From NCBI GenBank assembly GCA_012517765.1, contig JAAYUI010000019.1:1-64000 (forward strand): a DNA stretch of 64,000 bases, given 5' to 3'. Below the pieces are notes generated by a model, which saw nothing but the letters and a program-made list of their open reading frames with translations, did no database searches and had not been told where the DNA came from. This document shows positions 1 through 64,000 of the stretch, in pieces. Positions within the stretch are counted from its first letter, which is position 1; each line of letters opens with the position of its first letter. Source of the stretch: Caldisericales bacterium. GTDB taxonomy: Bacteria; Caldisericota; Caldisericia; JAAYUI01. A program made the translations under genes and the position numbers.

Positions 1-141
1 GAAGTTTCATGGTGTTGGCAAACACACATTCCATCTTCATCTGAAAGAGTGTCAGTGGAGATTCAACTTGAAGAATGACGACATTTATACTATATTATTG
101 AAGGAGTTCAGGGGCAGTCCGATTAGCTAGTCTAAACCCTA
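1..141 (+). mobile_element. 3' end of an IS1595-family insertion sequence (transposase C-terminus)
   Basis: The frame from base 2 to the TAG at 128-130 is open and encodes about 42 residues containing KHTFHLHLKECQWRFN followed by a short tail. This HxFxLHLKExxWRFN pattern is what I know from the C-terminus of IS1595/IS1016-type DDE transposases. The rest of the element lies left of the window. The element probably ends within the next 10-20 bases, around 131-145, just before the truncated hydrolase frame. I cannot see the other end, so the terminal inverted repeat and target duplication cannot be defined. Confidence 0.7.
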
Positions 142-148
142 CAAATAT

Positions 149-2501
149 ATGGAAGAATCCTATGTCAGCTTCAACACGGGAGATGAATTTTATAGCTGGG
201 CAAACGACAACATGCTTCAGGTAAAAACCTGGCCGAGTTTCTCAAAAGATGACGTGAAGGAGATAGCAGATTTTTCGTTTGTGCCGCAAGGGGAATCCAA
301 AGAAATTCTTGGCAACAAACCAAAACCTGCCGCATCAGTATGTGTTGTGAAAGATGGGGACACATTATTCAAGGCAGGTTATGGTTCCACAAGTGCAGAC
401 AAGAATGTTCCTGTTGATCCCGATAAAACAATATTCAAAGTGGCTTCGGTTTCAAAAATTTTTTACTGCTCTTGCCGTTATAAAGCTCGTCGAAGAGGGT
501 AAACTCGATCTCCAGGAAGACGTCAACACATACCTCAAAAAGACTGGCATTGTCATTCCTGATTATCCAGTCGGCAGCAATATTGAGCCAGAAACCAAGG
601 AACTTGTTCTGAAATACCTGAGTGACAGTGAACCCAAAGAAAACGCCCCAGAGATAAATTTGCAAGAAACATCAAAAATCCAGATCAGAATTGTGCATGG
701 AACAGAAGATAAATGGGAAGGATTTTTTAAACATGACCTGCTCGAAGTTTATGAAAAAGTTGCAAAAAGCGATGGCAGGGCAGCTCTCCAAACTACAGCG
801 TCACAAACACCAAAACAGGCAGTTGTGGAATTTATAAACAAAGATTTTCCAGACCAGTGGATCGTGTTTGAGGAAGAAAAAGGAAACAAAAATACTCCAT
901 CACCAACTGAATTCCGGATTGTTGCCAGAGTAATCAAAACCAGAAATGGCTACGAATACATAGAGAACAGACAAACGGTCAGACCCACTCCATATATAAC
1001 GCTGGCCCAGCTCCTGACCCACACACCAGGGCTAGAAAAGAAATTGACGACAATACTCACAAAGAATGCCGACAAAATACCGACCCTTCCTGAATATTTC
1101 AAGCAAAATCCGCCAAACCACATAATGGATTCCGGCAAACTTTATGATTATTCAAACTATGGAATCGCGCTTGCCGGCCTCATTATTGAAGAGGTTTCCG
1201 GAATGCCATTTGAAGAATACGTCAAGAAAAACGTTTTTGAAAAATTAGGCATGAACTATACCACCTTTGAGCAGCCGATCCCTGATGGACTCCAAAAAAA
1301 CTATGCAAAGCCAAGGGAATGGAAATCCGAAGGCTACTACGATACCAAGAATGAATTTAAAGAATTCGATCCTTATTACTTCAATGACCCACCAGCAGAT
1401 GCAATGGTAACAACAGCCGGCGATATGGGAAAATTCCTTGGAGACCTTTTTAAATATGAAAAATTCTTCTCCGAAGACTCCGCTTACCTGTTTACAAGCA
1501 TTGCGTTTGAGCAAGATGCCGTTTTCTACCCAAAACATACATTGGCATTCGAAGTAACACAGCATGATTACAAAGAACCGTTCCCGGTCCTCGACAAACA
1601 AGGCGGGGCACTGGGAGTAGGCAGCCGTCTTGTGGTATTGCCAAAACAAAAAATTGGACTCTTTGCCGCAGAAGCTGGATCAAATACATGCCATGGTTTT
1701 ATTCATCAATTACTGCAAAAAATATGGCCACCGGCAAGCGAGGACGATGCTAAAAACGAAAACATACAAGAAACAAAGGTTGATAACCCCTCAAGATACA
1801 CTGGATACTACTCGAACATGTGGTATGTCCAGAAAAATTCTTTTGCAAAATTGGGTATTATTATCTTTCATGATTTATATCACTTCATTTACAACAAGGA
1901 TGGTTACATAAGCATCAACGAGTGGGAATATGTGCCTGTAGGAAAAGATTTGTTCAAATCCAGACTTGGTGACTCATATATAAAATTTGTTACAGACGGA
2001 AACAATCAAATCAGCCACGCCCAAATTTTTGGCCAAGCCCTTGAAAGGATCGACTGGTTCGCAAGCCCGACACCAAATCTTGTCTTTATCATAATATTCC
2101 TTCTTATCGTCTTGTCGACAATAGTCTCATTTATCTTTGGTGCTCTGCTCAGAAAATTCGATAAAACAAAGCAAACAAAGTTCGATAAACTGGCAAGGTG
2201 GGGCCAGCTTGTTACAGCACTGCTTTACGTGAGCTTTCTGGTTGTTGTGGCCATTATCTTCTGGGGAACAAACATGATAGATTATGGCTTCGGGATACCA
2301 CTTTACATGAAATCAGCTGTCCTGCTTCCCATGATTGGCGCGCTAATGACTGTTGCATTGGCCTATTTCACCGTTATGCTTTGGGTGAAAAAATACTGGA
2401 GCATGGCTTCCAGGATATTCTATACTGTGGCTACATTCGTTTATGTGCTAATGGTCCCATGGATGATATACTGGAACCTGTTTAATCTTATAACTGCCTA
2501 G
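149..2501 (+). pseudogene. Serine hydrolase (beta-lactamase/PBP4-like, class C fold), 5'-truncated and frameshifted, with C-terminal membrane domain
   Basis: Two overlapping frames make one protein: 149-502 carries the N-terminal part and 354-2501 the rest. They join at an A5T6 run (454-464): removing one T gives the continuous motif ASVSKIFTALAVIK, which holds the catalytic SxxK. The YxN motif follows as YDYSNYGIALAG, and GVGSRLVVLP marks the last core strand. An insert of about 150 residues separates the SxxK helix from ITLAQLLTHT-like TLAQLLTHTPG. The last 170 residues hold about four membrane helices. The N-terminus lacks a signal peptide and starts right beside the insertion-sequence end, so it was probably cut by that insertion. 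The frameshift could be real, a sequencing error in a homopolymer, or corrected by slippage. The family cleaves or transacylates D-Ala peptides or esters; the substrate here is unknown. Confidence 0.75.
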
Positions 2502-2510
2502 AGTAACAAA

Positions 2511-3074
2511 CTATTTTTTGGAACTCTCGGCAAACTTGTGCTTGCAATAGGCAACTGGGACGCCGTCAATCTTCCAGTAGTCGAACACCTTTACGATTTC
2601 AAACTCCGATCCTTTTGCCCAGTCAGTGCGCAAGTGCCTTGATTCAAATGTTGCATTGAACTTTGAGAGATACAGCCTGTAGTCTGCCACCAGCTTGTTG
2701 TATGTTCTGGTGTCTGAGTAGGCGATAATTGCAGAATATATGGTATTTCTTCTGCCAATATCGGGGTCAGGGAAAGTCTCATCATCAAGGTATTTTTCGA
2801 CAGGTACGCCAACAATAAAGGCCTCTATGGTCTTTTTTCTCCTGAAGGCAACTGGGATTGTTTTGGGATAATTGAAATATTGGGAAACATTTGCAGCATT
2901 GAGCGAGACTATCGAGTGCGTGGAAACACGCAGTACAGAATCAAAATCCTTCTGCGAAAGCACTTTGGTAAGTTCTATCCTGCAATCTCCTTCAAGCAAA
3001 TTGATCAGTTCGTATTCTAAAGGCACAACCAGATTATAGCAGAAATCGCAAAATCTTGACTTGCCACCAAACAA
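2511..3074 (-). CDS. Hypothetical protein, 187 aa
   Basis: I do not recognise this protein. It has no signal peptide or membrane segment. A CxxC pair (CDFC) lies near residues 9-12, and the rest is a mixed, charged, soluble-looking sequence with several aromatic residues in the C-terminal half (FDYWKIDGVPVAYCKHK). The assigned start is TTG at 3074; no Shine-Dalgarno is visible, so the start is uncertain. It converges on the broken serine hydrolase with a 9-base gap and diverges from smpB, whose promoter lies at 3056-3083 and so overlaps the 5' end of this frame if the TTG is right. Codon use resembles the neighbours, which argues for a real gene. Confidence 0.6.
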   Translation of the reverse strand: MFGGKSRFCDFCYNLVVPLEYELINLLEGDCRIELTKVLSQKDFDSVLRVSTHSIVSLNAANVSQYFNYPKTIPVAFRRKKTIEAFIVGVPVEKYLDDETFPDPDIGRRNTIYSAIIAYSDTRTYNKLVADYRLYLSKFNATFESRHLRTDWAKGSEFEIVKVFDYWKIDGVPVAYCKHKFAESSKK

Positions 3075-3083
3075 AGATAGAAT
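3056..3083 (+). promoter_or_regulatory. smpB promoter, leaderless
   Basis: TTGACT (3056-3061), 16-base spacer, TAGAAT (3078-3083), then eight bases to the smpB ATG at 3092. Transcription would begin at or within two bases of the start codon, and there is no Shine-Dalgarno. Inferred from consensus only. Confidence 0.55.
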
Positions 3084-3091
3084 TGATCTAA

Positions 3092-3550
3092 ATGATCAAG
3101 ACAGGGACCATTTCCACAAACAACAAAGCAAGGCACCTGTATAAGCTCGAAGATGAAATAGAGGCAGGGATTGTGTTAAATGGCGATGAAGTCAAATCGC
3201 TGCGAATGGGCCATTGTGACCTCAAAGATTCATTTGTCGAGGTTGTAAACGGCCAGGCCTACGTTATTGACATGAACATCCCACAATATGCAATGTCTCA
3301 TCTGGGCAGCAATCCAAAGAGAAAAAGAAAACTTCTTCTTCATAAACTGCAAATCAGGAGGCTCGCAGCAAAAACACTCCAGGGTGGATACACCTGCGTG
3401 CCCATTTCGATTTATTTCAACGACAAGGGTTTTGTCAAAATCAGGATAGCAATTGCGCATGGCAAAAAATTATTTGAGCACAAAGATCAGATAATCAGGA
3501 GAGACAACGAAAGGGAACTCTCCAGGGCAATAAAACAAAGGGAGACATGA
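3092..3550 (+). CDS. smpB: SsrA-binding protein SmpB
   Basis: SmpB binds tmRNA and delivers it to stalled ribosomes for trans-translation. The 152 residues match the family's usual length. Visible signatures are the N-terminal NNKARHLY and LEDEIEAGIVLNGDEVKSLR (beta-barrel core), then the NPKRKRKLLLHK basic segment and the C-terminal basic tail around IRRDNERELSRAIK that enters the decoding centre. It is the first gene of a tight operon: its last bases overlap the amidase start (ATGA). The promoter places transcription start almost on the ATG, so the message looks leaderless. The tmRNA gene itself is not in this window. Confidence 0.97.
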   Translation: MIKTGTISTNNKARHLYKLEDEIEAGIVLNGDEVKSLRMGHCDLKDSFVEVVNGQAYVIDMNIPQYAMSHLGSNPKRKRKLLLHKLQIRRLAAKTLQGGYTCVPISIYFNDKGFVKIRIAIAHGKKLFEHKDQIIRRDNERELSRAIKQRET

Positions 3551-6500
3551 ACAAAAAAACAATTTTGTTTTTGCTAGCTTTCTGCATCTTTTTTGGTTCC
3601 CTGCCCTATGTCCAATCGAAAACCATAGTCAAGATATACCAGGCAACCAACATAAGGATGTCGCCGTCGGTTGATGCGAAAGTGCTCGCAAGAATACAGC
3701 CACCAAAAGACCTTACTGTCATTTCCGAAACGAAAGACAAATCTGGCAAGGTATGGTTTAAAGTCGAGGCTTCGCCAGGCAAAAAAGGCTTTGTGGCATC
3801 ATGGGTGGTCAAAGTCCAGAGGACAGGCACCGAGGAAAAAATTGACGGCCAGGTTGCTGTCATAGACCCCAATTCTAGCATTATAAACTTGAGATCATCC
3901 CCAAATACGTCTTCGAGCGTGGCCTTACAAATAAAGACAAAAACAGAATTGCCAATCGTTGCCAAAACAAAGGGCGACGATGAAAAAGACTGGTACAAAC
4001 TTTCGTTGGGAAACGGCCGTTTCGGCTGGATCGGCGCAGGGCTGATTGATGAAATCAAATCCCCCCAGGTAGCAAAGGAAGAAGTCAAAAACCTTACAAT
4101 AATCATTGATCCACTCACAAACCTTAGGTCCGGACCATCAACAAAATCCCCCGTTGTCAACAGGACAACGTCAACCATCAGGCCATCAGTTGTGGCCAAA
4201 TCAAAAGACGCAGATGGCAAAATCTGGTACGAGATTGTTCTTCCCACAGGGACCCACGCATGGGTGAGATCAGATCTCGCCAAGACAGCAACACCAATAC
4301 TTGAAGAATCGACTTCAACACAAAAGGGCATCATATCAAAGAACGTAAACATAAGGAAAGACGCTGGCCTGAACTTTGCCAAAGTCCATACGACAAAGTC
4401 ACAGATTGTGGTGCAAATACTATCAAAAAAATCTGACGTAAACGGGAAGATGTGGTTGAAAGTTCAAGGAGATTTTGGGGTTGGCTGGGTCCTTGGATCA
4501 ATGGTCGAAACAACATCTTCAAGCCCGTTTGATATTGTGGCGGCAAAAGCGCAACTAAGGCTTGCCCCAAGCCAAGGCGGAAAATTGCTTGGCGTTGTCC
4601 CACGGGAAAGCAAGTGCACAATATCGGGTTCTGCGCTCAACTCGGATGGCGGAACGTGGTATCTCCTGACAACCCAGCAGGGGGAGACAGGATGGGTAAC
4701 AAACACAAAAGTAAAAACTTCCGGCTCTGTTGACCTGCCACCCGCAAACCTTCTCGGGCTCACGGTTGAGCTCCAAAAAGAATCGACACTGGCATCGTTC
4801 CCATCAGGAAGTGGCGGCCCAAAGATTTTTGCCGGCGGAAAAGGCAAGGTTGAGTCCGTAGCGCAAAGGGAAGGCGGCAGGCTTTACTACAGGATACTCT
4901 CAGGCAATCAGGCGGGATGGGTGTCTTCGGAGGATACAAAAAGGCACACACAACCACAGCCGGTCAAACCGGTCGATGTCGGTGAGATCCAGTGGGCAAA
5001 ACGCGGCGATGTCCTCAAATTTACAATCCCTATTTCATCCAAGCCAAACTCGCTGAACATCAAGAGTTACAATGACAATCCAAGAATACAGCTATTTCTA
5101 GATAATTCACTCTACACTGGCGACCTGGAGCCGATTGTTGTTGATTCAACGCTGGTTTCAAGGGTGGGTGTCGAACAGAAATCTGTTTCACCACCAACAG
5201 TGCTGGTTGTTTTCCAGTTAAACAAACCCTGTGATTACCACCTCTCTCCATTAAACCCGACATCAACCGAGCTGGTGCTGGAGATCTTTGAAAAAGTCGA
5301 GTCAAACCAGATGAGGATTGAGATTCAGGGTAGGCCCGTTCACGCAAGTGACCCACCAATACTGCTTGACAACAAGGTCATGGTGCCTCTTGGCGCACTG
5401 GCTTCCCACCTCGGTTACATCATCTCCTGGGATGACAAAGAAAACAGGGCCGAAATGAGCGTTGAGCCCAAAAGACCCTTTGTCTTCTCTTTTACAAATC
5501 TCAAGCCGTCCATGCATGTCGTTGATGGCCAAAACTCATTCTACAAAACAATAGCACCGGCCCCAAGGATTGTGGGAAGCGCTTTCTATGTTCCGATTGA
5601 ACCGGTAGCGCCAATGCTTGGCTTCTCATACATGTACTCGCCAGTGCAAAACAAGGTCTACCTCGACCCTGTCATCGACAAGCTGGAAATTGGGGGGTGC
5701 CTCGACACAAGCAAGGCATGCTCGACTCTGTCAACCCAGGTTTCATTCTTCACTGACTTTGATGTCACCGAACTTCCCGATGGAAGATCAAAGATAACCC
5801 TGAACAACTGTGTTCTTGGGGAAAACGCATTAAGCGGGATTGATGCCAAAAAAGTCTCTGTAGATTTTGACCCAAGGACCAATGCAACCCCCCCAAAGGT
5901 AACGATCCTGATAACAAAAAAATCCACAGAAGAGATAGGCTATGGTGAGGCAAGGGGCCCAAACAAGCTCATTTTTACTCTCAAGGAGAAAAACAAATCA
6001 GGACTCAATGGAAAAACCATTATAATTGACCCCGGCCATGGCACCTTTAATGAAGACGGTTCATACGATGTCGGATGCAGCGGCATGATGGGCACTTATG
6101 AGTCCGAGGTGAACCTCCAGACAGCATTCGAGCTCGGGAAAATGCTCTCTTCCCAGGGAGCAACTGTCATATACACCAGAACAGAGGAGAGAAACATAAA
6201 AACCCCAGATCTCGAAGGAAGGGCAAATCTTGCGAATTCCTCCGGTGCCGACATGTTTATCTCAATCCACTTCAATGCCGCAAGGGACCCTGATGCCCAG
6301 GGGACAGAAACCTACTATTACACGGACTTGGGCAGGCGCCTTGCGGAAAAAATCCACAAGAACGTCCTCTCCAAGATTGGTTTTGAGGACAGGGGAATCA
6401 AAAAACGTGGTTTTTATGTGTGCCGCGAAATAGTATCAATTCCATCGATCCTCATCGAGCCACTGTTCCTGAGCAACAAAAAAGGCGAGGGCTGGATAAG

Positions 6501-6576
6501 GGAAGAGGTAAACGTTAAAAAGCTTGCAGAGGGAATACAGCTTGGCATCAAAGAATTCTTCCAGGAGCCAATATGA
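3547..6576 (+). CDS. Secreted N-acetylmuramoyl-L-alanine amidase with six SH3b domains
   Basis: This 1009-residue protein would cleave the amide bond between MurNAc and the stem peptide outside the membrane. Residues 1-25 form a signal peptide (lysines, then ILFLLAFCIFFGSLPYV). About six bacterial SH3 repeats follow to about residue 475, each with an NIRMSP/NLRSSP/NLRSGP/NIRKDA-type opening and a GWV-type close; they likely bind wall glycan. Next come an AMIN-like region, a copper-amine-oxidase-N-like segment (VMVPLGALASHLGYIISWDD) and a second beta-rich region. The Amidase_3 catalytic domain occupies roughly the last 190 residues, with the zinc ligands in IIIDPGHGT, TYESEVNL and FISIHFNAA and the catalytic Glu in SILIEPLFLS. 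It overlaps smpB (ATGA) and rph, an unusual placement for a wall hydrolase. Confidence 0.93.
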   Translation: MNKKTILFLLAFCIFFGSLPYVQSKTIVKIYQATNIRMSPSVDAKVLARIQPPKDLTVISETKDKSGKVWFKVEASPGKKGFVASWVVKVQRTGTEEKIDGQVAVIDPNSSIINLRSSPNTSSSVALQIKTKTELPIVAKTKGDDEKDWYKLSLGNGRFGWIGAGLIDEIKSPQVAKEEVKNLTIIIDPLTNLRSGPSTKSPVVNRTTSTIRPSVVAKSKDADGKIWYEIVLPTGTHAWVRSDLAKTATPILEESTSTQKGIISKNVNIRKDAGLNFAKVHTTKSQIVVQILSKKSDVNGKMWLKVQGDFGVGWVLGSMVETTSSSPFDIVAAKAQLRLAPSQGGKLLGVVPRESKCTISGSALNSDGGTWYLLTTQQGETGWVTNTKVKTSGSVDLPPANLLGLTVELQKESTLASFPSGSGGPKIFAGGKGKVESVAQREGGRLYYRILSGNQAGWVSSEDTKRHTQPQPVKPVDVGEIQWAKRGDVLKFTIPISSKPNSLNIKSYNDNPRIQLFLDNSLYTGDLEPIVVDSTLVSRVGVEQKSVSPPTVLVVFQLNKPCDYHLSPLNPTSTELVLEIFEKVESNQMRIEIQGRPVHASDPPILLDNKVMVPLGALASHLGYIISWDDKENRAEMSVEPKRPFVFSFTNLKPSMHVVDGQNSFYKTIAPAPRIVGSAFYVPIEPVAPMLGFSYMYSPVQNKVYLDPVIDKLEIGGCLDTSKACSTLSTQVSFFTDFDVTELPDGRSKITLNNCVLGENALSGIDAKKVSVDFDPRTNATPPKVTILITKKSTEEIGYGEARGPNKLIFTLKEKNKSGLNGKTIIIDPGHGTFNEDGSYDVGCSGMMGTYESEVNLQTAFELGKMLSSQGATVIYTRTEERNIKTPDLEGRANLANSSGADMFISIHFNAARDPDAQGTETYYYTDLGRRLAEKIHKNVLSKIGFEDRGIKKRGFYVCREIVSIPSILIEPLFLSNKKGEGWIREEVNVKKLAEGIQLGIKEFFQEPI

Positions 6577-7274
6577 GAATAGACAACAGAGACAACGACC
6601 AGTTAAGACCAGTAAAAATTGAACCAAACTACATGAAATACGCCGAAGGATCGGCACTTGTTGTTTGGGGTGAGACAAAAGTAATCTGCACGGCATCATG
6701 GGAACCAAGAGTCCCCAACTGGCTCAAGGAACTTGGCCAGGGGTGGGTCACGGCAGAATACTCGATGATTCCAAGGTGCTCCCCCCAGAGGATCCAGCGG
6801 GACATAAACAAAAAGGCCTCGCGCTCGGTGGAAATCCAAAGATTGATTGGAAGGTCACTGCGCTCCGTTGTTGACTTGCAGCAGCTGGGCGAAAATTCAA
6901 TAACAATCGATTGCGATGTAATCCAGGCTGATGGCGGGACAAGGGTCGCCTCGATAGTTGGCGGATTTGTTTCACTCGTTCTTGCCCTAAGAAACATCGG
7001 GCTCAAGAAAATGCCAATCAAAGACTATCTCGGCGCAGTCTCGCTGGGCATAATCGACAGCGAACTGAGGCTCGACCTGAACTATGAAGAAGACAGCAGG
7101 GCCCAGGTGGACATGAATTTTGTGATGGATTCGGCACAAAAAATAGCCGAAGTTCAGGCAACCGCAGAAATCTCGACGTTCCCGTTCGACACATTCAACA
7201 AGATGCTTGAACTAGGGAAAAAGGGTGTAAACGAAATCATCGAGCTCGAAAAAAAGATACTCGGCCCACTGTAA
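6573..7274 (+). CDS. rph: Ribonuclease PH
   Basis: RNase PH trims tRNA 3' ends by phosphorolysis. At 233 residues it is the usual size. It shows the family opening RIDNRDNDQLRPVKIEPNY, the core GWVTAEYSMIPRCSPQR and the phosphate-site region SRSVEIQRLIGRSLR, followed by the DCDVIQADGGTR motif. The start overlaps the amidase stop by four bases and the stop overlaps the rdgB ATG, so it is translationally coupled on both sides. The rph-rdgB pairing is common in bacteria, which supports both calls. Confidence 0.97.
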   Translation: MRIDNRDNDQLRPVKIEPNYMKYAEGSALVVWGETKVICTASWEPRVPNWLKELGQGWVTAEYSMIPRCSPQRIQRDINKKASRSVEIQRLIGRSLRSVVDLQQLGENSITIDCDVIQADGGTRVASIVGGFVSLVLALRNIGLKKMPIKDYLGAVSLGIIDSELRLDLNYEEDSRAQVDMNFVMDSAQKIAEVQATAEISTFPFDTFNKMLELGKKGVNEIIELEKKILGPL

Positions 7275-7855
7275 TGAAAATTCTTTTTGCAACATCGAAT
7301 CCTGGCAAATTGAGAGAAGCACAGGCAATATTGACGAAAGTGGAGCTTGTGCTGACATCTGACTATAAAGTGGAAATGCCGGAGGAAACTGGCTCCACAT
7401 TCGAGGAAAACGCAAGGCTGAAATCCGAGGCAGGATTTACCCAGACAGGGATACCAACACTTGCCGAAGATTCGGGCCTCGTTGTGGAGGCACTGGATGG
7501 AAGGCCAGGCATATATTCAGCCAGGTACGCTGGCGGTCCGGAGGCCAACAACATCAGGGTCCTGAAGGAAATGGAAGGCGTGGCAAACAGAAGGGCAAAA
7601 TTTGTATGCGTGGCCTCCTACACCGATCAAAACGGCACGCGCACCTTCACAGGTGAGCTGAAAGGCGAAATTGCCACCACCCCAAAAGGATCAAATGGTT
7701 TTGGCTACGATCCGATATTTATTTTTGACGGGGAAAAAACGACTGCGGAAATTACACCTGAAGAAAAGGACGGGATATCCCATCGCGGGAAAGCCCTAAA
7801 GGCCTTTCAGGACTGGTTCATTTCACAAGCCAGCGGGGAACCCACTCCTCGGTAG
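7274..7855 (+). CDS. rdgB: XTP/dITP diphosphatase (RdgB/HAM1 family)
   Basis: This enzyme hydrolyses non-canonical purine nucleoside triphosphates (XTP, dITP) to monophosphates and keeps them out of DNA and RNA. The 193 residues carry the family signatures: ILFATSNPGKLREA at the N-terminus, TFEENARLKS and the metal-site region TLAEDSGLVVEALDGRPG with SARYAGG, then GFGYDPIFI and ISHRGKALKAF near the C-terminus. The ATG overlaps the rph stop. The last 38 bases overlap the 3' end of queH on the other strand, so the two messages are mutually antisense there. Confidence 0.96.
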   Translation: MKILFATSNPGKLREAQAILTKVELVLTSDYKVEMPEETGSTFEENARLKSEAGFTQTGIPTLAEDSGLVVEALDGRPGIYSARYAGGPEANNIRVLKEMEGVANRRAKFVCVASYTDQNGTRTFTGELKGEIATTPKGSNGFGYDPIFIFDGEKTTAEITPEEKDGISHRGKALKAFQDWFISQASGEPTPR

Positions 7856-8399
7856 GGCCTGATTTTTGCCTTTTCATCTCTGATTTTCTCTTGGCAAGCC
7901 ACTTTGACTCTTCAAGGCTCTCCAGGCAAGCACAGTATTTTTGTCTATAAATCCCAAGCTCTTTGGCCTGTTGCTGTGAATCTTTGTAAAATGGCCTCAA
8001 GTCTTCGTAAACAAAACCTTCAAGCCCTGACCCGACCTGCTTTATCAATTCATGCTTCTGGTACGGAGAGATGAGCAGGGATGTCGAAAAAAACTCCAGT
8101 CCAAACCTTTGCGCTGCCAGTTTTGCCCTTTCAAGTCTGACAGAGTAGCAGGAAAAACACCTGTCCTGACCTCGCTTGTGGGAATAATCCGGATGATCTT
8201 CAACTATTGGAGTGAGCATTTTTGACTGGCAAACAACCAGAAAAGCATCAAGTCTTCTTTTTCGCTCGTCTGATGGTTCAATGTTCGGATTGAAAAAATA
8301 CGGCACGACCTTGTAACCAAGCTGGACAAAACGGTCAATCGAGGCAGTGGCACAGGGGCCACAACAGCAGTGGAGAAGAAGACTAGAAGAGGAAATCAT
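7818..8399 (-). CDS. queH: Epoxyqueuosine reductase QueH
   Basis: QueH (formerly DUF208) reduces epoxyqueuosine to queuosine in tRNA wobble positions and replaces cobalamin-dependent QueG. The protein has LLLHCCCGPCAT near its N-terminus, a paired cysteine cluster in DRCFSCYSVRLERA, and KYCACLESL near the end; these cysteines bind the iron-sulfur cluster. YFFNPNIEPSDERKRR is also typical. I place the start at the ATG at 8399, giving 193 residues; a GTG at 8423 in the same frame is the alternative. Either start lies inside the end of ruvB, so the two genes are cotranscribed and coupled. Confidence 0.93.
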   Translation of the reverse strand: MISSSSLLLHCCCGPCATASIDRFVQLGYKVVPYFFNPNIEPSDERKRRLDAFLVVCQSKMLTPIVEDHPDYSHKRGQDRCFSCYSVRLERAKLAAQRFGLEFFSTSLLISPYQKHELIKQVGSGLEGFVYEDLRPFYKDSQQQAKELGIYRQKYCACLESLEESKWLAKRKSEMKRQKSGPTEEWVPRWLVK

Positions 8400-9420
8400 C
8401 TTTGACTCTTGGCTTGAGTCCACATGCTAGATAACCTTTTTCCAGAACAACTCTTCCCCTTGGCGTTCTTTCGATCATGCCCTCCTGGAGCAGATATGGT
8501 TCGATAACATCTTCTACCGAGTCCCTGTCTTCCCCAAGAATGGCGGCCATTGTTTCCAGGCCGACCGGCCCGCCAGAAAAACGCTCTATGATCGTTTCGA
8601 GAAGCCTCCTGTCCATCTTGTCCAGGCCATAATCATTGACTTCAAGGGCCTTGAACGTCTCAAGCAAAACCTCTTTGCCAATGACGTTTGTTCCTGAAAC
8701 AACAGCAAAGTCCCTCGCTCTCCTGAGGAGCCTCAGGACAATCCTCGGTGTTCCCCTTGCCCTTTTGGCCAGAAGATGGGCAAGCTCCTTGTCAATTTCA
8801 ACGCCAAGGGCTTTTGAGGCCCTTTTTGCGACTTCTGCCAGCTCTGGGGGGGTGTAATACTCAAGCCTCTCGATGATGCCAAATCTGTCTCTTAAAGGGG
8901 AGCTCAGGAGGCTTATCCTGGTTGTGGCACCAATGAGCGTAAATCTGTTCAGCGGGAGGGTTATCGTTCTTGCCGAGGGGCCTTTACCAAGGACAATGTC
9001 AAACCTGAAATCTTCCATGGCGGAGTAGAATGTTTCTTCAATCTGGGGGTTCATCCTGTGGATTTCGTCCACAAAGAGGATGTCACCCTCCGACAAGCCC
9101 GTCAGGATGGCCGCCACATCGCCTGCTCTCTCCAGCGCCTTGCCGGTTGTTCTCTTAAGTGAAACTCCGAGTTCAGAGGCCACGATGACGGCAAGAGTGG
9201 TCTTTCCAAGGCCTGGTGGCCCATATAAAAGGATGTGGTCGAGTATTCCCTCGCCCTTGCCAAGCTTTTTTGGATCCCTGGTTTTGGCGGCCTCAAGGAA
9301 AGTCTGAAGGTTCTTCTTGACCCTTTCCTGCCCGATGAATTGCGAAAGCCTGGACGGCCTTAATGATACCTCGTCCGAATCTTCCTGAGCAATATTGGGG
9401 TCGATTATTCTGTCTTCCAC
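8383..9420 (-). CDS. ruvB: Holliday junction branch migration ATPase RuvB
   Basis: RuvB is the hexameric motor that drives branch migration of Holliday junctions with RuvA. The 345 residues contain the N-terminal SLRPSRLSQFIGQ, the Walker A GPPGLGKTTLA, Walker B ILFVDEIHRM, the sensor GATTRISLLSSPLRDRFG and the C-terminal winged helix ending in TPRGRVVLEKGY. The start is a GTG at 9420. A TATACT -10 box ends nine bases upstream, so the mRNA is likely leaderless. queH follows with overlap. ruvA and ruvC are not in the window. Confidence 0.97.
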   Translation of the reverse strand: MEDRIIDPNIAQEDSDEVSLRPSRLSQFIGQERVKKNLQTFLEAAKTRDPKKLGKGEGILDHILLYGPPGLGKTTLAVIVASELGVSLKRTTGKALERAGDVAAILTGLSEGDILFVDEIHRMNPQIEETFYSAMEDFRFDIVLGKGPSARTITLPLNRFTLIGATTRISLLSSPLRDRFGIIERLEYYTPPELAEVAKRASKALGVEIDKELAHLLAKRARGTPRIVLRLLRRARDFAVVSGTNVIGKEVLLETFKALEVNDYGLDKMDRRLLETIIERFSGGPVGLETMAAILGEDRDSVEDVIEPYLLQEGMIERTPRGRVVLEKGYLACGLKPRVKDDFLF

Positions 9421-9429
9421 TTCATAAAA

Positions 9430-9458
9430 AGTATATTTTTATAAACATTGCCTTTCAA
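9430..9458 (-). promoter_or_regulatory. ruvB promoter, leaderless
   Basis: On the minus strand: TTGAAA (9458-9453), 17-base spacer, TATACT (9435-9430), nine bases to the GTG at 9420. It is back-to-back with the nadA promoter; the two -35 boxes are five bases apart. Confidence 0.5.
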
Positions 9459-9463
9459 GACTG

Positions 9464-9491
9464 TTGAAAATCAGATCAAATGTATTAAATT
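9464..9491 (+). promoter_or_regulatory. nadA promoter, leaderless
   Basis: TTGAAA (9464-9469), 16-base spacer, TAAATT (9486-9491), seven bases to the ATG at 9499. This placement argues against the upstream in-frame TTG at 9448 as the start of nadA. Confidence 0.45.
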
Positions 9492-9498
9492 CGAGTCA

Positions 9499-10401
9499 AT
9501 GGACACCAGTGCTCTTCAAAGTGAAATCCGCAAGATTGCCAAAGAAAAGGGCATTTTCATACTTGCCCACAGTTACCAGCCGATGGAAATCCAGGAAATT
9601 GCTGATTATGTCGGTGACTCGCTTGACCTGTCAAAAAAAGCCATGGAATCTGACAGCAAGAAAATCATGTTCTGTGCCGTAAAATTTATGGCCGAAACAG
9701 CATCGGTGCTTTCACCGGAGAAGAAAATCATGATCGCGGTCGAGGAGGCCGGTTGCCCCCTTGCAAACATGATAACCCCGGAAGACGTTGTAGAAATGAA
9801 GAAAAAATACCCAAAAGCAAAAGTTGTCTGCTACATCAACTCACCCATTGAAGTCAAGGCGTTGTCTGACGTCATCTGCACATCGGCAAACGCTTTGAAG
9901 ATTGTAGAAAAAATAGACTCTGACGAAATAATATTCATCCCAGACCAGGGGCTTGGGTCATGGATTGCCTCAAAAACAAAGAAAACCCTTCATATTTTTA
10001 ATGGGTATTGCCCAATCCACTGGCTCATGGATGCAGACCAGGTGAGAACAACAAAGGCCTATCATCCAGACGCACTCCTTGTTTCACACCCCGAATCAAA
10101 CCCAAAGGTAAGGGAGCTCTCCGATCACATCTGTGGAACATCGGGCATGATAACCTATGTAAAAGAAAACCCCGGAAGGTGCTTCATAATCGCCACAGAA
10201 ACCGGAATGAAGCAGAGACTTGAAAAAATGTTTCCTGGCGAGAGATTTGTTCTTGCCACAAAAAACATCACCTGCCCAAACATGAAAAAAACAACACTGG
10301 AAAAACTCCTGGAATCACTGCGGGAAGAGAAGCATGTGATAACAGTAGACAGGGAGATAGCTGATAAAGCAAGGACAGCAATCGAGAGGATGCATGGTTA
10401 A
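9499..10401 (+). CDS. nadA: Quinolinate synthase NadA
   Basis: NadA condenses iminoaspartate with dihydroxyacetone phosphate to quinolinate, using a [4Fe-4S] cluster. Signatures are HSYQPMEIQEIADYVGDSL, FCAVKFMAETASVL (first cluster cysteine), the region around LHIFNGYCPIHWLM (a candidate second) and ITCPNMKKTTLEKL (third). I chose the ATG at 9499 (300 residues) over the in-frame TTG at 9448, because a promoter with its -10 box seven bases before 9499 overlaps the intervening stretch. The gene opens the nadA-nadB-nadC operon and overlaps nadB by eight bases. Confidence 0.96.
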   Translation: MDTSALQSEIRKIAKEKGIFILAHSYQPMEIQEIADYVGDSLDLSKKAMESDSKKIMFCAVKFMAETASVLSPEKKIMIAVEEAGCPLANMITPEDVVEMKKKYPKAKVVCYINSPIEVKALSDVICTSANALKIVEKIDSDEIIFIPDQGLGSWIASKTKKTLHIFNGYCPIHWLMDADQVRTTKAYHPDALLVSHPESNPKVRELSDHICGTSGMITYVKENPGRCFIIATETGMKQRLEKMFPGERFVLATKNITCPNMKKTTLEKLLESLREEKHVITVDREIADKARTAIERMHG

Positions 10402-12025
10402 AATCCCCAGGTACATAGCAGGCTCTTCAGCAAAGGAAAACTGGGAGTTTGATGCAATCGTTGTTGGGTCCGGAATAGCTGGTGTAATCGCCACCATGAG
10501 ACTTTCCAGGGAAATGAGGGTGGCACTGATAACCAAAGAAAGACTGGTCGACTCAAACTCTTTTTATGCACAGGGCGGCCTCGCCGCCTCCCTTGGCGAA
10601 GGCGACTCTCTCGAGTTGTGGAAATCAGACACCATAAAAGCTGGAGATGGCCTCTGCCGTGAAAGCGCCGTCAAGATGATAGAGGAGCAAACGCCTCTTA
10701 TCATAGAGGAACTGAACCAGATGGGTGTCCCGTTTGACCTCGACAATGAGGGGCATTTCATACTTGGCAGGGAAGCTTTCCACTCGGTGAGAAGGATAAT
10801 TCACGCCGGTGGGGATCAGACCGGAAAAATGATTTCGCAAACAATGGTTGACCAGCTCAAGACTGGCTCGCAGGCAACCATTTTTGAAGAGGCTTTTGTT
10901 GTTGACATCCTCCAAGACGATAACGGTGAAGTTGCCGGCGTTTCTGCAATCATAGAAGACAACGATGTCATGTTCTCGGCACCGAATGTAATCATTGCAA
11001 CCGGTGGGTCTGGCCAGCTCTACTTCTACACAAGCAACCCGCGAGTGGCCACAGGAGATGGGATGGCAATGGCCCTTCGAGCAGGGGCAACACTGATTGA
11101 TATGGAATTTGTGCAATTCCACCCGACAGTTTGCTTCGCAATACAGGGGCAACCATTTCTAGTGACCGAAGCAATACGCGGTGAGGGCGCATTCCTCCTG
11201 AACGACAGGCAGGAAAGGTTCATGCCTAGATACCACGAAAAAGCAGAACTGGCCCCAAGGGACATAGTATCAAGGGCCTGCTTCAACGAGATGAAGCTTT
11301 CCGGTTCACCCTGGGTCTATCTCGACACAACCAAATTTGAAAGAGGGTTTTTTCAAAAAAGATTTCCAACCGTTTATTCCCAGTGCCTCAAGGCAGGGTT
11401 TGATCCAACACAGCAGCCCATCCCTGTTTCACCTGGTGCCCATTACATGATGGGCGGCATTGAAACAGACCTTTCCTGCAGGACCTCAATAAAGGGCCTA
11501 TATGCCTGCGGTGAAGCCGGATCAAACGGGATGCACGGGGCAAACAGGCTGGCATCAAATTCAATCCCGGAAGCACTGGTAACTGGCTCCCTTGGCGCCA
11601 AATCAGTACTCGAAGACTCAAGAAAAGCTGGCCCGCCAGAGAGACCTTTCAAGCCGCAGTATGACAGGGAACCCTACACCCGTTCAGAACTGAGGCTCGA
11701 GAACTGGGAAAATATTGGACTGGTAAGAGAAGAGAGGAAGATGGAGCGACACCTGTCAAAATTGAGGCAGGGCACACTGATTGTTCCGGAATCGGCCTCC
11801 CTTGGCTCCCTGGAGCTTGCAAACATGTACACTGTCACATCCATCATCACAATGTCTTCCCTGGAGAGGAAGGAATCGAGGGGAAGCCACATGAGGACCG
11901 ATTACCAGGCCAAAGATGCGATATGGGGCAGCCTGAGGGTTCATACAAAGGCAAAACTTGATGGAAAACACCTTGAGATTGAGGTTGGAACGAATAAAAA
12001 GGACGGCTATTCATGGAGCAGCTGA
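10394..12025 (+). CDS. nadB: L-aspartate oxidase NadB
   Basis: NadB is a flavoprotein that oxidises L-aspartate to iminoaspartate, the substrate of NadA. Residues 15-35 hold the FAD-binding Rossmann motif (AIVVGSGIAGVIATMRL). Further flavoprotein signatures are NSFYAQGGLAA, HAGGDQTGKMI, FVQFHPTVCF, EAIRGEGAFLLN and the C-terminal GLYACGEAGSNGMHGANRLA. Length (543) is normal. In an anaerobe the electron acceptor would be fumarate or another non-oxygen acceptor, which is inference. The start overlaps nadA by eight bases and the end overlaps nadC by thirteen. Confidence 0.96.
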   Translation: MVKIPRYIAGSSAKENWEFDAIVVGSGIAGVIATMRLSREMRVALITKERLVDSNSFYAQGGLAASLGEGDSLELWKSDTIKAGDGLCRESAVKMIEEQTPLIIEELNQMGVPFDLDNEGHFILGREAFHSVRRIIHAGGDQTGKMISQTMVDQLKTGSQATIFEEAFVVDILQDDNGEVAGVSAIIEDNDVMFSAPNVIIATGGSGQLYFYTSNPRVATGDGMAMALRAGATLIDMEFVQFHPTVCFAIQGQPFLVTEAIRGEGAFLLNDRQERFMPRYHEKAELAPRDIVSRACFNEMKLSGSPWVYLDTTKFERGFFQKRFPTVYSQCLKAGFDPTQQPIPVSPGAHYMMGGIETDLSCRTSIKGLYACGEAGSNGMHGANRLASNSIPEALVTGSLGAKSVLEDSRKAGPPERPFKPQYDREPYTRSELRLENWENIGLVREERKMERHLSKLRQGTLIVPESASLGSLELANMYTVTSIITMSSLERKESRGSHMRTDYQAKDAIWGSLRVHTKAKLDGKHLEIEVGTNKKDGYSWSS

Positions 12026-12843
12026 CTATAAGAAATATCGTGAGGAAAGCGCTTGAGGAGGACCTTGCCTGGGGTGATATCACTTCGTCCATCATGATCC
12101 CGGAAGACGACATGATCGGCGCAAGGCTCTTGTGCAAATCGGAATGCGTCCTCTGTGGAGAATATCCCTTCACAATGGCCTTTGAAGAGGTCGACCCGCT
12201 CATACAGTGTGATTTTCACGTCAAGGAAGGAACTTTGATAAAACCCGGCGAAACGGCCGCAAGGATATTTGGCCCGACAAAGGGCATGCTGATGGCCGAA
12301 AGGGTGGCCCTGAATTTCCTGAACCACATGTCAGGCATAGCCACGCAAACAAGGGCCGTCGTGGAGAGCATTGAAGGGACAGGCTGCCATGTCACAGACA
12401 CAAGAAAAACCCTTCCTTTGCTAAGAGAAATCCAGAGACACGCAGTGAAGGTGGGTGGTGGCACAAACCACCGAATGGATCTATCTTCTCTTGTGCTTAT
12501 CAAAGACAACCACATAAGGGCCGTAGGGTCTGTTTCAAAAGCAGTCTTTCTCGCAAAATCAAAAGTTTCCCACGTCATGAAGATTGAGGTCGAAGTCACC
12601 TGCGTAAGTGAGGCAAAAGAGGCCTTTGATGCTGGAGCAGACATTGTCATGCTGGACAACATGACTCCAGACCAGATAAAAGAAATCGCCAGAATAAAAC
12701 CACCCCACGTTATCCTTGAAGCCTCCGGCAAGATAACACCACAAAATGCAAGAGGTTATGCCGAATCAGGAGTCGATGTAATTTCGATGGGCTTCTTGAC
12801 TCACTCCGCCAAATCAGCGGATTTTTCCCTCGAGTTTGACTGA
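12013..12843 (+). CDS. nadC: Nicotinate-nucleotide pyrophosphorylase NadC
   Basis: NadC converts quinolinate and PRPP to nicotinate mononucleotide, the last step of the operon's pathway. The 276 residues show EDLAWGDITSSIM at the N-terminus, AERVALNFLNHMSGIAT, the PRPP/quinolinate site VTDTRKTLPLLREIQRHAV and KVGGGTNHRMDLS, then VLIKDNHI and the barrel motifs IEVEV, IVMLDNM and LEASGKI. It overlaps nadB by 13 bases. Its last 43 bases overlap the 3' end of the histidine kinase gene on the minus strand. Confidence 0.97.
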   Translation: MEQLTIRNIVRKALEEDLAWGDITSSIMIPEDDMIGARLLCKSECVLCGEYPFTMAFEEVDPLIQCDFHVKEGTLIKPGETAARIFGPTKGMLMAERVALNFLNHMSGIATQTRAVVESIEGTGCHVTDTRKTLPLLREIQRHAVKVGGGTNHRMDLSSLVLIKDNHIRAVGSVSKAVFLAKSKVSHVMKIEVEVTCVSEAKEAFDAGADIVMLDNMTPDQIKEIARIKPPHVILEASGKITPQNARGYAESGVDVISMGFLTHSAKSADFSLEFD

Positions 12844-14582
12844 GTTGCCCTCTTGAGGTAGAAGCTAAAGGTCGTACCTTTGCCTTCCTCAGATACTACC
12901 TCAAGCGGACTCCCGTGACGCCTCAAGATTTCCTTGCATATAGAGACCCCAAGCCCCACCTGGGTGTCGAATTTATGGTCTTTTCTGGGAATTTTGATAA
13001 ACCTCTCCCCTATTTTTCCAATATATTCTTTCGGGATTCCTATCCCAGTATCTGAAACATAGAACTTAACTCTCCTTGAGTCAGGCGTGTTCTCAATACC
13101 GACAACGACCTTGCCACCTTCTGGAGTAAATCTTATTGCATTATCGATGAAGTTAATCAAAACCTGTATTATTCTGTCCTTATTGGCAATAACATACACC
13201 TCGTCATCGGGGATTTCAAAATCAAAGTGTATTTTTCTTTTGTTCGCATAGGCCAGAAACCTGCCGTGAACGTCCAGTACCATCTCGACTGCCCCAAATT
13301 TGAACATCTGTTCGCCAGTGTCCCTGATTCGCTGATAAGTAAGAATTGAATTCACAAGATCGGTGAGTCTGTGGACATCTTCACCCATGTTATTCAGGAA
13401 CTTGGCCTGAGCCTCCGGGTCATGCCTTGCCTTTGTGGTGATGGTCTCGATGCTGGCCGAAAGAGATGCAAGAGGAGTTTTCAATTCATGACTTATATAC
13501 TGGACAAATTCCTGCTCTGACGATTCCAGCAGTTTCATGCGTGTGGTATCTTCGCATATCGAAAGAGTGCCTATAGCATAACCATCCTGTTCGATGGTTG
13601 CGGTCCTTATTCTGAGGGCCCTTTTGGTTGGTTTTTCCAGCATCATCTCTGAATCGACCCCATCCTCACCCCTGAGGATGATCGCAGAGAGCTGGAGTGG
13701 CAAGACGGAGTGGTCGATCTGCAAGCCAATTATATCTTTGAAAGAAACACCAAAAATGGTAAGAAAGGAGTTATTGGCAAGCAAAATCTTGCCATTGCTG
13801 TCGATTAGAAGAAGGCCGTCAACCATGTTTGAAAATATGGCCTGAAAACGGCTCCGCTCCTCACCCGCCTCCCTGAGAGCGCTCTTGAGCCTGGTCACCA
13901 TTATCTGCAGTACCCTTCCAAGCTGTCCGACTTCATCACTCGACCTGGATTCAAATTTTTCATCAAGGTTTCCAAGGCTTATATTTCTTGCAGACTCAAT
14001 GAGACTCTGCAATGGTTGGGTCTGGATGCGCACCGACGAATAAACCATGAGGGCTCCTGCAAGCAAAGCTATCAGGAACGTCCCGATGATGAACCTTATG
14101 ACCTGGCTGGTGCCAGCACTAACCGGCTCCATCGAGCTCCTCATGACAATTATTCCTATGATTTCCTGGTCAGATATGACAGGGGTCGCTACAAAGGCCT
14201 GTTTTTCGAAATCAAAAGTTCTGATGTTAAAACCATTTTCCCTCTTCAAAACAGATGCAACTTCTGGAAAACCAGACCAGTCATCACCCTTTTGCCCCCA
14301 TGTCGACGATACGACTTTTCCATTCGAATCCAGCAGGGAAAGCCCAAGCAAAGGGAACTTGTTTGATTCTTCTTTGAGAAAATCACTGACCCCAAAAGGG
14401 TTGCCGCTCAAAATAAATGATTTTAGGCGCGGCTCTAAAACATCAGCTTGAAAGAGCATCCTGTTGAAGAGCTCTGTTTCGTAGTAATCCCTGAAGGTCA
14501 ACGCAAAAAAAACCCCCAACATAGAGAGGGTCAGCGAAAGGCAGATAAGGAAGGTTAGAAATAGCCTAACCCAAAGGTTCAA
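12801..14582 (-). CDS. Sensor histidine kinase (PhoR/VicK type: 2 TM, HAMP, PAS, HisKA, HATPase_c)
   Basis: This 593-residue membrane kinase senses an unknown signal and phosphorylates the adjacent response regulator. A first helix lies at about residues 7-29, an extracytoplasmic sensor region runs to about 165, and a second helix follows (FIIGTFLIALLAGALMVYSS). A HAMP linker and a PAS domain come next. The H-box is ISHELKTPLASL, the N-box VLINFIDNAIRFT, G1 VSDTGIGIP and G2 VGLGVSICKEIL. The start overlaps the regulator stop by four bases. With the OmpR-type partner it resembles phosphate or cell-wall systems, but the sequence does not say which. Confidence 0.93.
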   Translation of the reverse strand: MNLWVRLFLTFLICLSLTLSMLGVFFALTFRDYYETELFNRMLFQADVLEPRLKSFILSGNPFGVSDFLKEESNKFPLLGLSLLDSNGKVVSSTWGQKGDDWSGFPEVASVLKRENGFNIRTFDFEKQAFVATPVISDQEIIGIIVMRSSMEPVSAGTSQVIRFIIGTFLIALLAGALMVYSSVRIQTQPLQSLIESARNISLGNLDEKFESRSSDEVGQLGRVLQIMVTRLKSALREAGEERSRFQAIFSNMVDGLLLIDSNGKILLANNSFLTIFGVSFKDIIGLQIDHSVLPLQLSAIILRGEDGVDSEMMLEKPTKRALRIRTATIEQDGYAIGTLSICEDTTRMKLLESSEQEFVQYISHELKTPLASLSASIETITTKARHDPEAQAKFLNNMGEDVHRLTDLVNSILTYQRIRDTGEQMFKFGAVEMVLDVHGRFLAYANKRKIHFDFEIPDDEVYVIANKDRIIQVLINFIDNAIRFTPEGGKVVVGIENTPDSRRVKFYVSDTGIGIPKEYIGKIGERFIKIPRKDHKFDTQVGLGVSICKEILRRHGSPLEVVSEEGKGTTFSFYLKRATQSNSREKSADLAE

Positions 14583-15316
14583 TTTTCAGATGCCTTGTGT
14601 GTGGAGAATTTGTAGCCCACACCCCTCACAGTTTCTATATATTTTGGGTTTTCTGGCTCCGGCTCTATTTTTTTGCGGATCCAGCGGATGTGCACATCAA
14701 CCGTCTTCGTATCAAGTGGAATGCCCTCGATGCCCCAGACCTTGCTCATGATGTCATCTCTTCTGAAAACTTTGTCTGGATTGCTCGCAAGGAACCACAA
14801 TATCTCAAACTCCTTGTAACCAAGGTTGACTGGTTTGCCGTTTATGACACATTCCCTCTTCGAGTAGTTCATATAGAGGTCGCCAACCCTGATCTCTTCG
14901 GGTGCCCTCTCCTCGGCAATCTTTGGGGCCTGGTTGGTACGCCTGAGTAGGGCCTCGATCCTCGCAAGGAGTTCGGCAAACGAGTATGGTTTTGTCATAT
15001 AATCATCAGAGCCCATTTTCAGGTTGACAACCTTGTCTATCTCAGAGGTCTTTGCGGTCAGTATAATGACAGGGACTTGTGATTCCTGACGTATGATGCG
15101 CAAGAAATCGGTGCCACTCATCCCTGGGAGCATGAGGTCAAGGACAACCAGGTCAGGCTGTCTTCTCCTGAGCTGCTCAAGGCCCTCTTCAGCGGTGGAA
15201 GCAGTGAAGACTGTATAGCCCTCTGCCCTCAGGTTGTATGTTATGGTCTCGACAATCCTGTGTTCATCATCTATGACCAGTATCTTTTTCTTGTTTGGCG
15301 GCACTTGGTTACTCAT
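14579..15316 (-). CDS. Response regulator, OmpR/PhoB family
   Basis: A 245-residue DNA-binding regulator. The receiver domain (about residues 10-125) contains the acidic pair in VIDDEH, the phosphoacceptor Asp in LVVLDLMLPGMSG, and the conserved Thr and Lys in ILTAKT and MTKPYSFAELLAR. The C-terminal winged helix includes LGYKEFEILWFLASNPDKVF, the recognition region TVDVHIRWIRKKIE and the typical ending VRGVGYKF. The ATG at 15316 has a strong Shine-Dalgarno (AGGAGG). It sits 53 bases after tsaD on the same strand, so it may share the long upstream transcript or have its own promoter in that gap. Confidence 0.95.
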   Translation of the reverse strand: MSNQVPPNKKKILVIDDEHRIVETITYNLRAEGYTVFTASTAEEGLEQLRRRQPDLVVLDLMLPGMSGTDFLRIIRQESQVPVIILTAKTSEIDKVVNLKMGSDDYMTKPYSFAELLARIEALLRRTNQAPKIAEERAPEEIRVGDLYMNYSKRECVINGKPVNLGYKEFEILWFLASNPDKVFRRDDIMSKVWGIEGIPLDTKTVDVHIRWIRKKIEPEPENPKYIETVRGVGYKFSTHKASEN

Positions 15317-15369
15317 TTAACCTCCTTGGTCAAAATCATTTTAACCTTCGGATTTAACTTGTCAACGAA

Positions 15370-16368
15370 TCACATGGCCGTGATTGGCAATCTGGATTGT
15401 GGCTGAAGGTCGAGCCCGGATTTTTTCCCGAACTGCTGGTAAAGAAATCCACAATAGGCTATCATCGTCCCGTTGTCGGTACAAAGGGAGGGTGGTGGAA
15501 CAAAAACCGGAAGTCCAACTGAATCACCGAGTTTTGTCACACGTTCCTTGAGGTATGCGCTTGAAGCAACACCTCCAACCACAAAGATTGATCTGGCGTC
15601 TGTTTTTTCGATCGCAAGGAGCAATCTGTCAAGCAACTGGTCAACAATAGCCTTCATGAAAGATGAAGCCAGATCTTCTTTTGGCATTTCCGGGTGCTTC
15701 TCTATTGCCCTGACTCCTGCAGTCTTGAGCCCTGAAAAACTGAAATCCATGCTCCCGTCTTTCAGTTTTGTCACAGGGAACTGTATCGCATTCTGGTCGC
15801 CAATGAAGGTCATCCTGTCTATTTCAGGACCAGCCGGGTATGCAAGTCCCAGCACTCTTCCGAACTTGTCGAGTGTTTCGCCGGCAGCATCATCCCTGGT
15901 TTCTCCGAGCATTTTAACAGTGAAATCGGGTTCTATGTAAACGACTTCTGAATGTCCACCCGAAACAAGCAAACCAAGTGAAGGCATCGTTATTTCCGGG
16001 TAAGCAAGCATTACGGCGGCCAGGTGTCCCCTCAGGTGGTTTACGCCAACGAGCGGTTTGCCCCATGCCAGTGAAAGCGCTTTTGCCGTCTCTATCCCGA
16101 CCAGAAGGCTCCCTACAAGGCCAGGCCCGTAAGCGCAGGTTATAATATCAATATCATCAGGGCGGACCATCGATTCTCTGAAGGCCATATCAATAACTGG
16201 AAGAATATTTTCGAGGTGGGCTCTCGAGGCGAGCTCTGGCACTATTCCACCCCAGACTTGATGCACCCTGTCCTGTGAGGCCCTTATCTGCGCAAGTATC
16301 TTGCCAGACTGGTCCACAATACCGACAGAGGTATCATCGCATGACGTTTCAATTCCTAACGATATCAT
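15370..16368 (-). CDS. tsaD: tRNA N6-threonylcarbamoyladenosine transferase subunit TsaD
   Basis: TsaD transfers the threonylcarbamoyl group to A37 of ANN-decoding tRNAs together with TsaB and TsaE. The 332 residues include the opening ISLGIETSCDDTSVGIV, the metal-binding histidines in NHLRGHLAAVML, LGLLVSGGHSEVV, DDAAGETLDKFGRVLGL and VVGGVASSAYLK. The ATG overlaps the rimI stop. Having tsaB, rimI and tsaD adjacent is a familiar bacterial arrangement; tsaE and tsaC are not in the window. Confidence 0.97.
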   Translation of the reverse strand: MISLGIETSCDDTSVGIVDQSGKILAQIRASQDRVHQVWGGIVPELASRAHLENILPVIDMAFRESMVRPDDIDIITCAYGPGLVGSLLVGIETAKALSLAWGKPLVGVNHLRGHLAAVMLAYPEITMPSLGLLVSGGHSEVVYIEPDFTVKMLGETRDDAAGETLDKFGRVLGLAYPAGPEIDRMTFIGDQNAIQFPVTKLKDGSMDFSFSGLKTAGVRAIEKHPEMPKEDLASSFMKAIVDQLLDRLLLAIEKTDARSIFVVGGVASSAYLKERVTKLGDSVGLPVFVPPPSLCTDNGTMIAYCGFLYQQFGKKSGLDLQPQSRLPITAM

Positions 16369-16808
16369 TTGCTCTCCAGTACCATGATGATCCCGTCCTC
16401 GCCATCTTCCTGGTAGTAATTTTTTCTCACATAAAGCTCCCTGAAACCAAACTGGCTGTAAAGAGTTTTTGCGACAACATTGCTGGTCCTGACTTCAAGC
16501 AAGACCATATTTGGTTTTTCAGACATGGCGTCTTCAAGCATTTTTTTTACCAGTTCCTTGCCATATCCCCTCCCACGCTCTGAATTGGTTATTGCCAGGT
16601 TTACAATGTGGAACTCGTCCACACCTCTCCACATGCCGCCAAAACCAATTATTTTCCCGTCTTTTTCTGCAATATACCAGATAGATCTGGGATTGTTGAT
16701 GAAATCATCATAAAAATCGAGCATTCCCCATGGTTGCTTCTTTACAAGACACTCGATCTCATAGACCTTCTCAAAGTCAAGCGGTTTGGCCCTTCTTATC
16801 TCTATCAT
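16365..16808 (-). CDS. rimI: GNAT N-acetyltransferase, RimI-like
   Basis: A 147-residue GNAT-fold enzyme. RimI proteins acetylate the N-terminus of ribosomal protein S18 and some other proteins. The acetyl-CoA motif A is SERGRGYGKELVKKML, followed by VRTSNVVAKTLYSQFGFRE, as in RimI. The start is set at the ATG at 16808, whose first bases overlap the tsaB stop as ATGA; an in-frame ATG at 16850 lies deep inside tsaB and is less likely. The name rests on motif match and on its place between tsaB and tsaD. Confidence 0.87.
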   Translation of the reverse strand: MIEIRRAKPLDFEKVYEIECLVKKQPWGMLDFYDDFINNPRSIWYIAEKDGKIIGFGGMWRGVDEFHIVNLAITNSERGRGYGKELVKKMLEDAMSEKPNMVLLEVRTSNVVAKTLYSQFGFRELYVRKNYYQEDGEDGIIMVLESK

Positions 16809-17410
16809 GCTTCCATCTCGAAAAGGTATTTTGGCAAGGCCCTCATCCATGACTGGGCCTGTGTTTCCATAGAAAGCTCAAGTGCCTGCAAAGGTTTTGG
16901 GGAGGACAATACAAAGCTTGCATTGGTCGGTGAAAGTTCCTTGCAAGATACCCATGTGTATCCCTTGATATCGTAAGTGTTAAGTGAGTTCACATCAACA
17001 ATCATAGGCACTTCACTCATGTTGTCCGTAAACGTCTGCACCCAGTATTCATTTGTTCTTGAGGGAACAATTGCCACGACAGGCCTTATCATTCCATGGG
17101 TCATGACATCACAGGTTGGAAGGGTCATCACCGGTTTGTTCAACGCATAGCCCCATGCCCTTATCGGTGAAAGACCGGTCCTGATTCCGGTCAAACTCCC
17201 AGGGCCTGAAAGCGCAAGGAAAAAGTCGACATCCTGTACCGTTATTTTTGCCTTCTCGAGGCAGGATGCAGCTGCAGGCAAAGTTTTATTGCCGCCATTG
17301 GAATAACTTATCTCCAGACTCGAAAGGACTTTTTTGCCCTTCCCTACAAAAACGTACTGCGGGGAACAGGCAGAGAGTATGCCAAGCACTACTTTGTTAT
17401 TTTCAGCCAT
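16805..17410 (-). CDS. tsaB: TsaB, scaffold of the tRNA t6A37 complex
   Basis: TsaB is an ASKHA-fold relative of TsaD without catalytic activity that supports the t6A synthesis complex. The 201 residues carry the family segment DVDFFLALSGPGSLTGIRTG and RAWGYALNKPVMTLPTCDV. The start of the protein lacks the usual LAIDTS motif and instead reads VVLGILSACSPQYVFV, so the sequence is divergent at its N-terminus. It overlaps yjbQ at its 5' end and rimI at its 3' end. Confidence 0.88.
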   Translation of the reverse strand: MAENNKVVLGILSACSPQYVFVGKGKKVLSSLEISYSNGGNKTLPAAASCLEKAKITVQDVDFFLALSGPGSLTGIRTGLSPIRAWGYALNKPVMTLPTCDVMTHGMIRPVVAIVPSRTNEYWVQTFTDNMSEVPMIVDVNSLNTYDIKGYTWVSCKELSPTNASFVLSSPKPLQALELSMETQAQSWMRALPKYLFEMEA

Positions 17411-17781
17411 ATTTGCCTTTCCCTCGGCCCGTCAAACTCGGCCAGATATATTGCCTGCCACGTCCCCAGTAAAAGCTTACCATTTTCAACAAAAGCGCTG
17501 ACTGAATTGCCAAAAAGCATTGTTTTTATGTGTGCATCAGAATTGCCTTCGGAATGAGCAAAACCGCCATTTTTTGGTACCATTGTGGAAAGAAAGGCAA
17601 GTGCGTCAGAAACAACGTCTGGATCAGAGTTCTCATTGATGGTCACAGCACATGTTGTGTGGGGACAAAAAATACTGACTGTACAGTCAACGAAATCGGA
17701 TGATGAGATAAAATCCTGGACAAGCCTTGTTATATCAACAAAGGCGTTTCTCTTTGGTGTTCTGACCGTGAGCCTATGCAC
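17389..17781 (-). CDS. YjbQ family protein (UPF0047)
   Basis: This family has a small beta fold; some members show thiamine-phosphate synthase activity in tests, but the physiological role is unsettled. Conserved residues are in FCPHTTCAVTINENSDPDVV and the C-terminal GTWQAIYLAEFDGPRERQIW. I prefer the GTG at 17781 (130 residues, starting VHRLTVRTPKR), which overlaps the upstream stop by eight bases; an in-frame start at 17817 would add 12 hydrophobic residues that the family does not have. It overlaps tsaB downstream. Confidence 0.88.
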   Translation of the reverse strand: MHRLTVRTPKRNAFVDITRLVQDFISSSDFVDCTVSIFCPHTTCAVTINENSDPDVVSDALAFLSTMVPKNGGFAHSEGNSDAHIKTMLFGNSVSAFVENGKLLLGTWQAIYLAEFDGPRERQIWLKITK

Positions 17782-19003
17782 CCAAAAACCCCATCCTTTC
17801 AAAAGAAGAGAGAACATTCAAAATGCCCAGCCTTATGTGGTTCATGTTGGCTCCTCCCTGAACGTAAACCCAGTAAGGGGGTTTATCAAGGCCGTCACAG
17901 GAAAGATCTGATGTACCTCCGGATATGAAACCTCCCCCGGCAAGCATCACTGGTGCATCATACCCACCCTGGTCAAACGGAACAGGCGTTGCACCTGAAG
18001 CAATTGGCGATACCTCCTGAATGGCCTTTCCAAAAGCCATGAAAAGTTCCCTTGAGCCAAGCTTTATTGAGACCACAACATCTGCGTGCTCCTCATCATG
18101 CTTTGGATTCACCTCAAAACCAAGGCCGGCAAAACACCTGGCCCACAGAAGTGCTCCCTTGAGCGCAGAGGATGAAAGCGAAGGAGCAGCAAAAAACCCC
18201 CTGAAAACATCCAGCATGAAACCCCATGTCGCCCCGACTTCGGCCCCGATGCCTGGTGCCGTGACCCTTGTGGCAATTCTGGAAATGAGGTCACTTTTAC
18301 CAACAACATACCCACCCGTAAAGGCCAACCCGCCACCCGGATTTTTTATCAGTGATCCAACCGAAAGATCGGCACCAGCATGACAGGGTTCCTTCTCGGA
18401 ACAAAATTCACAATAGCAGTTGTCCACCATTATGGCCGCTTCACTGCCGGCTTTTCTGATGACTTCCACCCATTCCCCAATGTTGTCTATCGTTACCGGC
18501 CGCCCCGTTTTGTATCCGGGCGAGCGCTGTATCATGACTATTTTTGTCGGTGGGGCCAGCAAATCAAAATCTTTTGGCCCATCAGCCCGCCAGTCCGTTT
18601 GAGCGTAGGAAACACCAAATTCTGAAAGCGAACCAACAGACTGCCTGATGCCAATCACTTCCTGCAAAGTCTCATAGGGGGTGCCCGTTATCGAAACGAT
18701 CCTGTCTCCAGGCCTCGACAGGCCAAACAGGACGCACGCGAGGGCATGGGTTCCGCTGGCAATCTGGGGCCTCACGAGTGCGGACTCTCCACCAAAAACA
18801 ATCGAGTAAACCTCTTCTAGCTTGTCCCTTGAGGAATCGCCAAGCCCATAACCAGTTGAGCCGCACAGATCGGAATTTGTGAGGCCGACCTTTCTGTAGG
18901 TTTCAACAACCCCCATGAGCCTTCTGTCAGCCATGCTGTCAATCCTGGCAAAATGGTCGGAAAGCTCACTCTCACACTTTGACAAATAGGTTGCCGGGTT
19001 CAT
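17774..19003 (-). CDS. PLP-dependent methionine gamma-lyase-family protein (YnbB / aluminium-resistance type)
   Basis: A 409-residue fold-type I PLP enzyme of the YnbB group, often annotated as aluminium-resistance protein; its true substrate is not established. Signatures: TGYGLGDSSRDKLEEVYS, VRPQIASGTHALACVLFGL, the aspartate region AAIMVDNCYCEF, and the PLP lysine in SVGSLIKNPGGGLAFTGGY. The C-terminus ends with NMNHIRLGILN. The ATG overlaps the miaB stop (ATGA). Its position between miaB and t6A genes is a neighbourhood within an RNA-modification operon, which does not prove a related role. Confidence 0.9.
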   Translation of the reverse strand: MNPATYLSKCESELSDHFARIDSMADRRLMGVVETYRKVGLTNSDLCGSTGYGLGDSSRDKLEEVYSIVFGGESALVRPQIASGTHALACVLFGLSRPGDRIVSITGTPYETLQEVIGIRQSVGSLSEFGVSYAQTDWRADGPKDFDLLAPPTKIVMIQRSPGYKTGRPVTIDNIGEWVEVIRKAGSEAAIMVDNCYCEFCSEKEPCHAGADLSVGSLIKNPGGGLAFTGGYVVGKSDLISRIATRVTAPGIGAEVGATWGFMLDVFRGFFAAPSLSSSALKGALLWARCFAGLGFEVNPKHDEEHADVVVSIKLGSRELFMAFGKAIQEVSPIASGATPVPFDQGGYDAPVMLAGGGFISGGTSDLSCDGLDKPPYWVYVQGGANMNHIRLGILNVLSSFERMGFLGA

Positions 19004-20262
19004 TGGACAGGTTCACCCTCCAGACTCCTCATCCCGGGCTTGCTTATTTTCACTTTCACAATCGTTCCTTTTTCAAATTGGCCCTTTATCTTGACAAGCC
19101 TGCCGGTCTCAGAGAGCCCAAAAGAATACTCATTTTCAACATTTTCAACCAGCACGCTCAGAACCCCGCCGACATAGTTCACGCCAACCTGTTCGGCAAT
19201 CCTCTTTTGCTGTTCCACAATGGCGCTCACCCTCCGGTGCAATTCCTCTCTGTCAACCTGGCCTGAGAAATTTGCTGCAGGGGTCTTTGGTCTTTGCGAA
19301 TACATCGCCATGTAGGCCTGCTCAAAGCGGAGTTCCCTGAAAAGCGCCATCGTCTGCTCGAATTGCTCTTCAGTCTCGCCAGGAAAACCAACGATAACAT
19401 CAGTTGTCACACCAGCCCCTGGGAATATTTTTCTCACATTTTCAATAAGCCTTCTATAATCCTCTACAGTATAACGCCTGTTCATTCTTGAGAGGACTTC
19501 ATCCGAGCCGGCCTGTATGGGAAGATGGAAAAACCAGGCAAGGTTTTTTATCTCCCTCAGTCTCAGCAAAATCTCCTCATTCATGTCCTTGGGGTGGGAG
19601 GTTATGAACCTGACCCTGAGAACGCCCGGCAATTCGGAGACTTTTTGAACCAAATCAACGAAGGCGTCCTTTTCTCCCCTGTCCAGGCCATAGGCATTCA
19701 CATTCTGGCCAAGAAGCACTATCTCTCTGGCCCCAGATTCAATATATGATTTTGCCTCAGAAAGGATTTCTTCAACCCCTCTGGAAACAAGCCTGCCTCT
19801 CGTGTACGGGACAATGCAATAGGTACAGAAGCTGTCACAACCAGTTGTTATAGGTACAAACGCTGAAATGGAAGATGCCCTCGGGGAAACACCATGCTCA
19901 AGTTCAAACCCCAAAGCCTCTTCCAGAGCACCCTGCATTGATTCCCTGTCATGGTATGTGCCAAGAACAAAATCAACCTGCTTGTGCCTTTTCTTGAAGC
20001 TCTCCAGGTCTATGGCTGGAACACACCCCACAACCCCTACTTTTGGAAGGCCTGTCTGTCTTTTCCTCTTGTAGAGTTCGCCAAGCTTCGAATCCAGTTT
20101 GTGGACCGAACCCTCCCTGACTGCACAGGTGTTTATGAAAATGATGTCGGCTTCTTCCTCCGGGGCCTCAACGAACCCTGACTCAAGCAGGATGTTCGAA
20201 TAAAACTCCGAATCAGAAACATTCATTTGGCAACCAATTGTCAAAAAACAGAAAGATGGCAT
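19000..20262 (-). CDS. miaB: tRNA-2-methylthio-N6-dimethylallyladenosine synthase MiaB
   Basis: MiaB adds the methylthio group to i6A37 of tRNA by radical SAM chemistry. The N-terminal UPF0004 domain has the cluster cysteines in TIGCQMNVSDSE, FINTCAVREGS and VVGCVPA. The radical SAM motif is CDSFCTYCIVPYTRGR, followed by GQNVNAYG and the C-terminal TRAM region. The 420 residues are a normal length. The ATG overlaps the aspS stop by one base. miaA is not in the window. Confidence 0.95.
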   Translation of the reverse strand: MPSFCFLTIGCQMNVSDSEFYSNILLESGFVEAPEEEADIIFINTCAVREGSVHKLDSKLGELYKRKRQTGLPKVGVVGCVPAIDLESFKKRHKQVDFVLGTYHDRESMQGALEEALGFELEHGVSPRASSISAFVPITTGCDSFCTYCIVPYTRGRLVSRGVEEILSEAKSYIESGAREIVLLGQNVNAYGLDRGEKDAFVDLVQKVSELPGVLRVRFITSHPKDMNEEILLRLREIKNLAWFFHLPIQAGSDEVLSRMNRRYTVEDYRRLIENVRKIFPGAGVTTDVIVGFPGETEEQFEQTMALFRELRFEQAYMAMYSQRPKTPAANFSGQVDREELHRRVSAIVEQQKRIAEQVGVNYVGGVLSVLVENVENEYSFGLSETGRLVKIKGQFEKGTIVKVKISKPGMRSLEGEPVQ

Positions 20263-21551
20263 TAAGGTGTAAGCCTGTCCAGGTCTCTTGGGAAGAGCGT
20301 CCCCTCTCTTATGTTTTTTAGTCCGAGCATCTGGCAGGTGATCCTCTCCAGTCCGATTGCCAGTCCACCATGCGGCGGCATGCCATACTTGAACACGTCG
20401 GTGTAGAAAGTGAAGTCATCAGGATTGCACTTGAATTTGCGGATGTTGTCCACCAGCATGTCAAACCCGTGTATCCTCTGTCCACCTGTGGTTATTTCCA
20501 TGCCCCTGTAGATGAGGTCAAACCCTCTTGTGTCACCAGGGTGCTCCAGGTCAGGCATCGTGTACATTGGCCTCGCTTCAATCGGGTAGCCGTCAATAAA
20601 GACAAACTCCGAGCCAGCTTCTTTCTGGACATACTCGCAAATGGCCCTTTCGCCCTCGGGATCAATGTCAAATCCTTGCGGATACTTTATTTTGTATTTC
20701 TTTTCAAGGATTTCATGTACTTCTGTCATCCTCATCCTCGGGATTTTTGCAGGGATTGAGACCTTGGCACCAAGCAGTTCCAGTTCGGCCTGGCATGTCT
20801 CATTGACCAAACCGACAACATACTGGAGAACTGCCTCTTCCATGTCCATTATGTCATTCTCGTCCTTGATGTAGCCCATCTCGAAATCAAGGGATGTGTA
20901 TTCGTTGACGTGCCTGCTGGTGTTGTGCGGCTCTGCCCTGAAAACTGGCGCAACCTCAAAGACCCTTTCAAACACACCGACCATCATCTGCTTGTAAAAC
21001 TGCGGAGACTGGGCCAGGTATGCAGGATGGCCAAAATAGTCCACCTTGAAGAGGTTTGCGCCACCCTCTGTTCCAGAAGCGACAATTTTCGGTGTATGTA
21101 TTTCGGTAAACTCCTGGGAAGAAAGGTATTCCCTAAACCCTCTTGATATGCAAGACTGCACTTTGAAAACTGCAGCGAGCTTTGGGTGCCTGAGCGAAAA
21201 ATACCTGTAATCAAGGAGCCTGTCCAAGTGCTCGACTGGGTTTTTCTTGTTGACCTGGGTGGGCAGTTCATCAACAACTTTTGAGAGGACTTCGATTCCG
21301 GTTACTTTTATCTCAAAACCTGCCTTTGCGATTTCGGATTTTACACAATTACCCTTCATCCTTATCACGTATTCGTTTCCAATTTGCGGGACCTCAAAGT
21401 CGGGATTTTCAAGGATCCCCTGTACAGTTCCCGTTCTATCTCTCAAAACAATGAAGCTGAATTCGGGGAGCTCCCTGAGATTGTGTATCCAGCCTTCAAG
21501 CGTTATTTCTTCGCCAATATGGTTGACTGCGTCTTTTGCAAGTATTCTCAT
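20262..21551 (-). CDS. aspS: Aspartyl-tRNA synthetase, archaeal type (probably non-discriminating)
   Basis: The 429 residues match the short archaeal/eukaryotic AspRS class, not the roughly 590-residue bacterial one with its GAD insertion. Motifs: the anticodon-binding OB fold (LEGWIHNLRELPEFSFIVLR), class II motif 2 (APVFRAEPHNTSRHVNEYTS) and motif 3 (MPPHGGLAIGLERITCQMLG), ending NIREGTLFPRDLDRLTP. A histidine in GWIH occupies the position where discriminating archaeal enzymes have tryptophan, as I recall, so this enzyme may also charge tRNA-Asn for GatCAB. The ATG at 21551 has a Shine-Dalgarno (GGAAAGGACC). The frame stays open far upstream to 22031, but that stretch is antisense to the next gene. 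Confidence 0.93.
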   Translation of the reverse strand: MRILAKDAVNHIGEEITLEGWIHNLRELPEFSFIVLRDRTGTVQGILENPDFEVPQIGNEYVIRMKGNCVKSEIAKAGFEIKVTGIEVLSKVVDELPTQVNKKNPVEHLDRLLDYRYFSLRHPKLAAVFKVQSCISRGFREYLSSQEFTEIHTPKIVASGTEGGANLFKVDYFGHPAYLAQSPQFYKQMMVGVFERVFEVAPVFRAEPHNTSRHVNEYTSLDFEMGYIKDENDIMDMEEAVLQYVVGLVNETCQAELELLGAKVSIPAKIPRMRMTEVHEILEKKYKIKYPQGFDIDPEGERAICEYVQKEAGSEFVFIDGYPIEARPMYTMPDLEHPGDTRGFDLIYRGMEITTGGQRIHGFDMLVDNIRKFKCNPDDFTFYTDVFKYGMPPHGGLAIGLERITCQMLGLKNIREGTLFPRDLDRLTP

Positions 21552-21571
21552 GTCCGGTCCTTTCCGCAAAC

Positions 21572-21599
21572 AATATATCTGATGGTAAAGTTTGTTCAA
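21572..21599 (-). promoter_or_regulatory. aspS operon promoter
   Basis: On the minus strand: TTGAAC (21599-21594), 16-base spacer, TATATT (21577-21572), giving a leader of about 15 bases with a Shine-Dalgarno before the ATG at 21551. It probably drives aspS through tsaD. Confidence 0.5.
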
Positions 21600-21603
21600 G
21601 TAA

Positions 21604-21632
21604 TTGACAGCTAGGAATCGTGAGTGTAATCT
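21604..21632 (+). promoter_or_regulatory. Promoter of the DHH-CBS-CCA gene, leaderless
   Basis: TTGACA (21604-21609), 17-base spacer, TAATCT (21627-21632), seven bases to the ATG at 21640. The in-frame TTG at 21604 is therefore the -35 box and not a start codon. The -35 boxes of this promoter and the aspS promoter are five bases apart. Confidence 0.55.
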
Positions 21633-21639
21633 CGCATTG

Positions 21640-24237
21640 ATGGCCAAAAAAACAACATCCAGAATCGTCACATGCCTGTCGTCCATAGACTTCGATGCTC
21701 TGGCGGCCTCCCTTTGCATATCAAAGCTGTACCCAGGGGTGGTTCCTGTAAAAATTTCCGGAGTAGAGAGACCGGTCCAGATGTTTCTGGGTATATACAA
21801 GGACTTCATAAGGCTCGAAGACTTTGAGGAGTACGACCCTGATTCAATAAGGGAACTTTTTATTGTTGACACCAGGCCTTCAAAAAAAGTCTGGGATTTT
21901 GTGGCAAGTTTCAAAAATCTCCAGCGTTGTATTATTTTTGACCACCACACGGCCTCAAGGGGACATACCAATTGCAGGCTCGTCCAAAAAGAGGTCGGAT
22001 CAACCACCACGATGCTCCTGCCCCTTCTCAAACTTAGAAAAGTTTACATTTCACCCCAGGAAGCAACCGTCATGCTGACAGGTGTCTATGAGGACACCGC
22101 CAACCTCATATCGCCAACAACAACCCCGCAGGACCTTGAAGTTGCGGCATACCTGCTGTCGCTTGGTGCAAGCCTCCAGGTCGTCAGGAGATTTCTCTCT
22201 ACTGCGCTGGACCAGCGAGGAAAAGACATACTCAAGCAATTCCTGGACAATATTGAGGTTGTCCCGATGGGCGGCATCCTTATCGCCATTTCATGCGTCA
22301 AATACAAGGATTATGTTGAAAATCTCGCTTTCATAACCCACAAGCTCTTTGACCTGGTTGAGGCAGACGCAATATTTACGGCCTGCTCCATGACCGGAAA
22401 CACATATTTTGTGGGCAGGTCGCTTGACGACAGGCTGGTTGACTCCGCAAAGGTGCTTAGCCATTTTGGCGGGGGTGGCCATAAAACTGCATCGGCCGCA
22501 AAAATAAAAGGCGAACTCGACCCAAAACTTGCATTCTACAGAATCAGAAAAGTCTGCGAAGAAGAAATTGTCCCACCGCCAACAATCACTTCGATCATGA
22601 GCTCGCCGGTCAAAACCGTTGGCCCAGAGGTACCGGTAAGTGAAGCACTAAAACAGGTGCAAAGATTTGGACATGGCGGGCTGCCTGTCGTCAATGAAGA
22701 CAGGTTGATAGGGATCATCACAAGGCGCGATCTTGACAGGGTCCCTGACGAATATCAGCACAGACCGGTCAAGCGCTACATGACAACAAATGTTGTTACG
22801 ATAGATGCGGGTGCTTCCATCGTTGAAGCAAGAAGGCTCATGATGAAGAAATCGCTTGGAAGGCTCCCGGTTGTCTCGGGTGGAAGGGTTGTAGGTATCG
22901 TGACGCGCTCGGATGTCCTGAAGGCATCATTCTGGCACAGGGGACAAGACATCGGGCCATTCCCACCACCAGCATTCATTGACAAAACCCAGACCAAGGA
23001 ACTCCAGCAGAAAATGCCGGCCGGAATGCAGGAAAAGATTGACGTGTTTGTTAGGATAGCCAACGAGCTTGGGCACAATCTGTATCTGGTTGGTGGGGCC
23101 GTAAGGGACAGCATCATGGACAAAGAGCCCACAGATCTGGACATTCTTGTGGAAGGCGATGCGGTAAACCTTGCAAGGACCGCAGCAGAAGAACTTGGTG
23201 GAAAAATAACGACCCATGAAAGGTTTGGTACTGCAAGAATGCTCCTAGATGGGATACAGTACGATTTTGCCACAGCAAGGGCAGAATACTACACCGAACC
23301 CGGTGCATACCCGAATGTAATCCAGAGCTCGATCAGGGAAGACCTGATGAGAAGGGATTTTACAATAAACGCCCTCGCCCTCTCGCTCAATGGCCCAAAC
23401 AAGGACAAGATTCTTGATTATTGCGGTGGGTTCGACGACATAGCAACGAAGAAAGTAAGGGTTTTGCACAATCTCTCTTTTGTAGAAGACCCAACCAGGA
23501 TTTTGAGGGCTGCATACTATTCAAAAATACTGAACTTCACACTGGAAAAAGAGACGAAACGTCTTGCAATAGATGCCATAAAAACCGGTCTGCTCGCCAC
23601 AGCCAAGAATGAGAGGACGGCGCAGGAGTTTGAAAAGATATTAAGGCATGAAAAAGGTTCCGAAATGCTCTACCTTCTGGAGCAGATGGACGGGCTCACA
23701 GTCATCTTTGGGCAGCTGCCGGATGGCCTCCACCAGCTCCTTCTCAAGGCTGACAGGCTAGCAGCAATTGCCACAAGAAAAGGATTCAAACCCGATTTGA
23801 GGATCCTGAGGTGCCTCGTTCTCGGGATGGCAATCGACAAGGGTGCACTGAGGGAGTGTATCTCAAGGATAAGAATGTCAGGCAAATTCATTGATGCAGT
23901 TGAAACATCCAAGGAGGGTTCTCTGGCACTCTCCCAAGCAATTGACAAAGGCGACCGCCTGGAGATATTCAGATCGTTGAAAAACCTCAATGATTCTGCG
24001 ATTGTTTTTGCCTGCATGGGTGGCAAACTGCCTGAAAACTTGAAACACCTCGACCTGGTGGGTAAAATACGCAACATCAGGCTTGAAATAACCGGAGAGG
24101 ACCTCATTTCAAACGGGCTGAAGAAGACAAAAAACTTCAAGGCCATCATAGACCAGGTCCTGGAACAAAAAGTGGCCGGGCTGGTTTCTGGATATATGCA
24201 GGAACTGGAACTTGCCAGGAGGATAGCCAGTGAATGA
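21640..24237 (+). CDS. Multidomain tRNA nucleotidyltransferase: DHH/DHHA1 - CBS pair - poly(A) polymerase/CCA head
   Basis: The 865-residue protein joins three modules. Residues 1-310 form a DHH/DHHA1 phosphoesterase unit (IVTCLSSIDFDALAAS, IFDHHTASRGHTNC, HFGGGGHKTASAAKIKG). Residues about 315-430 hold two CBS domains (PVVNEDRLIGIITRRDLDRV, PVVSGGRVVGIVTRSDVLK), which usually bind adenylates. The remainder is a class II CCA/poly(A) nucleotidyltransferase with the catalytic NLYLVGGAVRDSIMDKEPTD and LDILVEGD, RRDFTINALAL and DPTRILRAAYYS. Such fusions occur in several bacterial phyla. Whether it adds CCA, CC or only A cannot be read from sequence. The start is ATG 21640, supported by the promoter. 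It overlaps the next gene by eight bases. Confidence 0.93.
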   Translation: MAKKTTSRIVTCLSSIDFDALAASLCISKLYPGVVPVKISGVERPVQMFLGIYKDFIRLEDFEEYDPDSIRELFIVDTRPSKKVWDFVASFKNLQRCIIFDHHTASRGHTNCRLVQKEVGSTTTMLLPLLKLRKVYISPQEATVMLTGVYEDTANLISPTTTPQDLEVAAYLLSLGASLQVVRRFLSTALDQRGKDILKQFLDNIEVVPMGGILIAISCVKYKDYVENLAFITHKLFDLVEADAIFTACSMTGNTYFVGRSLDDRLVDSAKVLSHFGGGGHKTASAAKIKGELDPKLAFYRIRKVCEEEIVPPPTITSIMSSPVKTVGPEVPVSEALKQVQRFGHGGLPVVNEDRLIGIITRRDLDRVPDEYQHRPVKRYMTTNVVTIDAGASIVEARRLMMKKSLGRLPVVSGGRVVGIVTRSDVLKASFWHRGQDIGPFPPPAFIDKTQTKELQQKMPAGMQEKIDVFVRIANELGHNLYLVGGAVRDSIMDKEPTDLDILVEGDAVNLARTAAEELGGKITTHERFGTARMLLDGIQYDFATARAEYYTEPGAYPNVIQSSIREDLMRRDFTINALALSLNGPNKDKILDYCGGFDDIATKKVRVLHNLSFVEDPTRILRAAYYSKILNFTLEKETKRLAIDAIKTGLLATAKNERTAQEFEKILRHEKGSEMLYLLEQMDGLTVIFGQLPDGLHQLLLKADRLAAIATRKGFKPDLRILRCLVLGMAIDKGALRECISRIRMSGKFIDAVETSKEGSLALSQAIDKGDRLEIFRSLKNLNDSAIVFACMGGKLPENLKHLDLVGKIRNIRLEITGEDLISNGLKKTKNFKAIIDQVLEQKVAGLVSGYMQELELARRIASE

Positions 24238-24898
24238 TTATCTGATAAAAATGTTTCCGCTCCTGATTCTTTTTGTAGGGTGCGGCCTTGTAAACTGCTA
24301 TATCAGGGCATGGGTGGCCTACAGGCTTGGTGACAGACAAACAAAGATACAGGGGAGATTTTCCTGGAACCCTCTTCACCATCTGGATATTTTTGGAAGT
24401 GCATCACTGCTGATTTTTTATGTGGGCTGGATGAAGCCGATGGAGTACAACTTTAACGACCTAGGGCAAAAACGCTACGCACCCCTGCTTGTTGAACTGT
24501 CAGGCGTTGGCGCAAATCTGGCCATGTGGATTGCTGGTGGACTCGTCTATTTGCTGCTCAAATGGCTCGAACCAGCCACAAACCTCGATTTGAGGACCAT
24601 AAAATCTGCGGTAGAGTTTTTCTGTGCCTTCAATGTGTTTTTTGTTATGTTCAACCTTCTCCCAATACCACAACTGCCTGGCTTCAAACTGCTTGTCGGA
24701 CTCCTGTACCACAAGCCACAAGGGGTCTATGACTCCATGGCCATAACCTACATGGGGTGGACACTCATCGTCATACTGATAATCTTGACTCCACTTCTTT
24801 CGTGGCTGATTTCAGCTTCGAGTGTTTTTCTCAAGCTGTTTGGCATGATAGGAAGGCCCTATTTTGCATATTTCACACCGTTCATTGGAGGATATTGA
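24230..24898 (+). CDS. M50 (site-2 protease-like) membrane protein lacking all catalytic residues
   Basis: A 222-residue protein with four to five membrane helices, clearly a YwhC-type M50 homologue: AWVAYRLGDRQTKIQGRF, WNPLHHLDIFG, GWMKPMEYNFND and NLLPIPQLPG align with the family. The zinc motif HExxH that should precede AWVAYRLGD reads NCYIR here, and the third ligand Asp in NLLPIPxLDG is Pro. With no zinc ligand or catalytic Glu left it cannot be a normal protease; a scaffold or regulatory role is inference. It is embedded in an operon, overlapping the CCA gene and touching trpS (TGATG), and its frame is intact, so it is not a decaying gene. Confidence 0.9.
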   Translation: MNDYLIKMFPLLILFVGCGLVNCYIRAWVAYRLGDRQTKIQGRFSWNPLHHLDIFGSASLLIFYVGWMKPMEYNFNDLGQKRYAPLLVELSGVGANLAMWIAGGLVYLLLKWLEPATNLDLRTIKSAVEFFCAFNVFFVMFNLLPIPQLPGFKLLVGLLYHKPQGVYDSMAITYMGWTLIVILIILTPLLSWLISASSVFLKLFGMIGRPYFAYFTPFIGGY

Positions 24899-25878
24899 TG
24901 GCTAGAGTACTCTCTGGCATGAGGCCAACAGGCCGCATGCACATCGGACACTACCTTTCAGTTCTGCTTTCTTATGTCGAAATGCAGCACCAGCACGAAT
25001 GTTTTTTCCTTGTTGCAGACCTTCACGTCCTGACAACAAGTGCTGACAAAACTTCAGAGATAAAGGAAAACATTTTCCAGATGGCCTGTGACTGGTTCGC
25101 GGCAGGAATAGATCCACAGAAATCGGCTGTCCTCGTCCAGTCGGAAGTCCCTATACACTATAATCTCTACCTTGTGCTTTCAATGCTGACCCCAACAGGA
25201 TGGCTCGAGAGAAACCCGACAGTAAAGGACATGGTCAGGGACATGAACCTCCAGGACAGCGTCGGGCATGGATTGCTTGGCTATCCTGTGCTCCAGGCCG
25301 CGGACATACTCGCCTACAAGGCCAATCTTGTCCCCATAGGAAAAGACCAGAGGCCACACCTTGAGATTTCAAGGGAGATTGCCAGAAGGTTCAATTCAAT
25401 GTATGGCGAGACATTCCCGGAGCCACAAGAATTCCTGAGGGACTACCCATTAATACCAGGTACAGATTGCAGGAAAATGAGCAAAAGTCTCGACAATGCC
25501 ATCTTCCTTTCCGATGGCCCACAAGAAATACAGCAAAAGATTTCGCAAATGGTCACCGACCCTGAGAAGATAAGAAAAGCTGACCCAGGCCACCCGGACA
25601 TCTGCTCGGTATATGATTTCCACAAGATCCTCAAAACACCAAATCTTGAAGGCAGGACCGAAGGGTGTAAAAAGGGAGAGCTTGGCTGTGTTGCGTGCAA
25701 GAAAGAGCTTGCCGCTTTCATGGACGGGATCATTGCCCCGCTCAGGGAAAAAAGGGCCGGATACGAGTCAAATCCAAAAATGGTTTGGGAAATCCTGAAC
25801 GAAGGCTCCAGAAAGGCAAACGAATTCACAACGCCAATCTGGAACGAGGTAAAAGAGAGGATGGGCCTTGCCTATTGA
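24898..25878 (+). CDS. trpS: Tryptophanyl-tRNA synthetase
   Basis: Charges tRNA-Trp. The 326 residues have the class I motifs: HIGH in RPTGRMHIGHYLSVL and KMSKS in DCRKMSKSLDNAI. SDGPQEIQQKI and ICSVYDFHKIL follow as in other TrpRS. GCKKGELGCVACKKELA contains three cysteines as seen in some clostridial and thermophile enzymes. The ATG at 24898 overlaps the previous stop (TGATG) and has GGAGG eight bases upstream; the frame is open back to 24757 but that is inside the M50 gene. Confidence 0.97.
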   Translation: MARVLSGMRPTGRMHIGHYLSVLLSYVEMQHQHECFFLVADLHVLTTSADKTSEIKENIFQMACDWFAAGIDPQKSAVLVQSEVPIHYNLYLVLSMLTPTGWLERNPTVKDMVRDMNLQDSVGHGLLGYPVLQAADILAYKANLVPIGKDQRPHLEISREIARRFNSMYGETFPEPQEFLRDYPLIPGTDCRKMSKSLDNAIFLSDGPQEIQQKISQMVTDPEKIRKADPGHPDICSVYDFHKILKTPNLEGRTEGCKKGELGCVACKKELAAFMDGIIAPLREKRAGYESNPKMVWEILNEGSRKANEFTTPIWNEVKERMGLAY

Positions 25879-26563
25879 CAATGTTGTAAATCCAAACAGC
25901 CTTGGGCTGATAATCCAGTCGGCCAGGGCCGGGAAAGTTTCGCCATACAACATCAGGCTTGCCGTAATAACTGAAAAACTTCTGGAAATAATCGTGCAGT
26001 CGGACGGCGTAACGGCCTCCCAGCTTGAAGCGCTTGACAAGGTTGCAAGCCTGTTGCTTATGAAATCAGAGTTCGTGGCAAATGGTGGAAGGTTCATTGA
26101 AAAAGCAAAACCTTCCGTGTTTGAAACCGGCGAATTCGAGGGCAGGCTTGAGGGCAATTTTAACGCACTGTGCCAACTCAAGGAGCTCATAAAAAGGAAC
26201 TTTGAGCTCGATGCAGGCAGCTTTCCAAGGCCTTCCCCAGAAATCGTGTGCTCGGAGGAAATATCGGTCCCAACCAGCAAGAGGTTGGTAGCAATAATCG
26301 CCAGATTGGCAAAAAAGCGCGAAGTCGACCAGACCCCAATTATCGTTAGAAGAAAAACAATCGATCTGAGGGCGGCGATGGGCGAAATAATGGACCGTCT
26401 GAAGAAGGGCATCCAGCTCCTTTTTTCGCTGCTCCTGACCAAAAACTCTACAAGGTTTGACGTGATAACAAATCTCCTGGCCATACTCGAGCTTGCAAAA
26501 AGAAAACGTGTCCTCCTCTATCAGGAGCAACCATTCGGGCCAATATACATCGACAAGACATGA
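25868..26563 (+). CDS. scpA: Segregation and condensation protein A (ScpA-like)
   Basis: ScpA is the kleisin that links SMC heads in the bacterial condensin complex. The 231 residues are divergent but show the N-terminal helical region ending LEALDKVASLLLMKSEF and the C-terminal winged helix ILELAKRKRVLLYQEQPFGPIYI, as in kleisins. The likely start is TTG at 25868, inside the end of trpS, with a weak GAGAGG upstream. The stop overlaps scpB as ATGA. The direct pairing with scpB is the strongest support. Confidence 0.87.
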   Translation: MPIDNVVNPNSLGLIIQSARAGKVSPYNIRLAVITEKLLEIIVQSDGVTASQLEALDKVASLLLMKSEFVANGGRFIEKAKPSVFETGEFEGRLEGNFNALCQLKELIKRNFELDAGSFPRPSPEIVCSEEISVPTSKRLVAIIARLAKKREVDQTPIIVRRKTIDLRAAMGEIMDRLKKGIQLLFSLLLTKNSTRFDVITNLLAILELAKRKRVLLYQEQPFGPIYIDKT

Positions 26564-27141
26564 ACATTCAAAACACCGTTGAGGCCATTCTTTTTGCCTC
26601 AAACAAACCTTTGGCAATCAAGCGAATCGCCCACCTGGCAAAATGCGATCAAAGCGAGGTAAACCAAGCGCTGGGCTACCTGGCAATCAGGTACAGGGAC
26701 AGCGGCATCTTCCTCAAAATCACCAACGGCCATGCCCAGTTGCTCACAAATCCGGATTATGAGGAATTCATAAAACCACTTATTTCAAGGGTCACTAAAA
26801 GGAAGATGACTTCTGCCGCCATTGAGGTGCTGGCGATAGTTGCAAGCAAAGGGGAAGCCTCTTGCCCTCAAATTTCAAAATATAGGGGCAAACCTTCTGA
26901 AATGACAATTCAGGGACTAGTGAAGAAGGGGCTCCTTGAAAGAATAGAAAAACCCTCTGTTACAAAGAAGAGGAAGATCTCATATATTGTGACTGACAAA
27001 TTCAGGCAAATGGCCGGGGTCTCGGGAATCGAGGAGATGAAGGCCCATGTTACTTTTCTGACGACAGACGAGGAAACAGGTGAAGAAGGCCTCTTTGAAG
27101 AGGTCTCTCTGGAAGAAACGCTAGAACAGGCTACTGATTAG
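26560..27141 (+). CDS. scpB: Segregation and condensation protein B
   Basis: ScpB is the winged-helix partner of ScpA in SMC-ScpAB. The 193 residues begin NTVEAILFASNKPLAIKRIA and contain the paired winged helices, with SAAIEVLAIVASKGEASCPQ and the conserved region around IQGLVKKGLLERIE near residues 85-130. It is the last gene of the operon that starts with the CCA nucleotidyltransferase. Its last 11 bases overlap the minE 3' end on the minus strand. Confidence 0.95.
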   Translation: MNIQNTVEAILFASNKPLAIKRIAHLAKCDQSEVNQALGYLAIRYRDSGIFLKITNGHAQLLTNPDYEEFIKPLISRVTKRKMTSAAIEVLAIVASKGEASCPQISKYRGKPSEMTIQGLVKKGLLERIEKPSVTKKRKISYIVTDKFRQMAGVSGIEEMKAHVTFLTTDEETGEEGLFEEVSLEETLEQATD

Positions 27142-27385
27142 TTCTTCTTTTGGTCTGGATGATCGGGATGTTTGCCACAAGCATTGTCGAGGTGTCCTTG
27201 CTGTCTATGTCAATTTCAATGCCTTCATTGTCAACGACAAAATATTTGTTGAGCACCTCTATCATGTCTTTTCTCATGCTGTCAAGCATCCCAGGGGAAA
27301 GCAGTGACCTATCCTGTATCAAAACCATTCTTAGCCGTTCCTTGGCCATGCTGGCCGATGGTTTGGCCCTGAAAAAAAAGCTCAT
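27131..27385 (-). CDS. minE: Cell division topological specificity factor MinE
   Basis: MinE drives MinD off the membrane and creates the pole-to-pole pattern that positions FtsZ. The 84 residues have the N-terminal amphipathic stretch, the anti-MinCD helix around AKERLRMVLIQDRSLLSPGM, and the dimerisation domain with MRKDMIEVLNKYFVVD and the beta strands ending in MLVANIPII. It overlaps minD by four bases. No minC is adjacent. Confidence 0.94.
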   Translation of the reverse strand: MSFFFRAKPSASMAKERLRMVLIQDRSLLSPGMLDSMRKDMIEVLNKYFVVDNEGIEIDIDSKDTSTMLVANIPIIQTKRRTNQ

Positions 27386-28185
27386 TGTTTCCTCCTGCCG
27401 GTTATTGCATCAGAGAGTCTTGCCCAGAAACCCCTCTTGCCAAAAGTTGGGATTGGGACCTCCCTGCCTTCAAGCCTGCTGACGATGGCTTTTATGGCCG
27501 AAGTGGCCAGTGATTTTTCGTTAAGAATTATTGGTTCTCCCTTGTTTGTCGAGACGATTACCTGCCTGTCCTCCGGGATGACACCCAAAAGTCTGACAGC
27601 GAGTATATCAAGCACGTCCTCGACACTCATCATTTCTCCGGAGGAAACCATTTCTGGTTTGATCCTGTTTACGACAAGCGATATGTCATTCACCCCTGCT
27701 GATTCCAAAAGGCCTATGACCCTGTCTGCGTCCCTTACCGATGAGACCTCGGGTGTCACGACAACAACCGCCTCGTCCGCAGAATTGACCGCATTATTGA
27801 ATCCATGCTCGATGCCTGCAGGACAATCCAGGATTACATAGTCAAATGCACCTTTGAGCGCTGTTACAATCTGCTTCAGCTGGTCATTGGATATGTCTTC
27901 TTTTCTTCTGGTCTGGGCGGCAGGCAGCAAGAAGAGGCTGGAGCCAAGCCTTTTGTCTTTGACAAGGGCCTGCTGAAGTTCACAGGTTCCCTCTGCGACA
28001 TTTACAACATCATAGACAACCCTGTTTTCAAGACCCAGTATGACATCAAGATTTCTAAGACCTATGTCCGTATCAACCAGGACGACTTTTTTCCCTTCAA
28101 GCGACAGCCCATACCCAAGGTTTGCGGTCAGCGTTGTTTTCCCAACGCCTCCCTTTCCTGAAGTAACAACGATAGATCTTCCCAT
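27382..28185 (-). CDS. minD: Septum site-determining ATPase MinD
   Basis: MinD is a deviant Walker A ATPase that binds the membrane and recruits MinC and MinE. The 267 residues show SGKGGVGKTTLTANLG (Walker A), VDTDIGLRNLDVILGLENR, the switch region ILDCPAGIEHGF and a C-terminal amphipathic end (GFWARLSDAITGRRK) for membrane binding. The ATG at 28185 is preferred. The in-frame TTG at 28224 coincides with a TTGACA -35 box. The -10 ends 11 bases upstream of the ATG, so the leader is very short. Confidence 0.96.
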   Translation of the reverse strand: MGRSIVVTSGKGGVGKTTLTANLGYGLSLEGKKVVLVDTDIGLRNLDVILGLENRVVYDVVNVAEGTCELQQALVKDKRLGSSLFLLPAAQTRRKEDISNDQLKQIVTALKGAFDYVILDCPAGIEHGFNNAVNSADEAVVVVTPEVSSVRDADRVIGLLESAGVNDISLVVNRIKPEMVSSGEMMSVEDVLDILAVRLLGVIPEDRQVIVSTNKGEPIILNEKSLATSAIKAIVSRLEGREVPIPTFGKRGFWARLSDAITGRRKQ

Positions 28186-28196
28186 ATTGTTACAAG

Positions 28197-28224
28197 ATTG
28201 TAAGTATGGATGCGCTTTTGTCAA
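28197..28224 (-). promoter_or_regulatory. minD promoter, very short leader
   Basis: On the minus strand: TTGACA (28224-28219), 16-base spacer, TACAAT (28202-28197), eleven bases to the ATG at 28185. No Shine-Dalgarno is visible. Confidence 0.6.
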
Positions 28225-28260
28225 CGTTTTGGCAAAATCGGACGCTAATAATCGTGGTAC

Positions 28261-28288
28261 TTGAAGCGTTTTGATGTTGAAGTAAACT
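28261..28288 (+). promoter_or_regulatory. gpmI promoter, leaderless
   Basis: TTGAAG (28261-28266), 16-base spacer, TAAACT (28283-28288), then exactly seven bases to the GTG start at 28296. Confidence 0.5.
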
Positions 28289-28295
28289 TGATTGC

Positions 28296-29849
28296 GTGAA
28301 AACAGGCAACAAAGTTTTACTTCTTATACTGGATGGTTTCGGGGTGGCACCACCTGGCCCAGGAAATGCCATTACTCTGGCCGGAACACACAACATTGAC
28401 GAGCTCCAGAGAAAATATCCGCACACACTCCTTGAGGCATCAGGACTGGCCGTTGGACTCCCAAAGGGACAAATGGGGAATTCGGAAGTCGGGCACCTCA
28501 ATCTTGGCGCAGGAAGGATCGTTTACCAGAAACTGACGCTAATCAATAAATCCATTGAAGATGGAACATTCCAGAAAAATCCGACATTGCTGAAAGCAAT
28601 AGAGGATGGCAAAAAAGGCAAACTCCATCTGGCAGGGTTGTGTTCCGATGGTGGTGTCCATTCGGTTCTGGAGCACCTCTACGAAATAGTCAAAACAGCA
28701 AAATCATGCGGGGTTGAAAACGTATTTGTGCATGCCTTTCTTGATGGAAGGGATACACCACCACAATCTGCCAAAAAATATATCGCCGAAATTGAGGGCA
28801 AACTGAAAGAAATAGGCTGTGGAAAAATAGCAACCGTTCAGGGAAGGTATTTCAGCATGGACAGGGACAACCGCTGGGACAGGGTAAAAATAGCCTACGA
28901 TTGCCTGACAGCTGGAAAAGGAAGACATGCCAGATCAGCAATTGAAGCCGTTGACCAGGCCTATCTGCTGGGCGAAACTGATGAATTTGTAACACCTACG
29001 ATCATAATGGATGGTGACAAACCACTGGCACTGGTTGAAGATGGCGACTCATTCATACACTTCAATTACAGGCCCGACAGGGCGAGAGAGCTAACAAGGG
29101 CACTCACAGAAAAAGATTTTACAGATTTTGAGAGGGACAGATTCCCAAAGATACACTACACATGTTTTGCAATGTACGATGAAACATTTACTCTTCCAAT
29201 AATTTTTACAGAAGAGCTCCTTAAACAGGACATCGAAACAACTCTTGGCAAAATTGTTTCTGATGCAGGGCTTTCCCAGCTGCGCATCGCCGAAACTGAA
29301 AAATACGCCCATGTGACATACTTTCTCAATGGTGGCAGGGAGGAGACATACAAGGGCGAAGACAGGATTCTTGTGCCATCCCCAAAGGTTCCCACTTACG
29401 ATCTACAGCCGGAAATGTCATGCCCGCAAGTTGAAGAAAAACTTGTGGAAGACATCAAAACCGAAAAACACAGCTTCATTGTCTGCAACCTGGCAAACCC
29501 TGACATGGTCGGCCACACTGGCAACATTGACGCAACAATCAAAGCCATAAAACAGGTTGACGAATCAACCGGAAAGATAGTCAATGCGGCGCATGAGCAT
29601 GGTTATGATGTTGTGATTATATCGGATCATGGCAATGCAGAGCAGTTACTCGACGAGAATGGAAACAAGGAGACTGCCCATTCGACAAATCTTGTGCCCT
29701 GCATCTTTATTCCGAGTGAGGGCAGGAAACCATGGGAGTTTGGTGAAGGTGGGAGTCTGTCAGACGTTACAGGGCTGGTCCTCTATCTACTCCAACTCAA
29801 GCCACATCCTTCGATGAAGAGGTCTGTCCTTGTTCCGGATACATTTTAA
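28296..29849 (+). CDS. gpmI: 2,3-bisphosphoglycerate-independent phosphoglycerate mutase
   Basis: GpmI interconverts 3- and 2-phosphoglycerate in glycolysis using manganese. The 517 residues have the N-terminal metal region VLLLILDGFG, the nucleophile serine in MGNSEVGHLNLGAGRIV, the phosphate-binding FVHAFLDGRDTPP and GRYFSMDRDNRWDR, NYRPDRARELTRAL, and the C-terminal metal ligands in NLANPDMVGHTGN and VIISDHGNAEQ. The start is GTG at 28296, set by the leaderless promoter. It is a single-gene unit before the membrane-protein cluster. Confidence 0.97.
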   Translation: MKTGNKVLLLILDGFGVAPPGPGNAITLAGTHNIDELQRKYPHTLLEASGLAVGLPKGQMGNSEVGHLNLGAGRIVYQKLTLINKSIEDGTFQKNPTLLKAIEDGKKGKLHLAGLCSDGGVHSVLEHLYEIVKTAKSCGVENVFVHAFLDGRDTPPQSAKKYIAEIEGKLKEIGCGKIATVQGRYFSMDRDNRWDRVKIAYDCLTAGKGRHARSAIEAVDQAYLLGETDEFVTPTIIMDGDKPLALVEDGDSFIHFNYRPDRARELTRALTEKDFTDFERDRFPKIHYTCFAMYDETFTLPIIFTEELLKQDIETTLGKIVSDAGLSQLRIAETEKYAHVTYFLNGGREETYKGEDRILVPSPKVPTYDLQPEMSCPQVEEKLVEDIKTEKHSFIVCNLANPDMVGHTGNIDATIKAIKQVDESTGKIVNAAHEHGYDVVIISDHGNAEQLLDENGNKETAHSTNLVPCIFIPSEGRKPWEFGEGGSLSDVTGLVLYLLQLKPHPSMKRSVLVPDTF

Positions 29850-29863
29850 TTTGGAAATGGCAA

Positions 29864-29872
29864 TGATATAAT
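29864..29872 (+). promoter_or_regulatory. Extended -10 promoter of the membrane-protein pair
   Basis: TGA-TATAAT (29864-29872) is an extended -10 element. Seven bases separate it from an ATG at 29880. No good -35 is visible, which is common with extended -10 promoters. Confidence 0.45.
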
Positions 29873-29879
29873 GGTAAAG

Positions 29880-30764
29880 ATGAGAAGGAAGTTCTGGAAA
29901 AATACTTTTCTGGCAATAAAAGCTAATTATATAAGCATGATTGGTTTTGGAACCATTTACAGACTTGCTCCACTTGTTGCTTTTGCCCTGTTGTGCATTT
30001 CACTTTCAGCAATCCCGGGGAGCAGCGATCTCCCGGCAATTTCACAAGAAATCCTTTCAAAGCCAACTTTCCTGGAAACATCTGGCCACCTGGCAAAACT
30101 TGTTTACATTTTTCCGGATTCCACAATGAAATGGGTGACAATAGCTTCTGGTGTTGCAGTAAATTTCCTGGCTACCGGTCTCCTTCAGGCGGGGATCCTG
30201 AATTTCATTCTTGGCGGGTTCACATGTGTTGACCTTAGCCAGGAGTTTGCAAGCGGGATAGCAAAAAAGGGGATCAGGATGGTTGGCTATCAGACCCAGG
30301 TTTTCCCGATCATACTTGCAATCCAGGGCATAGCGGCAACGTTTTCGCTTCTTTTGCCACTGGTGGCAAAATCCGGATCGCCATGGGCAGTTTTTTTGTT
30401 TGAAATGATTATTTTTGCTGTGGTTTGTATCATCAGAACACCTCTTCTCCTTGCTCCCTTTTACTACTTCAAGGGGCAGTCTTTCACGGAGTCAATTCTG
30501 GCATCGGCAAGACTGGTCTGGCCATGGTATGCCGAACTTCTCCTTGTACATTTAATACTCGGTTTTCTCTGCGGGCTTCTCGGTGTAATTGTTTCACTTG
30601 CACCTCAGCAGTTTGGTCTGGAAAAGATTTTGTCAATTTTTCTAAGTCTTGTGACATGGTCGGCTTTCACATTCTCGCTTGTTGCGACAGCCTCAGCATT
30701 TAAAATAATTTCAGAGGAGCAACCTGCGGAAAACGCCGCCTTGCAATTGAAAGGAGTATCATGA
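29880..30764 (+). CDS. Polytopic membrane protein of a locally repeated family (copy A)
   Basis: A 294-residue protein with about six membrane helices and short loops; no catalytic motif is visible. The start is set at ATG 29880 because a TATAAT box ends seven bases before it; the ATG at 29871 overlaps that box. Before helix 5 it has SFTESILASARLVWPWYAE, matching a motif shared by the three other membrane proteins nearby (roughly SLxxSxxxxxxxFW). Such a motif is known from small bacterial integral membrane families of the DUF975 or YciC sort, but I cannot name the family with confidence. It overlaps the next gene as ATGA. Confidence 0.75.
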   Translation: MRRKFWKNTFLAIKANYISMIGFGTIYRLAPLVAFALLCISLSAIPGSSDLPAISQEILSKPTFLETSGHLAKLVYIFPDSTMKWVTIASGVAVNFLATGLLQAGILNFILGGFTCVDLSQEFASGIAKKGIRMVGYQTQVFPIILAIQGIAATFSLLLPLVAKSGSPWAVFLFEMIIFAVVCIIRTPLLLAPFYYFKGQSFTESILASARLVWPWYAELLLVHLILGFLCGLLGVIVSLAPQQFGLEKILSIFLSLVTWSAFTFSLVATASAFKIISEEQPAENAALQLKGVS

Positions 30765-31645
30765 ACAATTTTTGGACCAGAACATGGCAGAAAATGCTAA
30801 GGCATGTGGCAGGGCTTCTTGGTGTTGGTGCTGCATTTGTGATCTCGATCTATTTCTCGCTCTTCCTGTCTGAAATAATAATGGCCCTCTCCTTCAAAAA
30901 CCCTCCGAGTTTGACCAAAAGCATCCTTTCATTCATCCACTGGCCAACTGTTCCAAATATCATTACGGTGGCACTGTTCCTGGTCTTCTGGATGTTCATT
31001 GCGGCACCAGCTCTTGCCGGCGCATACAGGTTCCTCATAGGAACAGTAGATCCAAAACATATCGCACAAAGAACGTTTATCAACGGAATAGTTTTCTATA
31101 CAAAAAGAATGCTTTCCTACACAAGTTTTCTTGTTCTTCTCTTTTCGCTTTTCCTTGGAGCAATGTACGGGTTGCAGGTAATCATGGAAGCAATATTTTT
31201 GCCACAAGTCGTCATCAACTGGTCATACCTTGTAATGCTCGTACTGGCATATATGGTTTTGACAAAATTCTCATATGCACCTGTGTTGATTATCTCTGGA
31301 GAAGGCATTTTCGTGGCACTAAAAAACTCATGGGTGGCAACATCCAGAAGGTTCTGGGCAATCTTTGGAATAAGGTCCCTCATACTTTTCATTTCAATCT
31401 TTCCGGTACTGCTTGCCTACTTTACAAATTTCACCGTTACACCTTCCATGAGCCTCTGGCCATATTTCTTCCTGATGTCCCTCGGATTTGAGGAATTTGT
31501 AATGATCAGGGGCCTCCAGGAGTGGGAAGAGGAGCGTAATTTGCCAATCATTTCCCCAAAGTTTTTCGACAGGGACCTTAAGGAGCTTGAGGTATATATC
31601 AAACAGCACGATTTCGATTACGAAATCAAGAACATGGAATTCTAG
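30761..31645 (+). CDS. Polytopic membrane protein of a locally repeated family (copy B)
   Basis: A 294-residue protein with about six membrane helices, cotranslated with copy A through an ATGA overlap. The shared motif before helix 5 is FVALKNSWVATSRRFWAIFG. The C-terminal 40 residues are charged and cytoplasmic-looking (DRDLKELEVYIKQHDFDYEI). No enzyme motif, no signal peptide beyond the first helix. Its stop overlaps the stop of the alpha/beta hydrolase on the other strand by four bases. Pairwise arrangement suggests a heteromeric membrane complex, which is inference. Confidence 0.75.
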   Translation: MNNFWTRTWQKMLRHVAGLLGVGAAFVISIYFSLFLSEIIMALSFKNPPSLTKSILSFIHWPTVPNIITVALFLVFWMFIAAPALAGAYRFLIGTVDPKHIAQRTFINGIVFYTKRMLSYTSFLVLLFSLFLGAMYGLQVIMEAIFLPQVVINWSYLVMLVLAYMVLTKFSYAPVLIISGEGIFVALKNSWVATSRRFWAIFGIRSLILFISIFPVLLAYFTNFTVTPSMSLWPYFFLMSLGFEEFVMIRGLQEWEEERNLPIISPKFFDRDLKELEVYIKQHDFDYEIKNMEF

Positions 31646-32352
31646 AGAACAAGAAACTCCCTTATTCTGGTTTCCACATCAGGCCACCTTTTAACAGCAA
31701 CATGGTGGCCTGATTCATTGTCAATATACAGATCAGCGCAATGTTTGTTTGCAAACAGCCTGAGCTTTCCCTCAGGAACAACCCTGTCATGTTTGCCTCC
31801 AATAACAAGCAATCTCGGCAGGCAACAAGGTTTTATATCAAAAGCATTGAACCTTTTTAAGGCAACAATGGCGTCAAGCATTTTGTGCTTTGGCATTGAG
31901 GCCATTATCTTCCTGGACAAGTCACCAAGGTCCGGATCATATTTGACAATCTTTCCTGAAACTGAATTTGCAAGAACACTCACCGGAGTAAAAAGCACTT
32001 TCATGAATGTTGGCAGGAAACTGCCTTCCAGACCAAGGCTTGGAGTAACAAGTACAAGCTTTCTGCATGACAACTTCTGGGAAAGCACCATGGCAACGGC
32101 ACCACCAAGTGACTCCCCAATCAGGATAATTTCATCCCTTACAACATTTTTTAATGACCCAAACAGTTTATCTGAATAATCCTCCACGCTTTTTCCGCAA
32201 TCCAGACCTGAATCAGGTGAATATGGCAGGTCTGGGATAATTAAAGCATAGTCCCTGGAGAATGAATTCCTGTATCTCTCCATCCACCTGGAGCTTGTTC
32301 CAAGCCCGTGCAGTACGACAAGACAAGATTTATGGTTGATTTTGTTGTCCAT
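31642..32352 (-). CDS. Alpha/beta hydrolase
   Basis: A 236-residue alpha/beta-hydrolase fold protein, probably an esterase or thioesterase acting on a small or lipid substrate that I cannot name. The catalytic triad is visible: Ser in LIGESLGGAVAMVL, Asp in VIGGKHDRVVP and His in NESGHHVAVKRWP; the oxyanion segment is VVLHGLGTSSRWM. The ATG at 32352 is chosen over the TTG at 32358. It lies only 18 bases after tRNA-Leu on the same strand with no promoter or Shine-Dalgarno between, so it may be transcribed from the tRNA promoter. Confidence 0.85.
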   Translation of the reverse strand: MDNKINHKSCLVVLHGLGTSSRWMERYRNSFSRDYALIIPDLPYSPDSGLDCGKSVEDYSDKLFGSLKNVVRDEIILIGESLGGAVAMVLSQKLSCRKLVLVTPSLGLEGSFLPTFMKVLFTPVSVLANSVSGKIVKYDPDLGDLSRKIMASMPKHKMLDAIVALKRFNAFDIKPCCLPRLLVIGGKHDRVVPEGKLRLFANKHCADLYIDNESGHHVAVKRWPDVETRIREFLVL

Positions 32353-32370
32353 TTGCAAGAGTCAAAAAAC

Positions 32371-32453
32371 TGCCGGAGGCCGGACTTGAACCGGCACAGT
32401 GTCACCACCGCAGGATTTTAAGTCCCGTGCGTCTACCATTTCGCCACTCCGGC
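32371..32453 (-). tRNA. tRNA-Leu (anticodon TAA)
   Basis: The reverse complement folds as a class II tRNA: acceptor stem GCCGGAG with CTCCGGC, D arm, anticodon loop CTTAAAA (anticodon TAA), a long variable arm, and T arm GCCGGTTCAAGTCCGGC. The discriminator is A, as expected for leucine. The 3' CCA is not encoded; the next bases are GTTTTTTG. Confidence 0.96.
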
Positions 32454-32464
32454 ATGCTTTATAA

Positions 32465-32523
32465 ATTATTGTATAAAAAGATTCCGCGTCAAGCGTTGAC
32501 TGCGCGTATGTCTTTACTATACT
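32465..32523. promoter_or_regulatory. Divergent promoters with abutting -35 boxes (tRNA-Leu and membrane protein C)
   Basis: Plus strand: TTGACT (32496-32501), 16-base spacer, TATACT (32518-32523), seven bases to the ATG at 32531, so leaderless. Minus strand: TTGACG (32492-32487), 16-base spacer, AATAAT (32470-32465), about 11 bases to the tRNA-Leu 5' end. Only three bases separate the two -35 boxes, so polymerase cannot occupy both at once. Confidence 0.6.
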
Positions 32524-32530
32524 TGCTTTC

Positions 32531-33334
32531 ATGACCACACTGAAAAATACTCTTGCCACCTTTGCAAAAATCACAAAAAAACACATTGCCGATTTTGCCA
32601 TAGCAGCAATAATTTATGCGGCACTACTTGTAATACTTAGCATTCCAGTAATGGTCATAACTGGCCAGATAGCACCTCCTGCAGACTCGATATCGTCAAT
32701 ACTTGAAAGGGGGATCGAAAAACTGCAGTCAGGTTATACCCTTGCAAAATCATTGTCCCCGGAAGAAATCAGGATTCTTTCTCTTTCTGCCTCAATATAT
32801 TTTGTGGGAGCAACACTTGTCAAATCCTTCTTTCTTGGCGGTTTCATAAACATGGCTGTATCCGGAGGGACAATCAGGGAAAGGCTTTCAGTTTTCTTTT
32901 CGAAAGGCCTTGCATTAACACCGAGAATGGTTTCCATGTCACTTTTGCTTGCCGCATTCATTGTCTTTATAATAATGGCTGGCGCTATTGTCGGACTGAT
33001 CGTTTACCCGGCCGCCGTTCTTTTTGTCTTGGCGTCAGGCTTTATTGCAGTATTCTTTGCTATCAGGCTCCAGCTGGCACCATTTGGTTTTGCGCTGACA
33101 AAAAAACCGGTCATGGAAACACTTGTTTCATCATACGAAACATCAGCGCCGTTTTTCTGGGTGATAGCTGGAATTTCCTTTGTGGTTTACATTGCTTTCT
33201 GGGCCATGTCCAACCTTGCTGGCAGAATCATCGGGCTGACCGAGCTGATAATGTCAATAGAAACTATCGTGACACTGATGCTTTTGCTTCCAGTCTACAC
33301 CGAAGCAACAAACAGGAAGATGGAAAATGCTTGA
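32531..33334 (+). CDS. Polytopic membrane protein of a locally repeated family (copy C)
   Basis: A 267-residue protein with five to six membrane helices. The motif before helix 5 is PVMETLVSSYETSAPFFWVI, comparable to copies A, B and D. The promoter puts transcription start at about the ATG, so the message is leaderless. It overlaps copy D by eight bases. I see no enzymatic or transporter signature; the sequence between helices is short and weakly charged. Confidence 0.75.
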   Translation: MTTLKNTLATFAKITKKHIADFAIAAIIYAALLVILSIPVMVITGQIAPPADSISSILERGIEKLQSGYTLAKSLSPEEIRILSLSASIYFVGATLVKSFFLGGFINMAVSGGTIRERLSVFFSKGLALTPRMVSMSLLLAAFIVFIIMAGAIVGLIVYPAAVLFVLASGFIAVFFAIRLQLAPFGFALTKKPVMETLVSSYETSAPFFWVIAGISFVVYIAFWAMSNLAGRIIGLTELIMSIETIVTLMLLLPVYTEATNRKMENA

Positions 33335-34214
33335 GAAAATAGGTAAAGTTTTTGGCAAACTGGACCAAATACTGCGCACATCAACAATAAAACTTGCCGT
33401 CCTGTTGTTCTTCATGACTGCGTGTGCTTATACGATAAACCAGCTCCTACCGAGGCTCTCTTCACTCATTGCAGGAAATGGCTGGTCATTGCAGGGCGCA
33501 CCAAGCCAAGAATGGTCACAAATAATAGAAAGAATAACCCAAAGGGGGCTCTCCGAAATATCAAGGATCGGGGAGAGTGTGGTGGCAATAAAAGGTTTGA
33601 ATGCACTGATAGAGTTCCTTGTGTATGTACTCCTCCTGTCGGCCCTTGCCGGCATGGCAGCTTTTTTTGTTTTGGAAACCGGAAGAAAAGGAAGGCCCCA
33701 GCTGTCATCAATACTTAATGGATTCAGGGCAATTGCCAGGTATGCCGGCGGACTTTCAATCAATTTGATGGTTTTGTCGCTGGCAGGCCTTGTGGGCCTC
33801 ATAATGACAATTCTTGAGGCAACACCAACAATCATACACGATTCCCCATCCTATGTCGGGTGGTCGTTCGCAGTTTCAGCGTCTGTGATTGCCCTGTCAG
33901 TCCTTTTTGTGAGATTGGCGTACCTTCCATATATCAGGTGCGAATCCTCCGAGTCGCTGACCGATTCCCTCAAATACGCAATGCACCTGACAAGGGGCAA
34001 TTTCTGGCTTGTTGTTTCAGTTATGACACCGGTTGTTTCTGGTGCCATGCTGCTGTCAAGGATAACAAGGAACATCCCCGTAATCGCAACGCTTGGCCAG
34101 CAAGGCGGTATCCTGGGCATCGTTATCGTTGATGTTGCGATGTATATGATCCTCTCAAGCAAGGAAAGCGCAAAAGCGCAAAAAGACGGAGTTGATGTTG
34201 AAAGGCTTGGGTGA
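33327..34214 (+). CDS. Polytopic membrane protein of a locally repeated family (copy D)
   Basis: A 295-residue protein with about six membrane helices, coupled to copy C by an eight-base overlap. The shared motif is SLTDSLKYAMHLTRGNFWLV, the copy closest to the general form of this motif. An extracytoplasmic loop of about 50 residues between helices 1 and 2 is predicted from the sequence. The gene ends 10 bases before the 3' end of tRNA-Cys on the opposite strand, with no terminator between. Confidence 0.75.
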   Translation: MLEKIGKVFGKLDQILRTSTIKLAVLLFFMTACAYTINQLLPRLSSLIAGNGWSLQGAPSQEWSQIIERITQRGLSEISRIGESVVAIKGLNALIEFLVYVLLLSALAGMAAFFVLETGRKGRPQLSSILNGFRAIARYAGGLSINLMVLSLAGLVGLIMTILEATPTIIHDSPSYVGWSFAVSASVIALSVLFVRLAYLPYIRCESSESLTDSLKYAMHLTRGNFWLVVSVMTPVVSGAMLLSRITRNIPVIATLGQQGGILGIVIVDVAMYMILSSKESAKAQKDGVDVERLG

Positions 34215-34224
34215 TTTTTCTGAC

Positions 34225-34299
34225 TGGAGGCGACGAGGGGAATCGAACCCCTGAGTAAAGGTTTTGCAGACCTTCGCCTTACCACTTGGCTACGTCGCC
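34225..34299 (-). tRNA. tRNA-Cys (anticodon GCA)
   Basis: The reverse complement gives acceptor GGCGACG with CGTCGCC, anticodon loop CTGCAAA (anticodon GCA), T arm GGGGTTCGATTCCCC, discriminator T, and an encoded CCA. Confidence 0.97.
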
Positions 34300-34309
34300 A
34301 CGCAAATTA

Positions 34310-34337
34310 TTTATAACAAAAAGATGGCCGGTGACAA
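34310..34337 (-). promoter_or_regulatory. tRNA-Cys promoter
   Basis: On the minus strand: TTGTCA (34337-34332), 16-base spacer, TATAAA (34315-34310), about 10 bases to the tRNA 5' end. Confidence 0.5.
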
Positions 34338-34374
34338 GTACTGGTCTTTAGCCTGAAGCAACAAGTAACGACAA

Positions 34375-34402
34375 AAAATAAAAAAAGGCCCTTTCGGACC
34401 TT
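34375..34402 (-). terminator. Terminator after tRNA-Gly
   Basis: Read on the minus strand, AAGGTCC-GAAA-GGGCCTT forms a seven-pair stem with a tetraloop (34402-34385), followed by a run of T. Confidence 0.7.
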
Positions 34403-34433
34403 GCCTTTTTCATCTTCAATCAATTTATGGCAC

Positions 34434-34508
34434 TGGAGCGGGAAACGGGATTTGAACCCGCGACATCCGGCTTGGGAAGCCGACGCTCTACCACTGAGCT
34501 ATTCCCGC
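34434..34508 (-). tRNA. tRNA-Gly (anticodon CCC)
   Basis: The reverse complement gives acceptor GCGGGAA with TTCCCGC, D arm TAGCTCAGTGGTAGAGC, anticodon loop TTCCCAA (anticodon CCC), T arm GCGGGTTCAAATCCCG, discriminator T, and an encoded CCA. Confidence 0.96.
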
Positions 34509-34519
34509 AACCAGTTGGG

Positions 34520-34547
34520 ATTATAAAATTTTCCAGTGCCTTGGCAA
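34520..34547 (-). promoter_or_regulatory. tRNA-Gly promoter
   Basis: On the minus strand: TTGCCA (34547-34542), 16-base spacer, consensus TATAAT (34525-34520), about 11 bases to the tRNA 5' end. Confidence 0.6.
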
Positions 34548-34563
34548 GTCATGTTCATGTAAA

Positions 34564-34659
34564 CTAGAGCTCATTCTGGTTGCACTCGTGTCCGTCTTCG
34601 CAACCGTAGCTGTTAACGATGTTTTCTATCAGCATTTCAGCAAACATAAACTGGTCCAT
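34564..34659 (-). CDS. Small ORF, 31 aa, cysteine-containing
   Basis: A 31-residue frame starting MDQFMFAEMLIENIVNS and ending with two cysteines in GCEDGHEC and a short tail. It has a near-ideal Shine-Dalgarno (AAAGGAG, about seven bases before the ATG) in an otherwise empty 380-base spacer. The first half could form an amphipathic helix; the second is acidic with a CxxxxxC pair. It resembles the size of peptide precursors or small regulatory proteins, but I recognise no family and no maturase lies next to it. The rest of 34509-34891 holds only the tRNA-Gly promoter and the promoter of the next gene. Confidence 0.5.
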   Translation of the reverse strand: MDQFMFAEMLIENIVNSYGCEDGHECNQNEL

Positions 34660-34838
34660 ATACTTTCTCCTTTCAATTTTTTAGTGGCCATACAATAGCC
34701 TTTCAATGTTAGCGGCTTGTTAGCAGGCATTTCTTTCTTTTAACCTTCCAACCGCACAAACATGACTTGTCTGGCACATATACTGATACACAGAGTTGGT
34801 GATGTGGTTTCATACCCAGCTTAACAAACTTTTACCTG

Positions 34839-34866
34839 TTGACAAAAACATCAATGCTTGTGTACC
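34839..34866 (+). promoter_or_regulatory. Promoter of the 124-aa membrane protein gene
   Basis: TTGACA (34839-34844), 16-base spacer, TGTACC (34861-34866), then a Shine-Dalgarno (AAAGGAG) before the ATG at 34892. Confidence 0.4.
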
Positions 34867-34891
34867 ATTTCCCAAAAAAGGAGATTGATAA

Positions 34892-35266
34892 ATGCCGGAA
34901 AATAATGAAAAAATAATCGAGAGGCCAGACAACGCCGAGAGGATAGTCATAACTTCAAGCAAGTTTGATCTTTATACGATATTGGCGGTAATAGCCGCTT
35001 CTGCCATGGCAATATTCGGGAACCTGCTGGTTGTCATGAATCCACCATCAATTATCTGGAACTTCTGGGTAACACTAGCAGGAGTAGTCGTAATCGGTCT
35101 TTGCATTTACCTCGAAATGACAAAAAAGAACCTTTCTTTCTTCAAGTTGCCCCTCTGGATGAAAATTGCCCTTTGGGTTGGGATATACGTCTTTGTGACC
35201 AATTTGTTCGGCTATTTCAAAATGGTTGGTGCGTTTTACTGGCTGCAGGGGATCCCGAGACCTTAG
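34892..35266 (+). CDS. Small membrane protein, 124 aa
   Basis: A hydrophilic N-terminal segment of about 25 residues is followed by three membrane helices (about LYTILAVIAASAMAIFGNLL, FWVTLAGVVVIGLCIYL and MKIALWVGIYVFVTNLFGYF). There is a clear Shine-Dalgarno 8 bases before the ATG. I recognise no family. It stands alone between the tRNA genes and the serine operon and has its own promoter. Confidence 0.7.
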   Translation: MPENNEKIIERPDNAERIVITSSKFDLYTILAVIAASAMAIFGNLLVVMNPPSIIWNFWVTLAGVVVIGLCIYLEMTKKNLSFFKLPLWMKIALWVGIYVFVTNLFGYFKMVGAFYWLQGIPRP

Positions 35267-35418
35267 GCCATAATATAAATTTTCAATCTCGCCAGAAATC
35301 ATTAAGTAAAATTGCCATTTTTGATTTTAGATAACAAGCATCTCACCAGGTTCACCAGCATACCACCAAGCATAAATGCTTGCTCCGGTCTGCCAGTTCA
35401 ACTTTGGCAGGTCAACGC

Positions 35419-35446
35419 TTGAAAACAAAAAATCGGTTATTACAAT
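35419..35446 (+). promoter_or_regulatory. Promoter of the serine operon and its 63-aa leader ORF
   Basis: TTGAAA (35419-35424), 16-base spacer, TACAAT (35441-35446). Transcription would start near 35453, just before an AAGGAG at 35456-35461. The spacer 35267-35418 holds short inverted repeats (AAGCATaaATGCTT; CTGCCA/TGGCAG) of unknown role. Confidence 0.5.
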
Positions 35447-35467
35447 AGGAGGCCCGGAAGGAGTGAA

Positions 35468-35659
35468 GTGATTGAAATAATATCGCTCTCAAGCGCTTTC
35501 CCTTTGGGCAAGGACACACTCCGGACCCAAGATGCAAACGCGATTGGCATGGGAAAAGCGCTTCAAACAAAAAAGAATCGCCCTGTAGGTATTGTCATAT
35601 CAAAAAAATCGGCCAGAAACAGAAAGTGGGTCTTGTTTGCCACAAAATCATGCAGTTAA
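35468..35659 (+). CDS. Small basic ORF upstream of the serine operon, 63 aa
   Basis: A GTG-started frame of 63 residues with AAGGAG just upstream, placed 15 bases after the predicted transcription start. It is rich in Lys and Arg (QTKKNRPVGIVISKKSARNRK) and ends KSCS. A short GC hairpin (GGCGG-AACA-CCGCC, 35664-35677) follows its stop and precedes the Shine-Dalgarno of the aminotransferase gene. It may be a real small protein or a leader peptide; I found no serine-rich or other obvious attenuation signal in it. Confidence 0.4.
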   Translation: MIEIISLSSAFPLGKDTLRTQDANAIGMGKALQTKKNRPVGIVISKKSARNRKWVLFATKSCS

Positions 35660-35708
35660 CCGCGGCGGAACACCGCCCCGGCCACAATAAACCGAAAGGA
35701 GTTTTTTG

Positions 35709-36851
35709 ATGAAAACACTGTACAAATTTTTGCTCGCACCGGGTCCAACCCCGCTTCCAGAAGAGGTGAGGCTTGAGGGCGCAAGGGAAATAACGCACCA
35801 CAAGCATCCAGCCGCCAAGAAGATGTTCCGCAAGGTAACAGATGACATGAAGTGGCTCCTTGGGACCAAGTACGACTCCTATCTCCTGGCATCATCAGGA
35901 TCGGGCGCCATGGAAACGGCCGTCCAGAACCTTATCAACACCGGGGACAAAGTCATCATAATCAATGCCGGAAACTTCGGCGGAAGATGGGTGAAAATCA
36001 ACAAGGCTTACGGTGCAAACGTTGTTGAAATAAAGAAAGACTGGGGAGACATGGCAACCCCGGCAGAGCTTGATGCAGTCTTAAAAGAGAACCCGGATAC
36101 GGTTGCCGTTTTCTGCCAGCTCTCCGAAACATCGACCGGTGCATGCTCCGACACAGAAGGTTTCGCAAAAATAGTCAGCAAGACCAACGCAATCCTCGTG
36201 GTTGATGGTGTTTCAGGCATTGGTGTTGTGCCACTCAAGATGGACGAGTGGAATGTTGACGTTGTGGTTGGTGGTTCACAGAAAGGCATGATGCTTCCGC
36301 CAGGAATGGCTTTCATCTGCATGAACGAAAAGGCATGGAAACTCGTTGAAAACAACAAGCAGCACAAGTTCTATTTTGACCTCAAGCTGTTCCAGAAAAA
36401 GCTTGTTGACAACGAAACTCCATGGACACCACCGATCGGGATTATCTACCAGGCCGACAAGGCTTTCGAGATGATGAAGGCCGAGGGACTTGAAAACGTC
36501 TGGGCAAGATCAACAAAACTCGCCAAGGGCATCAGAACCGCTATGAAAGCAATGAACCTCGAGCTGTTTGCAAAATGCCCGGGTGATGCAGTGACAACAG
36601 TCAAGGTCCCGGATGGCGTTGATGGCAAAAAGGTGACCTCGGTCATAAGAGACAAATATGGTGTAACAATCGCCGGTGGCCAGGGCGACTTCACAGGTAA
36701 AATATTCAGACTTGGCCATATGGGATATATGGACATGTACTCAGAGCTGGCTTGCCTCGCGGCCCTGGAACTTACGCTCAAAGAGCTTGGACACAAGTTT
36801 GAAATCGGTTCCGGCGTCTCTGCCTTCATGAAGGAGATGGCACAGGAATAA
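35709..36851 (+). CDS. Class V aminotransferase, probable phosphoserine (SerC-like) or alanine-glyoxylate type
   Basis: A 380-residue PLP enzyme of the class V group that includes serine-pyruvate and alanine-glyoxylate aminotransferases: FLLAPGPTPLPEEV, SSGSGAMETAVQNL, the cofactor Asp in LVVDGVSGIG and the PLP lysine in VVGGSQKGMMLPPG. The ATG at 35709 has AAAGGAG upstream. It is followed 20 bases later by serA and then DUF1015; this trio is seen in other anaerobes, where this aminotransferase is taken to make phosphoserine. That role is inferred from context. Confidence 0.88.
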   Translation: MKTLYKFLLAPGPTPLPEEVRLEGAREITHHKHPAAKKMFRKVTDDMKWLLGTKYDSYLLASSGSGAMETAVQNLINTGDKVIIINAGNFGGRWVKINKAYGANVVEIKKDWGDMATPAELDAVLKENPDTVAVFCQLSETSTGACSDTEGFAKIVSKTNAILVVDGVSGIGVVPLKMDEWNVDVVVGGSQKGMMLPPGMAFICMNEKAWKLVENNKQHKFYFDLKLFQKKLVDNETPWTPPIGIIYQADKAFEMMKAEGLENVWARSTKLAKGIRTAMKAMNLELFAKCPGDAVTTVKVPDGVDGKKVTSVIRDKYGVTIAGGQGDFTGKIFRLGHMGYMDMYSELACLAALELTLKELGHKFEIGSGVSAFMKEMAQE

Positions 36852-36871
36852 ATCCAAAAGGGGGTGTTTTG

Positions 36872-37786
36872 ATGGCCAAGATATTGATTTCTGACCCAAT
36901 AGCAAAAGCAGGAGTGGACCTTCTGCAAAAGGAAGGACACGAGGTCGTTGTCAAAAAAATGACGCCCGAGGAGCTTGTCAGCTCAATCGGGGACTATGAT
37001 GCCATTATCGTCAGGTCGGCCACAAAGGTCACTGCCGATGTCATCAAGGCCGGCTCAAAACTGAAGATTATTGGAAGGGCCGGTGTTGGCCTGGACAATG
37101 TTGACTCCGGTGCCGCAAAAGAAAAGGGGATAAAAGTGGTAAATACCCCGGCGGCAACATCAATCAGTGTTGCAGAGCTGGCAATTGGCCACATGCTTGC
37201 CGCATCCCGCTGGATCGGCTACGGAACAGCCACCATGAAGGAAGGCAAGTGGGAAAAGAAGGTCATGGAAGGCGTGGAGCTCTACGGAAAAACACTGGGG
37301 CTCATTGGTGTTGGAAGAATCGGCAGAGAAACAGCCAAGAGAGCAATTGCATTTGGAATGGAAGTAATCGCCTTCGACCCATACGTCTCAGATCCAGGCA
37401 TGCAGGGCATACACATGGTAAGCAAAGATGAACTCCTTGCAAAAGCAGATTTCATCTCGCTCCATATCCCTCTTACCCCTGAAACAAAAAACATTCTGGA
37501 CAAGCAGGACTTTGACAAGTGCAAGAAAGGCCTTGTCCTTGTAAACTGCGCAAGGGGCGGCACTGTCAACGAAGAGGCGCTATATAATGTACTGAAAGAA
37601 GGAAAACTCTTCGCGGCCGGCATTGACGTCTTCGAGAAAGAGCCACCAGAAGGAGTAAACAAGCTGGCCTCGCTGCCGAATGTTGCCCTTACTCCACATA
37701 TTGGGGCCGCCACCGAAGAAGGCCAGACAAGGGCTGGCGTCCAGCTGGCAGAAAAGATCGCCGAATTCTTCAAGGAAGGAAAATAG
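36872..37786 (+). CDS. serA: D-3-phosphoglycerate dehydrogenase, short form
   Basis: Oxidises 3-phosphoglycerate to 3-phosphohydroxypyruvate, the first step of serine synthesis. The 304 residues hold the NAD-binding GLIGVGRIGRETAKRA and the catalytic region: Arg in VNCARGGTVNEEAL, Glu in GIDVFEKEPP and His in LTPHIGAAT. It stops after the catalytic core and lacks the C-terminal ACT or ASB regulatory domains, so serine feedback through them is not expected. ATG 36872 follows GGGGGTG; an in-frame TTG directly before it is ignored. Confidence 0.94.
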   Translation: MAKILISDPIAKAGVDLLQKEGHEVVVKKMTPEELVSSIGDYDAIIVRSATKVTADVIKAGSKLKIIGRAGVGLDNVDSGAAKEKGIKVVNTPAATSISVAELAIGHMLAASRWIGYGTATMKEGKWEKKVMEGVELYGKTLGLIGVGRIGRETAKRAIAFGMEVIAFDPYVSDPGMQGIHMVSKDELLAKADFISLHIPLTPETKNILDKQDFDKCKKGLVLVNCARGGTVNEEALYNVLKEGKLFAAGIDVFEKEPPEGVNKLASLPNVALTPHIGAATEEGQTRAGVQLAEKIAEFFKEGK

Positions 37787-37792
37787 AAATCG

Positions 37793-39133
37793 ATGGAAAT
37801 ACTCCCCTTCAAAGGAGTCCACTACAGCAAACAGGCTGGCAGCATACAGGACCTGATCACCCAGCCATACGACAAAATCACCCCAAAAATGCAGGAGGAA
37901 TACTACAAAACCTCGCCTTACAACGCCATCCGCGTTGAGCTGGGAAAGGACCTCCAGGGGGACGACGAGAACTATAACAAGTATGTCAGGGCAGAATGGT
38001 ACACAAAGCTGTGGATGGCCGAGAATATTTTTGAGCGCGACCAGGAGCCGTGCATCTACGTCTACAACCAGGAATATGTCCATCCTGATACTGGCAAGAC
38101 CGTTACCCGCATGAGCTTCATAGCACTAGGCAAGCTCCACGAGTATTCGGAAAAGATTGTCTATCCGCACGAGCACACACTTTCTGGCCCCAAGCAGGAC
38201 AGACTCATGCTCATGAGGTCAACAAAAACAAATACTGGTCTCGTTCTGATGTTCTACAGAGACAATGAGGATGCAATCAACAAGGTTCTCTCCGGGAAAA
38301 CTGGCTCGGAGCCCCTCTTTGATGCTGTGGACGAATACAAGACCCACCACAAAATCTGGAAAATCAGCGACCCGGCAACAATAAAAAAGGTGCAGGACCT
38401 GATGGACCCAAAAACAACCATCATCTGTGATGGCCACCACAGGTACGAAACCGCCCTCAACTACCGCAACGAGATGAGGGAAAAGAACCCGGGTTTCACT
38501 GGCAAAGAAGGCTGGAACTACAGGATGATCGCCTATGTCAACATGGCCGATCCAAACCTTTACGTTTTCCCAACCCACAGGCTGGTCCGTGATGTCCCAA
38601 ATTTTGATGGCGCAAAAATGCTTGAACAACTCAAGGGCAATTTTGATGTAGCAGAGGTTGAAGTTTCCGGATCAGCAGTCGATGCCGCAAGGAAACTGGT
38701 TGAAATGATGGGCAAAAACGTGGACAAGCACGCCTTCGGATACTTCCCGAAGGGTTCAAAAAAGATGTACATGTTGACTCTCAAGGACCTGTCAATCGCC
38801 GATTCCATTCCGGTTGAAAAATCCAACGACTGGAAGAGGCTGGATGTAACAATCCTCCACAGGCTGATACTTGAAAAACAGCTGGGGATTGACGATGCAA
38901 AGCTTGCCGCCCAGACAAATGTTGACTATGAAAGGTACGTTCCGGAAGCGGTCGAGCCTGTAACCAAAGGCACCCACCAGTGCGTCTTCCTCATGAACCC
39001 GACGCTCACAACCCAGGTCGAAGACGTAACAAAACACTTCGAGACAATGCCGCAGAAATCGACGGACTACTTCCCGAAGGTCCAGTCAGGGCTTGTAATT
39101 CAGTACTTCCCAGACAAAGAGACTGTTAAATAG
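37793..39133 (+). CDS. DUF1015 family protein
   Basis: A 446-residue protein of the DUF1015 family, whose biochemical role is not known to me. Typical features are the N-terminal FKGVHYSKQAGSIQDLITQP region, HTLSGPKQDRLMLM, and the strongly conserved ICDGHHRYETALNYRNEM near the middle. It lies six bases after serA and is often found next to serC and serA in anaerobes, which suggests a link to serine or hydroxypyruvate phosphate metabolism. A strong terminator follows. Confidence 0.93.
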   Translation: MEILPFKGVHYSKQAGSIQDLITQPYDKITPKMQEEYYKTSPYNAIRVELGKDLQGDDENYNKYVRAEWYTKLWMAENIFERDQEPCIYVYNQEYVHPDTGKTVTRMSFIALGKLHEYSEKIVYPHEHTLSGPKQDRLMLMRSTKTNTGLVLMFYRDNEDAINKVLSGKTGSEPLFDAVDEYKTHHKIWKISDPATIKKVQDLMDPKTTIICDGHHRYETALNYRNEMREKNPGFTGKEGWNYRMIAYVNMADPNLYVFPTHRLVRDVPNFDGAKMLEQLKGNFDVAEVEVSGSAVDAARKLVEMMGKNVDKHAFGYFPKGSKKMYMLTLKDLSIADSIPVEKSNDWKRLDVTILHRLILEKQLGIDDAKLAAQTNVDYERYVPEAVEPVTKGTHQCVFLMNPTLTTQVEDVTKHFETMPQKSTDYFPKVQSGLVIQYFPDKETVK

Positions 39134-39158
39134 TCGGAACCTAATCAGAAAAATAAAA

Positions 39159-39185
39159 AACGGCCCTCAAAAGGGCCGTTTTTTA
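39159..39185. terminator. Rho-independent terminator after the serine operon
   Basis: AACGGCCCT-CAAA-AGGGCCGTT forms a nine-pair stem followed by TTTTATTT; the A run upstream would let it also work on the minus strand. Confidence 0.9.
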
Positions 39186-39223
39186 TTTGGTCGCAAATTG
39201 CGATTTGTGTAAATATTTTAATC

Positions 39224-39251
39224 GTGACTGCCGGAGTTTTTTGTAGATAAT
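39224..39251 (+). promoter_or_regulatory. pth promoter, leaderless
   Basis: GTGACT (39224-39229), 16-base spacer, GATAAT (39246-39251), eight bases to the ATG at 39260. No Shine-Dalgarno. Confidence 0.5.
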
Positions 39252-39259
39252 GTTTCCGT

Positions 39260-39844
39260 ATGGAAAAATGGCTCATAGTGGGACTCGGCAACCCCGGACT
39301 CAAATACGCGCACACGCGGCACAATGTGGGTTTTGACGCCGTGGACACCCTCGCAAAATCGCTGAAAACAAGGATTTCGAGAATGTCCTGCGGGGCAAAA
39401 ATTGCCAGGCTGGAATTTGATGAAATGAAATTTGTGATTGCAAAACCTCTTTCTTTCATGAACCTGTCCGGTGGGCCAGTCGGGTGTCTTGCAAATGCCA
39501 ACGAGGTGCCTTCCGACCACTGGATAATCATCCATGATGACATAGACCTCCCGTCAGGGGCCCTCAGGATAAGGAAAAGTGGATCAAATGGCGGACACAA
39601 GGGAATCGCATCCATAATACAGGAAACTGGAAAATCCGATTTCTACAGGATAAAAATAGGCGTCGGAAGACCTGAGACAAAAGATGAAGTCGTTGATTTT
39701 GTCCTTTCAAGGACGAAGGATGAAGGACTAGGAGAGGCAATAAAAAAAGCCGCACAGGCTTGCCTTTTCCTAATAGAGGAAGGTTACCAGGCGGCCGGCA
39801 ACAAGTTCAATTTTGTACCAAAAGACCAGGACGAACTAGAATAG
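39260..39844 (+). CDS. pth: Peptidyl-tRNA hydrolase
   Basis: Pth releases peptides from peptidyl-tRNA that drops off ribosomes. The 194 residues contain LIVGLGNPGLKYAHTRHNVGF with the catalytic His, KPLSFMNLSGGPV, HDDIDLPSGALRIRKSGSNG with the active-site Asp, and GGHKGIASII. Normal family length. The -10 box eight bases before the ATG indicates a leaderless message. The last nine bases overlap the end of the Mrr-type gene on the minus strand. Confidence 0.97.
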   Translation: MEKWLIVGLGNPGLKYAHTRHNVGFDAVDTLAKSLKTRISRMSCGAKIARLEFDEMKFVIAKPLSFMNLSGGPVGCLANANEVPSDHWIIIHDDIDLPSGALRIRKSGSNGGHKGIASIIQETGKSDFYRIKIGVGRPETKDEVVDFVLSRTKDEGLGEAIKKAAQACLFLIEEGYQAAGNKFNFVPKDQDELE

Positions 39845-40768
39845 GTCTTCAGGGAAATAGTCCCTGTCGACTTTCTTGATTTCATATGTGTTGCTTGTGC
39901 TGACACCAAGCCCGTGATCAATCATCAACTCAACGAGCTTCCTGCCATCAACAAGTGAAATCCGGCTGTCAATTTTTTCTATGTATTCCCTTGCATCTTT
40001 TGTGAAATCAGAAGTAGTGATAAAAATACCTTTCTTTGAGTGGTTGCCGGCCAGGCTACCCACAAAAGCTTGAACGATTGGTCTTCCAACAGTGTTTTCC
40101 CACCTCTTGGCCTGAATATAAATCTTGTCCAGACCAAGTTTGTCTTCATCAATTATGCCATCAATCCCGCCATCGCCTGTTTTTCCAACTGCCCTGCCAG
40201 CCTCGGCCCTCGAACCACCATAGCCCATCTTCAACAGCAGATCGATGACAAGTTTTTCAAAAAATGACGGGTCGACCCTCTTTACTGTTTCTAGCAACTC
40301 GTCTGTAAGGTTTTCCCTCAAATCTCTGCAAGCTCGATCTATTTCTTCTTCGGGGGTCACACTCCTGCAAGTATCAAATCCCTCCAGTGTTTCCCTTTTA
40401 CCGTCATCTTTCTGTTGCTCTCTTTGAGTGTAACTTGAAACCCATTCTCTATATTTAGGGTACCTCTCTATCAGAAAATTGTTGTCTATTTTAGCTGGAT
40501 TCTCTTTCAGCAATTTTCTTCCTTCTTCGGTAATCATGACAAAAGCCGGCTTTGTTCTTACAACAAGACCAGATTTTGTTAGATACAAAAAAGACCATTC
40601 AATCGTATTTTGATACTTTAATGGGCCAGAGGGGATTCTTTCACTCTTCTCTTCCTCTGTTAAGCTCATTATTTTCGCCACTGGCTCATAAATATCTTTC
40701 TTACTCCATTCCCTGCCATCAGAAATGGCTTTCAATACAGGTATTATGCAATTGAAATATGTAATCAT
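39836..40768 (-). CDS. Mrr-type restriction endonuclease
   Basis: A 310-residue protein with the two-domain Mrr layout. The N-terminal winged-helix part (about residues 1-100) recognises DNA in Mrr (LKAISDGREWSKKDI through FVMITEEGRKLL). The C-terminal PD-(D/E)xK nuclease has FFEKLVIDLLLKMGYGG, the catalytic Asp in GKTGDGGIDGII and the QAK of IYIQAKRWENTVGR. Mrr enzymes cut modified (methylated) DNA. It follows the FecR-like gene by 28 bases on the same strand. A methyltransferase-type restriction enzyme lies 5 kb away at 45598; whether they interact is unknown. Confidence 0.9.
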   Translation of the reverse strand: MITYFNCIIPVLKAISDGREWSKKDIYEPVAKIMSLTEEEKSERIPSGPLKYQNTIEWSFLYLTKSGLVVRTKPAFVMITEEGRKLLKENPAKIDNNFLIERYPKYREWVSSYTQREQQKDDGKRETLEGFDTCRSVTPEEEIDRACRDLRENLTDELLETVKRVDPSFFEKLVIDLLLKMGYGGSRAEAGRAVGKTGDGGIDGIIDEDKLGLDKIYIQAKRWENTVGRPIVQAFVGSLAGNHSKKGIFITTSDFTKDAREYIEKIDSRISLVDGRKLVELMIDHGLGVSTSNTYEIKKVDRDYFPEDLF

Positions 40769-40796
40769 AAATTTTTTGCCTTTCTTATTTAAATCA

Positions 40797-41726
40797 CTAT
40801 TTGATTATCGTCTCGTCAGTGGTGATCTCCTCTATCTCGGATGCAACAATGTCCTCTGTGCGTGGCTTCGGTTCATCAACCTTCTCAATTTCCACCTTTG
40901 GTCTCTTGTTGATTGTCCTGTAGGCAATGTAGACTAGCAAACCAACAATGATTGCCGCAACAACAATTAGCAAGATTGCGCCAAGCGAGAAAGCGGTTGA
41001 TGGTTCAACAGCTTCTTTTGGTTTTGGTAGGGTTGGATTCAGATTTGCTATGGTATCGTCCCAGAAGCGCAATGGAGATATGCCGCTTGGGTCAATCTCG
41101 CCAATGCCATCCTTTGTTATTATTGCTGTATTGCCTGCATCTATTTTGTAAACGGAACCCGGCTTTTCTATTTTGAATGAAGTTGTGCCTTCAACAACGC
41201 TCATCTCGGAGCTGTCCCTGGTCACCGAAAAAGTGAATGTTCCTGCAAGCCCCTGGGTTGCCCAGCCATCCTGAACAAGCTCGATCCCCGAGGATTTTTT
41301 TGAAACAAAGAGCATATCACCCCTCAGAAGCCTTATCTTCATTTTTGTTGGTGTCGTATCAATAAACTCGATGGCGCTGTCCGTTTTGAGATAGACTGAA
41401 GTAAATTTGTCAAAATCAATTGAACAGGCGCTTGTTCCATCGTTGTCTACCTCGATGATGTCACCTGCAATGAGTCCTTTTATGTTCCTAGCGGTTATTT
41501 TTGCCTCCCCCTTGGGGGTAAGCCATGTCTGGCCATATTTGCCATTCAAAATTGGAAACTGGACATAATTTCTTTTCTGGGCGGCCATTATCTCGTCTGG
41601 CGTGGATGGAACGCCCGTAATAGTTGTTGGCGGTAGTGAATTTTTGTTTTCCTGCGAGAAAGCAGGGCCAACAAACAAAATGGCCATAACCGATATCAAA
41701 AAGACTGCAAAAATAACCCTTTTCAT
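40797..41726 (-). CDS. FecR-like domain protein with signal peptide and C-terminal membrane anchor
   Basis: A 309-residue exported protein. Residues 1-25 form a signal peptide (KRVIFAVFLISVMAILFVG), residues about 95-205 a FecR-type beta domain (IRLLRGDMLFVSKKS, TFTFSVTRDSSEMSVVEGTT), and a single helix near residue 255 (LGAILLIVVAAIIVGLLVY) anchors it, leaving an acidic C-terminal tail inside. There is AGGAGG before the ATG. FecR domains often relay or sense at the envelope; no sigma factor or TonB receptor is nearby, so the usual partners are missing. It is cotranscribed with the Mrr gene. Confidence 0.75.
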   Translation of the reverse strand: MKRVIFAVFLISVMAILFVGPAFSQENKNSLPPTTITGVPSTPDEIMAAQKRNYVQFPILNGKYGQTWLTPKGEAKITARNIKGLIAGDIIEVDNDGTSACSIDFDKFTSVYLKTDSAIEFIDTTPTKMKIRLLRGDMLFVSKKSSGIELVQDGWATQGLAGTFTFSVTRDSSEMSVVEGTTSFKIEKPGSVYKIDAGNTAIITKDGIGEIDPSGISPLRFWDDTIANLNPTLPKPKEAVEPSTAFSLGAILLIVVAAIIVGLLVYIAYRTINKRPKVEIEKVDEPKPRTEDIVASEIEEITTDETIIK

Positions 41727-41757
41727 CCCGTCCTCCTGGCAATATCAGATTGTAATT

Positions 41758-41786
41758 AAGTTATTTCCAAAAGAAGGCTTTGTCAA
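41758..41786 (-). promoter_or_regulatory. Promoter of the FecR-like gene
   Basis: On the minus strand: TTGACA (41786-41781), 17-base spacer, TAACTT (41763-41758), followed by a leader with AGGAGG before the ATG at 41726. Confidence 0.45.
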
Positions 41787-41849
41787 TCTTTTGCCAAAAG
41801 TTGGTAGAGAGCAGAAAAATCCCTTTGAAACCTTTATGGGTAATCCTGG

Positions 41850-42593
41850 CTATTTACTGGTCTGGAGCCCTCTGAGAATTTCTGGCAGAACTTCTCCCGA
41901 CTTGCCCTTTATTAAAACATCTGCCAGCAAATCAATCTCGGAGTCTTCAGGATTTATAATTATCACTTTTGCGCCATTCTTTTTTGCAATCCCGGCAAGG
42001 CCAGCGGCAGGATAGACAGTTCCCGAAGTACCAACCACCATGTAGAAATCAGAGTTTTTTGCATCATCAAAAGCAGCCTCCCAAACTTCTTGCGGTAGTA
42101 TCTCCCCAAACCACACCACATCAGGCCTGGCCAAAGCGCCACAATAGGGGCATCTTGGTGGAATGCTTGTTTCATCAAGTTCTTCAAGCATTTTGTCTTC
42201 ATCAAAGCACTTGTTCCTGAATATATTGCCATGGAGCTCATGCACGTTTTTTGAACCAGAGAGCTTGTGAAATCCATCTATATTTTGTGTAGCAACCGAA
42301 AAATGACCGAAAATGTTCTCAAATTCCGCCATTGCACAATGTCCATCATTCGGCTTTGAGTTCTTCACCTGGTTTCTTCTTGCTTCATACCATTCCCACA
42401 CTAGTTTCGGATTTTCAAGATAGCCCTCTCTGGTTGCCCATTTCATCGGGTCCATCTTTGTCCAGACGCCATCTTTGTCACGGAAAGTCTGTATTCCACT
42501 CTCGGCGGACATCCCAGCCCCCGTAAGGGCCGAAACCCTGCCAGCTTTTAACAGCAAATCAACAGCATTTTTTATTTCGTCCATGTTTACCAT
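41850..42593 (-). CDS. NAD-dependent protein deacylase, sirtuin (class III / CobB-like)
   Basis: A 247-residue sirtuin that removes acyl groups from lysines using NAD. Motifs: ALTGAGMSAESGIQTFR, the NAD site TQNIDGFH and catalytic His in NVHELHGNIFRNKC, RCPYCGALARPDVVWFGE, and VVGTSGTVYPAAG. Tyr and Arg are spaced as YxxR in WYEARRNQV, the pattern that marks class III enzymes such as CobB and SIRT5, which prefer succinyl or malonyl groups. The ATG at 42593 is preferred over the upstream ATG at 42632. It diverges from the PFOR genes. Confidence 0.94.
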   Translation of the reverse strand: MVNMDEIKNAVDLLLKAGRVSALTGAGMSAESGIQTFRDKDGVWTKMDPMKWATREGYLENPKLVWEWYEARRNQVKNSKPNDGHCAMAEFENIFGHFSVATQNIDGFHKLSGSKNVHELHGNIFRNKCFDEDKMLEELDETSIPPRCPYCGALARPDVVWFGEILPQEVWEAAFDDAKNSDFYMVVGTSGTVYPAAGLAGIAKKNGAKVIIINPEDSEIDLLADVLIKGKSGEVLPEILRGLQTSK

Positions 42594-42601
42594 ACCACCC
42601 T

Positions 42602-42628
42602 TTGATAAAGTGTCTTTGTGTTTATAAT
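42602..42628 (+). promoter_or_regulatory. Promoter of the PFOR operon
   Basis: TTGATA (42602-42607), 15-base spacer, consensus TATAAT (42623-42628), then a leader with GGAAAGGTGAG before the ATG at 42668. Confidence 0.5.
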
Positions 42629-42667
42629 CCACCGTGGCTCATAATACAATTGGAAAGGTGAGAAAAA

Positions 42668-43213
42668 ATGAAAGAGATACGCATTCACGGCCGCGGAGGT
42701 CAAGGGTGCGTCACCGCTTCGGAAATCCTTGCTGTTGCGGCATTCCTGGATGGACAGAACTCCCAGGCATTCCCAAGCTTCGGTTCCGAGCGCAAAGGTG
42801 CGCCCATTCAGGCCTTCGCCAGAATTTCTGACAAGAAAATCAGGACAAGGGCCCAGATCCTTCATCCAGACTTCCTGATCATCCAGGACCCAACTTTAAT
42901 TGGTGTTGTCGATCTTCTGTTCGGACTCAAGGAAGATGGCCTCGTGATTGTCAATACAGCAAAGAAACCGGAAGAGCTTGGCCTCAAGACAAAGGCCAAG
43001 GTAATAACCGTCCCGGCACTGGAAATCGCCGTAGAGGAAATTGGCAGGCCAATCCCCAACACCGTAATGATCGGTGCATTTGCCGGAGCCACAGGGCTCA
43101 TTAAAATCGAATCGGTCGAGAAGGCTGTCAAAGAGAGGTTTTCTGGCGAGCTTGGCGAAAAGAACGCCAGGGCCTGCAGGAAGGCCTACAATGCGGCAAA
43201 GGAGGTCAAATGA
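42668..43213 (+). CDS. porG: Pyruvate:ferredoxin oxidoreductase, gamma subunit
   Basis: The gamma domain of four-subunit 2-oxoacid:ferredoxin oxidoreductases. The 181 residues begin KEIRIHGRGGQGCVTASEIL and contain FPSFGSERKGAPIQAFARIS, both typical. It has a Shine-Dalgarno (AAAGGTGAG) and starts an operon in the order gamma-delta-alpha-beta, as in Thermotoga and archaeal pyruvate enzymes. The stop overlaps the delta gene start (ATGA). Pyruvate as substrate is inferred from similarity of the alpha and beta subunits. Confidence 0.95.
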   Translation: MKEIRIHGRGGQGCVTASEILAVAAFLDGQNSQAFPSFGSERKGAPIQAFARISDKKIRTRAQILHPDFLIIQDPTLIGVVDLLFGLKEDGLVIVNTAKKPEELGLKTKAKVITVPALEIAVEEIGRPIPNTVMIGAFAGATGLIKIESVEKAVKERFSGELGEKNARACRKAYNAAKEVK

Positions 43214-43476
43214 GCAAGATGTTAAAACCAGGAATTAACGTCAAGCCCGGAACATCAAAAGAAAACAAGACCGGCTCTTGGCGCAACTACTACCCAAAAT
43301 TTGACCACGCAAAATGTATTGCATGCGGAACATGCGAAACATACTGTCCGGAGGGAATAATTTTCGGGGATAAAGAACACAAATATGATGCAGATCTTGA
43401 TTATTGCAAAGGCTGCGGAATTTGTGCAAATATTTGCCCAGTAAAATGCATTGAAATGCTCCTGGAGGTGAGATAA
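43210..43476 (+). CDS. porD: Pyruvate:ferredoxin oxidoreductase, delta (ferredoxin) subunit
   Basis: An 88-residue 2[4Fe-4S] ferredoxin-like subunit that carries electrons from the beta subunit to external ferredoxin. The two cluster motifs are CIACGTCETYCPEG and CKGCGICANICPVKC. The first 30 residues form the extension seen in PorD. Start and stop overlap the neighbouring genes (ATGA and TAATG), so all four subunits are translated together. Confidence 0.96.
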   Translation: MSKMLKPGINVKPGTSKENKTGSWRNYYPKFDHAKCIACGTCETYCPEGIIFGDKEHKYDADLDYCKGCGICANICPVKCIEMLLEVR

Positions 43477-44648
43477 TGGCAATTGAACTCATCGAAGGAA
43501 GCATGGCAATAGCCCACGGCGCCGCCCTTTGCAGGCCAGGCGTCATCTCTGCCTATCCAATCACGCCACAGACGCACATAGTCGAGGACCTCGCCAAAAT
43601 GGTCGCCGATGGTCAGCTCAAAACCGAATTCGTCAACACAGAGTCCGAATTTGGTGCGGCTTCAGTCGTCCTTGGTGCCCTTGCAGGCGGCTCCAGGGCC
43701 TATACTGCGACAACATCCCAGGGCCTGGCACTCATGCTTGAGGTGCTTTACAACTGTGCCGGAATGAGGCTCCCGCTGGTAATGTGCTGTGCAAACAGGT
43801 CGCTTTCAGCACCGCTTTCCATCTGGTCTGACCAGCAGGATGCAATGCTCATGCGTGACAGCGGCTTCATCATGGGTTTTGCCGAAGACGCACAAGAATC
43901 GCTTGATCTTCACATCATGGGTTACAAGATAGCCGAAGACGAGAGGGTCCAGCTACCATACATGGTCAACGTTGATGGCTTCCTTATCACCCACACCTTC
44001 GAACCAGTCAACATCCCGGACCAGAAACTCGTTGATGAATACCTTGGTGCCTACAAGCCATTCCAAATTCTTGATCCTGTCAATCCGATAACAATGGGTT
44101 GCTTCACCGAGCCGGCGTACCACATGGACGTTAGATACCAGATGCACAAGGCCAACCTCGAATCCACAAAGGTAATCGAGGAAGTTGCCGCATCATTTGA
44201 AAAGAAATTCGGAAGACCGTCAGGTGGTTTGGTAAGAGGTTACAAGCTTGATGATGCCGAAACTGTAGTTGTTGCCATGGGTTCAATCACCGGCCTTGTA
44301 GAAGAGACTGTTGACATACTCAGGGGCAAGGGCCAGAAAGTCGGCCTCCTCAAGATCAAGACCCTCAGGCCGTTCCCGATCGACAGGGTGAAGGAAGCCC
44401 TTTCCGGAAAGAAACACGTTGTTGTCATGGACAGGGCAATGTCCGCAGGCTACGGGGAAATCCTTGGTTCAGAGATTAAGGCCGCTCTCTACGGAACACC
44501 AAATCCGCCAGCAATTGACAGCTTCATATATGGACTTGGTGGCAGGGACATCCATGAGGACGAGATAATCGGAATGATCAACAGGCCAAACCCAGGGACC
44601 CACCGTTCCGAATGGGTCGGGCTCAGGCCGGACCTTCTGGAGGAATAA
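43476..44648 (+). CDS. porA: Pyruvate:ferredoxin oxidoreductase, alpha subunit
   Basis: The 390-residue alpha subunit. It shows SAYPITPQTHIVEDLA, FVNTESEFGAASVVLGA, TATTSQGLALMLEVLYN, and the C-terminal domain II with VVAMGSITGLVEETVDILR and KTLRPFPIDRVKEAL. The residues around the thiamine site agree with pyruvate-specific enzymes rather than the oxoglutarate type. It shares a TAATG junction with the beta subunit gene. Confidence 0.95.
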   Translation: MAIELIEGSMAIAHGAALCRPGVISAYPITPQTHIVEDLAKMVADGQLKTEFVNTESEFGAASVVLGALAGGSRAYTATTSQGLALMLEVLYNCAGMRLPLVMCCANRSLSAPLSIWSDQQDAMLMRDSGFIMGFAEDAQESLDLHIMGYKIAEDERVQLPYMVNVDGFLITHTFEPVNIPDQKLVDEYLGAYKPFQILDPVNPITMGCFTEPAYHMDVRYQMHKANLESTKVIEEVAASFEKKFGRPSGGLVRGYKLDDAETVVVAMGSITGLVEETVDILRGKGQKVGLLKIKTLRPFPIDRVKEALSGKKHVVVMDRAMSAGYGEILGSEIKAALYGTPNPPAIDSFIYGLGGRDIHEDEIIGMINRPNPGTHRSEWVGLRPDLLEE

Positions 44649-45547
44649 TGGAAGACCTTAAGCAAAAACTGATGAAAAAGCACCTTCTGGCCCCGGGTCA
44701 CACCGCCTGTGCAGGTTGCGGTGAGGCACTCGGCATGAGGCTGATTATCGATGCAATCGGCCCAAACTGCATAGTTGCCAACGCAACCGGCTGCTCCGAA
44801 ATCTTCACCTCGAAGTACCCCCAGTCTGCATGGGAAGTACCGTGGGTCCATTCACTTTTCGAGAACAACTCGGCAATCGCATCGGGCATTGAAGTGGCAC
44901 TCAAAGCAAGAGGCAAAACAGGCATCAAGGTCGTGGCAATGGGCGGCGATGGCGCAACAGCCGACATTGGAATAGGCTGCATCTCCGGAATGTGGGAGAG
45001 GGGACACAACATTCTTTACGTCTGCCTTGATAACGAGGCATACATGAACACAGGCATCCAGCGCTCCTCGCAAACCCCATTCAATGCAAGCACAACCACC
45101 TCCCCATCTGGCACGGAGTCCATGGGCAACCAAACCCTCAAAAAAGACATGATCGCTATTGCCAACGCACACAGGGTCAAATATGTAGCCACAGTGAGCC
45201 TTGCCAATCCGAAGGACCTCGAGCGCAAGGTAAAAAAAGCAGTCGAAACAGTCGGCCCATCCTACATCCATTTCCATGCCCCATGCCCACTTGGCTGGGG
45301 TTTTGATTCGGACAAAGCAGTCGAGATCGCAAAACTGGCTGTAAATACAGGTCTTTTCCCTGTCATCGAATACGAAGACGGGCAGCTTGTAAAGGTCCAG
45401 AAAATTGCCAAAAAAGTCCCAGTGGAAGACTACCTCAAAACCCAGAGCCGTTTCAGGCACCTGCTCAAATCAGACGAAGGCAAAAAGGTAATCGCACAAA
45501 TTCAGGTAATTGCCGACGCAAACATCGAAAAATTCGGGCTTGTCTGA
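44648..45547 (+). CDS. porB: Pyruvate:ferredoxin oxidoreductase, beta subunit (TPP and [4Fe-4S])
   Basis: The 299-residue beta subunit binds thiamine diphosphate and one [4Fe-4S] cluster. CAGCGEALGMR provides two cluster cysteines, ATGCSEIF and FHAPCPLGWGF others. The TPP motif is AMGGDGATADIGIGC with VCLDNEAYMNTG. The ATG at 44648 overlaps the alpha stop by one base; a longer frame back to 44612 is inside porA. A good terminator follows at 45570. Confidence 0.96.
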   Translation: MEDLKQKLMKKHLLAPGHTACAGCGEALGMRLIIDAIGPNCIVANATGCSEIFTSKYPQSAWEVPWVHSLFENNSAIASGIEVALKARGKTGIKVVAMGGDGATADIGIGCISGMWERGHNILYVCLDNEAYMNTGIQRSSQTPFNASTTTSPSGTESMGNQTLKKDMIAIANAHRVKYVATVSLANPKDLERKVKKAVETVGPSYIHFHAPCPLGWGFDSDKAVEIAKLAVNTGLFPVIEYEDGQLVKVQKIAKKVPVEDYLKTQSRFRHLLKSDEGKKVIAQIQVIADANIEKFGLV

Positions 45548-45569
45548 TACTTATTCTGCAAAATGTCAA

Positions 45570-45600
45570 AAAGCCGGAGGTTTTGCCTCCGGCTTTTTTA
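45570..45600 (+). terminator. Terminator after the PFOR operon
   Basis: AAAGCCGGAGG-TTTT-GCCTCCGGCTTT: about a ten-pair GC-rich stem followed by TTTT. The last bases abut the stop of the restriction gene on the minus strand. Confidence 0.9.
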
Positions 45601-48600
45601 TTTGAACGGGAGCGGCTCGAGCGATTTTACAATCTTGACGGTCTCAATGCTGACAGTAACAATCTTTTTGATTAGCCTGACAATATATTCCGGCTCATCA
45701 TCCTTGTTTGGGTCATTTGTTATCCCGGACCTCTCGTCAGTCGTCACGCGGTACTGGTCAATGATCCAGTCCAGCGCTGACCTGTTGCCAAGCCTGTATT
45801 CAAAAACCTCCGGCGGTATCCCTGCAAGGGTCAGGAAATCGTTGTAGACGATCTGCGTTTTGTCCTTTGAAAGCTTCATCTTCTCAACGCGCCAGTCAAG
45901 CGCCACACCAGGCACCTCAACCATCTCGAGCGGGTACTCTGTCTGGGATTCGTAGTTTACATGCAAATCCGCAAGCTTGCGGCCGGCATCAGAAAAAGCC
46001 CAAAAATCAGGTGCGAAAGGAATCCTTGGCAGTTCACGCCTGAGGTTTGCCTCATATTCCTTGCGATAGCCAGGGTGGTGCAAAAGGCCATAAACATAAT
46101 AAAAAATGTCCCATTTGGTGATTTGGCGAGGCCCTTCTCCTTCTGTCAAAGGATTTTCGCATTTCTGCCCCTCTCCTTCTGTGGGAGGGTTTTTATATTT
46201 CTGTCCCTCTCCTTCCAGGAGAGGGTCCGGGTGAGGTGGTTTTTGGATGGTTTTGAAGGTCTTTAAAACCCCCTCATCCTTTTTCCTTCTCCCGGAGGGA
46301 GAAGGATCTGAGTGATTTCCTACTTGCTCGGAGGGGAGAGAAGGATCTAAATGATTTTCTGCTTGCCTGGAGGGAGAAGGATTCGAGTAGTTGTCTGTCT
46401 GCTTAGAGGGAGAGGGGGCTGGAGAGCCTGCAGACCCAGAGGGTCCAGCAAAAGAAGAATAATGCTTGCGGAACTCCTCCAGGGCCCAGTCAGTGATATT
46501 CTCTTTTCTGCCAGTGCCGTCCTCGTTGTAGGTATAGAAGGGGAAGGTTTGACCATTCGGAGTCAACTGCACATCAGGAATGCAATCTGCCATCAATGCA
46601 AAAAATGGCCTGTCCATTCCAATCCCTTTAACACAAATAACCTTATTTTCGGACTCGGTTTCAGGGGTGGGGAAGATTTTTGGAAATACATATACTTCTT
46701 CATTAAGTATTCTATTGAAATATAAAGATGATTTTATATATGGTCTATAAATTGATACTCTTAATTCAATTTCAGAAAAATCCACCAATTTCTCTCTTGC
46801 CAGATCAAGCTTTAAATCTCTGCTCCAGCTAATTTTCTTGTCATCAATAGTTACAAAACCATCCATGTCTGGTTTATTATTTTTAAGTGGTTTCGGATTC
46901 AGCCTGCTCCATCTGAAAACATGCTCATTGTAGGTATCTATTGTATTTTTTATGTTTCTGGCAAGTACTTCTCTTTGAAAATTATATGCCCACACATCCC
47001 TATTTGTTTTGACTCCATTACTAAACATTTTGAAAATTACTTTATTCGCCTTGCCATTCTCTTCTTTTCCCTCTTTTGTTCCCAGAGAAATAAAACCCTC
47101 AAAATCATCACTCAAACCCTCGGTCAGCCAGGTGTTGTTCTTGTCCGGCACAATCTCTTCCCAGTCGATTTTTGATTCATTGACTCTTGAGTCAATGAAT
47201 TCATATTTCTGCTCTTTTCTCCAGTATTCATCAACACGGGAGTAGAAAATTCTGGGGAGATTGCCTAAAACCCCCTCATCCGTCGCTTCGCGACACCTTC
47301 CCCCAGCAGGGGAAGGATTGGTGGGGTCACCCGGCTTTCCAGAAGAAACATTTTCAATATTTGCGCTCCCCTCTCTTTTTGCCACAGAAACAATTTTCAT
47401 GGCCCCCTCTCCTTCCAGGAGAGGGCTGGGGTGAGGTGGTTTGTCCTTCGATTTTTTGATGAAGAAATTTATGCTGACACCCACCTGTATCCCAAACACA
47501 TTGTGTGTTGTTCCGGACAGTTTGGGGTTTTTCCTGACATTTCCGCCAAGGTCAAGCACATAGACCAAATCAAATTCGTCTTTTAGGTGTTTCCTCATCC
47601 CGTCAAAAGCAATCTGGTCAATAAAACTGTTGTTTGTCACAACCGCAACAATCCCCTCGCCATTTTTGTTTATCCTGTCAGAGGCCCAGCGGATCGCCTT
47701 TACATAGACATCGGACAAAGCATTTTTGTTTGTGGCGCTCGAATCTTTTGCGTAAGTCTCGGCCACCCTTTTGTCAATGACAGGGTATTTTCTGTTTTTG
47801 TTGTTGTCATTCTCGTTGACCTGGCCGGCATTGTAGGGCGGATTACTTATTATCACGAATATCGGCGTTTTCTTCTGCTTTTCCACCCTCTCGGTATTTT
47901 TCTCGGTCATTGAGAAAAGGTATGACCCATCCGGCTCTGCAAGCTGGAAGGTGTCCACAAAGCAGATGCCCTCAAAAGGCTGGTAGGTCCCTGTTTTTTC
48001 CCAGTACTCGTGCTCGATGTTCATGCAGGCCACATAATAAGGCAGGAGCATGACCTCGTTGCAATGCAGCTCATTTTCATATTTTTGCGTCAATGCAGTT
48101 TGCCTGATTGACCTCATGACGTTCATGATGAAGTTTCCAGTGCCGACAAAAGGGTCTAGGATGTGGACACCCTCGTCAGAGAGCGACCTGCCAAACTCCC
48201 TTTGCAAAATGTCCTCAACCGACTTGACCATGAAATTTACAATTGGTTGTGGCGTGTAGACTATCCCGTGGGTGTCCGCCACCTTGATGGCAAACCCCTG
48301 GAAGAACTTTTCGTAGACAGTGTTCATGAAGCCCTGCATTTCGCTCCAGTCCTTGATGTCACGGGCCGCTTCCTCGATTGCCCTGTAGAACCTGTCCAGC
48401 TTTGAGGTGAATTCACTGCGGTTGAACGATCGGGAAGCCAGCGCCTCAATCACTTTTTCAATTTCTGCGGCAATGACGTTCCTTTTTATGAAATCAGGGT
48501 TGTTAAAAACTGTCCTGAAGAGCCTTTCTGTTAGCAAATGCTGGATGAGCATTTCTTCAAGGGCGGCCTCTGAGATGTTTGGGTTTATGGATTTTTTGCA

Positions 48601-49191
48601 CAACTCGGCAAAAGAGGCAAACGCCACCTTGTATTTCTGGTTTTTTGCCTGCTCTTCATCAATTATCTGCTGGAGCCCCTGGGCAAGCCTTGGTATCTCT
48701 GCCTTGAATTGCTCAACAGCCTTGTGAAAATCTTCGATGATCGGTTGTTCAAATTCAAAAAAGATTTTTAGGGCCTCGACGAGTTTTTCCGGCTTTGTCA
48801 CATCCTCGTCAAAAACCTGCCTGCCATTCTGATATATGACAATGCGTTTTGGCTCCTGGAACATGATGTTTTTGTTCGGGTAGCCCCTCTCAAACTTTTT
48901 CTTTATTTCAACATCAAGTTTGTCGCCTGTGTCTTTTGCCTCCCAGATGCCATGATGGAGCTTGAATTCATCAACAAGCAGGCCATCATAACGATTGCTG
49001 TGGCCGCCATTTTTTTCTGAATACTGCTCGACAAGGGTGTAATTGAACTGCTGGGCACATTTCTTCAGGAGCGAGGAAAAAGCAGGTGCTACGGAACCTT
49101 CTTTTACATGCCCCAAATCCCCAAGTTTTGAGATCTCTTCAAAATAGTCTTTGATTGCTTTGTGGTCTGGTCTTATATTTAATGTTTTCAT
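45598..49191 (-). CDS. Fused nuclease-DNA methyltransferase restriction enzyme (type IIG / type ISP-like, no helicase), with repeat-derived inserts
   Basis: The 1197-residue protein has an N-terminal PD-(D/E)xK-like nuclease (YDGLLVDEFKLHHGIWEAK), a helical linker, an adenine-N6 methyltransferase (SAM motif ILDPFVGTGNFIM; catalytic ISNPPYNAG) and a long C-terminal target-recognition part. This is the type ISP layout without the helicase, close to type IIG. Two proline/glycine-rich inserts do not belong to the fold: one encoded at about 47265-47443 (PPHPSPLLEGEG, NPSPAGG) and one at about 46130-46440 (PPHPDPLLEGEG, PSPSGRRKKDEG). They are translated copies of a repeat also present at 49680-49985. 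The frame is intact. The ATG at 49191 has GGGGTGG before it; the frame open to 49296 is probably untranslated. Confidence 0.88.
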   Translation of the reverse strand: MKTLNIRPDHKAIKDYFEEISKLGDLGHVKEGSVAPAFSSLLKKCAQQFNYTLVEQYSEKNGGHSNRYDGLLVDEFKLHHGIWEAKDTGDKLDVEIKKKFERGYPNKNIMFQEPKRIVIYQNGRQVFDEDVTKPEKLVEALKIFFEFEQPIIEDFHKAVEQFKAEIPRLAQGLQQIIDEEQAKNQKYKVAFASFAELCKKSINPNISEAALEEMLIQHLLTERLFRTVFNNPDFIKRNVIAAEIEKVIEALASRSFNRSEFTSKLDRFYRAIEEAARDIKDWSEMQGFMNTVYEKFFQGFAIKVADTHGIVYTPQPIVNFMVKSVEDILQREFGRSLSDEGVHILDPFVGTGNFIMNVMRSIRQTALTQKYENELHCNEVMLLPYYVACMNIEHEYWEKTGTYQPFEGICFVDTFQLAEPDGSYLFSMTEKNTERVEKQKKTPIFVIISNPPYNAGQVNENDNNKNRKYPVIDKRVAETYAKDSSATNKNALSDVYVKAIRWASDRINKNGEGIVAVVTNNSFIDQIAFDGMRKHLKDEFDLVYVLDLGGNVRKNPKLSGTTHNVFGIQVGVSINFFIKKSKDKPPHPSPLLEGEGAMKIVSVAKREGSANIENVSSGKPGDPTNPSPAGGRCREATDEGVLGNLPRIFYSRVDEYWRKEQKYEFIDSRVNESKIDWEEIVPDKNNTWLTEGLSDDFEGFISLGTKEGKEENGKANKVIFKMFSNGVKTNRDVWAYNFQREVLARNIKNTIDTYNEHVFRWSRLNPKPLKNNKPDMDGFVTIDDKKISWSRDLKLDLAREKLVDFSEIELRVSIYRPYIKSSLYFNRILNEEVYVFPKIFPTPETESENKVICVKGIGMDRPFFALMADCIPDVQLTPNGQTFPFYTYNEDGTGRKENITDWALEEFRKHYSSFAGPSGSAGSPAPSPSKQTDNYSNPSPSRQAENHLDPSLPSEQVGNHSDPSPSGRRKKDEGVLKTFKTIQKPPHPDPLLEGEGQKYKNPPTEGEGQKCENPLTEGEGPRQITKWDIFYYVYGLLHHPGYRKEYEANLRRELPRIPFAPDFWAFSDAGRKLADLHVNYESQTEYPLEMVEVPGVALDWRVEKMKLSKDKTQIVYNDFLTLAGIPPEVFEYRLGNRSALDWIIDQYRVTTDERSGITNDPNKDDEPEYIVRLIKKIVTVSIETVKIVKSLEPLPFK
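46130..46440. repeat. REP-like and tandem repeat block inside the restriction gene (copy 1)
   Basis: Contains palindromic pieces such as CTCTCCTTCCAGGAGAG and CCTTCTCCCGGAGGGAGAAGG and units of about 36 bases. From 46189 to about 46305 it matches 49692-49807 almost base for base. On the coding (minus) strand it is read in frame, each 36-base unit giving 12 residues. Confidence 0.85.
47265..47443. repeat. REP-like repeat block inside the restriction gene (copy 2)
   Basis: Bounded by ACCCCCTCATCCGTCGC at one end and CTCTCCTTCCAGGAGAG with GGGGTGAGGTGGTTT at the other, the same end pieces as in copy 1. The middle differs. Also translated in frame. Confidence 0.75.
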
Positions 49192-49345
49192 TTCCACCCC
49201 TGTAGAATTACAAGAAACCAACATCAATTGATACATACAAATATATGCCAAGTCAACATTTTGAAGTATTGGAATTCCTTTGAAGGTGATTTTCAAAAAA
49301 ATCCAGGTTGTTGTATTTTGGAAACAAGCCAGCCATAATCAAAAC

Positions 49346-49657
49346 ATGAACAAAATATACTTGGGATTATTATGCGGACTGGTTTTTGGCCTCCTGGACA
49401 TCATCGTCATGCTACCAATGAAATATCCAGATGCACGCCGCAAAATAGAGGCCATCTCTTCAGCTTTCATTGACCGCTTTGCAATCGGGTTTCTCATCCC
49501 AAACCTGGAACTGGGCATCAACCCGATCCTGACAGGTTTTCTGGTGGGTCTCGTGCTCAGCCTTCCATCTGCGATAATTACAAGGGTCTATACCCCAATC
49601 ATTGGAACGGGTGCAGTTGGCGGGGCAGTGATAGGCTTTGTGGTCACCCTTATCTGA
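49346..49657 (+). CDS. Small membrane protein, 103 aa
   Basis: Three to four membrane helices in 103 residues, beginning MNKIYLGLLCGLVFGLLDII and ending GAVGGAVIGFVVTLI. Short glycine-rich membrane proteins with this opening occur in many bacteria as uncharacterised proteins. The ATG at 49346 fits a possible leaderless promoter (TTGTAT 49311, spacer 17, CATAAT 49334-49339, six bases to ATG). The frame is open back to 49280, but that part overlaps the 5' region of the restriction gene and is unlikely to be translated. Confidence 0.65.
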   Translation: MNKIYLGLLCGLVFGLLDIIVMLPMKYPDARRKIEAISSAFIDRFAIGFLIPNLELGINPILTGFLVGLVLSLPSAIITRVYTPIIGTGAVGGAVIGFVVTLI

Positions 49658-49679
49658 TTGAATATAAAAGTCTTCTCTT

Positions 49680-49985
49680 CCTATGAGAGAGTTTTTATAT
49701 TTTTGCCCCTCTCCTTTCAGGAGAGGGCCTGGGTGAGGTGGTTTTTGGGTGGTTTTGAAGGTCTTTAAAACCCCCTCATCCTTTTTCCTTCTCCCTCCGG
49801 GAGAAGGATTCGAGTGGCTTTACATTTGCCCGGAGGGAGAAGGATTTGGGTGATTTTCCATTTGCACGGAGGGAGAAGGATTTGGGTGATTTTCCATTTG
49901 CACGGGAAAAGGATTAGAGTATCTTTCATTTGCTTGGAAAGAGGATAATTTGAGTAGTTTTTTGTTTACTCTCTGAAGAAAAAAT
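49680..49985. repeat. REP-like and tandem repeat block in the spacer (copy 3)
   Basis: This fills the 380-base spacer between the small membrane protein and the ABC exporter. It starts with the REP-like palindrome CTCTCCTTTCAGGAGAG, continues with the segment shared with copy 1, and ends in 36-base units. Two of these (49831-49866 and 49867-49902) are identical; degenerate units flank them on both sides. I see no gene here. Confidence 0.88.
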
Positions 49986-50001
49986 TTGGTATTCTTTTTC
50001 C

Positions 50002-50030
50002 AACAGCCCCTCCAAGAGAGGGGCTGTTTT
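50002..50030. terminator. Hairpin at the end of the ABC exporter operon
   Basis: AACAGCCCCTC-CAAGA-GAGGGGCTGTT is a perfect 11-pair stem seven bases from the stop of the exporter gene. The T run is on the plus-strand side (TTTTACTTT), so it may be bidirectional or act as an RNA-stabilising hairpin for the minus-strand message. Confidence 0.6.
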
Positions 50031-50036
50031 ACTTTG

Positions 50037-51821
50037 TTATAAGTTTCTTTCCTGGGCCTTGAACTGGAGCTCGTAAAGGGTCTTGTACATCCCGCCTTTT
50101 TTCAGGAGTTGTTCATGGGTGCCACTCTCTGCAATTCTCCCATCTGAAATTACCAGCACAAGATCAGCATCCTTGATGGTTGAGAGTCTATGGGCCACAA
50201 CAATTGAGGTCCTTCCAGCCATCATGTTCTTCATCGCCTCCTGGATTAGCATTTCAGAGGCTGTATCTATGGAGCTCGTTGCCTCGTCCAGAACAAGTAT
50301 CCTTGGGTCATGGGCAATTGCCCTTGAGAAGGAAAGGAGCTGACGCTGGCCAACAGAGAGCGTTGCCCCTCTTTCGGTCAGAACATAGTCATACCCTTCA
50401 GGCAATTTAAGGATGAAATCCTCGGCGCCGACAAGCCTGGCTGCTTCTCTGGCTCTTTCCCTGCTGATAGGCGAGAGGAGAGTTATATTGTCAATGATTG
50501 GGCCTGAAAAGATGAATGGGTCCTGTAGAACAACAGAAATCTGGCTCCTCAGGTAACCAAGCTTCAGATCGTATATGGAGCGACCATCAATCTTTATATC
50601 TCCACCCTGGATGTCATACAGTCTTGAGAGAAGACTGATAATGCTGGATTTTCCAGCGCCAGTGGGCCCGACAACGGCCACTTTCTGGCCTGGTTTTACT
50701 TCGAATGAAACACTCTTCAAAACAGGCTGGTCTGCCTGATATTCGAACTGCACGTTCTGGAACTCGACATGTCCGCTGATTGGCTCTTCAGGCCATATGG
50801 CATCTACCTTTTCTTTTATGACAACAGGCTCGTCCAGTAGCTTGAATATCCTCTCGGAGGAGGTCATTGCCTCCTGCATAGTGTTGAAGTGTTCGGAAAT
50901 ATCATACATTGACGCATAAAATTCTTTCAGGTAGGACGTAAACGCAACAAGAAGCCCGACTGATATTGCTACCTTGAGCACCAGCAAGCTCCCGTACCAG
51001 ACAACAAAACCAGTCGCAACAGTTTCAAAAAGGTCGATTGCCTGGAAGAAGACCGTATAGTTTAGAACAGCCTTGAGCTGGCCGCTTTTAAGTTCCCCGG
51101 AAATCTTGGCAAACATCCCCTTATTGATGTCTTCCCTGCCACTCCACTGGATGGTGCGCACTCCGGTAATGCTTTCCTGAAGGAAAGCATTGACTTTCGC
51201 TGTCTTGACCCTTACCTCTCTGTAAAATTTTGTTGCGAGGTTCCTGAAAATAACTGCGGCCACCATCATGGGGGGCATGATTGAAACGGCAATCAGCGCC
51301 AGGGTAGGTTGAAGAATGAAAAGCATTATCGTGGAGCCAAGAACTATGGTTACGTCTGTTATCAGCGTTATGACGCCCTGCGTCAGAAATTCATAAATAG
51401 CATCAACGTCCGATGTTATCCTGGTGATGAGTCTTCCAACCGGATTATGGTCAAAAAACGACATCTGGATGTCCTGCAGCTTGCCAAAAATCTGGCGCCT
51501 CATGTCCCTCATCAGATACTGGCCTATAAAAGACATGATGAGGATCTGGTAGTACCTGATAAAAGATTGGAATACTATCAGGGCAAACATTATGGCCATG
51601 AGGATTGCAAGGCCACCGGTATCGCCCTTGCTTATATAATTGTCCAGGGCAAGCTTCATGATGATCGGGGAGGCAAGCCTGAGGGCAGTCCAGAAAACCA
51701 GCATCAACAATGACAATATCGTCTTGCCAGTATATGGCCTCAGGTATTTTATGAGCCTTTTGACAAGTTTTGAATCATACGCTTTGCCAAGGGCTTCTTC
51801 TTCGTGTATGTACTCAGGCAT
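50037..51821 (-). CDS. Heterodimeric ABC exporter, subunit with intact Walker B glutamate (TM288/MdlB-like)
   Basis: A 594-residue half-exporter: six membrane helices to about residue 330, then an ATPase domain. Walker A is VGPTGAGKSSIISLL, Walker B RILVLDEATSSID with the catalytic Glu, and the signature is degenerate (LSVGQRQ). Paired with the upstream gene this gives one good and one poor ATP site, as in Thermotoga TM287/288 and BmrCD. These export drugs, lipids or peptides; the substrate here is not evident. It overlaps the partner gene by eight bases. Confidence 0.92.
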   Translation of the reverse strand: MPEYIHEEEALGKAYDSKLVKRLIKYLRPYTGKTILSLLMLVFWTALRLASPIIMKLALDNYISKGDTGGLAILMAIMFALIVFQSFIRYYQILIMSFIGQYLMRDMRRQIFGKLQDIQMSFFDHNPVGRLITRITSDVDAIYEFLTQGVITLITDVTIVLGSTIMLFILQPTLALIAVSIMPPMMVAAVIFRNLATKFYREVRVKTAKVNAFLQESITGVRTIQWSGREDINKGMFAKISGELKSGQLKAVLNYTVFFQAIDLFETVATGFVVWYGSLLVLKVAISVGLLVAFTSYLKEFYASMYDISEHFNTMQEAMTSSERIFKLLDEPVVIKEKVDAIWPEEPISGHVEFQNVQFEYQADQPVLKSVSFEVKPGQKVAVVGPTGAGKSSIISLLSRLYDIQGGDIKIDGRSIYDLKLGYLRSQISVVLQDPFIFSGPIIDNITLLSPISRERAREAARLVGAEDFILKLPEGYDYVLTERGATLSVGQRQLLSFSRAIAHDPRILVLDEATSSIDTASEMLIQEAMKNMMAGRTSIVVAHRLSTIKDADLVLVISDGRIAESGTHEQLLKKGGMYKTLYELQFKAQERNL

Positions 51822-53586
51822 TGATGCCCTCCTGGCCTATTTGAGTGGCCAGCCTCTGCTTTTCTACGAGGTCGGCGTAGTAGCCGCCTTTTGCCATAAG
51901 TTCCTGGTGGGCCCCATCTTCCACCACCCTGCCCTTGTCCAGGACAATGATCCTGTCGGCAAGCCTCATCGCGCTGACTCTGTGCGCTATTATTATCGTC
52001 GTTCTGCCTTTGATGATTGGCTCCAGCGTGTCTATGATTGCATCCTCGGTAGACGTGTCGACAGCGGAAAGGGGATCGTCAAGGAGCATGATTGGCGGGT
52101 CAAGAAGCAGGGCCCTTGCAATGGCAACCCTCTGTCTCTGTCCTCCAGAAAGCGTAACACCCCTTTCACCAACAACAGTACCAAAACCTTCTGGGAATCT
52201 CTCTATTTCATCCCTGATCTGGACCATCTCTGCAACCTTTTCGATCTCTTCCTTGGTGGCATCAGGCTTTGCAAAAGCTATGTTCTCTCCGATTGAGGCA
52301 GAGAAAAGGAAATTGTCCTGTGGCACATAACCAAAGGATTTCCTGAGCGTCTTTAGGTCCCACTTCCTTATGTCAACGCCATCAATGCTTACTTCACCCG
52401 AATCCGGGTCCCAGACTCTGAGCAAAAGTTTCCCAAAAGAGCTTTTCCCTGAACCAACCGGGCCTACAACACCGACGACCTGCCCTTTCGGAATGACAAT
52501 GGAGATTCCATCTATGGAATTGGTTTCTGTGCCATAGGAAAGTTTGACATCCTTCAGTTCTATTTCTCCCCCAACTGTTTTTGGCCTGTAAGGATTTGGA
52601 GGAGATTTGATGTCGGGGACCGCCTCTGTTATCTCGACAATCCTCTTGAGCGAAGCGTTTGACCTCTGATAAAGGTTTGTCACCCAGCCAAGGGAAATGA
52701 TTGGCCAGATCATGAGGCTGACATAGGCAATAAAGGCAGACAAGCCACCAAGAGTTATCTGGCCCTGCATATACAGAACACCGCCATACCAGAGGATTAT
52801 CAGTACAGGAGTCCAGCTTGCCATGTTCAGGATTGGCCAGAACAGGGCGTCCATGACATTGAGAGGTCTGATGGTCTGGACATATTTGTCCATCATCCCT
52901 TTGTACATCCTCTTCTCGTGGTCCTCCTGGTTGTAGGACCTTATTGTCCTTGCGCCTGAATAGTTTTCCTGGACCCTGCTCACAACCTTGTCATTGTAAT
53001 CCTGAACAACCCTGTAAAGCTTGAATATCTTTTTTCCAAAAAGGTATTCAATGAAGAAGAGCGCCGGAACAAAAAGCAGAACTGGTATGGCAAGCTTCCA
53101 TGATATCGATATCATCAGTATAGTGCCCAGTATTGTCCTCAAGACAGCGTTCGGGAAAAGGTTTCCACCCATACCAAGGAACATCGTTACGGACTGCACA
53201 TCAGAGGAGGCCCTGTTCATAATCTCACCAGTGGACATCCCAACAAAAAACCTGTCCGAGAGCTTGAGGAGCCTGTCATAAATTATGTTCCTGAGATCAT
53301 ATGCGGTGTGCCTGGAAACACCAACGATGACATACCTGCTTGCGACAAAGGTAAAAGTCCTGACTATGGCAATGCCGACAACCCACAGCAATGCTGACAG
53401 TATTATGTGGCTTGCATCCGGCTTTTTGAGGCTTGCTGCATCGATGCTGGCCGAAATGAACATCGGAACCACCATGTCAGAGATGTTTATTAGCACGCCG
53501 ACCATGGCCAATGCGTATTTCCATCTGTACGGCCTTAACAGTCTAGAGTAGTATTGAAATGTAGTCACAGGGGAAATATGCCACAA
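51814..53586 (-). CDS. Heterodimeric ABC exporter, subunit with degenerate Walker B (TM287/MdlA-like)
   Basis: A 590-residue half-exporter with six membrane helices and an ATPase domain. Walker A is VGPVGSGKSSFGKLL and the signature LSGGQRQRVAIARA is canonical, but Walker B reads IMLLDDPLSAVD, with Asp for the catalytic Glu. This is the mirror of its partner, so the two form a heterodimer with one consensus site. The start is unclear: TTG at 53586, or GTG at 53568 giving the more usual N-terminus VTTFQYYSRLL. No Shine-Dalgarno is visible. It diverges from the pspA-like gene across a perfect palindrome. Confidence 0.92.
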   Translation of the reverse strand: MWHISPVTTFQYYSRLLRPYRWKYALAMVGVLINISDMVVPMFISASIDAASLKKPDASHIILSALLWVVGIAIVRTFTFVASRYVIVGVSRHTAYDLRNIIYDRLLKLSDRFFVGMSTGEIMNRASSDVQSVTMFLGMGGNLFPNAVLRTILGTILMISISWKLAIPVLLFVPALFFIEYLFGKKIFKLYRVVQDYNDKVVSRVQENYSGARTIRSYNQEDHEKRMYKGMMDKYVQTIRPLNVMDALFWPILNMASWTPVLIILWYGGVLYMQGQITLGGLSAFIAYVSLMIWPIISLGWVTNLYQRSNASLKRIVEITEAVPDIKSPPNPYRPKTVGGEIELKDVKLSYGTETNSIDGISIVIPKGQVVGVVGPVGSGKSSFGKLLLRVWDPDSGEVSIDGVDIRKWDLKTLRKSFGYVPQDNFLFSASIGENIAFAKPDATKEEIEKVAEMVQIRDEIERFPEGFGTVVGERGVTLSGGQRQRVAIARALLLDPPIMLLDDPLSAVDTSTEDAIIDTLEPIIKGRTTIIIAHRVSAMRLADRIIVLDKGRVVEDGAHQELMAKGGYYADLVEKQRLATQIGQEGINA

Positions 53587-53612
53587 ATGGTTTTTTGTAT
53601 CAAGTGTATAAG

Positions 53613-53653
53613 GGTATTGATTGTAACCAGTTTATTGCATTACAATCAATACC
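53613..53653. promoter_or_regulatory. Symmetric palindrome and divergent promoter between the ABC exporter and pspA-like genes
   Basis: GGTATTGATTGTAA (53613-53626) and its exact reverse complement (53640-53653) flank a 13-base centre. Each strand therefore offers TTGATT, an 18-base spacer and TACAAT, pointing outward to both genes. It may also be a dimer-binding operator, or form an RNA hairpin just before the Shine-Dalgarno of the pspA-like gene. Confidence 0.65.
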
Positions 53654-53666
53654 AAGGAGGTGCTAA

Positions 53667-54326
53667 ATGGCAGGTTTTTGGCAAAGAATCAGCGACATAT
53701 TGCAATCAAACGTTAACGATTGGCTGACCAAGATGGAAGATCCGGAGAAAATGCTTCCCCTTAAAATTGACCAGATGAAACAGGACCTGGTGGAAGCAAC
53801 GGATGCGGCCGCTGAGGCAATGGCTGTTTCAAAACAGACCGAGATGAGACTCGCTGACATAAGTTTCGATCTCAAGAAGTACAATGATGCAGCACAACAG
53901 GCTCTTGTCGCAAACAAGGAGGAACTGGCAAAAAAATGCATGGCCAGGGTACTCACGCTTGAGAAGCAGCAAAAGAGCGCAGAAGAGGCACATGTCAGGC
54001 AAGTTGAGCTGAACACAAAACTCAAGGACGTCATCGCCGCCCTCAAGGCCAAAATCGAAGAGGCCGATATAAAGATGGACGAGCTCATAGCCAGAAACAA
54101 AGCGGCAAAAGCCCAGGAAAAGGTCGTCAAGACAATGGGAAACATCAATGTTGCCGATATTGGCACAACATTCAACGAGCTCGAACAGAGGGTAATAAAG
54201 AGAGAAAACAAGGTTGCGGCCCTGGCAGAACTTGGCTCTGCAGCCGATTCGCTTGATGACGAGATTGCCTCAATAAGTGAGGAAGATGAAATCAACAAGA
54301 GGCTCCAGCAACTGAAAGGCAAATAA
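53667..54326 (+). CDS. PspA/IM30 (ESCRT-III-like) family protein
   Basis: PspA-family proteins polymerise on the inner face of the membrane and repair or stabilise it. The 219 residues are almost wholly helical and coiled-coil: amphipathic N-terminus AGFWQRISDILQSNVNDWL, then KMEDPEKMLPLKIDQM, typical of the family, and long helices rich in Ala, Lys and Glu. The Shine-Dalgarno is AAGGAGG. Its stop overlaps the next ATG (TAATG). An equally long open frame on the other strand is a codon-composition shadow. Confidence 0.93.
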   Translation: MAGFWQRISDILQSNVNDWLTKMEDPEKMLPLKIDQMKQDLVEATDAAAEAMAVSKQTEMRLADISFDLKKYNDAAQQALVANKEELAKKCMARVLTLEKQQKSAEEAHVRQVELNTKLKDVIAALKAKIEEADIKMDELIARNKAAKAQEKVVKTMGNINVADIGTTFNELEQRVIKRENKVAALAELGSAADSLDDEIASISEEDEINKRLQQLKGK

Positions 54327-54715
54327 TGGGTGTTTTTCTGTTTTTGCTGGGCGCTGTTGTGGCGGGAGTTGTACTTGGAGTCATACTTTATTTTGCCAAA
54401 AAGTCCGTTATGGACAGGATCCAGAAAGAAAAAAGGTCGGCGATGGGCGAGCTGGACAAAAGATATTTTGCCATCAGCGATGACCTGAAGCTCATACAGG
54501 ATATGGGTGACTCACTATCTGGAAAGTACAAAAATGCCACACCGGAAAAAATAGCCAGGACAAAGGAGCTTGCATCCTCGTTTGAATCCGGATGGATTGC
54601 AAGAAGAAAAATGGTCCAGAACCCTTCCAGCCAGGCTGAAGCAACAACTACCTATGAGTTGGACAGGATGATGGATGAACTTGAAATGCTCGTAAAAGAG
54701 ATTTTTACTCTTTAA
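54326..54715 (+). CDS. Membrane-anchored partner of the PspA-like protein, 129 aa
   Basis: One N-terminal membrane helix (LFLLGAVVAGVVLGVILYF) followed by a charged, helical cytoplasmic region of about 100 residues (RIQKEKRSAMGELDKRYFAI through MMDELEMLVKEIF). I recognise no named family. The TAATG coupling to the PspA-like gene suggests that it is an anchor or regulator of that protein, comparable in position, not in sequence, to PspB or PspC. Its last 11 bases overlap the end of the radical SAM gene. Confidence 0.7.
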   Translation: MGVFLFLLGAVVAGVVLGVILYFAKKSVMDRIQKEKRSAMGELDKRYFAISDDLKLIQDMGDSLSGKYKNATPEKIARTKELASSFESGWIARRKMVQNPSSQAEATTTYELDRMMDELEMLVKEIFTL

Positions 54716-55996
54716 GCTCGGAGTAAACCCAGAGGGCGGCTTCCAGCCTTATCTTCTGGATAAGGCAACCCATTTTGTAGGGCAAGAGAATGTCGCCCTC
54801 TTGCAATTTATTTGAGGCAATACAACCACCAGAACAAAGATATGAGGCCCAACAATCAGGGCATTCTCTTTTTCCAGTCAGATGGTTTTTGATTGTGTAT
54901 TCGTCATAAATGGCCTGTGTGGGTGAGTTATCAAGTGTTCCAAGGCAAAAATCTTTTTCTGTGTCAAACTGGTGGCATGGCCAAATTTTCTCATCAGGCG
55001 ACACTGCCAGATATTCTGCACCGGCGCCACAACCACCAGCAGATTTCCTTGCACAAGGGCCATTTTCCAGGTCCATTTCAAAGTGATAAAACTTTATTGG
55101 CATGCCAGCTTTTCTGCACTCAACATAATATCTGGCCAATTTTTCATATTCTTCTCTGATTACAGGGATGTCTTTTTCTGAAAAAGCAACTTTTGGGTCG
55201 TTGCTTACAACCGGCTCAAACGCCAGGTTGTTGATGCCCATCTTGTGAAGGGCAATGACAGAATCAGAAAAATTGATGGTCTCTTTTGAATAAGTGCCCC
55301 TTACATACCACCCTCTTTGTCTTCTTTGGGCGACTTTCATGATATTGGGCAAAACAGCATCAAAAGATGGCCTGCCGTCTTTTAGCACCCTGCATCTGTC
55401 GTTTTCGGCCTTTGGGCCATCAAGGCTGAGGATGAGCGATATGTAATTCTCATCGCAATAATCAAGCATTTCATCAGTAAGCCCCAGCGCATTTGTGGAC
55501 ATGGAAAAGCGCACCGTTTTACCCTTGGTTTTTGAATATTCCTTGGAAAAATCAACCGCCGCTTTGACAGTTCTCCAGGCAAGCGTGGGTTCTCCACCAA
55601 AAAAGTCCACATCAACCTTGGTTCCAGGGGCATTATCAATCAGCCATCTCATGGCCTTGATTACTGTTTCAGAAGGCATCAGTTTGCCCTCAACGGTGGC
55701 CTTGGAGAGGGAGCAATAGGTGCACGCCATGTTGCAGGCATGGGAAACTATCAGGCACAAAGACTTTGGGGAAAGTTTTTGTGGCTTTGGATAATCAACC
55801 CTGGAGAGGATTATTCCTTCGCTGATTAGCTCCAAAACCATTTCTTTGACTTCTCCGGGGGGGAGACTAAACGGATCGAGACCCTCTTCTATTTTTGTAA
55901 AAAGATCATGGGCCTCGTCATCCAATAAAAGCAAAGACCCTGCCTGGCAATCATGAAGCAGGGTCTTTCCGTTAAATCTGAAAGTGTGGATTTTAC
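54705..55996 (-). CDS. Radical SAM/SPASM peptide maturase, SCIFF (ranthipeptide) type
   Basis: Such maturases install thioether crosslinks in cysteine-rich peptides using SAM radicals. The radical SAM cysteines are in SHACNMACTYCSLS, with DFFGGEPTLAW after them. The C-terminal SPASM region has CGAGAEYLAVSPDEKIWPC, CPDCWASYLCSGGC and a last Cys at YKMGC, for two auxiliary clusters. The N-terminus resembles the peptide-binding part of SCIFF maturases: the frame from 55996 reads KIHTFRFNGKTLLHDCQAG and then LLLLDDEAHDLF. That frame begins with GTA right after the precursor stop and has no ATG or GTG; the first usual start is TTG at 55934, which would remove about 20 conserved-looking residues. 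So the real start is unresolved. Confidence 0.88.
55933..55968. repeat. Perfect inverted repeat at the 5' end of the maturase gene
   Basis: AAAGACCCTGC (55933-55943) and its exact reverse complement (55958-55968) with a 14-base loop. In the mRNA it forms an 11-pair hairpin starting about 30 bases after the precursor stop, followed by a short T-rich stretch. It could slow transcription or limit maturase translation so that more precursor than enzyme is made. Confidence 0.7.
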
Positions 55997-56158
55997 CTAG
56001 AGTATCCAGGGAGAATCTGCCCCCTTGGCCTCACAAATCTGGTTTGAAATTGTGTTTGCAGTTTTGGCTGCTGACTTGCACGGGGTCTGGCATTCCCTGC
56101 AGTTTTCGTCATCAATGTTGCTGCAGGCAGGTTTCTTTGCAATTATTTTAATACGCAT
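55997..56158 (-). CDS. SCIFF-like ranthipeptide precursor with five cysteines
   Basis: A 53-residue peptide starting MRIKIIAKKPACS. Cysteines are at 12, 20, 23, 27 and 42. The core NCRECQTPCKSAAKT and NTISNQICE follows the SCIFF (six cysteines in forty-five residues) pattern CxECQxxCxSACKTSCTxxNQxCE, but the two cysteines of the ACKTSC block are Ala and Asn here, and one extra Cys lies upstream. The ATG at 56158 is chosen because GGAGG lies eight bases before it; in-frame ATGs at 56164 and 56179 sit too close to it or within the -10 box. The maturase gene follows without a gap. SCIFF peptides are near-universal in Clostridia; their function is unsettled, with some link to quorum sensing proposed. 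Confidence 0.8.
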   Translation of the reverse strand: MRIKIIAKKPACSNIDDENCRECQTPCKSAAKTANTISNQICEAKGADSPWIL

Positions 56159-56177
56159 TCTCATTACCTCCGGAAGC

Positions 56178-56205
56178 ATTGTAAATGCACCCTTTATGCT
56201 GTCAA
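56178..56205 (-). promoter_or_regulatory. Promoter of the SCIFF-like cassette
   Basis: On the minus strand: consensus TTGACA (56205-56200), 16-base spacer, TACAAT (56183-56178). This is among the strongest promoters by consensus in the window and would give a leader of about 15 bases including GGAGG. Confidence 0.65.
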
Positions 56206-56238
56206 GGATTGTGTTATATTTGGCAATGGAGGTGTATT

Positions 56239-56892
56239 ATGGGTCTTCAGGTTGCAGTGTTTGGGCTTGGCCGGTTCGGAATGGCCCTGGCCACAGAGGT
56301 CGAAAGAAAAGGATACGGGGTACTGGCAGTTGATATTGATCCCGAAAAGGTAAACCAGATTGAAGGGCTTGTTTCCAGCGCAATCAGATTGCATACCATC
56401 AACGAGCAGGAACTCAGGGACTCAGGTGTGACCCAGTGTGATGTTGCCGTAATAGGTTTTGCAAAAAATATCGAATCAAATATCCTTCTGACACAAATGC
56501 TGAAAGATCTTGGAATAGGTTTCATTATTGCCAGAGCAGAAAGTGCCGTCCATGCCAGGGTGCTGCAAAAAATAGGTGCAGATGACATATTTTTCCCCGA
56601 ACAGGACATGGCCGTCAGGATAGCAAACAGGATAACAGGAACTTCATTCCTAGACTTCATAGAAATTTCCGACGAGTACGCAATATACGAATTCCAGGCA
56701 CCAAACTACATGGTTGGGAAAAAAATTCTTGATCTGGATTTGAGAAAAGAAAAACAGACCACAATCATAGCTATCAGAAGGGGAGACGAAGTGCTCATCC
56801 CCCCCGATCCAATGCAAATTCTTGACGACAATGACCTACTCATTGCAATAGGGCCAAGAAAGACGCTTCAGGAGATATCAAAAAACCGTTAG
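56239..56892 (+). CDS. Potassium channel regulatory subunit, KtrA/TrkA type (RCK domains)
   Basis: A 217-residue cytoplasmic subunit. The RCK-N Rossmann domain has VAVFGLGRFGMALATEV and an acidic residue after the second strand (LAVDIDPEKV), as in NAD or nucleotide binders; the RCK-C domain covers about residues 135-217 (VGKKILDLDLRKEKQTTIIA, DDNDLLIAIGP). Such proteins gate KtrB or TrkH potassium transporters, none of which is nearby. ATG 56239 has GGAGGTG before it. Its stop overlaps the end of the propeller gene. Confidence 0.92.
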   Translation: MGLQVAVFGLGRFGMALATEVERKGYGVLAVDIDPEKVNQIEGLVSSAIRLHTINEQELRDSGVTQCDVAVIGFAKNIESNILLTQMLKDLGIGFIIARAESAVHARVLQKIGADDIFFPEQDMAVRIANRITGTSFLDFIEISDEYAIYEFQAPNYMVGKKILDLDLRKEKQTTIIAIRRGDEVLIPPDPMQILDDNDLLIAIGPRKTLQEISKNR

Positions 56893-58166
56893 GGATTATT
56901 TCTTGGTGGTACTATTTCCTTTTCCTTTATATTGCCAGGCACTATCGTGTTGCCATTTTCAATCTGTCTTGGCTCCAGACCTTTTGGAACAAACATGTAA
57001 AGCTTGGATGCACCGTCTGATATGAGGAGCCTTCCCTGTATAATGCACGGTTCACCAAATTTTCTGTAACGGTTGTCGGCACCTTTTGTCCCGAAATCGA
57101 AAGACTCTATGGCCTGTTTTTTTATTGCATCAACACTATAAATTTTCCCGTCTTCCGTGGCAAAACAGACCATGTCGCCTGCCGCAACAAGACCTGATGA
57201 TGGCCATGGGATCTTTACTTCTGAATCCACAGTCCCGCTGGACAACCTTACAAAAACTATTTTTCCTGCTTTTTTATCGGGGATAGCCATCAATCCGCTT
57301 TTGGTGAGGCATGGTGAGTAGGCTATGGTTTCACAGGCCTTTGTTTTCCATGCTTCCCTGCCATCTGCGACATCAAAAGCAGACACCACACCAAAGGCTT
57401 GTGGTGCAAATATCAGCTTGCCATCCGAAACTAGTGTGGTTGTAACAGGGCTTTCCACCTTTGAGTTCCATAGTTCCTTGCCATTGTCAGGATCAAGTGC
57501 CACAACATTCATCTCGTAAGTTGAAAGGATAATCTTGCCCTCAACTATAACCGGAGAACACTGGATCGAATCCTTGAAAACCTTTTTCCACAATTCAGTT
57601 CCCTTGTTTGCATCAAAGCAGAAAAGTACGCCATTTGAGTGGGCACAATAAAGTTTCCCGGAATAAACTACTGGTGTCGCATTTTCAGGCCTGTCGAGCT
57701 CTTTCTCGGAATACCTTGCTGACCACATCTCGTCCCCTGTCCATGCGCTGAGGCAATGCCAGAAACCTTTTGTGGTTGAGATAAAAACCTTGCCACTGTA
57801 GTAGAGAGGATTGCCCGTCATCCCCTCGACCCTCTTTTCCCACATCTTCATGCCTGTGTCAAAATCAATACCATAGACAGCTCCATCATTCCCGGAGGCA
57901 ATCACCAGCCTGTAGACCGCGGTCAGGCGATCTTTCTCCTCTTCGGGTGGGACAAGCGCCACGGCGATCGAACTAACTCCAAGCCCGTTGATCTCTGCCT
58001 CCCACATCTTACCAAAGGGGGCCACGATTTCACCAGTAGCAAGGGACGTCCTCATACTGTCTCCACCAGAGCCAGACCAAAGCGTGGTGTCTATCTTTTC
58101 TTCAACCTCTCCTCCACACGAGGCAAGGATGGCAATCAGGGAAACGAAGCACAAAAACCTTTTCAT
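56889..58166 (-). CDS. PQQ-type beta-propeller lipoprotein
   Basis: A 425-residue lipoprotein: signal peptide with lipobox LASC (Cys near residue 17), then a beta propeller of PQQ/WD40-like blades with repeated tryptophan-containing motifs (ALDPDNGKELWNSKV, CFDANKGTELWKKVF, SAFDVADGREAWKTKA). No PQQ ligand residues can be identified; such proteins are often structural, like BamB. BamB function is possible but not shown. A TTGACA promoter and GGAGG precede it. Confidence 0.87.
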   Translation of the reverse strand: MKRFLCFVSLIAILASCGGEVEEKIDTTLWSGSGGDSMRTSLATGEIVAPFGKMWEAEINGLGVSSIAVALVPPEEEKDRLTAVYRLVIASGNDGAVYGIDFDTGMKMWEKRVEGMTGNPLYYSGKVFISTTKGFWHCLSAWTGDEMWSARYSEKELDRPENATPVVYSGKLYCAHSNGVLFCFDANKGTELWKKVFKDSIQCSPVIVEGKIILSTYEMNVVALDPDNGKELWNSKVESPVTTTLVSDGKLIFAPQAFGVVSAFDVADGREAWKTKACETIAYSPCLTKSGLMAIPDKKAGKIVFVRLSSGTVDSEVKIPWPSSGLVAAGDMVCFATEDGKIYSVDAIKKQAIESFDFGTKGADNRYRKFGEPCIIQGRLLISDGASKLYMFVPKGLEPRQIENGNTIVPGNIKEKEIVPPRNNP

Positions 58167-58187
58167 TTTGAACCTCCTGAATTATTG

Positions 58188-58215
58188 AAATTATGTTAAA
58201 GCTTTGCATTGTCAA
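58188..58215 (-). promoter_or_regulatory. Promoter of the propeller lipoprotein gene
   Basis: On the minus strand: TTGACA (58215-58210), 16-base spacer, TAATTT (58193-58188), then AGGAGG before the ATG at 58166. Confidence 0.5.
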
Positions 58216-58337
58216 GCCAGAAGGCTCCTTGACTCTTATTTTTCGGCGTGATAAAAAGTTGATGTGAAAAACATGAGCCTTCTTCTTGGTAATATTTTAT
58301 GGAGAGGGCTTTTTTAATGTAACCAAAGGAGAGGTCA

Positions 58338-59390
58338 ATGAGGAAAAACAGCATTATTATTTCGTGCATCGCCCTTGTAGCAATCACCTTTTCCGCAGGT
58401 TGTGGCGGTTCTGTGCCGGTCAGTGTTTCATCAAGTGTTCCGGCACCCTACGAATCAGCCCCGACAGGCACTGTCGTGACTGCAGAGTACACAGAGCTGG
58501 CGCCAAGGATTGACGGAGTTGCTTCAGAACTCGACGAGGCCTGGACAAATGCCCAATCAACCATCGTCAAGGTCTCGGACAGCGCAAACACCTATGAAGT
58601 TACTCTCAAGGCGGCTTATGATGATGAGAACTTCTTCCTTCTTGCATCATGGGCAGATGAGTCCATGGACGTTGGTGGAAAACCATGGGAAGTCAGGGAA
58701 GGTGGAACATTCAAATCAGGAACTTCACTTCCAAAACAAGACATGTTCGCTCTCGGTTTTGAGGCATCACCAATAAAAGAATTTACAAAACAGGGTTGCT
58801 CGGTGCTTTGTCATGACAATTCCTACATGGCCACCAATGACAAGGGCGAGTTCCTCGATGTCTGGACATGGATGTCGGCAGAATCAGGCCAGCTTGGCAC
58901 CGCAAATGATTATGTGGTAGGACCACTGGCAAACTTCGTTGATCCCAAGGGGGAAACTTTTGACACTACAAGCGCCTACTCATATTTTCCAGGATCGCTG
59001 TATGCCAACAAGCGCAATGCAAGGTCCCCGGAACTCATGCAAAGGCTTACAATACCGTACTCTCTGATGACAATAGGTGACCTTTCCAAAATGGTTGAGG
59101 TTCCAGCTGATACTACAGGATTACCAGCAGGTCTCATGGTCCCATACTACATCAAAAATTCTGGCACAGGCGACATTGCTTGCCAAGCCAAATACGACGA
59201 GCAGGCTAAAACCTGGACTGTCGAGTTTAAAAGGAAACTCGTGACAGCAAACCCGACCCAAGTCCAGTTTGCGCACAAACTAGAAGACGGAGGCTTTTAT
59301 TTGTTTGGTCTTTCGCTCTTCGACAACCAGAAAGGCGTCTCTCATGTTTACACGACAGAGCCAGTCTCTCTGGAATTCTCAGGAAAGTAG
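58338..59390 (+). CDS. Ethylbenzene-dehydrogenase-like heme-binding lipoprotein
   Basis: A 350-residue lipoprotein with lipobox SAGC (Cys near 22), then a domain like the heme b-binding gamma subunit of ethylbenzene and DMSO-reductase-type dehydrogenases: APRIDGVASELDEAWTNA, VTLKAAYDDENFFLLASWAD, and the C-terminal WTVEFKRKLVT. QGCSVLCHDN contains CxxxCH, a variant of the heme c motif often present in this domain family. It is probably an envelope electron carrier, but no molybdoenzyme is nearby. AAGGAGAGG precedes the ATG. It lies 10 bases before the VOR genes, possibly in one transcript. Confidence 0.85.
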   Translation: MRKNSIIISCIALVAITFSAGCGGSVPVSVSSSVPAPYESAPTGTVVTAEYTELAPRIDGVASELDEAWTNAQSTIVKVSDSANTYEVTLKAAYDDENFFLLASWADESMDVGGKPWEVREGGTFKSGTSLPKQDMFALGFEASPIKEFTKQGCSVLCHDNSYMATNDKGEFLDVWTWMSAESGQLGTANDYVVGPLANFVDPKGETFDTTSAYSYFPGSLYANKRNARSPELMQRLTIPYSLMTIGDLSKMVEVPADTTGLPAGLMVPYYIKNSGTGDIACQAKYDEQAKTWTVEFKRKLVTANPTQVQFAHKLEDGGFYLFGLSLFDNQKGVSHVYTTEPVSLEFSGK

Positions 59391-59400
59391 GTTTTTATAA

Positions 59401-60474
59401 ATGGGTGAAAAAATCTTAATGAAGGGTGCTGAAGCCATTGGTGAGGCCGCAATAAGGGCAGGTTGCCGCCACTTCTTCGGCTATCCGATAACACCACAAA
59501 ATGAAGCGCCAGCATACATGGCAAGGCGTCTTCCAGAGGTAAACGGAACATTTTTGCAGGCAGAATCGGAAGTTGCAGCCATCAATATGCTTTATGGCTG
59601 TGCAGCAGCAGGCAAAAGAGTCATCACAACATCATCTTCGCCAGGCATATCGCTCATGCAGGAAGGGCTTTCCTACATAGCAGGCTCTGAGCTGCCAGTT
59701 GTGGTGATGAACGTGGTAAGGGGTGGCCCGGGCCTTGGTGACATTGCCCCGGCGCAATGCGACTACTTCCAGGCTGTAAAAGGCGGCGGACACGGAGATT
59801 ATCATCTCATAGTCCTCGCTCCATCAACTGTTCAGGAAAGCATTGACCTTATGAAACTGGCATTTGATCTTGCAGACAAGTATCGCAATCCGGTGATGAT
59901 GCTCTCCGACGGTCTTTTGGGGCAGATGATGGAAGCAGTTGAATTTCCAGGTTTTGTTGACATCGAACAACTCCCAAAAAAACCTTGGGCTGCTGATGGT
60001 ATGCAGGGAAAAAGGACCAGAAACCTCGTCAACTCGTTTGACCTTCTTCCAGAAGGCCTGGAAGTGATGAACAAGAAGATGTGGTCAAAATATGCTGAAG
60101 TCGAAAAAAACGAAGTCAGATTTGAGGAAGTTGAAACAGCTGACGCTGAATATGTCTTCGTTGCATACGGCACCGTTGCCCGCATCATCAAAACTGTAAT
60201 CAAAGATCTCCGCTCAAAAGGACATAAAGTAGGGCTTCTGAGGCCAATCACCCTTTATCCTTTCCCAAGCAAACAACTCCTCGCCCTCTCTGAAAACCCA
60301 AGAGTAAAGTTCTTCCTCGACGTCGAACTGAGCTTTGGCCAGATGATCGAAGATGTCAAACTCTCAACAGAATTCAAGAAACCGGTCCACTTCTATGGTC
60401 GCCAGGGTGGCATGCTGCCAGAACCGAACGAGATCTCCGAAGTAATGCTTAAGCTTATGAAGGAGGCAAAGTAA
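59401..60474 (+). CDS. vorB: 2-oxoacid:ferredoxin oxidoreductase alpha subunit, VorB type
   Basis: The 357-residue alpha subunit resembles the 3-methyl-2-oxobutanoate (2-ketoisovalerate) enzyme: KILMKGAEAIGEAAIRAGC, HFFGYPITPQNEAPAYMA, QAESEVAAINMLYGCAAAG, RGGPGLGDIAPAQCDYFQAV and GGHGDYHLIVLAPSTVQ are typical of VorB. It degrades branched-chain 2-oxoacids to acyl-CoA with reduction of ferredoxin; the exact substrate range is inferred. The stop overlaps the next gene (TAATG). Confidence 0.92.
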   Translation: MGEKILMKGAEAIGEAAIRAGCRHFFGYPITPQNEAPAYMARRLPEVNGTFLQAESEVAAINMLYGCAAAGKRVITTSSSPGISLMQEGLSYIAGSELPVVVMNVVRGGPGLGDIAPAQCDYFQAVKGGGHGDYHLIVLAPSTVQESIDLMKLAFDLADKYRNPVMMLSDGLLGQMMEAVEFPGFVDIEQLPKKPWAADGMQGKRTRNLVNSFDLLPEGLEVMNKKMWSKYAEVEKNEVRFEEVETADAEYVFVAYGTVARIIKTVIKDLRSKGHKVGLLRPITLYPFPSKQLLALSENPRVKFFLDVELSFGQMIEDVKLSTEFKKPVHFYGRQGGMLPEPNEISEVMLKLMKEAK

Positions 60475-61217
60475 TGGAACAGCTAAACCACATGCCAACT
60501 CCACTCATGGATACCCCGAGGAGCTATTGCCCGGGATGCACCCATGGAGTAATCCACAGGCTTGTTGCCGAAGTTATCGAGGAAATGGACCTTCTCCAGA
60601 AGGCAATCATTGTCCTTCCGGTCGGATGCTCTACGCTTGCAGTCGACTACTTTGCATTTGATTCGGTGCAGTCTGCTCACGGTCGTGCACCGGCCGTTGC
60701 CACTGGAGTTAAAAGGGCCCTCCCGGACAGATTTGTAATGACCTATCAGGGAGATGGCGATCTCGCCTCAATCGGTGCCGCCGAAATGGTCCATGCGGCC
60801 ACCAGGGGTGAACTCATCACCACCATCTTTGTCAACAATGGCATTTATGGAATGACCGGTGGACAGATGGCCCCAACCTCGCTGATGGGCTGGAAAACCG
60901 AGACTTCCCCGTACGGAAGAACGGCACAGGCAAACGGTTATCCAATCAGGGTCTCCGAGATGCTCGCCCAGCTCAATGGTCCAGCCTATATAGCCAGAAC
61001 AGATGTTGTTTCTGTTCCTGGAATCAACAAAACAAAGGCTGCAATCAAAAAAGCTTTTACAGCACAGATCAAGGGCCTTGGCTACTCAATTGTTGAAATT
61101 CTCTCCACCTGCCCGACAAACTGGGGAATGACCCCGGTTGACGCACTCAAGAGGGTCAAAGAGGAAACAATGAAGTATTATCCTCTCGGTGAATTCAAAG
61201 TTGCGGAGGGACTCTGA
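60474..61217 (+). CDS. vorA: 2-oxoacid:ferredoxin oxidoreductase beta subunit (TPP binding)
   Basis: The 247-residue beta subunit has the cluster cysteines in YCPGCTHGV, LPVGCSTLA and CPTNWGM, and the TPP motif TYQGDGDLASIGAAEMVHA with FVNNGIYGMTGGQMAPTS, typical of KorB/VorA enzymes. Start and stop are coupled to the alpha and gamma genes (TAATG, TGATG). Unlike the PFOR operon, no ferredoxin-like delta subunit gene is present in this cluster. Confidence 0.93.
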   Translation: MEQLNHMPTPLMDTPRSYCPGCTHGVIHRLVAEVIEEMDLLQKAIIVLPVGCSTLAVDYFAFDSVQSAHGRAPAVATGVKRALPDRFVMTYQGDGDLASIGAAEMVHAATRGELITTIFVNNGIYGMTGGQMAPTSLMGWKTETSPYGRTAQANGYPIRVSEMLAQLNGPAYIARTDVVSVPGINKTKAAIKKAFTAQIKGLGYSIVEILSTCPTNWGMTPVDALKRVKEETMKYYPLGEFKVAEGL

Positions 61218-61762
61218 TGGCACAACACGAACTTGTCGCCGCCGGATTTGGCGGACAGGGAATCATGATGCTCGGCAAGCTTTTTGCCGAAGCAGGCGTT
61301 CTAGAAGGCAATTATGCCACCTTCCTTCCCTCCTATGGCCCAGCCATGAGGGGTGGAACGGCAAATTGTGCCATAGTTATCTCCAAAGAGCCAATTGCCT
61401 CGCCAGTGCTTCCACATCCAAAAGTGTGTGTAGTAATGAACCTTCCATCACTTAAGACCTTTGAGCCACTAGTTGCCCCAGGAGGCACTCTCATAATCAA
61501 TTCCTCCCTAATCAAGGAGAAAGCCAAAAGGACCGACATAAAAACTATCTATGTACCTGCAAATGAAATTGCTGAAAAAGCAGGAATGGTAAAAGCGGCA
61601 AACATAGTTGTCCTTGGTGTTGTCGTCAAGGCAACCGGCGCAGTAAAGGCAGAATCGGCGAAAGAGGCCATCAAGCAGACCCTCGGGGAAGCAAAAGCAA
61701 AATATCTTCCAATAAACCTGCAAGTTCTTGATGCAGGCCTGAATTTCGACATCAATGGATAG
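61217..61762 (+). CDS. vorC: 2-oxoacid:ferredoxin oxidoreductase gamma subunit
   Basis: The 181-residue gamma subunit: ELVAAGFGGQGIMMLGKLFA, then FLPSYGPAMRGGTANCAIVI, as in KorC/VorC. The gene order alpha-beta-gamma differs from the gamma-delta-alpha-beta order of the PFOR cluster at 42668, so the two operons are separate lineages and not a recent duplication. It overlaps the peptidase gene by eight bases. Confidence 0.92.
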   Translation: MAQHELVAAGFGGQGIMMLGKLFAEAGVLEGNYATFLPSYGPAMRGGTANCAIVISKEPIASPVLPHPKVCVVMNLPSLKTFEPLVAPGGTLIINSSLIKEKAKRTDIKTIYVPANEIAEKAGMVKAANIVVLGVVVKATGAVKAESAKEAIKQTLGEAKAKYLPINLQVLDAGLNFDING

Positions 61763-62855
61763 CAAAAGGCTCCTCAAGACTTTTCTCGACCTTGTCCAGA
61801 TCCCGTCTGAATCAGGAAAAGAAAAGCCGGTAACTGACTACCTTGTGGCCAGGCTGCAATCTCTGGGTCTTGAGGTCTGGGTGGACGACGCTGGAAGTAG
61901 AATCGGATCCAACAGTGGAAACATAATGGGCAGGCTCAAGGGGAGCCTGCCTGGTTCCATAGCATTTTCATCACACCAGGACACAGTAGTCCCGGGTGTT
62001 GGGATAAAACCCCAAATTGCTGATGGAATAATACGCTCAGATGGAACAACGGTCCTTGGCGCAGATGACAAGGCCGGCTTGGCTTGTGTCCTGGAAATGC
62101 TTGAATACATAAAGGACAAACCACACTCGACAATAGAGGTTGTTTTTGACATCTGTGAAGAGGTAGGTCTCAGAGGTGCCACACAGTTTGATACATCAAA
62201 ACTGGAAAGCAAATATTCGGTAATCCTGGATGTTGATGGTGCACCCGGAAGAATAAGCATTGCCGCACCATATCAGGACGTTTGCAAGGTTACAATCAAG
62301 GGCAAGCCGTCACACGCTGGCATCGCACCCGAAAAGGGAATCTCGGCAATCGAGGTAGCGTCAAGGGCCATTGCGTCGATGAAGCTTGGCAAAATAGATG
62401 ACGAAACGACTTCAAATATTGGCATCATAAGCGGTGGCAAAGCCACAAACATTGTCCCTGAAGAATGCAGGATTGAAATGGAAGCAAGATCGAGGGACGA
62501 AGCCAAACTGAATGCCCAGACCAAACACATGCTTGACAGGTTTGAGGAAGAGGCAAAAAAAGCTGGTGCCACTGTGGAAGTCTCAAGAGAGCGGGTTTTT
62601 ATGGGATACAAATTCAGTGAAACAGACCCACTCCCGTCGCTTGTCGCCCAGGCAGCCAGGGACGTTGGCCTCCAGCCTCAATTTATTCGCTCTGGAGGAG
62701 GATCAGTCTCAAATATCTTCAATGCCAAGGGGCTTGCATCCGTTGTAGTTGGTGTCGGCTTTGAAAACCCACACTCAAAGGACGAATTCATAAGGATCTC
62801 GGACCTTGAGGCATCAGCAAATTGGGTCATCAGGATGGTCGAGCTGGTAAAATGA
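61755..62855 (+). CDS. M20 family metallopeptidase, PepT-like
   Basis: A 366-residue zinc-dependent exopeptidase of the M20/PepT-like group. Metal ligands and catalytic residues are in AFSSHQDTVVPG (His-x-Asp), LGADDKAGLACVLEML, FDICEEVGLRGA (catalytic and ligand Glu) and NPHSKDEFI (C-terminal His). The dimerisation domain includes KGKPSHAGIAPEKGISAIE. It probably releases amino acids from small peptides; amino acids would feed the VOR enzyme encoded just upstream, a plausible but unproven link. Confidence 0.92.
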   Translation: MDSKRLLKTFLDLVQIPSESGKEKPVTDYLVARLQSLGLEVWVDDAGSRIGSNSGNIMGRLKGSLPGSIAFSSHQDTVVPGVGIKPQIADGIIRSDGTTVLGADDKAGLACVLEMLEYIKDKPHSTIEVVFDICEEVGLRGATQFDTSKLESKYSVILDVDGAPGRISIAAPYQDVCKVTIKGKPSHAGIAPEKGISAIEVASRAIASMKLGKIDDETTSNIGIISGGKATNIVPEECRIEMEARSRDEAKLNAQTKHMLDRFEEEAKKAGATVEVSRERVFMGYKFSETDPLPSLVAQAARDVGLQPQFIRSGGGSVSNIFNAKGLASVVVGVGFENPHSKDEFIRISDLEASANWVIRMVELVK

Positions 62856-64000
62856 TGAAAAAAGCACTATCGGCCTTGATCGTATTTTTGGTAATGGTGC
62901 TGCCTCTTTCAGGAACATTTGCACTAAAAGACATCCAGGTATCCTTTATGGGTGGGTTCCAGGCAACAGATTACCAGAAAACAACTATTGAGGCCGATAT
63001 TGTGACTCAATTCAAATTGATCCAGGACAATCTTGGACGCTCTTTAAATACATGGTTGAATGTCGAAGTTTTCCCAAGCTACCAGTCTATTTTGACCAAA
63101 CAGGCCAGATTTATTGATTCTGACACGATAAGGGTTGTCGTAACAATCGACTATATTAAAAAAACTGGCTCCACAAAGCCGGTTTTTTATGAAATCCTCT
63201 CTGCGCTGTACCCGAATTGTCCAGAACAGACAAAGAGGATACTTTCTTTCTATTTCACATCAGGTTACCAGAAAACAAACCTCCAGTCTTTTGCTTCACT
63301 TTGCAGGATAGTTTTTGCCGAAGAAGAAATCCCGGTTTCCGCAGAAGAGAACGAGCTAACGCTCCAGGTTCTGGCAAGGGCAGCTGCAAGAATACAGAAT
63401 ATTGGCCAGAACGAGTCCCAGGCAAAACTTCTCGAGTTCCTCCAGACAAGCGTCAGGGACGGCATAGACAAGGCAATAAAACAAATTTACGATGACAACC
63501 TGAAAAGCTTTGTCAGGTCAGCACAACTTCCACTACCTCCAAAAACTGGCAGGGAAGAGCTTGTTGTTCTTGTAAAAGACTACCTTGCATATTCACATGC
63601 ATACCCCAAAAACAAAACGCCAGCAGACCAGGCAAGCATGCAATCAAAACTTGACGAGATAAATATCGCAATCTACCAGGCAGCAACCGGAAAAACTGGC
63701 GAGCTTAAAACCACCCTTGAAGAGCTTTCCGGGGAACTGAAGGTCTGCAGGGTTAGGGACATGGCATGGTGGATATTTGGACTAATAAGCGTTTTTATCG
63801 TGATTGTTTTCTTTATGGTTCTGTTGCGCCTTTCCAGAGAGTATGGAACGCAGAGAATCCAAAAATCCTTTTTTATAAAAGATGAACCAGCAACCAAAAA
63901 AACCACCCCCACCCTTTCCACCCAAGAAACCATGGAGACCAGACCCACAGAAGAGGGTACAACAAAAAAGAGGTTCAGGGGCAAAAGGGTCCCGAGAACA
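62852..64000 (+). CDS. Secreted/membrane protein with one C-terminal helix, partial (runs off window)
   Basis: The frame stays open to the window end (about 383 residues so far). An N-terminal signal peptide (KKALSALIVFLVMVLPLSGTFA) is followed by about 280 extracytoplasmic residues with no motif I know, then one membrane helix (WWIFGLISVFIVIVFFMVLL) and a Thr- and Lys-rich cytoplasmic tail (TKKTTPTLSTQET). The ATG overlaps the peptidase stop (ATGATG). Function unknown; the layout suggests a sensor or adaptor. Confidence 0.75.
   Translation, partial: MMKKALSALIVFLVMVLPLSGTFALKDIQVSFMGGFQATDYQKTTIEADIVTQFKLIQDNLGRSLNTWLNVEVFPSYQSILTKQARFIDSDTIRVVVTIDYIKKTGSTKPVFYEILSALYPNCPEQTKRILSFYFTSGYQKTNLQSFASLCRIVFAEEEIPVSAEENELTLQVLARAAARIQNIGQNESQAKLLEFLQTSVRDGIDKAIKQIYDDNLKSFVRSAQLPLPPKTGREELVVLVKDYLAYSHAYPKNKTPADQASMQSKLDEINIAIYQAATGKTGELKTTLEELSGELKVCRVRDMAWWIFGLISVFIVIVFFMVLLRLSREYGTQRIQKSFFIKDEPATKKTTPTLSTQETMETRPTEEGTTKKRFRGKRVPRT

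Follow-up and report, generated by a model that had tools for sequence, protein, structure and literature searches.

How does an intergenic palindromic repeat come to be translated inside a restriction enzyme, and what could have carried it there? This question is raised by a 64,000 nt stretch of DNA from a Caldisericales bacterium (contig JAAYUI010000019.1, positions 1 to 64,000; in the following "the window"), in which a restriction-modification (R-M) gene contains two blocks of a repeat that also lies between genes nearby. The initial annotation had read these blocks as mobile REP-like repeats and as a case of protein evolution by insertion of intergenic DNA.

A Type ISP enzyme with two repeat blocks

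Type ISP enzymes carry an N-terminal nuclease and a helicase motor; we take LlaGI and LlaBIII to be examples. The frame of the window gene is open throughout and gives 1197 aa from the ATG at 49191, or 1232 aa from a TTG farther upstream. Pfam matches of the protein to Type_ISP_C (1.3e-97), ISP_coupler (7e-19) and N6_Mtase (8e-12) place a coupler, an N6-adenine methylase and the Type ISP C-terminal specificity domain on a single chain, such that its identification as a restriction enzyme is borne out. The protein shares these domains with the Type ISP enzymes and differs from them by the two translated repeat inserts and by the lack of a Pfam match to a helicase family at E 0.01 within its 1197 aa; the helicase form is seen in L097. 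Intein families gave no match, and the splicing domains that surround an intein insert are absent from the window protein.

In an alignment of 33 rows the nuclease residues E84 and K86 near the N-terminus and the methylase residues D346-P347, G350-T351 and NPPY (450-453) are invariant. Given these motif residues, an active enzyme is the simpler guess, and nothing points to the inserts either tuning or inactivating it, as had been suggested. An AlphaFold2 model based on the 33-row alignment had a mean pLDDT of 77.4. Residues 587-642 and 916-1020 scored below 50, as did the stretches 422-427, 455-465 and 1153-1157, and most of the remainder scored above 70. The two linkers, announced as about 100 and 60 residues, thus measure about 105 and 58 residues in the model, at low confidence and predicted to be disordered. 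They lie around the target-recognition region and most homologues have no inserts there, in agreement with the expectation that the inserts fall at loops.

Both repeat blocks and the intergenic copy were found where the initial annotation had placed them (Table 1). A stretch of block 2 (46172-46335) and the intergenic copy (49674-49837) are 86% identical over 164 nt, which is far beyond chance. The intergenic copy is indeed located upstream of the gene, but it starts about 480 rather than 600 bases before the ATG. The proposed repeat unit of 36 nt is visible as a register in parts of the sequence (46134/46170 and 49801/49837), but coding indels among congeners measure 3, 24, 27, 39 and 42 nt and not 36 nt.

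Table 1. Positions of the gene, its repeat blocks and the neighbouring repeat in the window.
Feature	Position	Strand	Remarks
Type ISP restriction-modification gene with two translated repeat blocks	45598..49191	-	ORF, Pfam, motif residues, model
Stretch missing from the syntenic locus in three congeners	45607..49295		Includes the R-M gene; 122 nt in its place in G001
Repeat block 2, insertion site 2 (residues ~916-1020)	46130..46440	-	Two hairpin ends, spacer of ~20-25 nt, further repeat units; encodes ...DPSPSGRRKKDEGVLKTFKTIQKPPHPDPLLEGEG...
End L hairpin of block 2, CCCTCTCCTTCCAGGAGAGGG	46205..46225		
End R of block 2, tag TAAAACCCCCTCATCC and hairpin TCCTTCTCCCGGAGGGAGAAGGA	46264..46306		
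Coding stretch between the inserts, presumed target-recognition region	46441..47264	-	Congener alleles differ between the inserts
Repeat block 1, insertion site 1 (residues ~587-642)	47265..47443	-	Both ends, in reversed order compared to block 2; encodes PPHPSPLLEGEG...NPSPAGGRCREATDEGVL
End R tag of block 1	47266..47281		
End L of block 1, hairpin and GGTGAGGTGGTTT	47404..47442		
Intergenic repeat array	49672..49990		Common to all four genus genomes at the same locus

Homologues with and without inserts

A match to the window protein was obtained in 24 of 119 searched genomes, its own included; for one congener (G001) the match consisted of the repeat alone. In an alignment of 28 rows, inserts were present in the four rows from the genus and in none of the 24 others, two of which are truncated at a site. 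A wider set of named homologues comprised the best 80 of at least 566 matches. Among these 80, site 1 spans 27-38 residues in 76 (87 in the window protein), is cut in one and longer in three, namely in L226 (WOR-3), where repeat-like peptides are found, and in L277 and L280, where none can be recognised. Site 2 spans 40-95 residues in 68 of the same 80 (155 in the window protein), is truncated or split in 8 and longer in L226, L273, L274 and L287. In L226 and L287 site 2 holds a DUF559 domain flanked by repeat-like pieces, detected in L226 by Pfam and in both by a custom profile that had L226 among its seeds.

Unrelated linkers at the same sites had been named as the result that would speak against an insertion of repeats. 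A small number of homologues do have such linkers; in at least L226, L273 and L287, however, repeat-like peptides are present there, in two of the three together with DUF559, and we take this to strengthen the idea of recurrent insertion.

The repeat and the locus in the genus

The flanks of the window locus are syntenic in the three congeners G001, G002 and G003 (82-95% identity in long pieces). There the R-M gene is absent and the intergenic repeat is present, i.e. the repeat is common to the genus at this locus and the R-M gene is not. Block 2 aligns with the intergenic copy at this locus in G001 at 88.6% identity over 193 nt, and with the intergenic copies in the other three genus genomes at 83-88% over 139-212 nt. 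Against copies at other loci of the genus at most 78 nt could be aligned, with much lower scores. Local copying or later gene conversion would explain this resemblance of block 2 to the repeat of its own locus, and either fits.

A core motif of the repeat, CCTCACCCN{3,4}CCCTCTCC, was found in all four genus genomes and in none of the 45 other searched genomes of the class; a reversed control pattern was absent from the four genomes and had a single occurrence in the class. The genus has 31 motif copies, 13 of them within R-M-type genes in the sense frame. The hosts are ISP genes, a type IIG gene with the copy just before the specificity domain (window genome G000, and G003) and a further type IIG gene with the copy just before NPPY (G001, G003); both type IIG genes resemble BREX PglX at scores below the cut-off. 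Among other sense frames above 300 aa in the genus none was seen to hold the motif, and some copies lie in shorter or antisense frames. For the repeat-bearing type IIG gene of G001 and G003 (L087, L088, L095), an intergenic repeat stands beside the matching neighbours in G002. An FRG-TPR gene in G000, possibly a defence gene (L096:6150-7910, contig C107), has its start some 70 bases away from an intergenic copy of the repeat, and gene lengths at the matching place vary among the congeners.

The ISP enzymes of G002 and G003 are only about 24% identical to the window protein and nevertheless carry the same repeat family at both matching linkers and in the same frame. Gaps between coding alleles of the congeners (27, 27, 3, 3, 24, 3, 3, 27, 3, 39 and 42 nt, the last two occurring twice as two rows are identical) were multiples of three in 13 of 13 pairwise comparisons, or 11 when identical rows are counted once. 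For the intergenic array at the window locus this held for 7 of 32 pairwise gaps and failed for 25; in either count one event may be counted repeatedly, since the comparisons are pairwise. The earlier expectation that copy changes would preserve the frame is thus in agreement with the coding alleles.

Insert-free homologues, a locus that contains the intergenic repeat without the gene, disordered linkers and the kept frame together uphold the view that an intergenic repeat was inserted in frame. Translated repeat insertion at this locus is real and of a known kind: by description it resembles the Rickettsia palindromic elements (RPEs), short palindromic repeats that are found in frame in protein genes and are translated (PMC10969869). 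The passages of that article which describe them name no enzyme as their mover. The window repeats differ in having a candidate partner enzyme, which is encoded between the same ends and is also inserted at the same residue of ISP enzymes.

A DUF559 gene between the repeat ends

In G001, G002 and G003 an end R and an end L enclose a gene for a DUF559 protein, in the order hairpin, GGTGAGGTGGTTTT, DUF559 gene, AAAACCCCCTCATCC, hairpin. When block 2 is aligned with the G001 element, identity is 91% across 44 nt of end R and 93% across 41 nt of end L. The DUF559 protein begins with the end in translation, NPSPGGRRTKDEGVL, and block 2 contains the similar DPSPSGRRKKDEGVL in the same frame. From its sequence block 2 thus looks like the DUF559 element minus its gene. 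For block 1 the identity to end L is 90-95% in alignments of 39-52 nt, but end R is represented by its 16-nt tag only, which weakens our confidence in a derivation of the blocks from this element. A match of block 1 that ran a few bases into the end of the DUF559 gene was taken as chance. Two observations in G000 also count against such a derivation: at the locus of the element there is one repeat and no DUF559, and near the DUF559 gene that the genome does have (contig C145) none of four window-type motifs occurs. A different repeat of the CCTTCCCC...GGATGAGG type is adjacent to that gene (L343:678-1070), with a grammar like that of the right end of block 1.

The predicted model of the G001 DUF559 protein (mean pLDDT 84.8) has a Vsr-like fold that is also close to that of a homing endonuclease: Foldseek placed NGO0050 nearest (E 2e-8), followed by I-Bth0305I (4.4e-5) and, more weakly, Vsr (9e-3). 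This agrees with the naming of a DUF559 gene as a member of the EDxHD family in the section on inteins of PMC9403480, the match to I-Bth0305I being to its catalytic domain. Neither a target-site duplication nor movement of the repeats was seen; the mobility of the blocks, as well as their function, we infer.

The description of the repeats as REP-like held in part. In the account of PMC3116915, REPINs are hairpin repeats that form inverted pairs in intergenic positions and border genes for a single kind of enzyme. The genus repeats share the inverted hairpin pairs between genes; they differ in that they flank DUF559 and in that 13 of the 31 copies lie in R-M genes. Moreover, a search for the Y1 transposase (PF01797, E 1e-10) had no match in G000-G003, of which G001 and G003 are 74% and 69% complete, and it is on this result that membership in the REP/RAYT system fails.

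Association of the repeat with DUF559 across genomes

Among 386 genomes the motif was found in 76 (the reversed control in 8) and DUF559 at E 1e-20 in 66. Both occurred in 38 genomes, the motif alone in 38, DUF559 alone in 28 and neither in 282, corresponding to an odds ratio of 10 (p = 1.6e-14) in a test that does not model genome size. With one genome per family (152 genomes; 15/18/11/108) the odds ratio was 8.2 (p = 9e-6). For the motif and Y1_Tnp it was 1.7 (p = 0.04), with p = 0.5 at five or more copies.

Inverted repeats flanking DUF559 were tested at the 59 best-scoring loci, some of them embedded in larger genes, 55 of which had usable flanks. In 41 of the 55 the flanking repeats exceeded the 99th percentile of shuffled sequences. 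Among the controls this was the case for 14 of 101 neighbouring ORFs and for 13 of 200 ORFs from repeat-selected loci; the control flanks were cut slightly differently, being placed 60 nt into the ORF ends. Set against the flanks of other genomes, 10 of the 55 loci exceeded the 99th percentile and 27 were at or above the 95th, which counts against the association. We think that this comparison is less sharp than the shuffle test since the genomes share a repeat grammar.

Some other enzyme, the Y1 transposase or a different one, might instead move the repeats, with DUF559 being a passenger in repeat-rich places or serving e.g. in mismatch repair. The 28 genomes with DUF559 but without the motif tell against DUF559 as the mover, although other repeats may stand in for the motif there. 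So do 9 of the 40 genomes with at least five motif copies that have neither DUF559 nor Y1_Tnp, among them G383 with 155 copies. REPINs and RAYTs provide a precedent for repeats paired with a different enzyme (PMC3116915), and the DUF559 protein VsrA of Caulobacter is interpreted, in the part of PMC12907096 that deals with it, as a mismatch-repair nuclease. A Y1 mover is opposed by its missing match in the genus, and a passenger role by the much larger odds ratio for DUF559 than for Y1_Tnp and by the bracketing of DUF559 loci with repeats, which is far more frequent than for other ORFs. We therefore regard another mover as unlikely, while still giving it some weight. The link of the repeats to DUF559 nucleases is new and fairly well supported; among the listed papers of one open-licence library we found none on DUF559 with hairpin repeats.

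DUF559 in frame inside other proteins

DUF559 was matched at E 1e-20 in 11 open frames of at least 350 aa from the 386 genomes. R-M or DNA-methylase genes account for nine of them (Eco57I-like 2, MmeI-like 2, N6_N4 methylase 3, DUF1156 2), where we presume the DUF1156 proteins to be DNA methylases; the NCBIfam model of an anti-phage-associated DUF1156 protein matched one of them below its cut-off. In the other two, DUF559 lies between two tRNA-synthetase-like genes, with an apparently spurious upstream frame, and in frame upstream of a PurQ-like gene. The phylum of G126 (40 genomes) added four frames: HsdR twice at one site, an HsdS with a terminal DUF559 and an intein-like frame. The phylum of G361 (3 genomes) yielded nothing new, and a search of 44 plasmid records found no embedded DUF559, its features being named DUF559 or endonuclease and otherwise "none" or unannotated.

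The phylum of G374 (386 genomes) gave at least 49 frames of at least 350 aa among matches listed to about E 1e-36, all of which were viewed. Pfam was run on 8 of these 49, covering all kinds except the large protein and the MmeI-like frame (the latter covered earlier), and the others were assigned by eye from motifs. Among the matches listed, 44 frames come from one family, f256, with the hosts PriA (12), IspE-like (12), M14-type peptidase (9), radical SAM (6), PrmA (3) and a large protein (2); DUF559 lies merely in front in three IspE-like frames and at the end in the radical SAM proteins. In the PriA of many f256 species a DUF559 with repeat-like borders sits in frame just before the GxTASGKT motif (L388, L391, L394, L397, L416 and others). 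The five listed frames outside f256 are ISP (2), Eco57I-like (2) and MmeI-like (1, in G374 and counted already).

These data bear on the proposal that R-M genes are the specific target of the element rather than simply tolerant hosts. Outside f256, 16 of 19 long frames among the matches listed are R-M or methylase genes of several classes (14 without DUF1156), a count that includes the ISP frames of G765 and G479 and combines surveys with different E limits, L226 and L287 having come from the homologue search; some of these frames share an insertion site across distant lineages. Inside f256, by contrast, none of the 44 listed frames is R-M, many of them being instances of one site among related species. 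Every one of the seven motif copies in G222 falls within an open frame (L182-L187), including those of porphobilinogen deaminase and a cytochrome d1 domain protein, and six of the seven copies are in genes other than R-M, such that short copies need no R-M host. Specific targeting of R-M genes appears improbable to us. The stronger idea of R-M genes as the only hosts, suggested by the genus and the first survey, was dropped after the survey of G374's phylum and G222 and reduced to mostly R-M hosts outside f256.

At insertion site 2 the same position is used repeatedly. FRxxY precedes the insert in five enzymes, namely the window protein, L226 (WOR-3), L287 (Prolixibacteraceae) and two ISP frames from G374's phylum, in G765 and G479; the window protein has repeats only and the other four enzymes carry DUF559 there. 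In the ISP enzyme of G003 the insert is in the matching linker, and the neighbouring residues differ. The four embedded DUF559 domains are 41-48% identical in pairs, except for G765 and G479 with 73%; for the L226 and L287 domains closer relatives exist elsewhere. By this reading of the sequences DUF559 would have entered at one ISP residue at least three times, besides the insertion in the window. Such repeated use would fit a tolerant loop as well as targeted cutting. Insertion at the same site of homologous genes in distant hosts is one feature expected of homing elements, and the DUF559-bearing ISP enzymes show it.

The borders of the embedded copies that we viewed are mostly translated repeats and not splicing motifs, which sets them apart from inteins. 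A likeness to inteins is seen in two intein-like frames with DUF559 in an N6_N4 methylase (L336, L338), of which L338 has a second, repeat-bordered DUF559 farther on. Among eight proteins run, of which L337 and L340 are the only DUF559-bearing ones besides L338, the intein C-terminal model matched L338 only. In a quick DUF559 tree R-M-embedded copies were often neighbours; taxon sampling confounds this tree, so we draw no claim from it, and its marker rule labelled L443 as solo despite a Pfam ISP domain and L440 as solo though it resembles L445.

Divergence of the ISP alleles between the inserts

The inserts might be kept as recombination handles by which the enzyme swaps its specificity. Congener alleles are about 45% identical over some 470 nt and mostly 90-100% identical in the flanks, with inserts on both sides, and G002 has two such stretches, different from each other and located at two contig ends (ISP alleles L081, L082 and L083 of G002 and G003). 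However, both boundaries of the divergent stretch fall within conserved coding sequence, about 130-180 nt inward from the inserts, and thus the repeats are not at the breakpoints; the identity profile rules them out as breakpoints of an exchange of the recognition region. Repeat-flanked DUF559 is, furthermore, found in proteins without recognition domains. Retention as handles is accordingly very unlikely. That the gene is a pseudogene, or that misassembly placed the repeats in it, is hardly credible, for although the draft has 236 contigs and an estimated contamination of 5%, G002 and G003 have a different ISP enzyme with inserts at both corresponding linkers, and the window gene has an uninterrupted frame and conserved motif residues.

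Discussion

Probably, an element composed of a hairpin end, a DUF559 gene for a Vsr-like nuclease and a second hairpin end gave rise to the two blocks as non-autonomous, MITE-like copies, gained at linkers and tolerated there. An R-M gene would have been gained at the window locus, or lost by the three congeners, and copies of the element would have come to occupy two linkers of the protein. Their most likely mode of entry would be that of a homing endonuclease: DUF559 would cut the target and recombination would copy the element in, which makes the nuclease the presumptive mover of the repeats. Three things would allow the inserts to stay: they are read in an open frame, long disordered stretches are tolerated by the linkers, and frame-breaking indels are removed. 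For the enzyme the inserts would be close to neutral.

A broader proposal, which we put forward tentatively, is that DUF559 with hairpin ends forms a widespread class of bacterial mobile elements, not described as such in the open-licence papers searched, that homes in frame into genes without splicing and leaves the nuclease behind as an extra domain. Such elements would shed non-autonomous copies into linkers and would be found, outside one family, chiefly in several types of R-M genes.

DUF559, which Pfam lists as of unknown function, would thereby obtain a suggested role as the testable mover of a common repeat, whose motif occurs in 76 of 386 genomes. The elements would also show how restriction enzymes and, in f256, core enzymes such as PriA can acquire large extra domains and linkers.

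Follow-up and report, generated by a model that had tools for sequence, protein, structure and literature searches.

In the window analysed here, a stretch of 64,000 nucleotides from the metagenome-assembled genome (MAG) of an uncultured anaerobe of the Caldisericia (phylum Caldisericota), two overlapping genes on the minus strand encode a SCIFF-type precursor peptide (55997..56158) and a SCIFF maturase (54705..56009). The precursor, recognised from its sequence, from profiles and from its homologues, translates as MRIKIIAKKPACSNIDDENCRECQTPCKSAAKTANTISNQICEAKGADSPWIL and has 53 residues with five cysteines (C12, C20, C23, C27 and C42). A Shine-Dalgarno sequence GGAGG (56167..56171, minus strand) lies 8 nt 5' of the gene's second ATG, from which the 53-aa reading begins. 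The longer version given in the ORF listing, which starts at an upstream ATG, was rejected; this codon is ACG in three sister genomes, and thus the 53-aa start is the right one. A promoter-like TTGACA-16-TACAAT element (56178..56205, minus strand) agrees with the consensus at 11 of 12 positions, but it is a consensus match only and would leave almost no 5' leader.

The Pfam SCIFF model PF13165 matched the precursor without gaps at 44.8 bits (gathering threshold 27, E 1.1e-11), and NCBIfam TIGR03973 scored 45.2 bits, its curated equivalog cut-off being 50. SCIFF homologues of the peptide were detected in 38 of 41 relatives. Because homologues occur in the relatives and in genomes of the phylum, with the maturase adjoining wherever the contig is readable, the gene is not a chance ORF. 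The strict sense of SCIFF calls for six cysteines in about 45 residues; the precursor has five, four of them at family positions, with the counterparts of Cys32 and Cys36 absent, and we therefore regard it as a SCIFF homologue and not as a six-cysteine SCIFF. Most Caldisericia SCIFFs likewise have five cysteines. The adjoining maturase expected of a SCIFF is present, its gene overlapping the end of the precursor gene, and the two genes co-occur across the phylum. A further common feature of the Caldisericia SCIFFs is an aromatic C-terminal tail (KRWIW, RFIW, or SPWIL in the window, 55997-56011), which is absent from the clostridial ones that were read; in several Caldisericia families the codons of this tail contain the maturase start.

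The maturase (434 aa; RRE, radical SAM and SPASM domains) was assigned on the basis of TIGR03974, homologous starts and a fold model. The ORF finder placed its start at a TTG at 55934, which removes part of the RRE, and homology to CteB begins 5' of this codon, at IHTFRFNG. The start is probably the CTG at 56007-56009, overlapping the last codons of the precursor (CCC-TGG). At the same place the relatives G024 and G012 have ATG GAT, and G004 and G008 have CTG. An SD-like AAGGGGG (56020..56026, minus strand) lies 10 nt 5' of the CTG, and in G004 the sequence AAAGGAG stands at about the same distance. Read from the CTG, the protein covers positions 1-448 of the 451 in the TIGR03974 profile, compared with 92-448 when read from the TTG. 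Its score against this model, 364.5 bits, is under the curated cut-off of 425; TIGR03974 is still the best-matching family. The protein has all 12 of the cysteines that are conserved among 33 maturases; those of the CX3CX2C motif and the eight of the SPASM domain are among them. Of the solved relatives, CteB comes first in sequence similarity (E 4.8e-88) as well as in fold, where 5wgg matches with a TM of 0.88 along almost the whole protein. The AlphaFold model, predicted with 21 alignment rows from which phage and plasmid rows were left out, reached a pLDDT of 89.9 and a pTM of 0.89 and has an RRE-like N-terminus.

The two genera of the window's family both have a pair of half-size ABC exporter genes next to the cassette (in the window on the minus strand, 51814-53586 and 50037-51821, together 50037..53586), a possible export partner. 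A PspA/IM30 family gene with a small downstream ORF (53667-54715, plus strand) is convergent with the maturase gene and adjoins it in both genera. The gene neighbourhoods outside the window's family revealed no shared partner gene. The window also encodes a type ISP restriction-modification enzyme (46000-49296, minus strand; PF18135, PF22240) and a protein (58338-59390) whose N-terminus resembles that of a lipoprotein and which has a heme domain of the ethylbenzene dehydrogenase type (PF09459). The latter adjoins genes that, by sequence reading, resemble 2-oxoacid:ferredoxin oxidoreductase subunits (59401-61762).

The two-gene layout, with a leader and a Cys-rich core in register, is that of the CteA/CteB thermocellin system of Clostridium (Acetivibrio) thermocellum (PDB 5WGG, 5WHY). 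CteB and the window maturase share the RRE-radical SAM-SPASM organisation and all cluster cysteines at 35% identity; the window maturase differs in five otherwise invariant positions and in its probable CTG start. We established the register of the peptide by aligning it with the canonical relative G024, using the numbering of CteA (C21, C24, C28, C32, T34, C36, T37, C43). Since this alignment agrees with the ungapped profile match, Ala31 (codon 56066..56068, minus strand) falls on Cys32 of CteA and Asn35 on Cys36. The residues Thr33 and Thr36 correspond to Thr34 and Thr37, so both candidate acceptors are kept. The peptide further differs from CteA in an extra leader Cys and in its SPWIL tail. 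These results uphold the sequence-only reading, which had seen a SCIFF-like precursor of 53 residues with five cysteines, both cysteines of the ACKTSC block lost and one, now placed at C12 in the leader, gained upstream; the alignment to the SCIFF family that it proposed yielded the register with CteA in which Cys32 and Cys36 are missing.

In CteA and in Tte1186a of Caldanaerobacter subterraneus a single thioether has been described, and its ring is disputed: Cys32 is joined to Thr37 in vitro, but to the gamma carbon of Thr34 in cells (PMC8326336, PMC8172795). In CteA, Cys32 alone was found to be bridged, though CQT belongs to the family core (PMC8326336). The Tte1186a/Tte1186 pair consists of a SCIFF precursor and a maturase as in the window, where the acceptor position Thr37 is kept, yet the Cys32-Thr37 bridge cannot form in the window peptide. 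All five genomes of the window's family (f1, G000-G004, comprising two genera) encode Ala at position 32, and the stretch CKSAAKTANT is identical throughout. As the known ring-forming Cys has been lost in this lineage, its mature product must differ from those studied.

Within the phylum, the loss of Cys32 is limited to f1: the remaining genomes have 42 SCIFFs, and each of the 38 that were inspected retains this Cys. The other Caldisericia SCIFFs (e.g., that of G019) resemble the window peptide in the leader motif, CRxCQTPCKSA, Thr34 and Thr37, the aromatic tail and the adjacent maturase, but retain Cys32. In most of them Cys36 is replaced: it is Val in f4, Met in f3 and Ser in all read members of f2 but one, and is still Cys in f5, f6, f7 and G005. 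This family-by-family spread indicates that Cys36 was lost repeatedly and Cys32 in f1 alone; judging from the alignment, the two losses are separate events. Cys32 has also disappeared from SASKTSC-bearing SCIFFs of gut clostridial type (L090, MT838578.1; L097, IMGVR_UViG_3300006213_000114), which have an adjoining SCIFF maturase. Unlike in the window, Cys32 is there replaced by Ser and not by Ala, Cys36 is kept and Thr37 is changed to Ser. By alignment, then, f1 is not alone in having lost Cys32, and a separate loss to Ser is found in gut clostridial contigs.

Across 25 distinct SCIFF cores that were read, two Cys-x-Thr motifs recur, CQT (24-26) and CKT (32-34). The CKT motif is lost in f1, L090 and L097, and the CQT motif in f7, L088 and L091, but none of the 25 cores lacks both. 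The motifs are lost singly in about 4 and 3 of the 25 cores; chance alone would give about 0.5 double losses, and the pattern is thus weak. In L091 (MT836133.1, around 641-781), of gut clostridial type, the core reads GGSGEGQTSRESACKTSC and is without Cys21, Cys24 and Cys28. With Cys32, Cys36 and Cys43 kept and an intact maturase adjoining, it is a mirror image of the loss in the window.

We tentatively favour the reading that the two genes form a functional SCIFF (ranthipeptide) system in which the ring has moved in the window's family, Cys23-Thr25 being the most likely new site. The RRE of the maturase would bind the leader (residues 1-19), and the radical SAM cluster would generate a 5'-deoxyadenosyl radical that abstracts a hydrogen from the acceptor side chain; a Cys thiol near the open Aux I cluster would then be joined to the acceptor as a non-alpha thioether. 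Since the donor Cys32 is Ala here, another Cys must serve. A ring in the retained C23-Q24-T25 (56084..56092, minus strand; C24-Q25-T26 of CteA) would have the same Cys-x-Thr spacing as the CKT motif that was lost. We rank this site first because no core of the tally has lost both motifs; the formation of a thioether and the residues that it joins are inferred from sequence and homology. The literature searched contained no report of a thioether between Cys24 and Thr26. A broader proposal, which we consider possible though doubtful, is that Cys24-Gln-Thr26 is a second SCIFF thioether site sufficient on its own, on which f1 and, independently, some gut clostridia rely, the Caldisericota maturase having been re-tuned.

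The peptide could also be a decaying relic, with the maturase acting on something else, as two family cysteines are lost and the scores lie under the curated cut-offs. However, the same core occurs in five genomes of two genera, and between the genera it (C20-E43) differs with a pN of 0.07 and a pS of 0.65, by which measure the core is under purifying selection; the dN/dS of the maturase is about 0.08-0.12. Within a genus the peptide is 98-100% identical, compared with 92-94% for the maturase, and the leader, the SD sequence and the maturase overlap are intact. Decay is thereby largely refuted and we consider it very improbable. If the system works, the old acceptors may have kept their role, with Thr33 or Thr36 linked to a new donor, Cys27 upstream or Cys42 downstream, in a larger ring. 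Conservation speaks for such an arrangement: none of the 25 cores has a substitution at Thr34, not even those devoid of Cys32, Thr37 is kept in the window, Cys43 is universal among the cores, and Cys28 is absent from a single one. Yet the distance between donor and acceptor would be at least 6 residues, compared with 2 or 5 in the known bridges, and the related PapB is strict on spacing (PMC8172795), which makes this alternative rather unlikely.

The gained leader Cys offers a further candidate site. It stands in a Cys-x3-Asp arrangement (C12-S-N-I-D16, 56111..56125, minus strand), and in the second genus it is shifted by one position and again followed by Asp at this spacing (C13-Q-I-D-D17). 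Freyrasin, made by the related ranthipeptide system PapA/PapB, has six Cys-Asp bridges, and a bridge of this type (C12-D16, or C13-D17 in the second genus) would mean a drift toward the PapB reaction. We hold this to be improbable: the IDD stretch makes the spacing easy to obtain by chance, the residue lies in the leader, and the window maturase matches the SCIFF model better (364 bits) than the PapB model (230 bits), the latter score being lower than that of the Caldisericum-type maturase (277 bits), which argues against any drift toward PapB. Finally, there may be no thioether at all, and the cysteines could serve in metal or cluster binding, in disulfides or in Aux I ligation, or the maturase could carry out another radical modification. 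The sole mapped donor is lost, and the Cys seen at the open Aux I cluster in the crystal is Cys21 of CteA, which is not bridged (PMC8326336, PMC6231123); its counterpart is kept here as C20, and one of the changes specific to the f1 maturase, F115S, directly follows the radical SAM motif. Against this, the maturase retains all its cluster cysteines, and CteB, its nearest relative of solved structure, forms thioethers, so we regard the absence of a thioether as unlikely, and the moved ring at Cys23-Thr25 remains our preferred reading.

Besides F115S, the changes E151D, T189S, S282A and F392Y/W are found in all five f1 maturases at positions that are invariant in the 28 others. Other clades show 0-3 such changed positions, even with similar or longer stem branches. 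The substitution pattern suggests that the five changes arose together with those in the peptide; as the f1 maturase is on a long branch, part of them may be drift. In the maturase tree, f1 is grouped with other Caldisericia (f3, f5/6) with a support of 96, which fits vertical descent.

SCIFF peptides were present in 47 of 54 Caldisericota genomes, and the seven genomes that lack them are also without a maturase match (E 1e-60). The suspicion that the host is not clostridial has thus proved right, and the search of peptide and maturase together, suggested at the same time, returned homologues linked to SCIFF maturases. The SCIFF genes adjoin the maturase wherever the contig permits reading; in G037, G039 and G032 the SCIFF is present with no maturase match at E 1e-60, and in the first two it is near a contig end. 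SCIFF is therefore an inherited, near-universal trait of Caldisericota and not the oddity of one genome. A scan of genome contigs with the maturase returned three MAGs of the same genus and two unrelated Kordia matches, and nothing else. Viral contigs scanned with the Caldisericota alignment yielded no SCIFF, and those scanned with the clostridial alignment two SCIFF loci only; the clostridial comparison draws on some twelve contigs, recorded as phage, viral or plasmid sequences.

Another radical SAM match resembling the SCIFF maturase, on contig C140 of G000, was set aside as a different, PapB/nif11-like system. This locus (G000:C140:21067-23403, corresponding to L099:2068-4404) comprises a PapB/nif11/QhpD-like radical SAM maturase (L099:2068-3618, minus strand) and two small Cys/Asp-rich ORFs on the minus strand, of 136 aa (3615-4025) and 129 aa (4015-4404), whose starts (NKHIKPLN and MKHIVPLN) are SCIFF-leader-like; by sequence it is a possible large ranthipeptide locus. 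No such match was detected in the four other family genomes, and as the bin contamination is 5%, the owner of this contig is unsure.

Our literature search found no paper linking Caldisericum with radical SAM and no description of SCIFF for Caldisericota; to our knowledge, quorum sensing has been reported for clostridial SCIFF products only. What is new is that a whole lineage has fixed the loss of Cys32 together with enzyme changes, in a phylum for which no SCIFF description was found. Caldisericota is thereby shown to be a second phylum that carries SCIFF by inheritance and almost universally, and a natural lineage free of Cys32, with the rest of the peptide under selection, makes it possible to test cleanly which of the bridges is important and if there is another.
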